This document shows positions 1 to 47,966 of a stretch of DNA of 47,966 bases, piece after piece; the first letter of the stretch is position 1, and every line of letters starts with the position of its first letter. Origin of the DNA: Syntrophales bacterium (lineage in GTDB: Bacteria; Desulfobacterota; Syntrophia; Syntrophales; UBA8958); NCBI GenBank assembly GCA_026416455.1, contig JAOAFE010000005.1, positions 91,878 to 139,843 of the forward strand, read 5' to 3'. The position numbers were made by a program, and so were the translations under genes. The notes beneath the pieces are model-generated. The model searched no databases. It was given only the letters and a program-made list of their open reading frames with translations, and was not told where the DNA came from.

Positions 1-491
1 CCCCTTTCATTGTAGTAATCTACTATATAGTTCAGTAGGTCTTCGTTATCACCGATCAGTTCGCGGGCGAGCTCGTAGTCGCCCTTTTCAATTAAGATGC
101 GGACGGCTTCGGCCTGGGGAAATTCCTCTTTCTTCCCCCGAGCCTCTTCTTCACGCCTTGACCGCTCCATTTCCTCTTTTATTTCTTCTTCTTTTACCAA
201 GATGAGCTGTTTGAGAAAGTCAAGAGTGGTTTCTACATCGTTATCTCGGAAGCTAACGGGGCCGTAGCATTCAAAAAAAATGCGAGATGAGGCAAGACGA
301 TATTGGAATTCATTTACCATGTTTTTTATCTCTCTCTCATCAGCGGGGAGCATAGGGGTGTGGAGCATTTTTTCTAACGCTTCCCGGAATTTGACGATGC
401 TGGAATAAAGATTTTTCCTCGTTAAGAGAAAATTACTCTCGTTTAGCGCTTTGACGATTGCACCTACATCTTCTCGACGGATAACGGTCAT
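1..491 (-). CDS. hypothetical protein (partial, C-terminus outside window)
   Basis: The reverse strand reads open from an ATG at 491 to the window edge (163 codons, no stop), so only the N-terminal part is seen. The product begins MTVIRREDVGAIVKAL and is helix-rich and charged; around residues 110-130 there is a highly acidic/basic stretch (KEEEIKEEMERSRREEEARG) likely to form a coiled coil, followed by a short helical repeat-like segment (AVRILIEKGDYELARELI). There is no signal peptide. The ATG overlaps the stop of the upstream transglycosylase gene as ATGA and is preceded by GAGGGA, so the two are probably translationally coupled and share the sigma-54-like promoter at 1163-1178. I do not recognise the family; a role linked to the flagellar or envelope context is inference only. 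Confidence 0.75.
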   Translation of the reverse strand, partial: MTVIRREDVGAIVKALNESNFLLTRKNLYSSIVKFREALEKMLHTPMLPADEREIKNMVNEFQYRLASSRIFFECYGPVSFRDNDVETTLDFLKQLILVKEEEIKEEMERSRREEEARGKKEEFPQAEAVRILIEKGDYELARELIGDNEDLLNYIVDYYNER

Positions 492-1129
492 ACTGTCCCT
501 CGCCAATATTTTTTTACTTTTGCCACGTATTGTACGGTTTCTTGTGGCATCGACCTTGTCGCCCGCTCGAGATTGCCGGGTCCCCAATTGTAGGCCGCAA
601 GGGCGAGCTCGATATTGCCGTCGTATCTATCGATTAACGATTTTAAATATCGGGTACCGGCGAGCACGTTTTCTCTTACATCAAAGGGGTTTTTTACACC
701 CAGCATCCGGGCCGTCTCTGGCATCAGTTGCATCAGCCCCATAGCTCCTTTCGGAGAAACCGCCCGCGGGTTCCAGCCGCTTTCCACCTGTATGACAGCG
801 CGAATTAGGGAAGGAGCTAATCGATTTTCTCTGGCCGCCTCTGCAACTACATCATCGATGTCCGTCGTTAATTCCTCTCCTCGGTTTGGTGGTGTCATAA
901 AAGTGGGGGGCGGTGACGAAATATTGTCACTGACCAGTCCAAAAAGGGTAGCTTTCATGCGCCAGTCCAGATAGGCAGCAAGGAATTTGATTTCTTCCTG
1001 AGAGGGTGGTTTTTCCATGACACGATTTAAAAAAGATGAAAAGTCACTATGAGAAGAAGGAGGACGCCTTAAGGGGTATCCTTCTTTCATGATATGTGGG
1101 TTGTGCAAATTGATGGGATTTATCGCCAA
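488..1129 (-). CDS. lytic transglycosylase (SLT domain)
   Basis: A peptidoglycan-cleaving soluble-lytic-transglycosylase-type enzyme. The C-terminal half holds the SLT/goose-lysozyme-like fold: VIQVESGWNPRAVS with the catalytic Glu, then GAMGLMQLMPETA and AAYNWGPGN, the usual substrate-groove motifs. I place the start at the TTG at 1129 because GGGAGG lies 7 nt upstream; the longer reading frame back to 1144 would begin inside this ribosome-binding site. That gives 213 residues. No signal peptide is obvious, unusual for a periplasmic enzyme, although flagellar-type transglycosylases can be exported in other ways. The gene lies divergent to a sigma-28-promoted flagellar-type gene and overlaps the next gene by 4 nt. 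A role in opening the cell wall for flagellar or other envelope assembly is plausible inference. Confidence 0.88.
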   Translation of the reverse strand: MAINPINLHNPHIMKEGYPLRRPPSSHSDFSSFLNRVMEKPPSQEEIKFLAAYLDWRMKATLFGLVSDNISSPPPTFMTPPNRGEELTTDIDDVVAEAARENRLAPSLIRAVIQVESGWNPRAVSPKGAMGLMQLMPETARMLGVKNPFDVRENVLAGTRYLKSLIDRYDGNIELALAAYNWGPGNLERATRSMPQETVQYVAKVKKYWRGTV

Positions 1130-1162
1130 AGCAGATCCTCCCAATGTTTTTCACAGTTTATA

Positions 1163-1178
1163 TGCACTTTGCGTGCCG
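1163..1178 (-). promoter_or_regulatory. candidate sigma-54 (RpoN) promoter for the transglycosylase gene
   Basis: Read on the minus strand the site is CGGCACGCAAAGTGCA. It matches the RpoN consensus TGGCACG-N4-TTGCA at the invariant GG (-24) and GC (-12) with the required 10-nt spacing and at most surrounding positions. The predicted start lies about 25 nt upstream of the TTG start codon. Many flagellar class II genes use RpoN, which fits the neighbourhood. Confidence 0.5.
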
Positions 1179-1189
1179 TAATTTTTTTC

Positions 1190-1216
1190 TAAAGTTTTCC
1201 TTTTTTCTGCCGATAT
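1190..1216 (+). promoter_or_regulatory. sigma-28 (FliA) promoter
   Basis: TAAAGTTT (1190-1197), an 11-nt spacer, then GCCGATAT (1209-1216). The E. coli FliA consensus is TAAAGTTT-N11-GCCGATAA, so 15 of 16 defined positions match with the exact spacing. It lies about 30 nt upstream of the small gene at 1247 and would also serve the HD-GYP gene downstream. Confidence 0.85.
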
Positions 1217-1246
1217 TATGGTTACAGAAAAGCGAAGGGACTAGGT

Positions 1247-1447
1247 ATGACCATATCCACCCATCACATAGACAACGTCATAAAAGCCTATACGAAACAA
1301 CAAAAAAATAGGCCCCTCGTCGATGTGGAGCGAGAGCGGCTAAGTAAAGATGATGCGGTCACCCTTTCAGGGAATGATAGGATAGTTGAAAGTCGGTGCG
1401 AGAAGATTTCCTACACCCTCGTGGACATTCTGACGAAAAAGAGGTAG
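1247..1447 (+). CDS. small FlgM-associated-type protein
   Basis: A 66-residue charged protein beginning MTISTHHIDNVIKAYTKQ. This N-terminus resembles the small proteins found next to flgM in Deltaproteobacteria (DVU0524-type), which share a pattern of a short polar start followed by a V-x-x-V-L/I-K-x-Y helix; the resemblance is from memory and weak because of length. It starts at an ATG after GGGACTAGGT, just downstream of a near-perfect FliA promoter, which strongly supports a late flagellar role such as regulation or filament-associated function. The response-regulator gene follows after 13 nt, suggesting one transcript. It could alternatively be an unrelated small late-flagellar protein. 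Confidence 0.65.
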   Translation: MTISTHHIDNVIKAYTKQQKNRPLVDVERERLSKDDAVTLSGNDRIVESRCEKISYTLVDILTKKR

Positions 1448-1460
1448 TGCGGTATAGGCC

Positions 1461-2921
1461 ATGTCGAGTGGAGGGGTATTCATATCAGAAGAAAGCCCAT
1501 ACCAAAAGAAAATCCTCGTCGTTGATGATTACCCGCCAACAAGAGAAATGATTGTGGAAGCCCTTTCCGCCTGTGGTTACGAAAACGTACGAGAGGCGGA
1601 AAATGGTTATCAAGCCCTCGAAATTCTCCGTCAGGAACCTTACCATTTGGTTATAAGCGATGTCATGATGCCGTGTATGGATGGCATTGACCTGCTCCAA
1701 CACGTGCGGGAAATGAAGAAGAGACCCGTTGTGATCATGATTACCGCCCAATCGGAAATTGACCTCACCGTAAAGGCGATGAAGAAGGGGGCGGTGGACT
1801 ATCTTAAGAAACCCTTTAAAATTGATGAGCTGATCTATCGGGTCGATCTGTATTTAAAAGGCCAAGAATTTTACGAAGGAAGGGAGGAATTCTCCGAACG
1901 GGAAGAGGAATTATCAGTCCACAGCTATATTTTCGATTCCGTTGAAACGATTGAAGGGGATAATGATCGTATCTTCGAGCAAATCGTAGATTTAGCCCTC
2001 AAAGTAGTGGAGGGGGACGCATGCCAGCTTTACCTGTACGATCGAGAGGAAAACTTGTTTTATCCCAAGATCGTGAAACCAGAAGAAGAGAGGGAAGCAG
2101 TACAAGAAAATCTGCCTGCCATCGAAAAAATTTTGTATAAAACCTTGAGTCGAAAAGAAGCCGTCATCGCCAAGAGTGAAGAGAACCCCTTTTTTTCCCC
2201 GGCCATTATCTGTGCGCCTTTGACTATTAGAGGGAATCCCTTCGGCGTACTCACCGTGCGTAGGAAAAAAACGTTCGGTTCATTTACGAAAAAAGATCTT
2301 CATTACGTGGTAAGCTTAACGAAAAGGGCGTCCCTCAACATTGAAAACCGGCTTCTTTACGAAAGTCTTTTTAACAACGTTTACGAAACTTTTCGCTCTC
2401 TCGTAGCATCCGTTCAGCTGCGGGACCATTACACAGAGGAGCATTCTGAGCGGGTGACGGAGATGGCGTTGAAAATTGCTAATCGCATGAATGTCTCCGA
2501 GGATGACCGGGCCGTATTGAGGGTGGCCGGTGCCCTTCATGATATAGGGAAAATCGCTATTCCCGATGCGATTCTTTTAAAGCCCGGTCGTTTGACCGAA
2601 GGAGAATATGAGGTTATAAAAAAGCATACCTTGCTGGGAGAGGAAATTTTAAGCCCTATCAGTCTCTTTGATCGGGAGAGAGAGATTGTGCGTTACCACC
2701 ATGAAAGATGGGACGGAGGAGGGTACCCTTATGGATTGAAGGGGGAAGAAATTCCTCTGCTGGCGAGAATTCTCGCCGTCGCGGATACTTACGATGCCAT
2801 AACCAACAACCGTCCTTATCAGCGTGCCCGCAGCCAAAAGCAAGCGATAGAAGAAATTTTACGGAATAGAGGGACTCAATTCGATCCTAATGTGGTCGAT
2901 ATCTTAGTGTCGATGCACTAA
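1461..2921 (+). CDS. response regulator with GAF and HD-GYP domains (c-di-GMP phosphodiesterase)
   Basis: A 486-residue cytoplasmic regulator. Residues about 15-130 are a receiver domain with acidic D22/D23, phospho-acceptor D67 (ISDVMMP), T95 and K117. Residues about 160-300 look like a GAF sensor domain. Residues about 310-484 are an HD-GYP domain with H360-D361 (ALHDIGKIAIPD) and HERWDGGGYP at 414-423, all catalytic motifs intact, so hydrolysis of cyclic di-GMP is expected. The ATG at 1461 has only a weak ribosome-binding site; coupling to the preceding small gene 13 nt upstream is likely. With the FliA promoter ahead, it probably lowers c-di-GMP when flagella are built. Its 3' end overlaps the converging GGDEF gene by 18 bp. 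Confidence 0.93.
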   Translation: MSSGGVFISEESPYQKKILVVDDYPPTREMIVEALSACGYENVREAENGYQALEILRQEPYHLVISDVMMPCMDGIDLLQHVREMKKRPVVIMITAQSEIDLTVKAMKKGAVDYLKKPFKIDELIYRVDLYLKGQEFYEGREEFSEREEELSVHSYIFDSVETIEGDNDRIFEQIVDLALKVVEGDACQLYLYDREENLFYPKIVKPEEEREAVQENLPAIEKILYKTLSRKEAVIAKSEENPFFSPAIICAPLTIRGNPFGVLTVRRKKTFGSFTKKDLHYVVSLTKRASLNIENRLLYESLFNNVYETFRSLVASVQLRDHYTEEHSERVTEMALKIANRMNVSEDDRAVLRVAGALHDIGKIAIPDAILLKPGRLTEGEYEVIKKHTLLGEEILSPISLFDREREIVRYHHERWDGGGYPYGLKGEEIPLLARILAVADTYDAITNNRPYQRARSQKQAIEEILRNRGTQFDPNVVDILVSMH

Positions 2922-4685
2922 AGAAGGGTCATTGGGTATATTAAGGTAGGATTTTCCGTTGATTTCAGCCGTTTCGGTACTGGCCACTACCACCCGGTTG
3001 CGCCCCTCTTCCTTGGCCCGATAGAGTGCTAAATCCGCCGCTTTCAAACAGGCCAGGGGGTCATCGCCGTGTTGAGGCCAGGTGGCAATTCCCATTGAGG
3101 CGGTGATATCGGTGATAATCTCCCCCCGGTATTCCAAACTCGAAATCATAATCTTCTTTCTCATCTGTTCCGCCCGGACGACGGCCGCCTCTAGTGGAGT
3201 TTCCGGTAGGATGACGACGAATTCTTCTCCGCCATAGCGACAGGCGATATCTTCCTTCCTAATGGATTGTAGAATATAACTGGAGAATTTTTTTAGCACA
3301 AAGTCTCCTGCATCGTGTCCATAACGGTCGTTTATCGTCTTGAAAAAGTCGATATCGATGATGATGAGGCTCAAGGGTAGGCCCTTTCTCTGACAGCGGT
3401 AAAACTCCCTATTTAAAGATTCTTCCATGTAGCGTCGGTTATAGAGATTAGTAAGGGCGTCTCGTGTCGCCTGATGCATGAGCTGATCTTGCAGCTGGAG
3501 ATTGCCAAAGGCCAGGGATATGTATTCGATGGCAATGATGAGCAAACCTTTTTCGATGTGTTCTTTGTTTTCGCCTTCTTCTACCCTTAGGCTCACCACC
3601 CCTTCCGGGCGACCGGATATCATCATGGGAAGGCACATGAGGGAAAAATTTCTCCCTTCAGGGGCAGAGAGACATCGGTAACAGGTGTTTTCTCTTCCCA
3701 AAAGCTGACGGCCATACCTGAAGGCAACGCATTCCTCGGCTGGTAAGTTTTTCATTAGGTAACTGTTGTCTCCGTAAGAAAAAAGGTTCTGTAAGCGATG
3801 CTTTGTTTCATCGGGGATGAACATCGCTCCCCCTAAAGTCTCGAAGAGACGGGAAAGGTGTTTTTTTATAACCGTGCCTGCGTCAGCGATGGATCGACAT
3901 AACTGAAGGGCACATCCCATCTGATGTATTATTTCGAGTTTTCTGTTGTGGTATTCCAACTCCCATATCCATGCCTTTAGCCATTCATTTGTCCTCGCGA
4001 GTTCGTCGTTCGTTCTGGCATGCTCCGTCACGTCGACCAGGCTGGCAACTTTGTAATCTGTGTGGTGGGAAGAGAAGCATGCCAGCTCTTTCCCTTGAAC
4101 GTAAAGGGTGGATGCGGGGAAATTGTTACTGTTTACATCATCGTGCGATTTTATAAAATCGAAAATACTTCCTCGCTCTTTTTGTGGTAACGGTAGGACC
4201 GTTTGAGCGAATTGTCGGTTCGGGTACACGCAATTTTCTTTCAAATCGAACAGAAGGGTGGGAAGAGGAATAGGTTCCCAAAAAAAAGGATGTCCAACCT
4301 CGTTCTGCCCCGGATTCAGTTGGTAAAACCCGATCAGACCTACCACTTCTCCTCCTTGATTGAAGATCGGGCGACGTTCAGTCGTTAATTCCTTTTTTCC
4401 TCCTGCCAAGATGCGCGACTCATTCAGTGAAAGATATTCAACCCTTCCATCACGGATTTTCCGCTCTATCTCTTCTACATTAAAGGAGGAATTATCACCG
4501 AAGAGATCTGATTCCCTCTTATTTTCCAATTCTTTGACCGTTTTGAGATTGATATCACCGAGAAAGGCCTCGTTTCCCCAGACGTAAACTAATTGACCGT
4601 CTTTTAAAAAGACACGATAAGAACCGGCCTTTTGCCCCAATTTGGTTAGGAGGTGGAATTTCTTCTCTATTTGGTGTCTCTTCAT
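2904..4685 (-). CDS. diguanylate cyclase with PAS-like and GAF domains
   Basis: A 593-residue protein without membrane segments. Residues 1-220 contain two PAS-like segments (for example RRPIFNQGGEVVGLIGFYQL), residues about 255-395 look like GAF, and residues about 405-570 are GGDEF. The active site reads GGEEF (485-489), a functional variant, and an inhibitory I-site RKED (476-479) sits exactly five residues before it, so product feedback by c-di-GMP is predicted. A Cys-rich patch (CYRC, 335-338) in the GAF region could bind a metal or sense redox, which is speculation. The ATG at 4685 lacks a clear Shine-Dalgarno. It converges on the HD-GYP gene and is divergent from a lone receiver protein, making a compact c-di-GMP control group. 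Confidence 0.92.
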   Translation of the reverse strand: MKRHQIEKKFHLLTKLGQKAGSYRVFLKDGQLVYVWGNEAFLGDINLKTVKELENKRESDLFGDNSSFNVEEIERKIRDGRVEYLSLNESRILAGGKKELTTERRPIFNQGGEVVGLIGFYQLNPGQNEVGHPFFWEPIPLPTLLFDLKENCVYPNRQFAQTVLPLPQKERGSIFDFIKSHDDVNSNNFPASTLYVQGKELACFSSHHTDYKVASLVDVTEHARTNDELARTNEWLKAWIWELEYHNRKLEIIHQMGCALQLCRSIADAGTVIKKHLSRLFETLGGAMFIPDETKHRLQNLFSYGDNSYLMKNLPAEECVAFRYGRQLLGRENTCYRCLSAPEGRNFSLMCLPMMISGRPEGVVSLRVEEGENKEHIEKGLLIIAIEYISLAFGNLQLQDQLMHQATRDALTNLYNRRYMEESLNREFYRCQRKGLPLSLIIIDIDFFKTINDRYGHDAGDFVLKKFSSYILQSIRKEDIACRYGGEEFVVILPETPLEAAVVRAEQMRKKIMISSLEYRGEIITDITASMGIATWPQHGDDPLACLKAADLALYRAKEEGRNRVVVASTETAEINGKSYLNIPNDPSLVHRH

Positions 4686-4699
4686 TGGCCGTGTCTATT

Positions 4700-4720
4700 A
4701 CACAAAAAATTTTTTTGTGT
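4700..4720. repeat. A/T-rich perfect inverted repeat in divergent promoter region
   Basis: ACACAAAAAA and TTTTTTGTGT flank a single central T, giving a 10-bp perfect palindrome between the divergent GGDEF and receiver genes. Its right arm overlaps the proposed -35 box of the receiver promoter, so it could be an operator for a shared regulator or a DNA-bending site. Confidence 0.5.
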
Positions 4721-4743
4721 TAAGCAAAAAAATAAGATACTAT
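4715..4743 (+). promoter_or_regulatory. sigma-70-like promoter of the receiver gene
   Basis: TTGTGT, 17 nt, TACTAT. The match is moderate. It overlaps the right arm of the palindrome at 4700-4720 and is followed by an imperfect CTATG...CATAG repeat at 4740-4758. Confidence 0.4.
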
Positions 4744-4787
4744 GTACAAGATGCATAGCTAGCAAAATTTGCGCCTATAGATGTGTT

Positions 4788-5156
4788 ATGACTAAAAAGA
4801 GAATTTTAGTGGTTGATGACGAGGATATTAACATTGATATTCTCGTTGAATGGTTGGAGCTGATGGGCTTTGAGGTATTGGCCGCCCGAAGTGGAGAAGA
4901 GGCGCTTGATATCATGGAGCAGAGAAGGGGAGAAATAGATTTAATCATTCTTGACATGGTTATGCCAGGGTTAAGTGGGGAGCAGGTATTTTATCGACTG
5001 AAAGAGTTAACACCCGAGGCCAAGGTGATTATCATCAGCGGTTACGCCTTAGAAGATAAAGTTAGCCGACTAATTCGAGATGGAGCCATCTCCTTTCTGC
5101 AAAAGCCCTTTAAGATGGAGACCTTTTCCGCTAAAATAGAAGAAGCCCTGGGTTAA
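4788..5156 (+). CDS. CheY-like single-domain response regulator
   Basis: A 122-residue stand-alone receiver domain: acidic pair D10/D11, phospho-acceptor D56 (LIILDMVMP), S84 (ISGY) and K106 (LQKPF), all in the expected places. There is no output domain, so it must act by protein contact or as a phosphorelay intermediate. The SGY motif is typical of receivers paired with hybrid kinases. The start chosen is the ATG at 4788 because the protein then begins MTKKRILVVDD as in the family; the frame is open further upstream but that sequence resembles a promoter region. It is transcribed away from the diguanylate cyclase, and a hairpin terminator follows at 5251. Confidence 0.9.
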   Translation: MTKKRILVVDDEDINIDILVEWLELMGFEVLAARSGEEALDIMEQRRGEIDLIILDMVMPGLSGEQVFYRLKELTPEAKVIIISGYALEDKVSRLIRDGAISFLQKPFKMETFSAKIEEALG

Positions 5157-5250
5157 GGAATCGATGCCCAGCTGTCAGCCTGTGAAGCTGTTTTTCCGTC
5201 CTTAATCTGATCTGTGAGAGGATAAGATTGACACTTCATAAAATAAAAAA

Positions 5251-5280
5251 GCCCGCGTTAGCGGGCCTTTGTCTTTTTTT
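5251..5280. terminator. bidirectional intrinsic terminator
   Basis: GCCCGC-GTTA-GCGGGC hairpin with a T-rich run on the right (CTTTGTCTTTTTTT) and an A-run on the left, so it can end the receiver transcript rightward and the tRNA-Met transcript leftward. Confidence 0.85.
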
Positions 5281-5281
5281 T

Positions 5282-5358
5282 TGGTGGCGGTGCAGGGAAT
5301 CGAACCCCGGACACTACGGATATGAGCCGTATGCTCTAACCAGCTGAGCTACACCGCC
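5282..5358 (-). tRNA. tRNA-Met (CAT)
   Basis: The minus strand folds as a complete 77-nt cloverleaf with encoded CCA: acceptor GGCGGTG/CACCGCC, anticodon stem TACGG/CCGTA with loop CTCATAT (anticodon CAT) and T-loop TTCGATT. The acceptor and overall layout resemble elongator tRNA-Met; a CAT-anticodon tRNA-Ile2 cannot be fully excluded without a scoring model. Confidence 0.92.
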
Positions 5359-5373
5359 CTTCTGCGAATCTCT

Positions 5374-5402
5374 TTTCTAACAAAAGCACCTGTTCTTGTC
5401 AA
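5374..5402 (-). promoter_or_regulatory. promoter of tRNA-Met
   Basis: On the minus strand TTGACA, 17 nt, TAGAAA, ending about 16 nt before the tRNA. It starts immediately beyond the stop codon of the upstream gene at 5405. Confidence 0.6.
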
Positions 5403-5404
5403 CT

Positions 5405-7156
5405 CTATTCCCCGGCCTTTAGTTTGTACGCCACGATGGCGCTATTTTGGGAGATTAAAGAAGCGGAGGAGGTGACAATGGCAATGACGATTTCATCTTC
5501 TCCATCGTTATCGATGTCCTTGATCTGGTAATCCGCTGCGTAGCCGCTTAATTTGTTGGTTCTCCAGTTTTCCTCTAATCCGATCGAGTCCCAGGTCAAA
5601 CAGTAAAACTGACTAGAGGTAAAAAGTTTTACATTCTTCAAGATGCGTCCAGAAGGGGAATCGTTCTTGGTAAGAAACACATCTCTCTTTCCTGTACGAT
5701 TCAGGTCGTAGGTTAATATACGGGGATTTAAATAGTAGTTGAACTCTGTGTAATCATCTCCGATCGATTCTTGACCGTACATGGAAAGATAGAGGTTGCT
5801 TCCACCAAAGTATTCTTCACTTCGAAAGAGTAATTCTTTCCCTCCAAAGAGGGCTTCGATCTTTTCCATACTCTTATCTGTCTCTTCGATCACAAGTAAC
5901 CGATCGTATTTGTTCAAGGCGATGATTTTGTCTTTTCCTTCGCCGAGGTTGTCCACCGTCAGTCCATAGAGGCACAAACCTTGGGGGATTTTCATTTTTC
6001 TGCCTTCCATCACCTGCCCGTTTCTCCATACCATTTCATAGATGGGCGTGTCGAAGGGACCGGAAATGCCCGTGGGAGAACTAGCACTGGCCGAAAGTTT
6101 TTGCCCTAACAGTCTATAAGTGCCGGAATTATTTATTGCCCTGAAGATCCAGGGGAGATTATCTGCCACTTTTTGCCATTTTCCATCCCGGTATGAAATG
6201 ATAGCAGATTGAACTTGATGCTGGTACATATTGGGGCCACGGCTGGTAAAGATGTTGGTTACGATAATATCCTGAGCTTTATTGCCCGTGAGGGGATAGA
6301 CATCTACTCCAAGATAGTTGTCCGTCGCTTTGCCGGTTATCTTTTGGAGAAGGCGCATTTCGTTTTCCACCTTCTGGAAAATGTAGATGTTGGTTCTATC
6401 GATTGCCACGATTTCATTGAGACCGTCGCCATTTACATCTCCTATATCCAAGCCGCGAAATTCGGTGGGATACTTTTGACTCATCCAGAAGGTTTTCTTA
6501 TCCCGGGGCATGGCCCCGGAGATGAAATCCGGATTTATAGCACCGGTAAGGGTTGCCCTTTTACCCTTCCTCATTGTGCTTACTATTTTGTCCTCTTTGC
6601 TTAACTCTCCTTTGGGCATGGGAGGGGTGGTGGGAGTTCCCGTGGTGGGTATCTGTAACGCTGCAGGCGCAGCGGGACGACCGGAGAGATGGTCATTGAT
6701 CTTTTTTGCTAACTCGTTGATCTTACTTATTACCTCATCCATGCCCTGAGTTTGAGAAATAAGCCCTACGGGGTTCGTGTAAGTAGCAATTTCCAATAGT
6801 TTCCCATCGATGCTGACGCTGTTACCTATCTTGGTTATGCTACCCCAAACAGCGTAGTCACAGCCTAATTTTTTCCCCACGGCATATACGTTGGGCAACG
6901 TTAGATCCTTAATTTTCAGGGATTGGATCGCCTCCATCACCTGATCTTTTCCTGCCACTATTATTCCTTCGTTGGCGGAGAGTCTCGATATAAGCATGTC
7001 CCATACGCCCTGCTTCACATAATCGATATTCTCCGCGCTGTGAACGTTGAAGGGCAGGACGGTGACATAGACTTTCTTTTGAGCGTAAGCCCCCGAGACA
7101 AAGAGGAGGGAAGCCAGGATAGAAACAAATACGATGATTAACCTCTTTTCGGTCAT
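5405..7156 (-). CDS. secreted CsgG/TolB-N-like protein with FG-GAP/VCBS repeats
   Basis: A 583-residue exported protein with a clear signal peptide (hydrophobic core LIIVFVSILASLLFVSG, probable cleavage after AYA, residue 25). Residues about 28-150 resemble the periplasmic nucleotide-free domain seen in CsgG, FlgO and TolB N-termini (VTVLPFNVHS, then a small alpha/beta pattern). After a Pro/Thr-rich linker, residues about 225-580 carry calcium-loop-like FG-GAP/VCBS motifs: DIGDVNGDGLNEIV, TYDLNRTGKRDVF and DIDNDGEDEIVIAI. AGGAGG lies 11 nt before the ATG. The function is unknown; a periplasmic or surface beta-propeller is likely. It is the last gene of a leftward run that begins with the CoA-transferase fusion. 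Confidence 0.8.
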   Translation of the reverse strand: MTEKRLIIVFVSILASLLFVSGAYAQKKVYVTVLPFNVHSAENIDYVKQGVWDMLISRLSANEGIIVAGKDQVMEAIQSLKIKDLTLPNVYAVGKKLGCDYAVWGSITKIGNSVSIDGKLLEIATYTNPVGLISQTQGMDEVISKINELAKKINDHLSGRPAAPAALQIPTTGTPTTPPMPKGELSKEDKIVSTMRKGKRATLTGAINPDFISGAMPRDKKTFWMSQKYPTEFRGLDIGDVNGDGLNEIVAIDRTNIYIFQKVENEMRLLQKITGKATDNYLGVDVYPLTGNKAQDIIVTNIFTSRGPNMYQHQVQSAIISYRDGKWQKVADNLPWIFRAINNSGTYRLLGQKLSASASSPTGISGPFDTPIYEMVWRNGQVMEGRKMKIPQGLCLYGLTVDNLGEGKDKIIALNKYDRLLVIEETDKSMEKIEALFGGKELLFRSEEYFGGSNLYLSMYGQESIGDDYTEFNYYLNPRILTYDLNRTGKRDVFLTKNDSPSGRILKNVKLFTSSQFYCLTWDSIGLEENWRTNKLSGYAADYQIKDIDNDGEDEIVIAIVTSSASLISQNSAIVAYKLKAGE

Positions 7157-7210
7157 CGTGAAACGAACCTCCTAAAATTTATTAAACTTTATCACGCCTC
7201 AGGTGGGAGT

Positions 7211-7978
7211 TCAACGGAAGATTTTTATCCACGCTATACCTAAGTATTCATGGATGGCGGCCTGTAAATTGAAAAGACTGTCGGGGGAAGGGAAAAAGCG
7301 TTTTATGGGATTCGGGGGGACCTGAGCTGTTAGATAATCCGTGGGAGCAGGGATAGCCTGAATACCAGAAAGTTTAAAAAGCATAAGGGAGCGGGGCATG
7401 TGAATGGCGGAAGTGACGACAATGACAGGCTCGTTCTGCACGATGGATTTTATTAATTGCGCCTGCTCAGAGGTATCTTTGGATTTTGCTTCGATGATAA
7501 TTTTATTTGGCGCAACCGCCAAAGTCTCGGCGACGTCTGAAAGGAGTTTAGCTTCCGGCGGATTGGTAAAGGCGGCACCTCCCGAAAGAATCAGGCGGGC
7601 CTCCGGGAAACGGCGTTGCAGACGAACGGCTTCTATTAAACGCACAAGGGAGCCACGGGTGAGCTGGCTGTTAGGTGGTCGATCGGGGTCCGGTTGGGTG
7701 CCGGCTCCTAAGACGCAAATATATTTGACCTGGCTCAGTTTTTTTATCGCTTCTTCGGTGATAGGGGGATATTTTGTTTCCAGCTTTTCTACTATTAAAT
7801 CCGTGATGGGCTCCAGGGAAGAGAGGACGAGCAAGGCCATGCCGATAACGATGAAGATTCTGCCTAAACGACGGGAGGAGCGTCTCAAATTGAGGAAGCC
7901 AACAATAAACAATAAGATGATCACGGATAAGGGATAGAAGAAGGGGGTTATGATTTTTTTAAGCACATAGAAGATCAT
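7211..7978 (-). CDS. ElyC/SanA/YdcF-family protein (DUF218)
   Basis: A 255-residue inner-membrane protein with two N-terminal membrane segments (about residues 12-30 and 40-58), then a DUF218 domain: VKYICVLGAGTQPD, LSGGAAF, VVTSAIHMPRSLMLF. This is the layout of E. coli ElyC/YdcF-type proteins, linked to envelope biogenesis and peptidoglycan-precursor lipid use. The ATG overlaps the stop of the upstream CoA-transferase fusion (ATGA), indicating translational coupling. The biochemical activity of the family is not settled; a conserved charged pocket suggests substrate binding. Confidence 0.88.
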   Translation of the reverse strand: MIFYVLKKIITPFFYPLSVIILLFIVGFLNLRRSSRRLGRIFIVIGMALLVLSSLEPITDLIVEKLETKYPPITEEAIKKLSQVKYICVLGAGTQPDPDRPPNSQLTRGSLVRLIEAVRLQRRFPEARLILSGGAAFTNPPEAKLLSDVAETLAVAPNKIIIEAKSKDTSEQAQLIKSIVQNEPVIVVTSAIHMPRSLMLFKLSGIQAIPAPTDYLTAQVPPNPIKRFFPSPDSLFNLQAAIHEYLGIAWIKIFR

Positions 7979-9843
7979 GGTGATGTCCCTTTCATCTCCT
8001 CGGTAGGTGAAAACATGAGGGTTAGATGATATACGCCGTGGGTTAAGACTGCCCGCACCGGATATCCCGATTTTTCGAAAACGCGCATAACGGCCTGGTT
8101 ATTGGCCAGTACGTCGGCTACAAAGCCCTCAATACCCCTTTCTCGGGCGGCGGTAATGAGCAACTCCAAAAGAAAGGAGGCTACTCCCTTTCCCCGAAAA
8201 CCCTCTTCTACGATGAATGATATATCGGCTAACAGCAGGTCGTGTCTTATCTGATATCTACCTTCGGCCACAATTCGGGGTATGCCTTCCCCTTCCCAGA
8301 CACCGACGATGGACATGGTGGAATGATAGTCTATGTTCACGTACTCGTCCCACTTCGTCTGGGGCATAGACCTCGATTCACTAAAATACCGATAGAATTG
8401 GCCTGGATCGGAAAAACGATAAAAGAGCCGTTTCATCTCTTCTTCATCAGAAGGTTTGATGGGCCGGAAAGTAATGACCGTACCGTCTTTAAAGCGATGA
8501 ATGCAGGTGAGATAATCGGGGTACATGATGGCCGCCTCGGCACGGTAGACTTGGTCGGGGAATAAAAGACGTTCATTTTTCGCTTGACGGATGAGTTCTG
8601 CCCTATCGTCCGGGTGAGCAATGTCGATAAGGGCCTGCGCGCGTTCCCGGATCGTTTTACCGGCCAAGGAGGCAATACCAAATTCCGTGACCACCAAATC
8701 TAGACTTTCCCTATTTGTAAATTGCCCCGGCAGATTGCCGAGGGAGACGAGAATGTTTGACTCCCCTTTCAGGTTGCGACTGGGCAGGGCAAAGATATTT
8801 CTCCCCCCGCGGGAGAATTGAGCCACAGAAAAGAGTTCCATCGCCTGACCTGGGCCGGCGATTACGTTCCCTTTTCCAACGTGCAGGGCGACATTTCCAG
8901 TCAGGTCCACCTTTCGTGCCGGCAGAATACCTGTAACTCGGTCGTTGAGTCCGATGCGGTTGTAGTCACCTACAATGTCGGTACTTTGAAATTCTACCAG
9001 CGGGTTGAGGTCGAGCCAGTTGAGCAATTCTTTCGTGCCCAGGGCATAGGAAGTAAGGGTTTTATCGCGGAAATAGTTCTTTCTCCGGTTATTTATGGCC
9101 CCACACTTGATCAGATCCATGAGCGGATCGGTAATGAAGAAAGTGTGGGCTCCCAAATCCCTTTTTCTGGCCAGGTGAGGTGTTAAGGCTTCGTAGAGCG
9201 ACCCTGGATAGAAGGATAAACAGCTTCCGTCTTCAATCATGGAAGCACAGTTTTCTGCTACTTTGGCCATGACTTTATCGTACGGCCAGCGAGGAAAGTA
9301 GATAGGAGGTTCCTGCGCTTCAATAAGATAGTCGAACATATTCCGATGAACAAAGGTGTTACCCATCGTACGGGGGATGCTTCTATTGATTTCACCAACC
9401 ACGAGGGCGGCCCTTTCGATTGCAAAACGTGCCGCATCGAGGGCGATACCCAAACTGGCGAAACCCCTTTCATCGAAAGGCGAGATCTGGATAAAAGCCA
9501 CGTCTATACTGATCAGCCCGGAAGCGATGAGAAGCGGTATTCGGGAAATACGGCAAGGCACTAAATCTACGGCACCGGCGGTGATTGCTTCGCTTGCCAC
9601 CCAGCCGGAAAAAAAGGTTTTAAGCCTAAATTTTCCCGGTTTGCTTTGGGTGTAGGCGAAAAGGGCTTCACCTAAACTGATGAGCTGGATGACCTCTAAA
9701 TCCTTAAGATTCGGCAAAGGGGAATTAATGAGGGCTTTGGTTAGGGTTCTCGGCTCGGCTGGCCCTGAACTAATAAAAATGCTCATGCCCGGTTCGATGT
9801 GGGCCAGGACATCTTCTGGATTAACCAATCGTTGGTGGTGCAT
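7975..9843 (-). CDS. CoA-transferase/acetyl-CoA hydrolase fused to GNAT acetyltransferase (copy 1)
   Basis: A 622-residue two-part protein. Residues about 1-435 belong to the acetyl-CoA hydrolase/4-hydroxybutyrate-type CoA-transferase family (GRVSGILPARKVDLTGNVA-like region, then GPGQAMELF...SRGGRNIFALPS and VVTEFGIASLAGK). Residues about 450-612 are a GNAT domain with the acyl-CoA pyrophosphate loop FRGKGVASF and the NNQAVMRVFEKSGY helix. It probably swaps CoA between organic acids; the fused GNAT may acylate a protein partner or the enzyme itself, which is inference. Start ATG at 9843 follows AAGGA by 7 nt. A paralogue of identical length lies at 22304-24172 on the other strand. It is co-oriented with the stress-protein gene but separated from it by a terminator. 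Confidence 0.9.
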   Translation of the reverse strand: MHHQRLVNPEDVLAHIEPGMSIFISSGPAEPRTLTKALINSPLPNLKDLEVIQLISLGEALFAYTQSKPGKFRLKTFFSGWVASEAITAGAVDLVPCRISRIPLLIASGLISIDVAFIQISPFDERGFASLGIALDAARFAIERAALVVGEINRSIPRTMGNTFVHRNMFDYLIEAQEPPIYFPRWPYDKVMAKVAENCASMIEDGSCLSFYPGSLYEALTPHLARKRDLGAHTFFITDPLMDLIKCGAINNRRKNYFRDKTLTSYALGTKELLNWLDLNPLVEFQSTDIVGDYNRIGLNDRVTGILPARKVDLTGNVALHVGKGNVIAGPGQAMELFSVAQFSRGGRNIFALPSRNLKGESNILVSLGNLPGQFTNRESLDLVVTEFGIASLAGKTIRERAQALIDIAHPDDRAELIRQAKNERLLFPDQVYRAEAAIMYPDYLTCIHRFKDGTVITFRPIKPSDEEEMKRLFYRFSDPGQFYRYFSESRSMPQTKWDEYVNIDYHSTMSIVGVWEGEGIPRIVAEGRYQIRHDLLLADISFIVEEGFRGKGVASFLLELLITAARERGIEGFVADVLANNQAVMRVFEKSGYPVRAVLTHGVYHLTLMFSPTEEMKGTSP

Positions 9844-9864
9844 CTATTGTTCCTTTAGCAAATC

Positions 9865-9899
9865 AATAAAAAAGTCCCCTTATAGGCATAAGGGGACTT
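9865..9899 (-). terminator. intrinsic terminator of the universal stress protein gene
   Basis: A 12-bp perfect stem (AAGTCCCCTTAT/ATAAGGGGACTT, loop 4 nt) followed on the minus strand by TTTTTTATT. Only about 20 nt separate it from the CoA-transferase start, so that gene must rely on read-through or a promoter embedded here. Confidence 0.88.
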
Positions 9900-9923
9900 G
9901 CCAAAAAATGGGTAGATGTAACC

Positions 9924-10322
9924 TTACTTTACCGAAACCACCGGGCACGGTGCTTCGAGAATGATGTATTGAGCATTAGAACCAAAAAGGAGTTTGCCCA
10001 CTTTGGAAGTCTTTTCGATACCGATGAAGATTTCATCGATCTTGTTGTCTTTAGCAAATTCTACAATATCTTCACCGGGTGTGAGTCCTCGAACAAGCAG
10101 ATGCGCTTCACACTCAATACCTTCCTTGGAGATGGTCTCTTTTAGATAATCGAGATGGCTTTCCAGCCTTTCTACTTCTTTGACATCCTTTTCCTCTGAA
10201 ACCTGTTCCAGGGAGGTGGCGATGTACAACTTAGCGTTAAATACCTTGGCATGTTGCTTCGCCAGTTCAAGGACCTTCCGATCGACTTCACTTCCTCCTG
10301 TGTATGCAACCAGTATTCTCAT
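9924..10322 (-). CDS. universal stress protein (UspA family)
   Basis: A 132-residue UspA-fold protein. The N-terminus MRILVAYTGGSEVDRKVLELA is the usual first strand and helix, and the C-terminus carries the ATP-binding pattern G-x2-S-K-x-G-x-L-x-x-G-S (IEKTSKVGKLLFGSNAQYI) ending PCPVVSV. It is therefore likely of the nucleotide-binding UspA subclass. Role: general stress or energy-status protein, cytoplasmic. The ATG at 10322 follows a GGGGG ribosome-binding site, with its own strong promoter at 10355-10383 and its own terminator. It is divergent from the acyl-CoA ligase gene. Confidence 0.93.
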   Translation of the reverse strand: MRILVAYTGGSEVDRKVLELAKQHAKVFNAKLYIATSLEQVSEEKDVKEVERLESHLDYLKETISKEGIECEAHLLVRGLTPGEDIVEFAKDNKIDEIFIGIEKTSKVGKLLFGSNAQYIILEAPCPVVSVK

Positions 10323-10354
10323 ATTATCCCCCTTTTTGAGTGAGTGTTTGTTTA

Positions 10355-10383
10355 TATATAAGTGAAGGATAGGAAGTTGTCAA
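10355..10383 (-). promoter_or_regulatory. promoter of the universal stress protein gene
   Basis: Minus strand TTGACA (10378-10383), 17 nt, TATATA (10355-10360). Its -35 box is only 6 nt from the -35 box of the divergent acyl-CoA ligase promoter. Confidence 0.7.
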
Positions 10384-10389
10384 CGGAAT

Positions 10390-10419
10390 TTGTCATTCCA
10401 TCGAGTTCTCTTCTATGAT
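10390..10419 (+). promoter_or_regulatory. promoter of the acyl-CoA ligase gene
   Basis: TTGTCA, 18 nt, TATGAT. The leader then contains a CCCGGC/GCCGGG hairpin (10450-10467) ahead of the ribosome-binding site. Confidence 0.6.
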
Positions 10420-10495
10420 ATTAATAAAATACACCGTTTAAAATTCTACCCCGGCCATTCAGCCGGGAGGATTAAACCGAAAAAGGAGGGAAGGT

Positions 10496-12004
10496 ATGAA
10501 TTTGGCTTATCTTGGAGAGGAAAGGGTAAAGCAGGTAGGAAAGAGGGTGACGTTGATTTATGAAGATCGGGAGATGACCAATTTCGATATGTTAAGACAA
10601 TCAAAAAAGCTCGCATCTGCCCTTCAGCGACTCGGGGTGAAAAAGGGTGATCGCGTTATCGTTCAGAGCCCAAACTGTCCGGAAGTGCTACAGGCCTTTA
10701 GTGCTCTCTGGCGATTGGGGGCGGTCATCGTACCCATCAACTATCTCGTCGGAGAGGAAGAGACAGCTTATATCTACCAAGATTCAGGGGCAAAGGTGGT
10801 GATCAGTCGTAGCGATTTCCTCCCCAAAATAAATGCGGGTGTGGCTAAAGCCCCCGATATTAAGCATGTTGTTCTCATCGACGGAGCGACGGGAGCGAAC
10901 ACAATTTCTTTTCGTAATCTTGTAGATGAGAGTCCGGAAATGGATGAATTTGAAAATACGACGGAAGACGATAATGCGGCCATCATCTACACAGCTGGAA
11001 CTACCGGTCGCCCAAAGGGGGTGGTTCACACCCACGGTTCCCTTTATCATAACGCTCGCATGCAACATGAGACGGTGAAAGACGACATCCCCGACGGGCT
11101 AACAGCTATCGCCGTTTTACCACTGTGCCACTCATACGGCATTGCCACCATGAATAATGGTCTTTTTCGCACCACAAAAACAGTGCTCCTTAGCCACTTC
11201 GACTTGGAAAAAATATTTTCCTCCATTGAAAAGTATAAGGCCAACCTGCTGTCGGGAGTGCCGACCATGTACGTATACATGCTTCTTTATCCGGAACCAA
11301 AAAAGTACGACCTAAGTTCTATGATGTTTTGGTTTTCCGGATCAGCTCCTCTTTCTTTAGAGACGTGGAAGAAATTTCGCGATGTCTTTGGCTTTGAAAT
11401 TATAGAAGGGTGGGGACTGACCGAAGCGGGGGCGAACAACGCAGTCAACCCCATACGAGGCCTAAAAAAAGTAGGTTCCATCGGCAAGCCTATGAAGGGA
11501 ACCGAGATGGGCATCATGGATGACGAAGGACGACTTCTGCCGCCGGGAGAGCGGGGAGAGATCGTAATCCGGGGGCCCCAGATCATGAAGGGATATTGGA
11601 ATAAGCCGGAAGAAACTAAAGAGGCGATCAGAAATGGGTGGCTCCATACGGGAGATGTGGGATACGTAGATGAAGATGGATATTACTGGATAACCGATCG
11701 AAAGAAAGATCTTATTATCAAAGGTGGAGAGAATATATCACCCCGCATGATAGAGGAGGTCATCTATACCCATCCCAAGGTCTCAGAGGCGGCCGTTGTC
11801 GGCAAACCGGATCCTGTATATGGAGAAGATATTAAGGCTTTTGTGGTGCTCAATCCCGGTGAATCGGCGTCACCGGAGGAGATTATCGAGTTCTGCCGCA
11901 CTAAACTCCCGAATTTCTATGTGCCTAAAGAAGTCGTTTTTCTGAAGGCGATGCCGAAGAGTCTGGTGGGGAAAATATTAAAGCAGGAACTGAGAAAAAT
12001 GTAA
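10496..12004 (+). CDS. AMP-forming acyl-CoA synthetase (fatty-acid-CoA ligase family)
   Basis: A 502-residue ANL-superfamily enzyme that activates a carboxylic acid to acyl-AMP and then acyl-CoA. Visible motifs: the phosphate-binding loop IIYTAGTTGRPKGVV (about 163-177), GWGLTEAGA (A5), TGDVGYVDEDGYYWITDRKKDLI (A7/A8 hinge, split over the C-terminal domain boundary) and the catalytic lysine K493 in SLVGKILKQELR. Length is normal for the long-/medium-chain family, but the exact acid cannot be read from sequence. ATG follows AGGAGGGAAGGT. It heads a rightward group with a TetR regulator, an ADP-forming ligase and acyl-CoA dehydrogenase, consistent with the entry step of beta-oxidation. Confidence 0.93.
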   Translation: MNLAYLGEERVKQVGKRVTLIYEDREMTNFDMLRQSKKLASALQRLGVKKGDRVIVQSPNCPEVLQAFSALWRLGAVIVPINYLVGEEETAYIYQDSGAKVVISRSDFLPKINAGVAKAPDIKHVVLIDGATGANTISFRNLVDESPEMDEFENTTEDDNAAIIYTAGTTGRPKGVVHTHGSLYHNARMQHETVKDDIPDGLTAIAVLPLCHSYGIATMNNGLFRTTKTVLLSHFDLEKIFSSIEKYKANLLSGVPTMYVYMLLYPEPKKYDLSSMMFWFSGSAPLSLETWKKFRDVFGFEIIEGWGLTEAGANNAVNPIRGLKKVGSIGKPMKGTEMGIMDDEGRLLPPGERGEIVIRGPQIMKGYWNKPEETKEAIRNGWLHTGDVGYVDEDGYYWITDRKKDLIIKGGENISPRMIEEVIYTHPKVSEAAVVGKPDPVYGEDIKAFVVLNPGESASPEEIIEFCRTKLPNFYVPKEVVFLKAMPKSLVGKILKQELRKM

Positions 12005-12036
12005 CGGTTTTAAAAAAGAGTTGACTTCCAAAAAAT

Positions 12037-12079
12037 CCGGGGGTAATGGATTTACCGAGAGTAAGTTTGTTACCCCCGG
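12037..12079. repeat. inverted repeat at the 5' end of the TetR gene
   Basis: CCGGGGGTAA (12037-12046) and TTACCCCCGG (12070-12079) form a perfect 10-bp inverted repeat, with an alternative inner pairing GGTAA/TTACC at 12042-12056. A TTGACT box with a poor -10 (TAATGG) overlaps the left arm. This may be an autoregulatory operator of the TetR protein or a leader hairpin. Confidence 0.5.
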
Positions 12080-12783
12080 TAAGTATAGTGTCCACGTCAG
12101 AAGATCTCAAAAGTATCTGTCAGAAAAGAAGAGAGCGAGAAAAAAGTCAGCGTATCCAAAGCATCTTAGATGCGGCGAGGCACGTTTTTTCCGCCAAAGG
12201 GTATCTCAAGGCAACGATGGATGAGATTGCCCTTGCGGCCGAGGTGACAAAACCGACCGTCTACCTATATTTCAGTTCCAAAGACGAGCTCTTTTTTTCT
12301 CTTATGGCCCCTCTTATCGACGATACGCGCTTGGAGTTGGAAAGATTAGAAAAAAAGGTATCCCAGGGAGAGATAGATAGTGGGGAAACACTCATCTCGG
12401 AACTCATGGCAGCGCTCTATCATGGTTATGAAAAAAGGCCCGATACATTTCGTATTCTTCGTCTCTTCCAGCAAGAAGGGTTGATAGAAGAGTTGGAGCC
12501 CTCTCTCCGCGACTCCCTCAATGAAAAGGGGAGACGCAATTTTGACCTTTGTCGGTCAATACTCAGGCGAGGCATGGAAAGGGGGTTGATCAAAGAGGTT
12601 AACGTTTATGAACTGGCCGATCTTATCTGGGGACTCCTCGTCGGTGTTATTCAACTGGAAGACGTCAAATCGGATGCCAAAAAAGGGCACAAGCTAAAGA
12701 CGAGAACCTTAGCCCTAGCGAAGCGCATTTTAGTTGATGCCCTCGTGAGGTCGAAAAAAGGAGGAAACGATGAAGGTGGTTGA
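12046..12783 (+). CDS. TetR/AcrR-family transcriptional regulator
   Basis: Up to 245 residues with an N-terminal helix-turn-helix (RIQSILDAARHVFSAKGYLKATMDEIALAAEVTKPTVYLYF in segments typical of TetR) and a helical ligand-binding domain behind it. The start is uncertain: the ATG at 12046 lies inside the inverted repeat and its G-run is only 2 nt away, so the GTG at 12088 (giving MSTSEDLKSIC) is at least as likely. The 3' end overlaps the ADP-forming ligase start by 14 bp, so the two are co-translated. It probably controls this acyl-CoA activation group in response to an acyl-CoA or acid; the ligand is not readable. Confidence 0.88.
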   Translation: MDLPRVSLLPPVSIVSTSEDLKSICQKRREREKSQRIQSILDAARHVFSAKGYLKATMDEIALAAEVTKPTVYLYFSSKDELFFSLMAPLIDDTRLELERLEKKVSQGEIDSGETLISELMAALYHGYEKRPDTFRILRLFQQEGLIEELEPSLRDSLNEKGRRNFDLCRSILRRGMERGLIKEVNVYELADLIWGLLVGVIQLEDVKSDAKKGHKLKTRTLALAKRILVDALVRSKKGGNDEGG

Positions 12784-14920
12784 AAGTAAGCAAGTATTGA
12801 GCGAAGGGGAGGCCAAAAGGTTACTGCGCCAGTATGGCGTACCTGTCGTAGACGAATACGAAGCGGTAGATGAAAAGGAAGCAGTTAAATACAGTCGTCA
12901 GTTAGGATTCCCAGTCGTAATCAAGGGTATGGGGAAAAAGTTGCTCCATAAAACGGAGCTCGGGGTAGTCTTTCTCAACATCTCAGACGAAGAAGGGGTA
13001 AAAAGAGCTTGCAACGAGATCCGAAGGCGGGCCGGAGATGATGTAGAGGCATTCCTTATCCAGCCCATGATTAAGGGGAAGAGAGAATTCGTTGCCGGTC
13101 TCATCCGAGATCCTCAGTTCGGCCCTTCCGTCATGTTTGGCCTTGGAGGCATATTTACCGAAGCTTTGAATGATGTGGTTTTTCGTATTGCCCCCGTGTC
13201 GGAAGAAGAGGCTCATCGCATGCTGGAAGAAATTCGATCAAAAGTCCTTTTGGGCGCGTTTAGGGGAGAAAGAGCCGCAGATAGGGAATTGATGGTGAAG
13301 GTCATTACGGGTCTCTCCCGCTTGGGTTTAGAAAGGGCGGACATTTTAGAAGTGGATATAAACCCCTTGGTGGTGGATGAAACAGGCAAAGTGTTCGCAG
13401 TAGATGCTTTAATCGTGCTTAAAGAGGCTGCTCCCGTAGAAATAAGTATAAGTCCGGAACCCAATCGCGAGGAGGTGATGAGGGCCTTGGATCGAATGGT
13501 TCATGCCCGGTCGGTGGCGGTGGTCGGAGCTAGTCGTCCTCCCGCTGGAGGTTTCCCAGGCATGTATATGTGTATGAGAAGATTTGGCTTCCCCGGTCGT
13601 TTGTATCCCGTCAATCCCAATATAGAAGAAATAGAGGGAGTAAAAACCTATCCCAATTTAAGTGCCCTACCCGAACAAGTGGATCTGGTTATCGTTTCTG
13701 TTCCGGCTCATGTCGTGCCATCCGTCCTGGAGGAGTGTGTAGTAACGGGGAACCGCAATATCCATATCTTTACCTCTGGATTCAAAGAGACGGGAGAAGA
13801 AGAGCGGGTAAATCTGCAGAACAAATTGGAAGAAATAGCCAGACGGGGTCGACTACATGTAATCGGACCTAATTGCATGGGGCTATACGTACCGTCCTCA
13901 AGGATGGTTACGTGGGTGGGAGCTTCACCCATTTCAGGGCCCGTGGCGTTTGTGAGTCAGAGTGGTGGGAATGCAGAAGATTTTACCCATTACCTGTCGG
14001 ACCGATATGGGATTCATATAAGTAAATCTTTCAGTTACGGCAATGCCTTGACGTTGGATAGTACCGATTTTCTCCATTATCTCGAAAGAGATGACGAAAC
14101 GCGTATTATTGCCATGTACCTGGAAGGGGTTAAGGACGGGAGAAGTTTTTTTGAAGTGGTCTCGCGTCTAAATTTGGTCAAGCCCATCATTATCTTTAAA
14201 GGAGGTCTCACCGAATCGGGAGCTCGGGCAGTTTCTTCTCATACGGGATCATTAGCAGGGGGAGAAAAGATCTGGCAGGCTTTTTTCCGCCAGACAGGGG
14301 TTATTCCCGTTTGCTCCTTAGAAGAGATGGCCGATGTTGTACTTGCAGCTCACCACCTAAAGTGGGTAGGGGGTTCCAGGGTCGCCGTTTTGGGCATCGG
14401 AGGCGGCATCGGTGTCTTCGTGTCGGATATCTGTGCCCGCGCGGGTCTGTCCTTGCCTCCATTATCCCCGGGACTGGTAAAAAAGCTCCGTGAATTTATC
14501 CCGCCAGCGGGGACGATGATCAAAAATCCCATCGATGCGGTACCCATTTTTGTCAATCTGCCCGCCTTGGGGGACGTCCTCGAGATTCTAGCCCGAAGTG
14601 GAGAAGTCGATAATTTTATCATCTCTTTACCCCTCGATTGGCTCCATGGTCGTTCGCAATCGGAAAGTTATGTGGAAAAAGTTGCTCGCTATCTCGTTAC
14701 CGTCGGGAAGGAGCGTCTGATGAATCATCCTCTTATCGTAGTAAGGCGCCAGTATAGGCCGGATACCCTTATTAGGTCTATCATTCCGCGCCTTGATGAA
14801 ATTGTACTAAACGCCGGGGTACCAATCTATGATAGCCTGGAAAGAGCGGTTTATGCCTTGGCCCGCTTTTACGAACACTGCCGATTTGTCGCTTCAAAAA
14901 AGGGAAGCCAGCCCAATTAA
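12770..14920 (+). CDS. ADP-forming acetate/acyl-CoA ligase, beta-alpha single-chain fusion
   Basis: A 716-residue single-chain NDP-forming acyl-CoA synthetase, interconverting acyl-CoA + ADP + Pi with acid + CoA + ATP. Domain order is ATP-grasp first (about 1-225; VIKGMGKKLLHKTELGVV, VFGLGGIFTEAL-like glycine loop), then the CoA-binding Rossmann domain (about 235-365; SVAVVGASRPPAG, VIGPNCMGLY), then the ligase domain with the phospho-histidine H491 (SSHTGSLAGG). The more familiar single-chain arrangement puts the alpha part first, so this is the beta-alpha order. The ATG follows AGGAGG by 5 nt and overlaps the TetR gene. In fermenting or syntrophic anaerobes such enzymes conserve ATP from acyl-CoA; direction here is inference. 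Confidence 0.9.
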   Translation: MKVVESKQVLSEGEAKRLLRQYGVPVVDEYEAVDEKEAVKYSRQLGFPVVIKGMGKKLLHKTELGVVFLNISDEEGVKRACNEIRRRAGDDVEAFLIQPMIKGKREFVAGLIRDPQFGPSVMFGLGGIFTEALNDVVFRIAPVSEEEAHRMLEEIRSKVLLGAFRGERAADRELMVKVITGLSRLGLERADILEVDINPLVVDETGKVFAVDALIVLKEAAPVEISISPEPNREEVMRALDRMVHARSVAVVGASRPPAGGFPGMYMCMRRFGFPGRLYPVNPNIEEIEGVKTYPNLSALPEQVDLVIVSVPAHVVPSVLEECVVTGNRNIHIFTSGFKETGEEERVNLQNKLEEIARRGRLHVIGPNCMGLYVPSSRMVTWVGASPISGPVAFVSQSGGNAEDFTHYLSDRYGIHISKSFSYGNALTLDSTDFLHYLERDDETRIIAMYLEGVKDGRSFFEVVSRLNLVKPIIIFKGGLTESGARAVSSHTGSLAGGEKIWQAFFRQTGVIPVCSLEEMADVVLAAHHLKWVGGSRVAVLGIGGGIGVFVSDICARAGLSLPPLSPGLVKKLREFIPPAGTMIKNPIDAVPIFVNLPALGDVLEILARSGEVDNFIISLPLDWLHGRSQSESYVEKVARYLVTVGKERLMNHPLIVVRRQYRPDTLIRSIIPRLDEIVLNAGVPIYDSLERAVYALARFYEHCRFVASKKGSQPN

Positions 14921-14953
14921 AGATGTTTTTTGCGAAGAAGAGAGACTTTTTTA

Positions 14954-14982
14954 TTGACTTCTGGTCAGTGTAAATTTATAAT
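14954..14982 (+). promoter_or_regulatory. promoter of acyl-CoA dehydrogenase with embedded operator
   Basis: TTGACT (14954-14959), 17 nt, TATAAT (14977-14982): a near-consensus sigma-70 promoter. An imperfect palindrome TGACTTCTGGTCA (14955-14967) overlaps the -35 box and spacer; the same site apart from its three central bases occurs in the promoter of the TetR gene at 20922-21560. Confidence 0.8.
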
Positions 14983-15051
14983 CCCCCGCCGCGGAATGAG
15001 GAGATTAGGTGAGAAAAAGCTCACCATAAAAAATACGGAAGGGAGTTAGAT

Positions 15052-16914
15052 ATGGGCAATTTACTGGTCAATACGCGGGATCAACAGTTTGTCCTCTTTG
15101 AGCAGCTCAAGATCGAGGATCTATTCAAAACGGAAAGATTTAAAGATTTTACAAAAGAAGATCTCCTAATGATCCTCAATGAGGCGGAGAAGATGGCCGT
15201 TGAGGTTATTGCTCCGACGCTCAAGGAGGGTGATAAACAAGGGTGTCGGTTCGAAAACGGTAAGGTCTATGTGCCGGACTGTTACCATGCCGCTTATAAG
15301 ACTTACTGTGAGGCCGGCTGGATTGCGGCGGCAGAGGACCCTGAAGTTGGGGGACAGGGCATACCCGCTTCAGTTCAATTTGCCAACATGGAACTTTTCG
15401 GTGCGGCCAATTATGCCTTTTGTATGTATCCTGGTCTTACGCATGGTGCGGCCGGGCTGATCAAAAATTACGGCACAGAAGAGCAGAAGAATAAGTACAT
15501 GTATAAGCTTTACTCAGGTGAGTGGGCGGGCACCATGTGTCTGACCGAACCGGGAGCGGGTAGCGATGTAGGTGCTTTGAAAACGTCCGCTAAGAGACTT
15601 CCGGACGGAAAATTTCTCATCACGGGAACGAAAATTTTCATCTCCTCTGGTGACCATAATTTAACTCCCAATATCATCCATCCCGTGCTGGCACGTATTG
15701 AGGGTGATCCTCCCGGGACGAAGGGGATTTCCATCTTCATCGTACCCAAATATCGGGTGAATGATGATGGATCTCTCGGCGAATTCAATGATGTAGTGAC
15801 CGGTGGAATTGAGCACAAAATGGGTATTAAGGGTTCGGCAACGGCCACCCTCAACTTTGGTGAAAATGGTAATTGCATCGGTGAACTCTTGGGAAAAGAG
15901 CGCGAGGGCATGCGCATTATGTTCCAGATGATGAATGAAGCACGTCTTGGAACGGGGATGCAGGGATTAGACCTCGGTTCGGCTGCCTTCGAACATGCCG
16001 TAGCCTATGCTAAAGAGCGCATCCAGGGGAAAGCTATTTGGGAGATGAATAATCCTGATGCGAAGTCGGTGGCCATTATCAATCATCCCGATATTCGGCG
16101 GAAGCTTATGTGGATGAAGTGTCATGTAGAAGGTTTGAGATCCTTATGTTATTTCACCGCCTACTGCATCGACCGCATGCATGTAGCCGAGACACCGGAG
16201 GAAAAAGAAAAATGGGAGGGATTCCTCAATCTGTTGACGCCTATTGTGAAGGCCTATACGACGGATAAGGGTCTGCTTATTTGCTCCACCGCCATCGATG
16301 TCTACGGTGGATATGGTTACTGTCAAGAATATCCCGTCGAACAATACTTAAGGGATGAAAAGATTGCCCAGATTTATGAAGGGACGAACGGTATTCAGGC
16401 TCTCGATCTGGTAGGGAGAAAATTGGCTCAAAGAAAGGGAGCCAATGTGATGAACATGGCGATGCTCATTCAGCAGAACATCGCGCGTGCTAAAGGGGTA
16501 CCTGAACTCGGTAAGTATGCAGCCATCTTGGAAGAGGCGGCCAATGCGTGTTTCGACCTCACAATGTATTTTGCTCAGGTTGGGAAGTCGGGAGATTTTC
16601 TCATACCCATCCTCTACGCCTGCAAATTTCTCGAGATTTTCGGAGACGTTCTCCTGGGACATTTCCTCATTGATGGGGCCTGTGTGGCCAATGAAAAGCT
16701 GCAGGCCATTTACGAGGAGAAAAAGGCATACAGCATTGGACAGAAGAAGGCTTTGGAGAGAGAAGATAAAGAAGCGGCCTTTTACAGTGGTCGGATAGCT
16801 TCTGCCAAATTCTTTGCCAATGAGATTCTGACCACCGTCAAAGCCCGGTGTGATGCCATTAAAGCTGGAGAGAAGGTGCCGCTCGAGATTACAGATGAGG
16901 CCTTCACATATTAA
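15052..16914 (+). CDS. acyl-CoA dehydrogenase (long form)
   Basis: A 620-residue FAD-dependent acyl-CoA dehydrogenase of the long (about 600-residue) class with an extra C-terminal helical domain (residues about 470-615). FAD/substrate signatures are CLTEPGAGSDVGAL and the catalytic base E443 in IYEGTNGIQALDLVGRK. It oxidises acyl-CoA to enoyl-CoA in the first step of beta-oxidation. The ATG follows GGGAGTTAGAT. It has its own promoter/operator and an intrinsic terminator, so it is a single-gene unit, facing the convergent thiolase-HAD operon. Long-type enzymes of this kind accompany FadN/FadA in Bacillus (FadE), so the three probably act together. Chain-length preference cannot be read. Confidence 0.94.
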   Translation: MGNLLVNTRDQQFVLFEQLKIEDLFKTERFKDFTKEDLLMILNEAEKMAVEVIAPTLKEGDKQGCRFENGKVYVPDCYHAAYKTYCEAGWIAAAEDPEVGGQGIPASVQFANMELFGAANYAFCMYPGLTHGAAGLIKNYGTEEQKNKYMYKLYSGEWAGTMCLTEPGAGSDVGALKTSAKRLPDGKFLITGTKIFISSGDHNLTPNIIHPVLARIEGDPPGTKGISIFIVPKYRVNDDGSLGEFNDVVTGGIEHKMGIKGSATATLNFGENGNCIGELLGKEREGMRIMFQMMNEARLGTGMQGLDLGSAAFEHAVAYAKERIQGKAIWEMNNPDAKSVAIINHPDIRRKLMWMKCHVEGLRSLCYFTAYCIDRMHVAETPEEKEKWEGFLNLLTPIVKAYTTDKGLLICSTAIDVYGGYGYCQEYPVEQYLRDEKIAQIYEGTNGIQALDLVGRKLAQRKGANVMNMAMLIQQNIARAKGVPELGKYAAILEEAANACFDLTMYFAQVGKSGDFLIPILYACKFLEIFGDVLLGHFLIDGACVANEKLQAIYEEKKAYSIGQKKALEREDKEAAFYSGRIASAKFFANEILTTVKARCDAIKAGEKVPLEITDEAFTY

Positions 16915-16932
16915 GGGGCCATCAATAGGAAA

Positions 16933-16960
16933 GGCGGATCTGAATGATCCGCCTTTTTTT
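16933..16960 (+). terminator. intrinsic terminator of acyl-CoA dehydrogenase
   Basis: GGCGGATC-TGAAT-GATCCGCC stem-loop followed by seven T residues, 18 nt after the stop codon. Confidence 0.92.
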
Positions 16961-16963
16961 CTA

Positions 16964-17038
16964 TGGTAGGCGGTACTGGATTTGAACCAGTGACTTCTAC
17001 CGTGTGAAGGTAGCACTCTCCCGCTGAGTTAACCGCCC
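16964..17038 (-). tRNA. tRNA-Val (CAC)
   Basis: A 75-nt minus-strand cloverleaf with encoded CCA: acceptor GGGCGGT/ACCGCCT, anticodon stem CTACC/GGTAG with loop TTCACAC (anticodon CAC), T-arm ACTGG/CCAGT with TTCAAAT loop. Confidence 0.95.
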
Positions 17039-17049
17039 GAACGTTATGC

Positions 17050-17078
17050 TATATAGATGAAAAAAGCAGAAACTTCAA
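17050..17078 (-). promoter_or_regulatory. promoter of tRNA-Val (CAC)
   Basis: Minus strand TTGAAG, 17 nt, TATATA, ending 12 nt before the tRNA and just downstream of the thiolase terminator. Confidence 0.55.
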
Positions 17079-17081
17079 GGC

Positions 17082-17110
17082 AAAAAAAGGGCCCCGGAAT
17101 ATCGGGGCCC
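17082..17110 (-). terminator. intrinsic terminator of the thiolase operon
   Basis: GGGGCCCCG-type stem (GGGCCCCG/CGGGGCCC, loop 6 nt) followed on the minus strand by seven T residues. Confidence 0.92.
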
Positions 17111-17125
17111 CACATTAACAGTTTT

Positions 17126-18322
17126 TTACAGCATTTCAAAGATTCCGGCTGCGCCCATTCCACCGCCGATGCACATGGATACTATGCCCCGCTTAGCCCC
17201 TCGCCTTTTTAATTCGTAAATGAGCTGCGCCGTAAGTTTAGCCCCCGTACATCCCAGAGGATGACCAAGGGCAATCGCTCCTCCGTTGGGGTTCACATCA
17301 CCCGCCCAATAGCGATCCTCTATGCCCGTGGCCCTTAAGCTGTAAATGAACTGAGAGGCAAATGCTTCGTTAATCTCGAACACGTCTATATCTTTCGTCG
17401 TCAGACCCGCCATCTTGAGTACCTTGGGAATAGCATAGGCAGGGCCGACGCCCATTTCCTCTGCTTTACATCCGGCGACGGCAAAATGGGTTAGTCTCGC
17501 GACCGGTTTGATTCCCAAGGATTTAGCCTTTTCCGCACTCATAAGTAGCGAAAAGGCCGCCCCATCAGTCATCTGGGAAGAATTACCTGCCGTCACTGAG
17601 CCGCCGGCTTTGAAGGGGGATTTCAATGCGGCCATGGCTTCCATCGTTGTGGGCCATCTGACACCATCGTCCATGTCAAAGGTGAAGGTGGTTCTTACAC
17701 GTTTGCCTGATTTGTCCCGCGTATATTTATAGGCGGTAATGGGTATGATTTCATCCTTGAACTTACCCGCCTTGATGGCTTCGTAAGCCCGACGGTTGCT
17801 CTCCATGCCTACTTTGTCTTGGTCTTCCCGACTGATATTGTAGTTCGCCGCTACGTTTTCTGCCGTGATGCCCATGCTTACGTAGACGTAGGGCATCGAC
17901 CCATCCATCTTCCATCCCGGAAGGGGACGCATCGAAGTGCCCCCCATCGGGATATGGGTCATGGTTTCGACCCCACCGGCTATTATCACTTCAGACCAAC
18001 CGGCTCGGATTTTGGCCGTCGCATCAGCAATAGCCTGAAGACCAGAGGAGCAAAATCTGTTGACCGTCATTCCCGAGACGGAGATGGGAAGGCCAGCACC
18101 CATAGCCAGAATTCTGCCCACGTTCATACCCGTTTCTGCTTCGGGAAACGAACAGCCAACGATTAGGTCGTCAATATCTGCAGGATCAAGCTGTGGCACC
18201 CGGGCCAGGAGCCCTTTTATTACCTGAATGGCATATTCTTCTGCCCTGGTTTCTGCCAAGCCACCCCTTCTGTAGCGTCCGCCTGGACTTCTTACTGCTT
18301 CCACGATTACTGCATCGTTCAT
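17126..18322 (-). CDS. fadA: thiolase (acetyl-CoA C-acyltransferase)
   Basis: A 398-residue thiolase of normal length. Catalytic residues are all present: nucleophile C91 in NRFCSSGLQA, H354 in GHPLGCTG and C384 in MCIGGGMG. It cleaves 3-ketoacyl-CoA with CoA to acetyl-CoA and a shortened acyl-CoA (last step of beta-oxidation), or runs backwards for condensation. The ATG follows AAGGAGG by 6 nt. It lies 71 nt downstream of the HAD/ECH gene on the same strand, the fadN-fadA order known from Bacillus, and is followed by a strong terminator. Sequence alone does not separate degradative 3-ketoacyl-CoA thiolase from biosynthetic acetoacetyl-CoA thiolase; context favours degradation. Confidence 0.93.
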   Translation of the reverse strand: MNDAVIVEAVRSPGGRYRRGGLAETRAEEYAIQVIKGLLARVPQLDPADIDDLIVGCSFPEAETGMNVGRILAMGAGLPISVSGMTVNRFCSSGLQAIADATAKIRAGWSEVIIAGGVETMTHIPMGGTSMRPLPGWKMDGSMPYVYVSMGITAENVAANYNISREDQDKVGMESNRRAYEAIKAGKFKDEIIPITAYKYTRDKSGKRVRTTFTFDMDDGVRWPTTMEAMAALKSPFKAGGSVTAGNSSQMTDGAAFSLLMSAEKAKSLGIKPVARLTHFAVAGCKAEEMGVGPAYAIPKVLKMAGLTTKDIDVFEINEAFASQFIYSLRATGIEDRYWAGDVNPNGGAIALGHPLGCTGAKLTAQLIYELKRRGAKRGIVSMCIGGGMGAAGIFEML

Positions 18323-18393
18323 ATCTTTCCTCCTTCTCGAATAAGCGAGGGTACCCTGGATAGGACTGGATTCCTCTCGCTTCGTTTATTTTT

Positions 18394-20811
18394 TTAGTTG
18401 CGCAGAGGTTTACCCGTATTCAGCATGTGCATGATTCTGTCCTGGGTCTTTTTCTCCCCCAGAAGACTCAAGAACGCCTCTTTCTCTAGATCGAGGATTT
18501 CTTGCTCGGTAACAAATGTTCCTTCGGCACAATCCCCACCGGAGAGGACATAGGCGACCTTTTGGCTTACGAATACATCGTAGTCGGAGATGTAGTTGCC
18601 GTGCCTCATGTTGTAAAGAATGGCATCCACAAAGCCCCGGAAGTTTTCTCCCATGACGGGGATAAGGACTGGTCTCGGCGGCTTGTAACCGGTCATGTCA
18701 AGGGCAAGAACCAACTGTTTAGCGTCCCAGATCTGTTGATCTCGGTTCATGCTTATGCTCTCTGTCTTCCGGATATATCCCAGTTCCATGGCTTCCATGG
18801 CACTGGTGGACACCTTGGCCGTTGCGATGTTTTGAAAAGCCTTGGCCATATAGTACTGTAGGTTTAGACCTTGCTCGACTATTCCTGCGGGGATTCCTTC
18901 CGTCATTCTGACAAGAAGTTCCTTACAGCCACCGCCAGCGGGAATAACGCCTACTCCGACCTCGACCAGGCCCATATAGGTTTCACCGTGCGGCTGACAA
19001 CGAGCGGCGTGCATGGCTATTTCACAGCCACCGCCAAGAGCCATTCCTGCAGGAGCCGAAACGACCGGCTTGCTTAAATATTTCATTCTCATATTAGCGT
19101 TCTGAAGTGCTTCAATACCCTTTTCGATAAGATCCCAATCGGCCTTCTGTACCGCTACGATAACGTCAAAGATGTTTGCTCCGACGGAGAAGTTAGGGGC
19201 ATGATTACCAACGACCATGCCGACAAAATCTTTTTCCACGATATCACAGGCCTTGAAGATCATCTCCACCATATCGGTGTTGATGGAGTTCATTTTTGTA
19301 TGAAACTCGAGGCAGACCACCCCATCCCCGATGTCGACGAGAGTTGCGCCAGCGTTGCCTGCTACGACTTTATTCCTTTCCTTCAGGGAGGGTAAGAATA
19401 TTATCCTGGGGTTCGGTTCAAGGAGGACGTAATCCTTCTGGTTGAAGTCGTAATAGTAAAGGCCATCTTCTTTTTTGACGTAGAAAGAACTAAAACCTTT
19501 CTTCAACATTTCTTCGACTTTCTTGGGGACCTTGAGCTTCAGTTCTTTCATAACTTCGACGGCTTCCTTAACTCCTACCGCATCCCACGTCTCAAATGGA
19601 CCCAGTTGGTGGTTGTAGCCCCACTTCATGGCATTGTCGATGGCTGTAATGTTATCGCATATTTCTCCCACTCGGTTTGCGGCGTAGATGAAGTTGCGGC
19701 ATAGATACTTGCGGACGAACTCAGCCGCTTTGTCTTTTCCTTCGAATACGGTCTTGATGGCTTCAGCGATGTTTTCCTTCTTTGAAGCCTCGGAAATGGA
19801 ATCAAATTTGGGCTTTCCGGCCGGGACATACTCGAAAGTTTCGAAATCGAGCATGTATTTGACTGATTTGCCTTTGGCGTCTTTTGTTTTTTTGTAATAA
19901 CCCTGTTTCGTTTTATTTCCCAAAAGCTTCTTTTCTATCATCTTCTCGACGAAGGGAGAGGGGGCAAACATGTCTCTCCATTCGTCGTCGGGCACCGCCT
20001 CATAGAGATTTTTTGAGACGTGATAGCCTGTGTCGATGCCTACGAGGTCCATGGTACCGAAGATAGCAGTTCCTGGACGGCCAATGGATTTATTTACGAT
20101 GGCGTCGACCTCGTCGATCTTCATGCCCATCTCTAGCATGAGGTTTACGGCGTTGGACATGTCGAACACGCCAATTCTATTACCGACGAAGTTCGGTACG
20201 TCTTTGCAAACAACCACCCCTTTACCCAGTGTTCGCTCACTGAATTTGATCATGAAATCTACTACTTCCGGATCTGTTTCCTCTCCGGGGATGATCTCCA
20301 TGAGCTTCATATAGCGGGGCGGGTTGAAAAAGTGGGTACCGAGAAAGTGCTTTTTGAGGTTGGGCCCGAACTTGGCACTGATGTCTTTTATGGGGATACC
20401 GGAGGTATTGGTAGAAACAATGCAGTTAGGCCTGATGATCTTTTCGACACGGGCAAATAACTCCTGTTTAATTTTGAGATTTTCCACTACCGCTTCGCAG
20501 ACCCAGTCTACATCCGCCAACCATTTTAAATGGTCTTCAAAATTACCCGTTTTGACCATCGAGGCCAGATCTTTGGCGAAAAACGCAGCCGGTTTGGCCT
20601 TTACGGCATTGGCCAGGCCGTTATTGGCAAAGCGATTACGCCACTCTGGGGATTGCTCAGTTAACCCTTTTTTCTTGTCCTCTTCTGTCAACTCGGGAGG
20701 AATGATGTCCAGCAGATAGCACTCAATGCCCGCATTGGCGAGATGAGCAGCTATGCCGGCTCCCATTACGCCTGCCCCTAATACGGCAGCCTTCCTAATT
20801 TGATACGCCAT
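18394..20811 (-). CDS. fadN: 3-hydroxyacyl-CoA dehydrogenase / enoyl-CoA hydratase (FadN type)
   Basis: An 805-residue bifunctional enzyme. The N-terminal NAD-binding domain has AAVLGAGVMGAGIAAHLA (8-25) and a following hydroxyacyl-CoA dehydrogenase C-domain pair; residues about 470-690 are a crotonase fold with GGGCEIAMHA and LVEVGVGVIPAGGG, which include both catalytic glutamates. The dehydrogenase-first order is that of Bacillus FadN rather than E. coli FadB/FadJ. It hydrates enoyl-CoA and oxidises the 3-hydroxyacyl-CoA with NAD. ATG at 20811 follows AAGGAGG. It forms an operon with the thiolase downstream, probably preceded by the TetR gene 110 nt upstream; a degenerate copy of the TetR-type operator lies in its leader region. 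Confidence 0.94.
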   Translation of the reverse strand: MAYQIRKAAVLGAGVMGAGIAAHLANAGIECYLLDIIPPELTEEDKKKGLTEQSPEWRNRFANNGLANAVKAKPAAFFAKDLASMVKTGNFEDHLKWLADVDWVCEAVVENLKIKQELFARVEKIIRPNCIVSTNTSGIPIKDISAKFGPNLKKHFLGTHFFNPPRYMKLMEIIPGEETDPEVVDFMIKFSERTLGKGVVVCKDVPNFVGNRIGVFDMSNAVNLMLEMGMKIDEVDAIVNKSIGRPGTAIFGTMDLVGIDTGYHVSKNLYEAVPDDEWRDMFAPSPFVEKMIEKKLLGNKTKQGYYKKTKDAKGKSVKYMLDFETFEYVPAGKPKFDSISEASKKENIAEAIKTVFEGKDKAAEFVRKYLCRNFIYAANRVGEICDNITAIDNAMKWGYNHQLGPFETWDAVGVKEAVEVMKELKLKVPKKVEEMLKKGFSSFYVKKEDGLYYYDFNQKDYVLLEPNPRIIFLPSLKERNKVVAGNAGATLVDIGDGVVCLEFHTKMNSINTDMVEMIFKACDIVEKDFVGMVVGNHAPNFSVGANIFDVIVAVQKADWDLIEKGIEALQNANMRMKYLSKPVVSAPAGMALGGGCEIAMHAARCQPHGETYMGLVEVGVGVIPAGGGCKELLVRMTEGIPAGIVEQGLNLQYYMAKAFQNIATAKVSTSAMEAMELGYIRKTESISMNRDQQIWDAKQLVLALDMTGYKPPRPVLIPVMGENFRGFVDAILYNMRHGNYISDYDVFVSQKVAYVLSGGDCAEGTFVTEQEILDLEKEAFLSLLGEKKTQDRIMHMLNTGKPLRN

Positions 20812-20832
20812 AGTCTTCCTCCTTGTGATTTC

Positions 20833-20861
20833 TTTATAAGCAGGGGGTTGACTCAGGGCAC
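20833..20861 (-). promoter_or_regulatory. candidate promoter/operator of the fadN-fadA operon
   Basis: A -10-like TATAAA (20833-20838 on the minus strand) lies 10 nt from TGACTCAGGGCAC (20849-20861, plus-strand reading), a 7-of-10 match to TGACT-N3-GGTCA. No good -35 box is seen, so an activator-dependent or weak promoter is possible. The geometry is like the acyl-CoA dehydrogenase promoter. Confidence 0.4.
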
Positions 20862-20921
20862 TGCGGCACCCATCTCTCCCGGCCTATAAAGAGCTTATTT
20901 TGCCGCAAAGTGCGGTTATTC

Positions 20922-21560
20922 TTATTTTTTCTGTTCCTTTAAACCTCTCAAATAGATGTCTAAGCCTTCTTCGAGGGTATTTCTGATACGGGTTCCTCTT
21001 TTCTCTTCCGGCCCCGTAAACAGATGGAGAGCGATAATGCCGTTAATCATACCCCATATAATGTTCCTATGGTGAAAGACATTTATGGGGCGTGGAAATT
21101 CTCCCGCTTCGATCCCGGCGTTGATCAGTTCTGAGATGGCGTCGATGTTTCTGTTTACGGCAGTTACTAGTTTTTTATCCATCTCTTCCGTAAGATCTAA
21201 GTGCTCTGGATTGAGCATGTAGTTCATAAGGATACGGAATAACTCCGGGTCGTTGAGGAAAAATTCAACATAGCTTAGGGCAATCTTCCTGATAGACTCC
21301 GATGCCCTGTTCTTTTCTTCCACTATGGATTTAATTAGTTTTTGATGTCGGTCCACCTCGGAAAGAAGGAGGTGGGTGTAAATCTCGTCTTTACTTTTGA
21401 AATGAAGATAAACGGCTCCTTTGCTGATATTTGCCTTCTTGGCAATACTTTCAACAGTTACGTTTTTGAATCCTTTTTCAAAGAACAGCTTGCGTGCCGC
21501 TCTCAGTATGGTCTGTCGTCTTTGTTCTCTGATTTTGTTTCTTCTTGCTCCTATTCCCAT
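20922..21560 (-). CDS. TetR-family regulator of beta-oxidation genes
   Basis: A 212-residue TetR/AcrR protein: helix-turn-helix in residues about 12-58 (RRQTILRAARKLFFEKGF, ISKGAVYLHFKSKDEI) and a helical effector domain with aromatic residues near 155-185. It is the first gene of a leftward group with fadN and fadA. Its promoter carries TGACTCGCGGTCA just past the -10 box, consistent with autorepression, and near-identical sites sit in the acyl-CoA dehydrogenase and, degenerately, fadN promoters. By analogy with FadR of Bacillus and PsrA of Pseudomonas, long-chain acyl-CoA would be the inducer; that is inference. The ATG at 21560 has only a weak ribosome-binding site. Confidence 0.9.
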   Translation of the reverse strand: MGIGARRNKIREQRRQTILRAARKLFFEKGFKNVTVESIAKKANISKGAVYLHFKSKDEIYTHLLLSEVDRHQKLIKSIVEEKNRASESIRKIALSYVEFFLNDPELFRILMNYMLNPEHLDLTEEMDKKLVTAVNRNIDAISELINAGIEAGEFPRPINVFHHRNIIWGMINGIIALHLFTGPEEKRGTRIRNTLEEGLDIYLRGLKEQKK

Positions 21561-21599
21561 CCAAAAGTTCCAATCAAGTTTATTCCCTTAAGTCATTTA

Positions 21600-21612
21600 T
21601 GACTCGCGGTCA
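21600..21612. promoter_or_regulatory. putative TetR operator
   Basis: TGACTCGCGGTCA: TGAC and GTCA arms. It differs from the site at 14955-14967 only in the three central bases. Confidence 0.6.
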
Positions 21613-21617
21613 GAATC

Positions 21618-21646
21618 TTGATACGAAACATTTTTTTTTCTGTCAA
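21618..21646 (-). promoter_or_regulatory. promoter of the TetR gene
   Basis: Minus strand TTGACA (21641-21646), 17 nt with an A9 tract, TATCAA (21618-21623). The operator starts 5 nt downstream of the -10 box, around the transcription start. Confidence 0.6.
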
Positions 21647-21699
21647 GAAAAAAAAGAAATGTGGCAAACAAGAGTTTTTCACTAATGTAATAATTTTTT

Positions 21700-21727
21700 T
21701 TGACTTTGCATGATTAATGTATATAAT
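21700..21727 (+). promoter_or_regulatory. promoter of the winged-helix protein gene
   Basis: TTGACT, 16 nt, TATAAT in very A/T-rich DNA; a strong-looking sigma-70 promoter. Confidence 0.7.
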
Positions 21728-21775
21728 TTTTTATAAGTTTGACATTAAAAATATTGAAGAAAGGAGAGAATAACA

Positions 21776-22174
21776 GTGGTTGAGAGATCAAGGATAAAAT
21801 ACAATCCTGTCACTAGGGAGATCGAAATAGAAGGCTCGGAGGAGTTTATCCGGGAGTATTTCGATCGAGTTCAAGAACTGGTTAAAAGAGAAGTCCCTGA
21901 GGTCAAGGAAAGGAAAAGGGTAAGGAAGACTTCAAAAACGGCTGCGAGAGGGAGTGGCAGAAAACCTCGTAAGGAAAAGGCAGCGGCCTCAACCAAAGGG
22001 GTAAAAGCAAAAGTTATGGATCTAATAACCAAGGCGGGTGCGGAGGGAATTTCTTCAATAGCGTTGCAGGAGAAAACGGGTCTTTCGGCCAGGCAAATTT
22101 GGTCTGTCATCTATCGGGCAGAAAAGGCGGGAAAGATTGTAAAAGAAAAGCGCGGCGTTTATCGGTTAGCATAA
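21776..22174 (+). CDS. small DNA-binding-like protein with C-terminal winged helix
   Basis: A 132-residue protein starting with GTG, 9 nt after AAAGGAG. Residues 1-35 form a small domain (IKYNPVTREIEIEGSEEFI) predicted as beta-hairpin plus helix; residues about 40-78 are a Lys/Arg/Ala-rich flexible linker (ERKRVRKTSKTAARGSGRK); residues about 80-131 look like a winged helix (ISSIALQEKTGLSARQIWSVIYRAEKAGKI, then the wing KEKRGVYRL). I do not recognise a named family. The basic linker and winged helix suggest a nucleoid-associated or regulatory protein. It has its own strong promoter and terminator, so it is an independent unit. Confidence 0.75.
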   Translation: MVERSRIKYNPVTREIEIEGSEEFIREYFDRVQELVKREVPEVKERKRVRKTSKTAARGSGRKPRKEKAAASTKGVKAKVMDLITKAGAEGISSIALQEKTGLSARQIWSVIYRAEKAGKIVKEKRGVYRLA

Positions 22175-22200
22175 ATAGTCTGGGTGAGATTACTCTAGCA

Positions 22201-22229
22201 AAGAGGGGCGTATCCGGCCCTTCTTTTTT
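22201..22229 (+). terminator. intrinsic terminator of the winged-helix gene
   Basis: A nine-pair stem AAGAGGGGC with GCCCTTCTT (one G-T pair), loop of 7-8 nt, followed by a T tract. Confidence 0.75.
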
Positions 22230-22243
22230 GCGGTAAAATGTAT

Positions 22244-22279
22244 TTGACAAAAGAACTTGGCCCAAATAGTTATGGGCCA
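22244..22279 (+). promoter_or_regulatory. promoter and inverted repeat upstream of CoA-transferase/GNAT copy 2
   Basis: TTGACA (22244-22249), 17 nt, TAGTTA (22267-22272). TGGCCCA (22258-22264) and TGGGCCA (22273-22279) form a perfect 7-bp inverted repeat bracketing the -10 box, placed where a repressor would block transcription. Confidence 0.55.
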
Positions 22280-22303
22280 TGTAATTCATAAGCGGGATAA
22301 GTT

Positions 22304-24172
22304 ATGTGGAGAGATAAATTAGTAACCCCAGAGCAAATCTTGGAAAAGATTGAACCGGGTATGACCATTTTTTTGGGCACGGGAATGGCAGAACCGCGCA
22401 CTTTGGTAAAACATCTTATGGCCTCCGAGAGAAACAACCTTCAGGATCTGGAACTCATACAACTCGTAAGCCTGGGAGATGCCGTAGCCATCGATGAAAG
22501 GTATGCACGTAAGTTTAGACTTAAGACCTTTTTCTCTGGTTGGATAGCCGATGAAGCCATTCGACAGGGCAAGGTCGACCTCATACCGAGTCGGTTTTCT
22601 CGGATTCCCTGGTTATTCAGGTCCGGAGCCATTCATATAGATATAGCTTTTATCCAAATTACACCACCTAATGAGGCCGGTTATGCCAATTTGGTGGGCG
22701 TTGACGTGGAACGGGCGGCTCTCGAGTCGGCTCATATGGTGGTGGGGGAAATTAATTATGAAGTTCCCCATACGATGGGTGACACTTTGGTTCATGTGAA
22801 CGATTTTAATTATTTCGTCGAATCGACGGAGCCACCTCTCTATTTACAGAGATGGCCTATTCCGGATGTATACATGAAGATTGCAGAAAATGTAGCCTCC
22901 GTGGTGGAAGATGGGGCTTGTATCTCATACGGTATCGGGCCACTTTATGAGGCCCTGGCTAAAACCCTATCCAACAAGAAAGATTTGGGTATTCATTCTC
23001 CTTTCATTACGGATGCTCTTATGGACCTCATCAAGAGTGGGGCCGTAACGAACCGAAAAAAAAGTATCTTTCGCGGTAAGTGTTCGGTTTCTTATATTTT
23101 GGGAACGAAGGAACTCCTCAAATGGCTGGATAATAACCCGTTAGTAGAGTTTCAGCCCGAGGATGTCATCATGGATCCCAAGATTATCGGTATGAACGAT
23201 AAAATGACGGCTCTTCTTCCAGCCAGAAAGGTGGATCTAACAGGAAACGTGGCCCTTCATACAGGTCGAGGTAACGTGACGGCGGGGCCGGGTAACGTGC
23301 AGGAGTTGTTCATGGGAGCAGCCCTTTCTAAGGGTGGACGCACTATATTCGCCCTTCCCAGCCGCAACCGCCATGGGGAGCCCAATATCGTTCTGTCGGT
23401 TGACAAATATCCTTTTCAGTTTTCCAATCGAGAATCTATGGATTTAGTCGTCACCGAGTACGGGGTGGCGTACCTCATGGGGAAGACCCTCCGGGAAAGG
23501 GCACAGGCGCTTATCGAAATAGCCCATCCCGATGATCGGGCCGAGCTTGTGCGGCAGGCCAAAGAGGCGAAGATGATTTACGCTGATCAGATTTACTTTC
23601 CCGAAAGTGGATACCTTTATCCGGAAAAAGTGGCCTGCACACACAGGTTTAAAAACGGTCTAACTGTACGTTTCCGAGCGATTAAGCCGTCCGACGAAGA
23701 TGAAATGAGGAGATTGTTTTATCGGTTCTCCGATCAGGCCGTTTACTATCGTTATTTCAGCCCCATCAAGACCATGCCCCACCATAAAATGCAAGAATAT
23801 GTCAACGTCGACTATCGCCATGTTATGTCCATCGTCGGGGTCATTGAAGAAGGAGGAATTGAAAGAATCATTGCCGAAGCGAGATACGTAAGAGATGCCA
23901 ACAAGCCTTTTGCCGACCTCGCTTTTATCGTTGATGAAAAGTATCAGGGGTACGGCATTGCTTCTTTTCTTTTTGATCTGCTGATCCGAATTGCTCGCGA
24001 AGAAGGGATCAGCGGGTTTACCGCGGACGTCTTGGCCGACAACAAGGCGATGTTGAAAGTATTTGAAAAGTCACCATTCCCCGTCAAGGCCGTTCTCGCC
24101 GGTGGGGTTTATAAGTTGACGATCCCTTTCACGACGGCGACGGAGTTCAAAGATCGAGAAGAGAATAATTAA
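22304..24172 (+). CDS. CoA-transferase/acetyl-CoA hydrolase fused to GNAT acetyltransferase (copy 2)
   Basis: A 622-residue paralogue of the protein at 7975-9843, alignable end to end (for example LKTFFSGW, ARKVDLTGNVALH, VVTEYGVAYLMGKTLRERAQALI, FRAIKPSDEDEMRRLFYRFSD). Residues about 1-435 are the CoA-transferase part; residues about 450-612 are GNAT, with the acetyl-CoA loop YQGYGIASF and NKAMLKVFEK. The C-terminus is slightly divergent (KSPFPVKAVL for KSGYPVRAVL). It has its own promoter with an inverted repeat around the -10 box, so it is probably regulated separately from copy 1. ATG at 22304 has only a weak GGGA ribosome-binding site. Substrate differences between the copies cannot be read. 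Confidence 0.9.
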   Translation: MWRDKLVTPEQILEKIEPGMTIFLGTGMAEPRTLVKHLMASERNNLQDLELIQLVSLGDAVAIDERYARKFRLKTFFSGWIADEAIRQGKVDLIPSRFSRIPWLFRSGAIHIDIAFIQITPPNEAGYANLVGVDVERAALESAHMVVGEINYEVPHTMGDTLVHVNDFNYFVESTEPPLYLQRWPIPDVYMKIAENVASVVEDGACISYGIGPLYEALAKTLSNKKDLGIHSPFITDALMDLIKSGAVTNRKKSIFRGKCSVSYILGTKELLKWLDNNPLVEFQPEDVIMDPKIIGMNDKMTALLPARKVDLTGNVALHTGRGNVTAGPGNVQELFMGAALSKGGRTIFALPSRNRHGEPNIVLSVDKYPFQFSNRESMDLVVTEYGVAYLMGKTLRERAQALIEIAHPDDRAELVRQAKEAKMIYADQIYFPESGYLYPEKVACTHRFKNGLTVRFRAIKPSDEDEMRRLFYRFSDQAVYYRYFSPIKTMPHHKMQEYVNVDYRHVMSIVGVIEEGGIERIIAEARYVRDANKPFADLAFIVDEKYQGYGIASFLFDLLIRIAREEGISGFTADVLADNKAMLKVFEKSPFPVKAVLAGGVYKLTIPFTTATEFKDREENN

Positions 24173-24223
24173 ATCCCTTGCGAAAGAAAATTAGTTAAGA
24201 TAAAGCCCCTTGGGCCAATGGGA

Positions 24224-24252
24224 TTGACTTTTATTTAGGCGGTGCATATAAA
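24224..24252 (+). promoter_or_regulatory. promoter of tRNA-Leu (and possibly tig operon)
   Basis: TTGACT, 17 nt, TATAAA, ending 10 nt before the tRNA. Confidence 0.7.
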
Positions 24253-24262
24253 ATAAAAGTAG

Positions 24263-24347
24263 GCGAGAGTGGCGGAACTGGCAGACGCACTGGACTTAGG
24301 ATCCAGCGGGTAAAACCGTAAGGGTTCAAATCCCTTCTCTCGCACCA
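24263..24347 (+). tRNA. tRNA-Leu (TAG)
   Basis: An 85-nt class II tRNA with long variable arm and encoded CCA: acceptor GCGAGAG/CTCTCGC, anticodon loop CTTAGGA (anticodon TAG), T-loop TTCAAAT. It lies 48 nt before trigger factor with no convincing terminator in between. Confidence 0.96.
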
Positions 24348-24395
24348 CACGTATATAACAGACCTGTAAGGGGTCTTGAAGAGGAGATAGAAAAG

Positions 24396-25715
24396 GTGAC
24401 AGAATCACAATTGGCATTGAGGATAGAAAACTTAAGCCCCGTCAAAAAGAAGATCACCATCCAAGTGCCTTGGGACGAGGCTAAAAAAGAATTGGAAGAA
24501 ATAACTAAGAAAGTGGCCAAGACAGCACAAGTGAAGGGCTTCAGGACGGGACGGGTTCCCAGACCTATTCTCGAAAAGAAATTCGGTGCCTACATTAGAG
24601 AAGAAACGGTAAACAGCTTGGTCAATCGTTACTACTGGGAAGCTGTTGACGAGCACAAGATAACTCCTCTTTCACGCCCAGAGATTGAGGAAGAAGGGTT
24701 GAAAGACAATGAACCTTTCTCCTTTTCTGCGACCGTCGAGGTAGAACCAATTCTGGATCCTACAGGGTACAAAGGATTGAAACTGGTAAAAAAAGACGTG
24801 GCTGCGACGGAAGAAGAGATAAATCTGAGGCTCAAACAGGTACAAGAAATGTACGCCACGATGGAGGAGATTGACGAAGATCGGCCCGTAAAAAAGGGCG
24901 ATTATGTGTCCATATCGTTTCAGGGCTTTCTCGAAGGGAAACCCCTGGATAATATGAAGGCTGATGATTATTTACTCCACGTAGGTGCGGGACTTTTTGT
25001 GCCCGGGTTCGAAGACCAAATTGTGGGTATGAAAAAAGGCGAGGAAAAAGATTTTACCGTTACTTTTCCCGCCGATTATCTCAGCAACAGACAGGTAGCC
25101 GGTAAGGAAGTAACTTTCCATGTGGCCATCAAGGGTATCAAAGAGAAAAGGCTTCCGCCCATCGATGAAGAGTTTATAAAGAATTTCGACCAGTATAAAA
25201 GCATTGAGGAGCTAAAGAAAGCTATTGCTGAAGCTATCGAATCGGAAAAGAAGGGACAGGCGCAAAAAGAAACGAGAGAAGCCATTGTGAATAATTTGTT
25301 GGCGATAAATGAGGTGCCGGTACCGGAGACCCTGGTCGAGCGTCAGGTCTTGTATATGATGATGGACAGCCACCGTTACTGGTCGCTGAGGGGGATGAAT
25401 CCACGAGAAGCTTCGGAAATAATCCTGAGTATGAAGGATATGTATCGAGAAGAGGCGGAGAAGATCGTAAAAACTTTTCTCCTTATGAAAAGCATTGCGG
25501 CAAAGGAAGATATCAGTGTTTCGGAAGAGGAAAAGGACGCATTCATCAAAGATCTGGCTCAAAAACGCAAAGTTGATTACGAAACGCTGCGAAAACAAAT
25601 GGAAGAGGATGGAATGACAGAACAGCTTGGACTAGAGCTTCTGACTGACAAGGTTTTTAAATTCATAGAAACCCATAGCGAATTTGTGGAATCTCCACAA
25701 GAGGGAGTGTCATGA
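24396..25715 (+). CDS. tig: trigger factor
   Basis: A 439-residue ribosome-associated chaperone and prolyl isomerase. The N-terminal ribosome-binding domain carries the signature [17 protein letters not shown] (residues about 47-63); residues about 150-240 are the FKBP-type domain ([36 protein letters not shown]); the rest is the helical chaperone arm. The start is GTG at 24396, nine nt after GAGGAG. Its stop overlaps the clpP start (ATGA), and clpX and lon follow: the classical tig-clpP-clpX-lon order. The upstream tRNA-Leu is in the same direction and may be part of the transcript. Confidence 0.97.
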
Positions 25716-26296
25716 GTCTGATACCGATAGTAATCGAACAGGATGGTCGGGGAGAACGGGCATATGATATTTATTCCCGTCTCCTCAAGGATCGGATCAT
25801 ATTCTTAGGTACAGCTATTGATGATAATGTGGCCAATGTGATCATCGCTCAGATGTTGTATCTCGAATCGGAAGACCCGGATAAAGATATTTTCTTCTAT
25901 CTTAATACCCCCGGGGGGCACGTAAGTTCGGGTCTCGCCATTTTTGATACGATGAATTACATCAAGTGTCCCGTATCAACGTTCTGTATGGGGCAGGCGG
26001 CAAGCATGGGGGCTATTCTCTTGGCGGCCGGCACGAAGGGGAAAAGGTATGCCCTTCCGCACGCCCGGATTTTGATCCACCAACCTTTGGGAGGGTTCCA
26101 CGGGCAGGCGACGGATATAGATATCCAAGCGAGGGAGATTCTTCGGTTGAAAGAGGAGCTGAATCGTATTCTGGCGGAGCTTACGGGGAATCCGATAGAA
26201 AAAATTACGGCTGATACGGAGCGGGATTATTATATGAGCAGTGCTCAAGCGAAGGAATATGGCATAATTGATGAAATAATAGTTAAGAGGCAGTAA
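25712..26296 (+). CDS. clpP: ATP-dependent Clp protease proteolytic subunit
   Basis: A 194-residue ClpP of standard length. The catalytic triad is S98 ([14 protein letters not shown]), H123 (HARILIHQP) and D172 (DTERDYYMS). It forms the double-ring peptidase that partners with ClpX encoded next. The ATG overlaps the tig stop and GGGAG precedes it. No propeptide is evident beyond the short N-terminus [10 protein letters not shown]. Confidence 0.98.
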
Positions 26297-26318
26297 TAAA
26301 ATTTAGATGAGGTAAAAA

Positions 26319-27587
26319 ATGGCAAGAAGAGGAAGAGAATATCAGGATGGACATGGGATGCTTTACTGTTCATTCTGTGGCAAGAGTCAGAATGAGGTAA
26401 GAAAACTAGTCGCCGGTCCGACGGCCTATATATGTGACGAATGTATTGAGTTGTGCCGTTGTATCGTAGAAGAAGATGAAGGAGGTCTCCCCAGGCGGAA
26501 GGAGGAAACACGGAAAGGTATCCCCACGCCTATGGAGATTAAAAAATTCCTTGATGCTTATGTGATAGGGCAAGAGAAAACGAAGAAAGTTCTATCCGTG
26601 GCCGTTTATAATCATTATAAACGTCTCTATGCTCCCGTAGATAAGGATGGTGTGGAAATCCAAAAGAGCAATGTTCTTCTTATTGGTCCGACCGGTTCGG
26701 GGAAGACGCTCCTCGCCAAGACACTCGCTAAGATGCTGAATGTACCCTTTACGATTGCCGACGCGACGACCCTAACGGAAGCGGGTTACGTAGGCGAAGA
26801 TGTGGAAAATATTATCCTTTATCTCCTGCAGAATGCGGACTACGACGTAGAACGGGCACAAAGGGGCATCGTTTACATTGATGAAATAGACAAGATAGCG
26901 AAGAAATCGGGTAATCCTTCCATTACCCGAGACGTTTCGGGAGAGGGGGTTCAACAGGCCCTCCTTAAGATTATTGAGGGCACGTTGGCCAATGTACCTC
27001 CCAAAGGAGGACGAAAGCACCCCCAGCAGGAGTTCATACAAGTGGATACGACCAACATCCTCTTTATCTGCGGAGGGGCGTTTAATTCTCTGGAGGATAT
27101 TATAGCGAAAAGGGAAGGGGCAAGCTCCCTGGGTTTTGGAGCTGAGGTAAGAAGCAAGAAACATGGCAAGATCGGCGATCTTCTTGCCCTGGTCCAGCCT
27201 GAGGATCTGATCAAATTTGGCATGATCCCCGAATTTGTCGGACGATTCCCGGTTATTGCTACCCTGGACGAATTGGATGAAGAGGCGATGGTACGTATCT
27301 TGGTCGAACCGAAGGATGCGATTATAAAACAGTACAAGAAGCTCTTCGAAATGGAAAACGTGAAATTGAAATTTACCGACGGTGCTCTACGGGCGATTGC
27401 CAAGCTCGCCATCGAAAAGAAAACAGGGGCCAGGGGATTGCGTTCCATTCTGGAAACGGTCATGTTAGATGTTATGTATGAACTGCCGTCGCGTCGAGAT
27501 ATGAGAGAATGCATAATATCCGAAGAGGTGGTTATGAACCGTGAAGCACCGATTCTTATTTATGAGTCGAAGTCTGAGATGGCGTGA
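26319..27587 (+). CDS. clpX: ATP-dependent Clp protease ATP-binding subunit ClpX
   Basis: A 422-residue AAA+ unfoldase. The N-terminal zinc-binding domain has four cysteines (YCSFCGKS and [10 protein letters not shown]), followed by Walker A GPTGSGKT, Walker [11 protein letters not shown], the pore-loop region YVGEDVE and the sensor-2 arginine near GARGLRSI. It unfolds tagged substrates and feeds them to ClpP. ATG follows GAGG by 6 nt, 22 nt after clpP. The stop overlaps the possible GTG start of lon. Confidence 0.98.
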
Positions 27588-27598
27588 GGGATAGTTTT

Positions 27599-30004
27599 AT
27601 GCAGGAGTGTATGGGTGATAGAACAAACAAAATTGTAAGCATTCCGCTTTTACCTCTGCGGGATGTTATCGTTTTCCCTCACATGATCGTTCCCCTTTTC
27701 GTGGGAAGAGAGAAGTCCATCGCTGCCCTCGAAGTGGCGATGAGGCAAGAAAAGGGTATTTTCTTAGTCGCCCAAAAGTCGGCGCAGAAAGATGATCCGG
27801 CAGAAAATGACATTTACACCGTCGGAACGATCGGAATCATCATCCAACTCTTAAGGCTCCCGGACGGCACGGTTAAAGTGCTCGTAGAAGGTAAAGAGAG
27901 GGGTGTAATTAAGAGATACTTGACCACTCAAGAGTACTTTTCCGTCGAAGTCGAAGAGATGCCCGATGAGATGGACGACGACCAGGTGAAGACGGCTGCC
28001 TTAATGCGAAGCCTCAAGGAATCCTTCGAACAGTACGTGAAGCTCAGCCGGAAAATCCATGTGGAAATGATCGGGACGGTCAATGCTATTGATGAGCCTT
28101 CTAAATTGGCAGATGTCATCATTTCCCATCTTACGGTTAAGCTTGAGGATAAGCAGCGTGTATTAGAAAAGGCAAACGTCAATAGTCGCATGGAGGCGGT
28201 CTATGAGCTACTGCTTGGCGAGATAGAGATTCTACAGGTAGAGGAGAAGATAAGGCGCCGCGTCAAGAAGCAGATGGAGAAGACGCAGAAGGATTATTAC
28301 TTAAATGAGCAGATGCGGGCCATTCAAAAAGAGATGGGTGAGAAAGATGAATTCAAGAGTGAGATCGCCGAGCTCGAGAGACGATTAAAACAGAAGAAGC
28401 TCTCCGAAGAAGCTTACAAAAAGGTAAAATCGGAACTGAAGAAGCTTCAGTTGATGCCGCCCATGTCGGCCGAAGCGACGGTCGTGCGTAATTACATAGA
28501 TTGGTTACTCGACCTTCCGTGGACAGAAAAAACGGAAAACAAGTATACCTTGAAAGAGTCGGAGGCCATTCTGGAAGAAGATCACTATGGTCTCAAACAG
28601 GTGAAGGAAAGAATTCTCGAATACTTGGCCGTGCAGAATCTAGTCAAAAAGAACAAAGGGTCGATTCTGTGTCTCGTCGGTCCACCGGGGGTAGGGAAGA
28701 CATCGATCGCCCGTTCCGTCGCGCGGGCCACGAATCGCAAGTTTGTCCGGTTTTCACTAGGTGGAGTACGAGATGAAGCGGAGATAAGAGGGCACAGGCG
28801 CACATACATCGGTGCCCTGCCCGGCAAGATCATCCAACTCATGAAGAAGGCAGGCACGACCAATCCCGTCTTCTGCCTGGATGAGGTAGACAAATTGAGC
28901 TCGGACTTTCGCGGAGATCCCGCCTCCGCTTTACTAGAGGTCCTTGATCCGGAGCAAAATAATGCCTTCAACGACCACTATTTGGAGGTCGACTACGACC
29001 TTTCGGATGTCATGTTCATCACTACGGCCAATGTTCTGCAGACGATACCGGCACCGCTTCAAGATCGGATGGAGGTAATTCGGATTGCGGGATACACAGA
29101 GCCGGAGAAGCTCAATATAGCTAAAAAATTCCTTGTGGCGAAGGAGATGGAGGCAAATGGATTATCTAAAGAACAGATTATCTTCACCGATGGGGCCATT
29201 CTTACCATTATTCGCCAGTATACCCGTGAGGCGGGGGTAAGGAATCTAGAGAGGGAGATTGCCTCTATCTGTCGAAAAGTGGCTCGCAGCATTGTGGCGG
29301 AAGGGATGAAAAAAGGGCCGATCAAAATCACGTCCAAAAACGTGCCTAAGTATCTCGGCGTGCCTAAGTATCGGCACGGCGAAGTCGAGGGTAAAGATCA
29401 AATCGGTTTAACGACCGGTCTAGCTTGGACCGAAGTGGGAGGAGAGCTCCTCGCTGTTGAGGCCTCCATTATGAAAGGCACGGGCAAGTTAGTGCTAACG
29501 GGTAAATTGGGTGATGTCATGCAGGAATCAGCTCAAGCCGCTCTTACCTACGTCCGGGCCAGAGCAGAATCATTTGGTTTGGCTCCTAATTTTTATCAGG
29601 AAACAGATATCCATATTCACGTGCCGGAAGGGGCCATTCCCAAAGATGGTCCCTCGGCCGGTATTGCTATGGCGACCTCGATTGTATCGGCCCTGACCAA
29701 GAAGAAAGTACGGGGTGATGTGGCAATGACGGGGGAGATTACCCTCCGAGGGCGGGTCTTGCCCATTGGGGGCGTGAAAGAAAAGCTCCTGGCTGCTCAT
29801 CGTGGAAATATAAAAACCGTCATTATTCCGAAGGACAATGAGAAGGACTTGGCCGAAGTGCCTAGTAACATTATAAAGGCCCTGAACATTGTCTTTGTTG
29901 AACATATGGACGAGGTGTTGAAAGTGGCCCTCGTTGAAGAAGGGTGGTCGGAGCGTGAACAGAGGGAGGAATCTTTCACTCCGATGGCCGCGCCTGTTTC
30001 CTAA
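27599..30004 (+). CDS. lon: Lon protease (LonA)
   Basis: About 800 residues: N-terminal substrate-binding domain ([23 protein letters not shown]), coiled-coil region, AAA+ module with Walker [16 protein letters not shown] and Walker [12 protein letters not shown], and a C-terminal serine-lysine protease domain with [11 protein letters not shown] (catalytic Ser at codon 29654-29656) and the Lys in [13 protein letters not shown] favour the ATG at 27599 because GAGGG lies 8 nt ahead; a GTG at 27584 overlapping the clpX stop as GTGA is the alternative, five residues longer. Lon degrades misfolded and regulatory proteins in the cytoplasm and completes the tig-clpP-clpX-lon group. Confidence 0.97.
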
Positions 30005-30008
30005 CCTC

Positions 30009-30037
30009 TTGACAAAAGGGGTTTGTATTGATAAAAA
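30009..30037 (+). promoter_or_regulatory. promoter of the tRNA-Val/tRNA-Asp pair
   Basis: TTGACA, 17 nt, TAAAAA, immediately after the lon stop codon. The -10 is weak but the -35 is perfect. Confidence 0.5.
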
Positions 30038-30060
30038 ATGCGCGATTTTGTTATAAACAT

Positions 30061-30136
30061 GGGCGGGTAGCTCAGCTGGGAGAGCGCCACGCTTACACCG
30101 TGGAAGTCACAGGTTCGAGTCCTGTTCCGCCTACCA
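30061..30136 (+). tRNA. tRNA-Val (TAC)
   Basis: A 76-nt cloverleaf with encoded CCA; anticodon stem CCACG/CGTGG and loop CTTACAC (anticodon TAC), T-arm ACAGG/CCTGT. Confidence 0.97.
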
Positions 30137-30186
30137 TGAAAAAGACCGTATGACGGGTTAGCGGGTGGATATAGTATTAACGATGC

Positions 30187-30263
30187 GGGGTCGTAGTTAA
30201 GCTGGTTATAACGCCGGCCTGTCACGCCGGAGGGCGAGGGTTCAAGTCCCTTCGGCCCCGCCA
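30187..30263 (+). tRNA. tRNA-Asp (GTC)
   Basis: A 77-nt cloverleaf with encoded CCA; acceptor GGGGTCG/CGGCCCC, discriminator G, anticodon loop CTGTCAC (anticodon GTC). It is probably cotranscribed with the preceding tRNA-Val. Confidence 0.97.
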
Positions 30264-30271
30264 GAATAAAC

Positions 30272-30305
30272 AGAGGGGTTGGCCCCGGAGGTTAACCCCT
30301 CTTTT
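30272..30305 (+). terminator. intrinsic terminator of the tRNA-Val/Asp transcript
   Basis: A perfect nine-pair stem AGAGGGGTT/AACCCCTCT with a short T tail, 8 nt after tRNA-Asp. The radical SAM start codon is about 20 nt further on. Confidence 0.75.
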
Positions 30306-30326
30306 CGTAAGGTCAAGTTTCAGATC

Positions 30327-31202
30327 ATGAAGTACGAGGGGATTATCATAAGACCGCCGAGTGAAGCCCGGAGTCTGCTTCTGCAAGTGACTGTCGGATG
30401 TTCGCATAATAAATGCACCTTCTGCGGGACGTACAAGGGGGTACGCTTTAGGATCAAATCGGAAGAAGAAATTAGAGAAGACATCGTCGAGGCGGCTAAA
30501 TATAAACGATTCATTAGAAGGGTTTTTTTGTGCGACGGCGACGCCCTGATCATTCCCCAAGATAGGCTCGTGAGAATTTTGGAAATGATTAAGGAACATT
30601 TGCCGGGTGTGGAGAGGGTAGGGCTGTACGGCAATGCAAAGAGTATCTTGAGGAAAAGCGATGACAATTTAATGGAATTGAAAAGCTTGGGCCTCGGTAT
30701 CGTCTATTTAGGTGTAGAGACAGGAAATGATGAAATACTGGCGGCAGTGAGAAAGGGAGTGACGTATGATCAGATGGTCGAAGCGGGAAGAAAGGTGAAA
30801 AGGGCTGGAATTACCCTTTCCACGACTATCCTGTTGGGGATAGGAGGTAAGGAAAAAAGTATGGACCATGCCCGAGATACGGCCCGCATCATCTCCGATA
30901 TCGATCCTGATTTTTGTGGGGCCTTGACGGTCATGCTCATACCCGGGACCCCTCTTTATCAGGCATATGTAGACGGTAGTTTCGTATTGCCCGATACATT
31001 CGGTTTTCTGGAGGAACTCGGTGTCATCATTGGCCAGAGCCATTTGACCAATTGTTTCTTCACCTCCAATCATGCCTCTAATTATCTTCCCCTCCGTCTG
31101 AGATTGCCTCAGGATAAAGAAGCGGCTACTGGCATGATTAAACAAATTATAGAAAGCCGGAATGACCGCGTTTTAAGACCGGAATACCTAAGAGGCCTTT
31201 GA
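30327..31202 (+). CDS. radical SAM protein
   Basis: A 291-residue radical SAM enzyme. From the ATG at 30327 the protein starts MKYEGIIIRPPSEARSLLLQ; the frame is open back to 30279, but that stretch is the tRNA terminator. The cluster motif is C25-SHNK-C30-TF-C33, that is C-x4-C-x2-C, a variant of the usual C-x3-C-x2-C. Further family features are GVETGNDEIL and the GITLSTTILLG strand. It resembles the coproporphyrinogen-oxidase/MiaB-like group of small radical SAM proteins of unknown substrate. It has a weak ribosome-binding site and is followed after 6 nt by lnt. Confidence 0.85.
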   Translation: MKYEGIIIRPPSEARSLLLQVTVGCSHNKCTFCGTYKGVRFRIKSEEEIREDIVEAAKYKRFIRRVFLCDGDALIIPQDRLVRILEMIKEHLPGVERVGLYGNAKSILRKSDDNLMELKSLGLGIVYLGVETGNDEILAAVRKGVTYDQMVEAGRKVKRAGITLSTTILLGIGGKEKSMDHARDTARIISDIDPDFCGALTVMLIPGTPLYQAYVDGSFVLPDTFGFLEELGVIIGQSHLTNCFFTSNHASNYLPLRLRLPQDKEAATGMIKQIIESRNDRVLRPEYLRGL

Positions 31203-31208
31203 GGCGTT

Positions 31209-32768
31209 ATGATAATTTGGGATAAGGGGCGCCAATGGTCGCGCGAGCTTGGGGCCCTCGGAGCGGGATTATTATTATTTCTTTCCTTTCCCAAGTTTGG
31301 ATTTGGTATCGTCTCTTGGTTTGCCCTGGTGCTGCAATTGAGGGCCATCGAAGGTGTGGGGGTCAGGAAGGCTTTCTGGTTAGGTTTCCTGACGGGCATG
31401 ATCGCTCATCTGGGCATCCTATATTGGATTGCCTATGTGGTCGTCAAATACGGGAACTTGTCTCTCATTGTGGGCATCTTCGCCCTCACTTTACTGGCCA
31501 GTTATCTGAGTCTCTATACGGCTCTTTTTGCCGCGAGTGTCTCTTATGCTCAGAGCATGAAGATTTCAACTCTCTTTACCGTGCCCATTGTATGGACATC
31601 TCTGGAATATATAAAGACCTATGCCTTAACGGGGTTCCCGTGGGCCCTACTGGGGTACTCACAATATAAGTGGCCTGTATTCCTTCAGATTGCCGATATA
31701 ACAGGTGTTTATGGGGTCTCCTTTGTGATCGCTTTGGTCAATGCTTTTCTTTACGAATTCGTTTTCCAGCGTCAACGGCGTGTTTTGAAATTAGCTTTTA
31801 TTCTTAGCATATTAGCTTTGGTTATTGCCTATGGCTTATGGCGCCTGCAAGATACAGATAGAAAACTCGCTGCCGCCCCCGCGATCGAGGTAGGCATCGT
31901 TCAAGGTAATGTGGATCAAAGCGTAAAGTGGAACCCGGCGTATCAGGATGCCACGATGGCGACCTACCTCGCTCTGACGAGAGAAGTTTTAAAGAATGGA
32001 CTCGATCTCGTGGTTTGGCCAGAAACGGCCACCCCCTTTTTCTATCAGGATCCCTCACCCTACCAGGCGGCAATGGTTGAAATGGTGGGACAGCATAAAG
32101 TATGGTTTCTCTTCGGAAGTCCCAGTTATAAGAGAGATAAAGAAAATCAAGTAACCATCTTCAATAGCGTCTATCTTATCAATCCCCAGGGTGTCGTGCA
32201 AGGTAGGTACGATAAGGTACACCTCGTCCCCTACGGTGAATACGTGCCACTGAGGAGATTTTTTCCCTTTATCAATAAGCTGGTACACGGTATCGGTGAT
32301 TTCGGAACCGGCCCCGGTTATATTCCCCTGGAAATGGACACACACAAGATGGGAGTGCTTATTTGCTACGAAGCCATATTTCCTGAAGCAGCGTGCACAT
32401 ATGCCCGTGCTGGTTCAAATTTACTCGTTAACGTAACCAACGATGCCTGGTTCGGTCGCACTTCGGCACCGTATCAACATCTGTCAATGGCTGTTTTGAG
32501 AGCGGTGGAAAATAAGATTTACTTAGTAAGGGCCGCCAATACAGGCATCAGCGCTTTTGTCGATCCAGTAGGGCGGATAACAGGAGAAACGGGACTCTTT
32601 ATGCCGGCTACTTTATATAGTCAGGTGAAATTGTATCGAGGGAACACATTTTATAGCCGGTATGGGGATGTATTTTCTCTATCCTGTCTGGTCTGCGTGT
32701 TCATAGGTTTGCTTATAACAACCAGAAGGAGGAAGGTCTATGATAGAAGGATGGCAGGATTCGATTGA
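31209..32768 (+). CDS. lnt: apolipoprotein N-acyltransferase
   Basis: A 519-residue inner-membrane enzyme that adds the third acyl chain to lipoproteins. The N-terminal region (residues about 15-215) has several membrane helices. The periplasmic nitrilase domain has the catalytic triad E272 (VWPETATPFF), K336 (YDKVHLVPYGEYVPLR) and C386 (LICYEAIFPE), followed by LVNVTNDAWFG and a final membrane helix. Length is normal. The 3' end overlaps the prfB start by 29 bp. Its presence indicates a diderm cell envelope. Confidence 0.96.
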   Translation: MIIWDKGRQWSRELGALGAGLLLFLSFPKFGFGIVSWFALVLQLRAIEGVGVRKAFWLGFLTGMIAHLGILYWIAYVVVKYGNLSLIVGIFALTLLASYLSLYTALFAASVSYAQSMKISTLFTVPIVWTSLEYIKTYALTGFPWALLGYSQYKWPVFLQIADITGVYGVSFVIALVNAFLYEFVFQRQRRVLKLAFILSILALVIAYGLWRLQDTDRKLAAAPAIEVGIVQGNVDQSVKWNPAYQDATMATYLALTREVLKNGLDLVVWPETATPFFYQDPSPYQAAMVEMVGQHKVWFLFGSPSYKRDKENQVTIFNSVYLINPQGVVQGRYDKVHLVPYGEYVPLRRFFPFINKLVHGIGDFGTGPGYIPLEMDTHKMGVLICYEAIFPEAACTYARAGSNLLVNVTNDAWFGRTSAPYQHLSMAVLRAVENKIYLVRAANTGISAFVDPVGRITGETGLFMPATLYSQVKLYRGNTFYSRYGDVFSLSCLVCVFIGLLITTRRRKVYDRRMAGFD

Positions 32769-33838
32769 GGGCTTAAGAAAGAGGATAGATAAATTGGGAG
32801 AGTATCTTTGACATTGAAGGAAAAGAGCGGGAACTGGAGGAAATCTCTTTAATAACCGTACGTAATGATTTTTGGGAGGATCAAGAAAAGGCAAGAGAGC
32901 TCCTCAAAAGAGAAAGCCGATTAAAAGAAGAGGTGAACAGGTGGAAAGTGTTGGACAAACAGTTATCCGACTTGGAGGAGCTTTACGTCTTAGCGGAGGA
33001 GGAAACGGACGAAAGTACCATAGGTGACCTCGTCCGGGATTTACATCGTTTGGAAAAGTCCGTGAGAGATGAAGAGTTGAGATGTATGCTCTCGGCCGAG
33101 GAAGACCGAATGGATGCCATTATGTCGATCCATGCGGGGGCGGGGGGGACGGAGGCGCAAGACTGGGCCGAGATGCTTCTTCGCATGTATCTGAGATGGG
33201 CGGAAAGAAAGGGATACAAGACGGAAATAATTGACGAATTGCCAGGTGACGAGGCGGGTATTAAGAGTGTCTCCTTTACGGTTGAAGGTCCGTACGCCTA
33301 CGGTTACGCTAAAGCCGAAATTGGCATCCATCGCCTCGTTCGTGTCTCACCATTTGACGCTAATGCAAGGCGTCATACTTCTTTTGCCTCCGTTTTTGTC
33401 TACCCCGAGGTTTCGGACGATATTGTCATCGATATTAAAGAAGAAGATTTAAAGATCGACACGTTTCGTGCCGGCGGGAAGGGGGGGCAACATGTAAACA
33501 AGACGGATTCCGCCGTACGTATTACTCATCTTCCAACAGGAATAGTAGTTCAATGCCAGAATGAAAGATCCCAGCACAAAAATAGAATGATGGCCATGAA
33601 GTACCTCCGATCTCGCTTATACGAACTGAAACTACAGGAAAAGAAGGAGAAGATGGAAGAGTTGAATAAGTCGAAAAAGGACATTGCCTGGGGCAGCCAG
33701 ATTCGTTCCTACATTCTCCATCCGTATCGTTTAGTTAAGGACCATCGGACGAACCTAGAGACGGGAGATGTAAACCGGGTGCTAGACGGGGAAATAGATG
33801 ATTTTATTGAGGCTTATCTTTTATCGGTGGAAAAATAA
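32740..33838 (+). CDS. prfB: peptide chain release factor 2 (programmed +1 frameshift)
   Basis: RF2 recognises UGA and UAA. Translation begins at the ATG at 32740 (AGGAGG 7 nt upstream) as MIEGWQDSIEGL and reaches CTT-TGA at 32806-32811, where a +1 shift (CTT then GAC at 32810-32812) is needed to enter the main frame. The joined product is 365 residues, the same as E. coli RF2. Key motifs: SPF (stop-codon recognition, RF2-type) in VRVSPFDANARR and GGQ at residues 248-250 (AGGKGGQHVNK). The internal Shine-Dalgarno-like GGGAGAG directly ahead of TATCTTTGAC is the known stimulator. The gene is not broken: this is autoregulation by RF2 level. Confidence 0.97.
32795..32812 (+). promoter_or_regulatory. 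RF2 recoding site
   Basis: GGGAGAGTATCTTTGAC: an anti-Shine-Dalgarno-pairing stretch, then the slippery CTT codon and in-frame TGA followed by C, as in other prfB genes. Confidence 0.93.
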
Positions 33839-33922
33839 GTAGTTTTTTGTTGTCTGTTACCGGTATCATATGCTATGGGACGGATACCCGAGGGGTAGAA
33901 TTGAATTGAGGAGGGCAAAGCC

Positions 33923-35656
33923 ATGGGAAAATTACCAGTGCGGATTTTTAGTGCCTTGGTTTTATTTCACCTGGCCGTATGTCCCGGACTTACCTATGGC
34001 GAAGGTAGCAGACCGGTTCTCACCAAAGACACGTTCTCCCCAGCTAAGTCAAAATTAGATCGAGGAAGGGAAGCGAATGAAAACTTCGAGTCGGATGAGG
34101 AGGTAATCGAGCAGGCCCTGTCTCTCATCGGAGAGGCGGATGTGAAATGGAAAGAAGGACGTATGGAGGAAGCACTGGAGCTGCTTGATCGTGCTTATGC
34201 TATTATTTTAGATACTAATGGCGATACCAAAGTGGCCCGTCAAAAGGATGACTTGAGGCTCCTCATTTCGAAGAAGATAGTAACCATATATAGCTCCATG
34301 CAGCGGGCAACCAAGGGAAAAAGAGGAGAAATCCCCTACATTATGAACGAAGATGTGGAAAAAGAGATTCGCTCTTTTCTCGGTCCCGAACGGGAATTTT
34401 TCCTATCTTCATACCAGAGATCCTTTCGTTTTCGACCCATGATTAAGGAAGAATTAAAAAAGGCCGGTCTGCCCGAGGAATTATCTTGGCTTCCACTGGT
34501 GGAAAGTGGCTTCAAGATTTCAGCCCTCTCGCCAGCCCGCGCCTTGGGTTTGTGGCAGTTTATACCTTCGACAGGTTACAAATACGGGTTAAACCGCGAT
34601 GACTGGATTGATGAACGTCTCGATCCCTTGAAGGCAACTCGAGCAGCCATTAGTTATCTCAAAGACCTGCATGGCATGTTTGGAGATTGGCTGACTGTCC
34701 TGGCAGCCTATAACTGTGGGGAGGGAAGGGTTGCCCGCGTTATCTCGGCGCAGCAGATTAACTACCTTGACCGATTTTGGGATTTGTACCAGGCACTGCC
34801 TTATGAGACGGCAAGATATGTACCTCGCTTTTTGGCGACCTTACATTTGATTCGCGAACCCAAAAAGTATGGTTTAGACCTCGATTCCGTAGCTCCTCTA
34901 CCAGAGCTAAATTATGAAGTGGTTACTATTAACCGGCAAACGCATTTAAAAGACATTGCTTGTGCCCTTGGGGTTTCGGAAGAAGAGCTGGCTTTCCTCA
35001 ATCCGGAATTGAGATTCCGGATCACTCCGGAGCGGGCTTACGAATTAAAGATTCCAATGGGATTGAAAGAAAAATTCCTCGCCTTAGTGGACGATATACC
35101 TCACTGGAAAGAACCCCTTCCTTTAGCAAAGAGGAAGGGAAGAACCGTATACATTGCTCACCGAGTAAGAGCGGGGGAATCAGTTTACACCATTGCCAGA
35201 AAATACGGTACAACCACGAAGGCCGTGCGCAGCACCAATCGCTTAGGTAGTCGGGAAGTTAAGGTAGGTGAACGCATTTTGGTGCCCGTGACAAAGACTA
35301 CATATGCCCAGAAACAGCCGGTGAAATCGCAAGAGGTAGACACCTATAAGGTAAAGAAAGGTGATACACTCTTATCCATCGCCCAGAAGTACAATGTCCC
35401 CGCGGGGGAAATTAAGAGGATAAATAATTTAAAAACCAATAATTTGGTCGTCGGACAGGTAATAAAGTTGAAAGATACTTCCACAGCTTCTACAGGTGGC
35501 TCTAAGAAACGTAACACGTACGTCGTCAAGAAGGGTGATACGCTGATCAAAATTGCTCAGAAAAACAATATTGATGTCGAAAAGCTAAAGACGTTGAATA
35601 AAATCCGTGGGAACGGCGATACTCTCAAAGTGGGTCAGGTCCTTGTCGTAAATTAA
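33923..35656 (+). CDS. mltD: membrane-associated lytic transglycosylase with three LysM domains
   Basis: A 577-residue periplasmic enzyme. The N-terminal segment VRIFSALVLFHLAVCPGL is a signal peptide; the cysteine does not sit in a good lipobox. Residues about 60-130 are helical. The SLT domain (about 175-310) has catalytic E194 (LPLVESGFKISALS) and GLWQFIPSTGYKYGL. Three LysM repeats follow at about 405-450, 465-510 and 530-577 (VRAGESVYTIARKYG, VKKGDTLLSIAQKYN, VKKGDTLIKIAQKNN), which bind glycan strands. This is the MltD architecture; it cleaves peptidoglycan during growth. ATG follows GAGGAGGG. The stop TAA overlaps the stop of the convergent phosphomutase gene by 4 bp. Confidence 0.94.
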   Translation: MGKLPVRIFSALVLFHLAVCPGLTYGEGSRPVLTKDTFSPAKSKLDRGREANENFESDEEVIEQALSLIGEADVKWKEGRMEEALELLDRAYAIILDTNGDTKVARQKDDLRLLISKKIVTIYSSMQRATKGKRGEIPYIMNEDVEKEIRSFLGPEREFFLSSYQRSFRFRPMIKEELKKAGLPEELSWLPLVESGFKISALSPARALGLWQFIPSTGYKYGLNRDDWIDERLDPLKATRAAISYLKDLHGMFGDWLTVLAAYNCGEGRVARVISAQQINYLDRFWDLYQALPYETARYVPRFLATLHLIREPKKYGLDLDSVAPLPELNYEVVTINRQTHLKDIACALGVSEEELAFLNPELRFRITPERAYELKIPMGLKEKFLALVDDIPHWKEPLPLAKRKGRTVYIAHRVRAGESVYTIARKYGTTTKAVRSTNRLGSREVKVGERILVPVTKTTYAQKQPVKSQEVDTYKVKKGDTLLSIAQKYNVPAGEIKRINNLKTNNLVVGQVIKLKDTSTASTGGSKKRNTYVVKKGDTLIKIAQKNNIDVEKLKTLNKIRGNGDTLKVGQVLVVN

Positions 35657-37023
35657 TGGCGAACACCGTGTTCGGCCAAAACCTCCTTCAGAGTACCTTC
35701 GATCAGGTTGCGTATTTCATACAATCTCTCCTCTGTGAGAGCTTCGAAGCGTAGAACCAGTACGGGTTGGGTATTGGAGGCCCTAATAAGTCCCCAACCA
35801 TCGGAAAAAGGTATCCGTGCCCCATCGATGTCGATGACAGGGTAGCTGCTCCTTAACCGGTCCGCAACTTCTTGAACGATGGTAAATTTTATTTCGTCCG
35901 GACAATCGATCCTAATTTCCGGCGTAAAATAACTGGGCGGTACGTCAGAGAGAAGAGAAGAGAGTTCTTGTCCGGTTTCGGACATTATCTCCAGGAGACG
36001 CAGAGAGGCGTAGATGGCATCGTCATATCCGAAATAACGATCGGCAAAAAACAGGTGTCCACTCATTTCTCCAGCCAGCAGCGCGTGTTCCTCTTTCATT
36101 TTACCCTTGATGAGGGAATGCCCCGCCTTCCACATGATAGGACGTCCCCCATGCCTTTCTATGTCTTCGTAAAGTCTCTGGGAACACTTAACTTCCCCGA
36201 TGATGGCGGCGCCTGGTGACTTTTTCAGAATCTGTCGAGAAAAGAGGATCATAAGCTCGTCGCCCCATAAGATGCGCCCTTCATTAGTAACTACCCCTAA
36301 ACGATCTGCATCACCATCATACGCGATGCCCACATCAGCCCGCCTCTCTTTGACGATGCGAATTAATTCGTTCAAATTGGCCGCAATAGTCGGGTCAGGA
36401 AAGTGGTGGGGAAAGGTGCCATCCGGTTCGCAAAATATTTCGTATACCGTGCAACCAACACTCCTCATAATCGGACACGCAAAGATACCCCCAACCCCAT
36501 TGCCTGCATCGACACACACGGAAAGGGCTTTCGAAATATTCACGTTATTCTTTAAATAATCCTGATATGATTTTGTTATTTCAATCTTTTCAACTTTTCC
36601 TTCACCGTGTGCAAAGGAGGCCTTTTCGATAATACGTCTCAATTCTTGAATCTTGTCACCATAGATGGTGTCGGGGCCGATGCAGATTTTAAATCCGTTG
36701 AAATCGGGGGGGTTGTGACTGCCCGTGACCATAACGCCCCCATCCGTGGTCAGGTGTCGGATGGAGAAATAAAGCATGGGAGTGGCGCATAGCCCGATAT
36801 CTATTACATCTATTCCCGTTTCCTTCAGGCCTTGGATAATGGCCGTGGCATAGGTGGGGGAGCTTAAGCGGCAGTCGCGTCCTACTGTCATACTCCTAAC
36901 CCCTTCGGAGTGGGCCAACGTGCCGATGGCCCGACCCAGGAAATATACCACCTGTTCATTGAGATCTCGATTGACAACGCCCCGGACATCGTATTCTCGA
37001 AATATTTCTTTGTTTACATCCAT
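35653..37023 (-). CDS. phosphomannomutase/phosphoglucomutase
   Basis: A 456-residue alpha-D-phosphohexomutase of the PMM/PGM (AlgC-like) type. The phosphoserine is S102 in TGSHNPPDFNG, the Mg loop is YDGDADRLG (D236, D238, D240) and the phosphate-binding loop near the C-terminus is RASNTQPVLVLRF. It interconverts hexose 1- and 6-phosphates for nucleotide-sugar, LPS or exopolysaccharide synthesis. ATG at 37023. It is the last gene of the long leftward envelope operon, 24 nt after the HAD phosphatase gene. Substrate breadth (mannose versus glucose) cannot be read. Confidence 0.94.
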   Translation of the reverse strand: MDVNKEIFREYDVRGVVNRDLNEQVVYFLGRAIGTLAHSEGVRSMTVGRDCRLSSPTYATAIIQGLKETGIDVIDIGLCATPMLYFSIRHLTTDGGVMVTGSHNPPDFNGFKICIGPDTIYGDKIQELRRIIEKASFAHGEGKVEKIEITKSYQDYLKNNVNISKALSVCVDAGNGVGGIFACPIMRSVGCTVYEIFCEPDGTFPHHFPDPTIAANLNELIRIVKERRADVGIAYDGDADRLGVVTNEGRILWGDELMILFSRQILKKSPGAAIIGEVKCSQRLYEDIERHGGRPIMWKAGHSLIKGKMKEEHALLAGEMSGHLFFADRYFGYDDAIYASLRLLEIMSETGQELSSLLSDVPPSYFTPEIRIDCPDEIKFTIVQEVADRLRSSYPVIDIDGARIPFSDGWGLIRASNTQPVLVLRFEALTEERLYEIRNLIEGTLKEVLAEHGVRH

Positions 37024-37047
37024 GAACCTTTCTCTCCTTTCTGACTT

Positions 37048-37722
37048 TCAAAGTAAAAGAAGGCCTCCGGTTCTGTCAAGGAGGTTTGTGAGTTCCGCTG
37101 CCGTATCGAAGATGAAGTCAGCTCCGGCCAGCTCTAAATCTTCTCTTCGGCTTGCGCCGGAGAGGACACCAATTGCCATGAGTCCCTCTCGTTTACCCAT
37201 CGCCATGTCCATGGGATGGTCGCCCACCATGGCCGCCTCGTTCGGTCTTACCCCAATGGTAGCGAGTGCCATTTTTAAATGGTTGGGGTTTGGTTTTACC
37301 GGCCTTACATGATCCCGGGTCAGGATAGTGTCCACTAACAAATTTAGGGAAGGAAAGGAGAGCATAACTGCGGCGTAACAGTTCCTCGTTACGACAGCCG
37401 TTTTTAAGCCTCGCACTTTCAGATATGTTAGCATTTCCGGAACGCCAGGGAGGGGTTCTGCTGAGCTAGCCGAAGAAATTTCGATGCTTTCTATTATATG
37501 GAAGGCTTCTTCCTTGAATTGTCGGGCCACCTCCTCGTTTCGGTTAGATAGGATTTCGACCCCTCCTTCAACCATCTCCAAGATGTATTTACCCTGTAGA
37601 TTTTCGGTCGGTATGCCGTATGCCTCGATGCACTTATTTACTTCTTTCTTCATCCGATCGAAATCGACCTTTAACGTGGCAAGAGTACCATCGAAGTCGA
37701 AAATGATACCTGATAATTTCAT
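37048..37722 (-). CDS. HAD-family phosphatase (phosphoglycolate-phosphatase-like)
   Basis: A 224-residue HAD hydrolase. Motif I is IIFDFDGTLATL with nucleophile D9 and acid D11; motif II is VVTRNCY; motif III/IV is VKPNPNHLKMA...AAMVGDHPMDMAMG. A helical cap lies between motifs I and II, so it is a subclass I phosphatase acting on a small phosphorylated metabolite, unidentified. The ATG overlaps the Nudix stop by 4 bp, indicating coupling, and the phosphomutase follows. Confidence 0.9.
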   Translation of the reverse strand: MKLSGIIFDFDGTLATLKVDFDRMKKEVNKCIEAYGIPTENLQGKYILEMVEGGVEILSNRNEEVARQFKEEAFHIIESIEISSASSAEPLPGVPEMLTYLKVRGLKTAVVTRNCYAAVMLSFPSLNLLVDTILTRDHVRPVKPNPNHLKMALATIGVRPNEAAMVGDHPMDMAMGKREGLMAIGVLSGASRREDLELAGADFIFDTAAELTNLLDRTGGLLLL

Positions 37723-38525
37723 AGGTATCGATTGCCTTTCATATATTCTTGGGTCAAGACGCGGTGAAAGATAGCATTTTCTGGAATGGCTGGCAGACTA
37801 AATCCGAAAACCACCTGAAGGAACTTCATGATGATGTTAAAGGTGGCTCCCCAGAGGATTTCTTTTTGTCCCTCTTCATCGAGGATCACGAAGGCGGGAA
37901 GTTCTAGTCGGTATGCCTGATCTCCTTGGCTGGTTACAAGAAAATGGGTGTAGTTGCTGGTTTCGAAAAAGGTCGTAAGAGGTACTTTCAATATTTTTTC
38001 CACCTCTCGACTGGGTTTGGCCTTCCATGGATGTGTAGCCCATCCCACAACAGGGAAAATGGTTCTTTGAAATGTATACAGAGAGTACGGGGGGAGAGGA
38101 CCTATGAACTTGATGTTCCATGGGCGAAGACCGATTTCCTCCCATGTTTCCCTAAGGGCGTTGGCCAGAAAGAGGCTAATGAGGGTGAAGGTGTCTGCCC
38201 CTCTTTTTTTCGCCCATTGCCTGGCCGCAACGTCCATAACGGGGAAGATGCCACATCTGATAAAGAAGGCCAGCATTTTATCCAACCGCGGGTTTAGCAT
38301 TCCTCCAGGACAACTTATGTCTCCACCTTGGGTGACCCGGCGCGACCTCTTAATTAGGTGAACGTATACCTGGTTGTGGTCATCCTGTGAGCCGCTAAAA
38401 ATAAGAAGTACACCGGCAGCTAATCGATTACCCCTGATGGCCTGCCATGTCTCAAGATAGTTCAGCTCGGCAAATTCTCCCAGCTTTCGGATCACCAGCT
38501 CTTGGAAATGTTCCCGATTGGTCAC
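37719..38525 (-). CDS. Nudix hydrolase with long insertion in the Nudix box
   Basis: A 268-residue protein. GGDISCPGGMLNP is the start of a CoA-diphosphatase-like Nudix box and ALRETWEEIGLRP its end, carrying the metal-binding REx2EE. Between them lie about 43 residues (R-L-D-K... to ...F-L-A-N) where the canonical box has about 8-10. Similar insertions are known in the peroxisomal NUDT19 (RP2p) CoA diphosphatases, so hydrolysis of CoA or acyl-CoA derivatives is a reasonable guess, relevant in a beta-oxidising cell. Start is GTG at 38525, overlapping the stop of the YheT gene (GTGA). Function not proven. Confidence 0.85.
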   Translation of the reverse strand: MTNREHFQELVIRKLGEFAELNYLETWQAIRGNRLAAGVLLIFSGSQDDHNQVYVHLIKRSRRVTQGGDISCPGGMLNPRLDKMLAFFIRCGIFPVMDVAARQWAKKRGADTFTLISLFLANALRETWEEIGLRPWNIKFIGPLPPYSLYTFQRTIFPVVGWATHPWKAKPSREVEKILKVPLTTFFETSNYTHFLVTSQGDQAYRLELPAFVILDEEGQKEILWGATFNIIMKFLQVVFGFSLPAIPENAIFHRVLTQEYMKGNRYL

Positions 38526-39517
38526 GGCGCGTTATTACCCGATTGCTTGATGGTGTCTACTATCTTTTCTTCGTACCACGAAGTAAGGGAAAAATCTCGG
38601 AAAAAACCACAATGACCACCGTATCGAAAACGATAAAGCGTCAGGTGAGAAAGTTGGGGCACGTGGTCGAAATCGTCGATGGTTACGACGGGATCATCTT
38701 CTGCCACGATAACCGTCGTCGGTATGGAAATTTTCAGAAATTGATCATGGGTAAGAGTATAGAGTCGAAAATACTCTTCATAGTTGGAGAATTCCGGAAA
38801 GTAGGGCATGATGGCCTCCGTGAGAGCGAGACAGTTTTTGTGGTTTAGAAGGGGACGAAAATCGTAGATATGGGGAAAAAGTTTCTGTTTTTTCCTCAGG
38901 GAACGCTTCCATTTTTTCATGAAATAATGACGATAAATAGCCGGTCCTGCGTCCAGACGCAAGGTTGATTTAAGCGGGTCGAGAGGCGGGCTAATGGCAA
39001 AAACATGGGTAAGTCTAGGAATACGGTTCCCCATCTCGGTATAACGCATGGCAATGCGCAGGGCAAAATTTCCCCCCAGAGAAAATCCAACTAAGAAAAA
39101 TGGTTTTCCCTCTTGTTCTTCTGCAACTTTCGTGATTGCTTCCTCCACTTCTTCGATCAACGCACCGTGGAAGAGGCCCTGATTTAAATGATGACTTTCT
39201 CCGTGGTCTCGAAAGTTAAGACGAAATACTTCAAAACCATTCTGTGATAGGTAGTTCCCGAGGGAAAGCATATATGCGGAATTTACGCTACCTTCCCAGC
39301 CGTGTAGAAGAAGTACCAATCCATGCGCGCGGTGGCTACTTATGGGCGGGGTGTAGTAACCGAGCAGCCTGGCTCCCTGGGACGTATCAATAATCCTCTG
39401 TACCGAGGCCTTTTGGAAAGACACACTACCACGGGCGCGCCAATGGGAACTCGCTAAGATGGTTTGCACATGGGGATTGCGAAGCAACAGAGAGGGTAGA
39501 AAATGATCTTCTTCCAT
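38522..39517 (-). CDS. YheT-family alpha/beta hydrolase
   Basis: A 331-residue alpha/beta hydrolase beginning EEDHFLPSLLLRNPHVQTI, the conserved start of the YheT/ABHD1-3 family. Oxyanion motif LLLHGWEGSVNSAY, nucleophile elbow GFSLGG (S146), acid near DDPVV, and C-terminal His in RYGGHCGFF. Probably an esterase or lipase/phospholipase-like enzyme; the substrate is unknown. It lies between the F-type ligase-like gene and the Nudix gene with short spacing, in the same operon. Confidence 0.92.
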   Translation of the reverse strand: MEEDHFLPSLLLRNPHVQTILASSHWRARGSVSFQKASVQRIIDTSQGARLLGYYTPPISSHRAHGLVLLLHGWEGSVNSAYMLSLGNYLSQNGFEVFRLNFRDHGESHHLNQGLFHGALIEEVEEAITKVAEEQEGKPFFLVGFSLGGNFALRIAMRYTEMGNRIPRLTHVFAISPPLDPLKSTLRLDAGPAIYRHYFMKKWKRSLRKKQKLFPHIYDFRPLLNHKNCLALTEAIMPYFPEFSNYEEYFRLYTLTHDQFLKISIPTTVIVAEDDPVVTIDDFDHVPQLSHLTLYRFRYGGHCGFFRDFSLTSWYEEKIVDTIKQSGNNAP

Positions 39518-39526
39518 CTCTATCTC

Positions 39527-40591
39527 TTACAGGGGCCCCCGCTTTTCCTCATGGGCCTTCAATGCGCAATCGATGATGCGCGATATGAGGTCTGTCTGGG
39601 TCAATCCGTGGGCGGCAGCTTGATGAAAAAGCACCGTTGAAGGTGTCATGCCCGGCAGGGTGTTTACCTCCAGTACGACGACTCGCCCGTCTTTCCGGAC
39701 AAACATATCGATCCGAGCATAACCGCGTACACCAAGAGTCGAAAAAGTCTTAACCGCCGTGGCCTTAATTCTTTCTATCGTTTCTTCTGGAAGACGGGCG
39801 GGGGTCTTGTTTTCTCCTTTACCGTACAGAAATTTATCTTCCAGCGAGAGTATGTCTTCGGTCGGAATAGTTTCCGATGGAGTGAGGGCGAATGGAATTT
39901 CGTCCTCCAGGACACCGCATGTGACCTCTACTCCCTCGATAAATTCTTCCACCAGGGCGGCCGGATCCCAGTTCCACACCTCTTCCAGGGCATCGGGGAT
40001 GCCGTTTATACTCACCACCTTTTTTACCGCCGTGGAACAGCCTTCCCTTATCGGTTTGACGACACAGGGGAATCCGATCTCGGACGTGATCATGGATTCT
40101 GTGTGCATCCGGTTGGATTCCCATTCCTTCCTTTCAACTAAGAGGCTACGTGGCACATCTATTCCATTGGCAGACAACAATCGCCGGGTCATGTACTTGT
40201 TCATCCCCAATGCAGATGCAAGTACACCTGAACCCGTGTAGGGGACATTTAGAAGTTCAAGAAGACCTTGTATGCATCCGTCTTCACCGTATTTTCCGTG
40301 CAAACCGAGAAAGACCAAATCAACTTGAGTCTTCAATGCCTCGTATTTTATAAGCTTGGCCTCCGTTTCCAAATCCTCTTCGATGTCACTCGTGCTGTTT
40401 CGCATAAGTAGTTTAATGGGAATTTCCCACAGGCGAGCTCGTTTGTCCATAAAGATCGGAATCGGCTCAAACCGATTCCGATCCATTTTGCTGTAGATGT
40501 TACGTCCACTTTCTAGGGACACCTCTTTCTCTGAAGAGATGCCCCCCATGATGATACCTACTTTTAGTTTCTTGTTGTTTACCTCCGCCAA
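39527..40591 (-). CDS. D-Ala-D-Ala ligase family protein, Phe-type (copy 1)
   Basis: A 354-residue ATP-grasp ligase. Conserved Ddl features: SSEKEVSL with the first-substrate-binding E23, HGKYGEDGCIQGLLE, RID (D295) and the metal ligands E308 and N310 in LEVNTLPGMTPS. Two deviations: the ATP-side loop reads EGCSTAV instead of EGSSVGV, and the position of E. coli DdlB Tyr216 (EAKY) is EDKF, F254. The Phe form is found in D-Ala-D-Lac ligases of Leuconostoc and Lactobacillus, so depsipeptide formation is a possibility. Start is TTG at 40591, 10-12 nt after GAGG, a little weak. Paralogue at 41464; no vanH or vanX homologue lies in the window. Confidence 0.88.
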   Translation of the reverse strand: MAEVNNKKLKVGIIMGGISSEKEVSLESGRNIYSKMDRNRFEPIPIFMDKRARLWEIPIKLLMRNSTSDIEEDLETEAKLIKYEALKTQVDLVFLGLHGKYGEDGCIQGLLELLNVPYTGSGVLASALGMNKYMTRRLLSANGIDVPRSLLVERKEWESNRMHTESMITSEIGFPCVVKPIREGCSTAVKKVVSINGIPDALEEVWNWDPAALVEEFIEGVEVTCGVLEDEIPFALTPSETIPTEDILSLEDKFLYGKGENKTPARLPEETIERIKATAVKTFSTLGVRGYARIDMFVRKDGRVVVLEVNTLPGMTPSTVLFHQAAAHGLTQTDLISRIIDCALKAHEEKRGPL

Positions 40592-40611
40592 TTTGAAGAA
40601 ACACCTCTCTT

Positions 40612-41385
40612 TTAGAATCCCACACTGAGGCCAATGTAGGGACCTGCCAAAAAGAAATCGTTGGTCACGTCTTGTACTTTGTCCATTTTAATTTTCATAA
40701 CCCGATAGCCCGCGTGAATGTCCAAAAAGGGAAAGGGAGTAACGGATACATCAGCCATGGCATCGAGATAGACATTCCCTGAATAAGCCATACCTGAGAC
40801 CTTGGCCCGCGCTTCTAAAAGATTGGCCAGAAGTCCTAAATGAGCGCCTAAACCTACCATGGGAACGATGGTTCCGTAATTTTCCTTCGTCTTGCCTAAT
40901 ACGGGAGCAGAAAGGCTTGATTCCCCATCAATATATTTGAGTTTTCCCAAAACTCCCACAGCGAATCCAGCCAATATTGGCTTAAATTTAAAAACGTCGT
41001 ACTGATATTCTAAATCGAAAACCCGCAGGGTGAGGTCGGCATCTACCTTCGTGCCTACGGGATACGTTTTCCCCGCGAAATTTACGTTGAAGGAGAGGGT
41101 GTTATCTTTGGAATGGCCTATCTGCGTGTACATGAGGCTTAAGTGATGTTTCCCGATGCCGCCATAGGCCTCCAGGGAAGGATAGCCTCTATTTCCCACA
41201 TCCATGAGGTCTTTGGCACTGAATTCTGTGCCCTTTAAATTATCTTTGTCTATTTTTATATCTCCCCGGAATGAAGGAAACCAGTAGTAACCCCGAACTC
41301 CCAATTCGAAGGCGTGTGCAAGGGAAGCACTAAGTAAAAATGCTATAATTACGCCCGCATAGACAACTTTTCTCTGTGTCATCAT
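40612..41385 (-). CDS. outer-membrane beta-barrel protein
   Basis: A 257-residue exported protein: signal peptide (VVYAGVIIAFLLSASLAHA, cleavage near residue 26) followed by alternating hydrophobic strands (FELGVRGYYWF, HLSLMYTQIGH, LTLRVFDLEYQYD, FKPILAGFAVGVLG, MVGLGAHLGLL, PFLDIHAGYRVMKI) and a C-terminal phenylalanine (GLSVGF), the signal for BAM insertion. An eight-stranded barrel is likely. The AAGGAG site suits either of two adjacent ATGs, 41385 or 41382. A promoter at 41417-41445 lies upstream. It sits between the two Ddl paralogues. No named family is recognised. Confidence 0.85.
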   Translation of the reverse strand: MMTQRKVVYAGVIIAFLLSASLAHAFELGVRGYYWFPSFRGDIKIDKDNLKGTEFSAKDLMDVGNRGYPSLEAYGGIGKHHLSLMYTQIGHSKDNTLSFNVNFAGKTYPVGTKVDADLTLRVFDLEYQYDVFKFKPILAGFAVGVLGKLKYIDGESSLSAPVLGKTKENYGTIVPMVGLGAHLGLLANLLEARAKVSGMAYSGNVYLDAMADVSVTPFPFLDIHAGYRVMKIKMDKVQDVTNDFFLAGPYIGLSVGF

Positions 41386-41416
41386 TTTTCTCCTTTCTCG
41401 AATTTTTGAGCACTTG

Positions 41417-41445
41417 TTTATAAAGATTTTACGACCTTTTGTAAA
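41417..41445 (-). promoter_or_regulatory. internal promoter of the outer-membrane protein gene
   Basis: Minus strand TTTACA (41440-41445), 17 nt, TATAAA (41417-41422), in the longest gap (78 nt) of this operon. Confidence 0.6.
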
Positions 41446-41463
41446 GAGAGATTAAAGCTCGAT

Positions 41464-42522
41464 TCATACTAAAGGCCCTTGTTTGTTTCGATGTATTTTC
41501 AAAGCGTTTTGGATAAGGCGGGAGATGATCATAGAAGGGAGCATTCCGGCACAGGCGGCTTGTTCAAAAAAGAAGGAAGATGGCGCCATTCCGGAGGATG
41601 AGTTTGGATCGGTAATACAGATGCGGCCATCCGACAGGTAGAATCCGTCTATTCGTCCGTACGATCTGAATCCTAAAGCTTTGAAAGCGGCGATGGCCTC
41701 TTTTTTAATTTTTTCCACCATCTCCGGCGGTATGTTTTTGGGAGGAGTAAATTTACGGCATCGTCCGGGCATATACTTATCGTCGTAAGTGTAGTACTCA
41801 CTTTGTGGATGAATTTCCGTAAGGCCCAGGGCAAAAACTTCATCGTCTTCTTCTAAGATAATACAGGAAAATTCAATGCCTTCTAAAAATTCTTCTACCA
41901 GTACGGCCGTATCCCATTTTAGGGCGGCGTTAATTTTTTCTTCTATTTCTCCTTCCATCTTTACTTTCCCCACCCCCACACTCGATCCTTCCCGTATTGG
42001 TTTAACAAAGAAGGGAAAAGAAAATTTCTCGATGAGTGAGCGCTTGATTTCTTCTTGGTTTTTTTTCCACTCTTTTTCATGAACAATTTCGCTTTTCGGT
42101 ACGTCCAAACCAAAAGAACGGAGGATGAGTTGTTGGACATGTTTATCCATTCCCAGGGCAGAAGCAAGCACACCTGGGCCCGTGTATGGGATGTCGAGAA
42201 TCTCTAAAAGTCCTTGGATACAGCCATCGTCTCCGTACTTACCGTGCAGGGAAATAAAGGCAAAGTCTATCAATTCCGTTAGATCTTCGTAAGAGATGCG
42301 TTTGGCCTTCGTCGGAAGGTGCTCCGAGATATCAATCGTTGTATTTTGAGAGATGAGGCTCCATGGTATAATCCAAAGTGCCCCGGAGGCATCCATAAAA
42401 ATGGGTACTCCTTCATATAGTTCCGGGTCTAAATTGTCGTATACATTTCGGCCGCTGTTTAAAGACACCTCTTTTTCCGAGGACATGCCTCCCAAGATGA
42501 TCCCTACTCTTAATTTTGACAT
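41464..42522 (-). CDS. D-Ala-D-Ala ligase family protein, altered metal motif (copy 2)
   Basis: A 352-residue ATP-grasp ligase paralogous to 39527-40591. The canonical ATP loop EGSSVGV and Tyr250 (DDKY, the DdlB Tyr216 position) are present, as is the HGKYGDDGCIQGLLE motif. However, the metal-binding EVNTxPGMT is replaced by ITDPNSSSGMA, so D305 and N307 stand where Glu and Asn are expected and PGM has become SGM. Activity could be altered or lost. I chose the ATG at 42522 (GGGAGG 8 nt upstream) over the TTG at 42525. The gene lies 15 nt after the alanine racemase fusion; the promoter for the outer-membrane protein follows it. Confidence 0.87.
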   Translation of the reverse strand: MSKLRVGIILGGMSSEKEVSLNSGRNVYDNLDPELYEGVPIFMDASGALWIIPWSLISQNTTIDISEHLPTKAKRISYEDLTELIDFAFISLHGKYGDDGCIQGLLEILDIPYTGPGVLASALGMDKHVQQLILRSFGLDVPKSEIVHEKEWKKNQEEIKRSLIEKFSFPFFVKPIREGSSVGVGKVKMEGEIEEKINAALKWDTAVLVEEFLEGIEFSCIILEEDDEVFALGLTEIHPQSEYYTYDDKYMPGRCRKFTPPKNIPPEMVEKIKKEAIAAFKALGFRSYGRIDGFYLSDGRICITDPNSSSGMAPSSFFFEQAACAGMLPSMIISRLIQNALKIHRNKQGPLV

Positions 42523-42537
42523 CAAAAAATCCTCCCA

Positions 42538-44496
42538 TTAAAAAGTATCCCAGATAAAAGCAACGCCACTGACGGGAAAAATCCATCGGTCGTCTCCCAC
42601 TTTGATCAGGATAGATTTTCCTTTCTGTTTTATTACCTCAGGTTTTAATTGCTTGCCCGCAAAGAAAAAAACTTCTCTCACATTTCGCAGACGGGCTTGC
42701 TCGTAATTGAATTCAATGTTAAGCCCCCGGGTCGGGTAAACGAGGTAGACGGTAAATAAGTTGTTGCTCTTCGATTTTCTGGTAAAGATTTCAATGGTAA
42801 ATTTTACCCTTTGGTCTCGCTTCTCTTTCAATTTTTCCGTTCCGCAGACGACTTCGTAACCTCGAGACGTGATGCCCGCTTTCAACACAGGAACTGGTTC
42901 TCCATCAATGGTTACCCTGTTTACCTGAAAGTCTTTTTCTAAATTTATCCGGTCGTCTCGATTTAAAACCCACCTGTATTCACAGCGAGGGTCTTCAAAA
43001 AAGGAAGAAAGTTGTTCTTCGTCAAAGGCACATCCGATGATGAATTCGTGGTTCCTTAAAATTTTCGTATACTCAATGTGCGTGGTCATACGTAGGGCAT
43101 CAGGTCGGTAGCCGAGGGAAATAATTTCTTCGTCTGCGAATTCTGACACATCGATCCGATAGAAAAAATCTTCCCTTAATTCGAGAGGTCTATTTTCTTT
43201 ACCGAAGAGGGTTTCGAAAATTTCGTAGTATATGGCATCTCCCACTTCTGTATCTCTTGCTCGGGCCTGAAAGCAATGGCGGATGATGTTACCGATGCGG
43301 GCCAGAGATTTTTCTTCTTCAGGAATGAAGATTCTTCTGAGGCGCGGCAGGATGGAATCGGGTTTTCCTGATTGAAGGAAGATGCGGGGCGCCCTCTTAC
43401 CTAAGGTACATAAAATTTCGTATGCGTGTGTACCGGCTCGCTCGGCGATATCGGTGGCCGTGATGGTTTCATTTCCCTGGCGGCCGAGAATGACCACTTC
43501 GTCACCTATCTCACAACCAGGTATATCGGTTACATCAACGGTGCACATATCCATCGAGACGCGGCCAATCACAGGGGCTTTCTTCCCCCGCACGAGCACT
43601 TCGCCTTGATTGGATAATACGACGCCGTAACCGTCGCCGTATCCGATGGGAATAGTAGCAATTTTTGTCGGTCGGCAAGTGGTATAAGTGCGGTTGTATC
43701 CGATACTGTAGCCGGGTGGAAACTCCTTCAGTAAAACGATGCGAGTCTTGAACGACATGACGGGTACAATAGAGGCCCGCTCCATCGTCTCTCGAGCGGG
43801 ATAGATGCCGTAAGACATAAGCCCCGGTCGCACCATATCGAGGTCGAAAGAGCGGAAGTTGAGGATCCCTCCGCTATTAGAGATGTGCCTTAAAGGAATA
43901 GAAAGGCCCTTTGCTGCTAGTTTATCCAGAAGGGTTTTGAACTTGGCCCATTGCAATCTGTTGTACTCATCTTCTTTTATTTCAGCCGAAGCCAGGTGTG
44001 TGAAGATGCCCTCGATTACTATATTAGATAATGAGGCAATTCGTTCTATTATCTTTACGGCTTCGTCGCTCAAAATGCCTCCCCGACCCATACCGGTATC
44101 CACCTCGACATGAACAGGCAGAATAACCTGCGCTCTCTGGCACTGACGATCCAGCTCTTGGGCAAAGGCCATATCTGAAACGGACGGTATGAGCCGGTAT
44201 TTTATTATGTCCTGTATTTCTCCTATGGGAGATGGGCTGAGGATGACGATCGGTTGCTCGATGCCGGTTACCCTAAGCTGAATCCCTTCGTCAGCATTGG
44301 CCACACCCAGGTAGGAGGCACCGTTTTGCAAGGCCACATTAGCGATTTCGATGGCGCCATGACCGTATGCATCGGCCTTGACGACCTGCATGATTTTTGT
44401 CTTGGTCCCAATCAGACGCCTAATTTCGGCCAAGTTTTTTTTAAAATTATCCAGGTCTACTTCTACCCAGCTTCTGTAAGCCTGCTCTTCTGTCAA
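42538..44496 (-). CDS. alr: alanine racemase fused to a large C-terminal domain
   Basis: A 652-residue protein. Residues 1-373 are a complete PLP alanine racemase: K40 in VVKADAYGHG, R223 in VRPGLMSYG, Y267 in YSIGYNRTY, and a normal end at LGKRAPRIF. Residues about 374-652 form an unrecognised domain rich in predicted beta strands (GYEVVCGTEKLK, LFTVYLVYPTRGLNIEF, REVFFFAGKQLKPEV, WIFPVSGVAFIWDTF). The start is TTG at 44496 (MTEEQAYRSW), with GAGGA 8 nt upstream. Racemase plus two Ddl paralogues suggests D-alanine supply and ligation in peptidoglycan or another D-amino-acid polymer. The tail could sense, localise or modify; no function is assigned. Confidence 0.92.
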   Translation of the reverse strand: MTEEQAYRSWVEVDLDNFKKNLAEIRRLIGTKTKIMQVVKADAYGHGAIEIANVALQNGASYLGVANADEGIQLRVTGIEQPIVILSPSPIGEIQDIIKYRLIPSVSDMAFAQELDRQCQRAQVILPVHVEVDTGMGRGGILSDEAVKIIERIASLSNIVIEGIFTHLASAEIKEDEYNRLQWAKFKTLLDKLAAKGLSIPLRHISNSGGILNFRSFDLDMVRPGLMSYGIYPARETMERASIVPVMSFKTRIVLLKEFPPGYSIGYNRTYTTCRPTKIATIPIGYGDGYGVVLSNQGEVLVRGKKAPVIGRVSMDMCTVDVTDIPGCEIGDEVVILGRQGNETITATDIAERAGTHAYEILCTLGKRAPRIFLQSGKPDSILPRLRRIFIPEEEKSLARIGNIIRHCFQARARDTEVGDAIYYEIFETLFGKENRPLELREDFFYRIDVSEFADEEIISLGYRPDALRMTTHIEYTKILRNHEFIIGCAFDEEQLSSFFEDPRCEYRWVLNRDDRINLEKDFQVNRVTIDGEPVPVLKAGITSRGYEVVCGTEKLKEKRDQRVKFTIEIFTRKSKSNNLFTVYLVYPTRGLNIEFNYEQARLRNVREVFFFAGKQLKPEVIKQKGKSILIKVGDDRWIFPVSGVAFIWDTF

Positions 44497-44517
44497 TTTC
44501 TCATTCCTCAGAGGATG

Positions 44518-46662
44518 TTACTTGCGCGTCATGGTGAAGACGCCGTCCCAATCAGGACCGGGGGGATTTTCTTTCAATTCCGCCGCCCGCTTGAGATACA
44601 TAGTAGAAGGTGGATCGCCAGGACGAATGTCGAGGGTCTTTTGGAATAAAGCAATGGCCTCGTCAAATTTTTGCGCCCGATATAAATTGAGGGCATCTTC
44701 GAAGGTTTTTATGTAGGCCTCGTGAAGGGGGGCGTCCTTTTTCTCCCCCAAGAGTTCATAGATTTTAACAGGTTGTTTCTTCCCCTTGACCCTTACGGCA
44801 TCGATTTCTCTTGCCAGGAGGACATCTTTGATGCGCTCATAAGTACTTTCGCTGATAATGATGTGGGTTCCATATTCCTTATTCAAGCCTTCTAAACGGG
44901 AGGCGAGATTTACGTTATCTCCCATCACCGTATAATCGAAGCGCATATCAGACCCCATGTTTCCCACCACCATATCTCCGCTATTGATGCCTATGCCGAT
45001 ATCGATTTTCGGTTTCCCCTCAGCGTCCCATTTTTTCTGTAAATTTTGTAGCTCTTCCATCATTTCTAGGGCTGTGCGACAGGCCCGGAGGGCGTGGTCT
45101 GGCTGATCGATGGGGGCACCGAATACGGCCATGATGGCATCCCCGATGTACTTGTCCAGAAGACCATCGTATTTAAAAACTTTCTTCGTCATGGCCGTTA
45201 AATATTCATTGAGTAAGCTCACCAACTCCTCCGGTGAGAGCTGCTCCGAAATGGTGGTAAATCCTCTGATGTCGGAGAACATGACCGACAGATCTTTCTT
45301 TTCTCCCCCCAGCTTCAACTTGGAAGGATCGGTCAGGATCTCGTTTATCACCGTCGGCGTGAGGTAATATTGAAATGCATTTTTTATCTTCTTTTTTTCC
45401 TTTTCCTCCGTCATGTACCGGTAGATGTTGATGAAGAGAAAGAGTGTCGCCATGGCAAGTAATGGGTAAGTGAGATTGAGCCAGATTTTGAATTTGGCAA
45501 AGGCAATGAAGTTAAAGGCAAGAAAGGAAAGAAGAAGAGCAAGTGTTGCTATCAATCCCGGTATGGCCTTGGTGCGAGGTACAATTATCCCTACCAGGAA
45601 ACCAAAAACGATGATGGCCAGGGCATCGAGAAAGGTAGTCCAGGATGAGTGTTCAAGGAAATTTTTGTGTAGGATATTATCGATGATGTTGGCGTGAATC
45701 TCGACCCCGGGGTATATGTTACTGTAGGGTGTTACCCGTAGGTCGTAAATGCCGGTCGCTGTAGCCCCGACAATAACAATTCTATCCTTGAGGAGCTCGG
45801 GCTGAATTTTTTTATTAATGACGTCCACAGCTGAATAGTGAGGAAAGGTTCTTGCGGGACCTAGATAATTAATAAGTAAACGACCTGCTTCATCAGTGGG
45901 AATTCGAGTATCTTCAAGTATAATTTCCTCCACTCCAATTTCGCTCAGCTTAAGTCTAATTGGTGGATGGTCGAGATACTGTAAAATAAGGGCCACAGAA
46001 AGGGGAAAATAAAAGTTATCTTTGCATTTTATGACGAGGGGGGATTTTCTTATGACTCCATCACTGTCGGGAAATGCGTTAAAGAATCCGCTGTTGACTG
46101 CCCCTTGGGCGATTAATTCTATACTCGGTACGGCAGCATAAGCTTGAAATAAGATGTCTTCCGCCGGTGGTGATTTAACTTGTACTATAGGATACTGCGA
46201 GTTACCGATGAGGTCGAGGGCTGTGTTAATGTCTTTTTCCTTTAAATGTCCCATATCTCGCTTGCTGGTGTGAAAGAAATAACCTAAAGTCACATTATCT
46301 GCTCGTTCGATGGACTGAGAAAGCACCCTGTCCGCTTCGCCTTCCGGCTCGGAAAAGACGATATCGAAGCCGACGGCCTTAACTCCATAGCTTTTAAGAC
46401 TATCAACGAGGAGGGCAATGTGCTTTCTTGACCACGGCCAGCGACCAAGTTCGCTGAGACTCTTTTCGTCAATTGCCACTATGGCTACTTCCGGGCCGGG
46501 CTTAATCGTCCCCCGATAGACCATCCTGAGATCGAGACTTTTAAGTTCGATGAACCTCAGAAATGGCGTATCGACAAAGAAGGCGATGAGGGTAAGGAAA
46601 ACGATTAGTACGGTTATCTTGGCTGGTGAGACAGTAGTTAGGCCCTTTAAAATTTTTCTCAA
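44518..46662 (-). CDS. CHASE2-domain adenylate cyclase with C-terminal TPR
   Basis: About 714 residues. An N-terminal membrane helix leads to an extracytoplasmic CHASE2 sensor (LDLRMVYRG, AIVAIDEKSLSELGRWPWSR, GAVNSGFFNAFPDSDGVIR), then three membrane helices, then a class III cyclase domain. The metal-binding Asp pair is present (VMFSDIRGFT and DKYIGDAIMAVFG), the base-specifying Lys precedes YIGD and NVNLASR supplies the transition-state Asn/Arg, all consistent with adenylate cyclase. A TPR-like stretch ends the protein. I place the start at TTG 46662 because GGGAGG lies 6 nt ahead; the ATG at 46692 lacks a ribosome-binding site. It heads the leftward envelope operon. Confidence 0.92.
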   Translation of the reverse strand: MRKILKGLTTVSPAKITVLIVFLTLIAFFVDTPFLRFIELKSLDLRMVYRGTIKPGPEVAIVAIDEKSLSELGRWPWSRKHIALLVDSLKSYGVKAVGFDIVFSEPEGEADRVLSQSIERADNVTLGYFFHTSKRDMGHLKEKDINTALDLIGNSQYPIVQVKSPPAEDILFQAYAAVPSIELIAQGAVNSGFFNAFPDSDGVIRKSPLVIKCKDNFYFPLSVALILQYLDHPPIRLKLSEIGVEEIILEDTRIPTDEAGRLLINYLGPARTFPHYSAVDVINKKIQPELLKDRIVIVGATATGIYDLRVTPYSNIYPGVEIHANIIDNILHKNFLEHSSWTTFLDALAIIVFGFLVGIIVPRTKAIPGLIATLALLLSFLAFNFIAFAKFKIWLNLTYPLLAMATLFLFINIYRYMTEEKEKKKIKNAFQYYLTPTVINEILTDPSKLKLGGEKKDLSVMFSDIRGFTTISEQLSPEELVSLLNEYLTAMTKKVFKYDGLLDKYIGDAIMAVFGAPIDQPDHALRACRTALEMMEELQNLQKKWDAEGKPKIDIGIGINSGDMVVGNMGSDMRFDYTVMGDNVNLASRLEGLNKEYGTHIIISESTYERIKDVLLAREIDAVRVKGKKQPVKIYELLGEKKDAPLHEAYIKTFEDALNLYRAQKFDEAIALFQKTLDIRPGDPPSTMYLKRAAELKENPPGPDWDGVFTMTRK

Positions 46663-46690
46663 TTTTTGCCTCCCGCAAGTGAATAAAAAC

Positions 46691-46720
46691 ATCCTATGAA
46701 ATTGAATCCCCCTTTGTCAA
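46691..46720 (-). promoter_or_regulatory. candidate promoter of the cyclase operon
   Basis: Minus strand TTGACA (46715-46720), 18 nt, TAGGAT (46691-46696). The -35 box is inside the left arm of the 15-bp inverted repeat. Confidence 0.45.
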
Positions 46721-46752
46721 GGTGAACTCTTGTCTACCCTTGACAAAGGGGG
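46708..46752. repeat. 15-bp perfect inverted repeat carrying divergent -35 boxes
   Basis: CCCCCTTTGTCAAGG (46708-46722) and its exact complement (46738-46752), separated by 15 nt. Each arm contains a TTGACA, one pointing at the cyclase gene and one at tRNA-Thr. Confidence 0.85.
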
Positions 46753-46769
46753 TTCATCTGGTTTAGTTA
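46740..46769 (+). promoter_or_regulatory. promoter of tRNA-Thr
   Basis: TTGACA (46740-46745), 18 nt, TAGTTA (46764-46769), 11 nt before the tRNA. Confidence 0.6.
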
Positions 46770-46779
46770 ACAGCCGAAT

Positions 46780-46855
46780 GCCGATGTAGCTCAGCCGGTA
46801 GAGCAGCTGATTCGTAATCAGCAGGTCAGGAGTTCGAGCCTCCTCATCGGCTCCA
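46780..46855 (+). tRNA. tRNA-Thr (CGT)
   Basis: A 76-nt cloverleaf with encoded CCA: acceptor GCCGATG/CATCGGC, anticodon stem GCTGA/TCAGC with loop TTCGTAA (anticodon CGT), T-arm AGGAG/CTCCT. Confidence 0.97.
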
Positions 46856-46863
46856 GGGGAGAC

Positions 46864-46899
46864 AAAGGGTTAGGCAATTTGCTTAACCCTTTCTTTTTT
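46864..46899 (+). terminator. intrinsic terminator of tRNA-Thr
   Basis: AAAGGGTTA/TAACCCTTT stem followed by CTTTTTT. Confidence 0.85.
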
Positions 46900-47027
46900 A
46901 CCTCAAAATCGTACCTGTCGGAGATTTTTTTCTGTTCTGTGCATCTTGTTTGAATACATCAATTTCTTGCAGAAAATTAATTTTTTTGATATAGATTACT
47001 ACATTCAAAAACACGAGGGTTAATGGG

Positions 47028-47966
47028 TTGTCACAAGAGAATCAATTCTCATTGACACTCCCTTTAGTTTTTTCGCAATTCCGTTACACCCTGTTACCGG
47101 AAAAGGAACTTTATTTGCCCTTTGAGGGACGTGGCCATATTTTGAGGGGAGCTTTTGGCAGTTCTCTGAAGAATTTGGTTTGTTTTAATCAGAAGTTGCC
47201 TTGTCCTGGTTGTTCTGCGAAAGAAAATTGTGCTTACTTTCAGATTTTTTCTCCTCAGAACAACGATTTACCCCGAAGAATGAAAGATCCTCCTCGCGGC
47301 TTTGTGATTAAACCTTCTCTCGATAAAAGTGATATTTTTACTCAGGCTCATCCTTTCTCTTTTGATATTGTTTTATTTGGTAACAGGATTCTCTACCATC
47401 CGTGGATCATCGTGCCGATTAATGCGCTTGGATCTGTTGGTCTGGGTCCTAAGCGAGATCGGTTTGTTCTCTTTGATATCGAAGCAATAAAAAATGGAAA
47501 AAGAATCTCCATTTACGATTCTGCTACCAAAACAGTGCGCAATGAGACACTTAATTTTACCCTCAACGATTTGTATGGTGAGATAGAAAAATTATCCAAA
47601 GATAAAATTATGCTTGAATTCTTAACCCCGACGAGAATTCGTTACAATCCAACGGGTGAGAAAGGAAAAAGTCAAGTCGTTCATGTCCCAGAGTTCCATC
47701 AACTTTTCAAACGACTTCGAGACCGTATCAGTGCGCTTGTAACGGTTTATGGGGAAGAATCGTTGAACATTGACTTCAAAGGCTTGGGCGAGCGTGCCGA
47801 ACGTGTAACAATAAGAAATGCTAATATAAGATGGATAGAAATTAAGAGGAGGAGTCGGACCCAACATACTTGGCACGATCAAAGTGGATTCGTAGGAAAA
47901 GTTATTTACACCGGAGAACTCGCGGAGCTTTTCCCATTTCTTGTCATAGGACAGTATATCCATGTT
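47028..47966 (+). CDS. cas6: Cas6-type CRISPR RNA endoribonuclease (partial, 3' end outside window)
   Basis: An open frame of 313 codons runs off the window. It starts at TTG 47028, 8 nt after GAGGG; a stop at 46992 bounds the frame. The product is a RAMP-fold protein: N-terminal RGHILRGAFG, a four-Cys cluster C52, C59, C62, C68 (KLPCPGCSAKENCAYFQIF), the middle motif LGSVGLGPKRDRF, and near the edge SGFVGKVIYTGELAEFFPFLVIGQYIHV in segments, the typical Cas6 C-terminal approach to the glycine-rich loop, which is cut off. Cas6 trims pre-crRNA. Codons are more A/T-ending than in neighbours, fitting transfer. No other cas gene or repeat is seen inside the window. Confidence 0.85.
   Translation, partial: MSQENQFSLTLPLVFSQFRYTLLPEKELYLPFEGRGHILRGAFGSSLKNLVCFNQKLPCPGCSAKENCAYFQIFSPQNNDLPRRMKDPPRGFVIKPSLDKSDIFTQAHPFSFDIVLFGNRILYHPWIIVPINALGSVGLGPKRDRFVLFDIEAIKNGKRISIYDSATKTVRNETLNFTLNDLYGEIEKLSKDKIMLEFLTPTRIRYNPTGEKGKSQVVHVPEFHQLFKRLRDRISALVTVYGEESLNIDFKGLGERAERVTIRNANIRWIEIKRRSRTQHTWHDQSGFVGKVIYTGELAELFPFLVIGQYIHV

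Follow-up and report, generated by a model that had tools for sequence, protein, structure and literature searches.

The D-Ala-D-Ala ligase Ddl carries out an essential step that usually depends on a single gene. D-cycloserine acts on this enzyme, and vancomycin on its product. In lactic acid bacteria, Phe or Tyr at the position of residue 216 of Escherichia coli DdlB decides between depsipeptide and dipeptide activity (PMC5996685), and DdlB substituted at both Tyr216 and Ser150 shows weak D-Ala-D-Lac activity (PMC7691350). Glu270 (Glu275 in BpDdl) and Lys144 (Lys148) are conserved in 98–100% of Ddls (PMC6899670). Here we describe two Ddl paralogues, copies A and B, encoded in one cluster of a Syntrophales genome (2.1 Mb, 96% complete). 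This pair is most likely the cell's Ddl for peptidoglycan and not a side modification system.

Gene order and products of the cluster

The window, by which we mean the whole 47,966-nucleotide stretch that was analysed, contains a leftward cluster in the order CHASE2-cyclase, alr, Ddl B, barrel, Ddl A, with gaps of approximately 12–80 bases between the genes (Table 1). Both Ddl products have the PF01820 and PF07478 domains and score above the TIGR01205 cut-off of 245.65 bits, copy A with 280.9 bits and copy B with 270.3 bits. The barrel protein scores 71.3 bits with TIGR04219, where the cut-off is 105. Some relatives (L085, L086) have two tandem CHASE2-cyclase-like matches upstream of alr. Directly downstream of copy A in the window, on the same strand, are overlapping genes for an alpha/beta-hydrolase (37719–38525) and a CoA-pyrophosphatase-like NUDIX protein (38522–39517).

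The alanine racemase (Alr) is 652 amino acids long and matches TIGR00492 with 377.2 bits (cut-off 168); its catalytic Lys and Tyr are invariant. As the earlier note on this DNA had it, the enzyme carries a C-terminal extension of about 279 residues. The Alr domain itself reaches to about residue 374, and the part behind it has no Pfam match. This extension is conserved across Syntrophales, including relatives with a canonical ddl, and is therefore independent of the Ddl pair. Its predicted model (pLDDT 78.5) has structural matches at Z 9–11 in the N-terminal beta domain of M1 aminopeptidases, OST1 and a TFIID subunit, and the extension is too short to include the M1 zinc domain. That it serves in docking or in binding peptides would be a guess.

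Table 1. Window positions of the cluster genes and of the codons for the substituted or compared Ddl residues
Feature	Position	Strand	Basis or remark
CHASE2-adenylate/guanylate cyclase	44518..46692	(-)	conserved gene upstream in cluster
Alr catalytic part, residues 1-374	43375..44496	(-)	TIGR00492, conserved Lys40 and Tyr267
Alr C-terminal extension, residues 375-652	42538..43374	(-)	helical stretch and beta domain, predicted model
Ddl copy B, 353 aa	41464..42525	(-)	TIGR01205 match and DdlB alignment
Copy B codon Tyr251	41773-41775		
Copy B codon Asp306	41608-41610		
Copy B codon Ser311	41593-41595		
Outer-membrane beta-barrel-like protein, 257 aa	40612..41385	(-)	signal-peptide-like start; TIGR04219 below cut-off
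Ddl copy A, 354 aa	39527..40591	(-)	TIGR01205 match and DdlB alignment
Copy A codon Cys185	40037-40039		
Copy A codon Phe254	39830-39832		
Copy A codon Thr319	39635-39637		

Active-site residues and origin of the two copies

Active-site residues are numbered according to E. coli DdlB (sequence from MG1655), which was aligned to both copies. All residues named in the earlier note are real and fall at the columns it gave, and the changes are family-wide and not peculiar to this genome. In copy A, Phe254 lies at the DdlB Tyr216 column (Y216F) as claimed. The alignment also revealed two changes in the hydrogen-bonding tetrad (E15, S150, Y216, S281) beyond those listed there: Cys185 corresponds to S150C and Thr319 to S281T. 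Copy A has thus changed three of these four residues and kept only E15; position 281 is mostly Thr in A proteins. The metal motif of copy A is intact, as had been noted, with Asp257, Glu270 and Asn272 all kept, and the ATP residues are intact at every position examined. In three divergent Chloroflexota pairs (L168–L171, from G445, G477 and G504), SSPSST replaces MTPST in copy A.

Copy B deviates elsewhere. Its Asp306 and Ser311, in the motif DPNSSSGM, correspond to E270D and P275S, and the tetrad is complete, with Tyr251 at the Tyr216 column as previously described. R255 and G276 are also kept, and the Syntrophales proteins retain all other substrate and ATP residues that were tested. The "altered metal motif" attributed to this copy holds for one ligand, Glu270, and for the neighbouring Pro275; it is not a loss of all ligands, since Asp257 and Asn272 are kept. 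Some ATP-grasp enzymes can use Asp as a metal ligand. The ATP lysine, Lys144, is Leu in B proteins of the three divergent Chloroflexota genomes mentioned above, a branch consisting of these three genomes only, and the changes in their pairs suggest further specialisation of both copies. The predicted structure of copy B is a complete Ddl fold (Z 33.9).

We compared A and B protein sets drawn from Syntrophales and Chloroflexota with 49 canonical Ddls, namely those of Syntrophales and Chloroflexota, plasmid-borne proteins (including VanA and a VanI-like ligase) and E. coli DdlB. All 43 A proteins have C150 and F216, and all 38 B proteins have D270 and S275. Among the canonical Ddls, S150, E270, P275 and K144 are each found in 49/49 and Y216 in 47/49. 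These data bear out the idea that two paralogues of one cluster deviate in complementary ways, and conservation of this extent rules out chance or genome-specific mutation. The fixed differences between A and B are confined to eight columns. Six of these (150, 216, 217, 223, 270 and 275) belong to the active site or omega loop, which indicates that the copies diverged where the chemistry happens. By the residue list of PMC6899670, the core of the dimer interface (DdlB G70, G74, V88, A92 and D96) is kept in both A and B, which makes A-B pairing plausible.

The A clade (support 97/90), the B clade (98/88) and the two together (100/99) are all supported with canonical Ddls outside, which argues for a single duplication before the spread over two phyla. 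The tree thus places A and B as sister groups that arose in one duplication event. Their evolutionary rates are equal (A 0.40, B 0.39). A mirror-tree analysis gave correlations of 0.48 for A with Alr and 0.61 for B with Alr, and the co-variation of A with B did not exceed what Alr accounts for (partial r 0.23, standard error 0.13). The equal rates, 63–75% identity across the order and an intact predicted fold rule out that copy B is a decaying pseudogene.

Distribution and proposed role of the pair

Of 108 Syntrophales genomes with a completeness of 90% or more, 61 have both A and B; the other 47 have exactly one Ddl N-domain match (43 genomes) or none (4). There are exactly two such matches in 57 of the 61 pair genomes, and the four exceptions are at or near contig ends or split across contigs. 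Apparent single copies of the pair are likewise located at or near contig ends. No additional full-length Ddl was found in the pair genomes, where G401 has only a weak third match (28 bits, in a 332-aa frame). A third, canonical ddl in the window genome, a possibility the earlier note had raised, was not found, and these two are its only Ddl N-domains; its other PF07478 matches are on different contigs and lack the PF01820 N-domain. In one class of Chloroflexota, 11 of 199 genomes have the pair, and the number of Ddl N-domains is exactly two in every one of these. In the phylum to which Syntrophales belong, the pair was not found in a sample of 297 genomes from outside the order, and plasmid and phage collections yielded only distant Ddls (<60% identity).

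Within genus g22, G044 has the order alr-B-barrel-A, and G028, G055 and G383 carry a canonical ddl immediately after the fused alr. The pair carrier G044 is presumably Syntrophus aciditrophicus SB, a cultured organism. Syntrophales with a canonical ddl (L067–L075, L178–L181) have either a DdlA-like type (families f14 and f20) or a DdlB-like type (f9, f10 and f19), which together with the pair makes three Ddl solutions within one order.

Linkage of the two genes is not needed for both to be retained. In G013 they are approximately 379 kb apart, and unlinked copies also occur in G032, G022, G402 and others. In some genomes copy B is found with alr, and A lies at another site, either accompanied by the barrel gene or not. 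This arrangement and the complete metal and ATP residues of copy A would fit an account in which copy A suffices as an ordinary D-Ala-D-Ala ligase, its Phe/Cys pocket being tolerated, and copy B has an unrelated ATP-grasp function as a separate enzyme or regulator, the two being co-inherited because both are useful. We regard this as unlikely, given the obligate co-retention of the copies, their joint replacement of canonical ddl and the presence in B of all tested D-Ala-binding residues.

Of 51 A loci, 18 have the barrel gene as the immediate upstream neighbour of A. It is also directly upstream of A in L062, L066, L076 and L150, loci that lack alr and B in the vicinity or are cut off by the end of the contig; since the barrel is still beside A in loci with no B in sight (L062, L066 and L076), it goes with A and not with the pair. 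The barrel is an optional and not a defining part of the system. The alr fusion is not a defining part either, as it also accompanies canonical ddl.

In the window genome a cluster of four Mur ligase genes is on another contig, and in several Chloroflexota the pair adjoins a MurF-Alr fusion gene. Because the pair replaces canonical ddl as the sole full-length Ddl, Mur ligases are present and there are MurF-Alr neighbours, the product of the pair most likely goes to MurF. The earlier note had instead read the cluster as a dedicated D-amino-acid or D-hydroxyacid envelope modification system apart from peptidoglycan synthesis, an idea prompted by the unusual residues and, in the window genome, by the barrel gene within the cluster. 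Such a system would leave pair genomes with no other full-length Ddl to feed MurF, and neither the MurF-Alr neighbours in Chloroflexota nor the absence of the barrel from most A loci agrees with it. We consider it very improbable.

The reading we prefer, with about an even chance of being right, is that A and B are an obligate two-gene replacement of Ddl in which A is catalytic and B is a partner with an altered metal site, delivering a dipeptide to MurF. The Alr of the same cluster would supply D-Ala, the two paralogues together would make a D-Ala-D-X dipeptide and MurF would add this to the peptidoglycan stem. Catalysis would fall to copy A, whose ATP/Mg site is complete and whose acceptor pocket is remodelled (C150, F216, T281). 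Copy B would fold and bind ligands as its partner but have little or no ligase activity (E270D, P275S), and an A-B heteromer would replace the usual homodimer. The observations behind this reading are the invariant residues, the single duplication, the co-occurrence of the copies, the lack of any other full-length Ddl and the gene context; the physical heteromer, the low activity of B and the identity of the product are what we infer.

Copy B may nevertheless be an active enzyme, since A and B evolve at equal rates and its other tested substrate and ATP residues are kept in Syntrophales. Because of this, and because the mirror-tree analysis lends no specific support to an A-B interaction, a serious rival is that the copies are two independent active ligases. 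Here B would make D-Ala-D-Ala and A a depsipeptide or other D-Ala-D-X (for example D-Ala-D-Lac), and MurF would take both to give mixed or switchable stem ends. The Phe of copy A at the residue that separates dipeptide from depsipeptide activity (PMC5996685), its Cys at Ser150 (PMC7691350), the retention of S150, Y216, R255, G276 and S281 in B and the equal constraint on both copies all fit this proposal. However, neither copy has convincingly been lost alone in two phyla, which is unexpected for separable activities, and E270D and P275S are in all B proteins, with K144L in one branch. Moreover, a VanX-type dipeptidase is lacking from the window genome and from most pair genomes, and there is no vanH-like gene beside the pair in the window. 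On balance two separate ligases seem possible but less probable than the obligate two-gene replacement.

With regard to the product, F216 and C150 of copy A are the same two positions that were substituted together in DdlB (PMC7691350), and residues of this kind would be compatible with D-Ala-D-Lac. We tentatively raise the possibility, which we would not bet on, that Gram-negative syntrophs and some Chloroflexota have an obligate heteromeric Ddl that requires a pseudo-ligase subunit at the essential D-Ala-D-Ala step, possibly with a stem end other than D-Ala-D-Ala (for example D-Ala-D-Lac) in the normal precursor of peptidoglycan. A direct prediction on Syntrophales peptidoglycan follows from the pair. 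The lineage-wide swap to two obligate paralogues amounts to a natural experiment on splitting the specificity and metal chemistry of Ddl between proteins.

Comparison with known systems

The pair belongs to the same superfamily as VanA, VanB and VanG and has approximately 33% identity to VanA. By contrast, VanA lacks both Tyr and Phe at the column of Tyr216, and the pair has no vanH or vanX neighbours. The scores are well below the Van NCBIfam cut-offs (NF000206, A 198.2 and B 183.1 against 550; NF012217 for VanA, A 168 against 775). No match to PF01427, the vanX dipeptidase family, was found in the window genome (G000) or among the cluster neighbours. The missing VanX and the scores below the Van cut-offs rule out a vancomycin-type resistance cluster.

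Copy A shares with the Phe-type D-Ala-D-Lac ligases of Leuconostoc and Lactobacillus (LmDdl2, PDB 1ehi) the Phe at the DdlB Tyr216 position. Unlike LmDdl2, it also has Cys150 and mostly Thr281, and it has an obligate second paralogue. The structure 1ehi is only a distant match to the pair, and the comparison with the Leuconostoc enzyme rests on papers. The pair also resembles homodimer-to-heterodimer transitions after duplication (e.g. PMC11066126), in which duplicates of a dimeric enzyme are kept together and their active sites diverge; in contrast to those cases, the physical interaction here is a proposal. We found no report on this pair among open-licence papers.

The pair is also close to DdlA and DdlB (TIGR01205, ATP-grasp): it has their fold and length, nearly all of their residues for substrate, ATP and metal, and likewise Alr and MurF as partners. 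It differs from them in being two obligate sister paralogues, each with fixed changes at otherwise invariant active-site positions. The pair thus appears to be a novel variant of Ddl, for which the comparative evidence is strong and the mechanism is a proposal.
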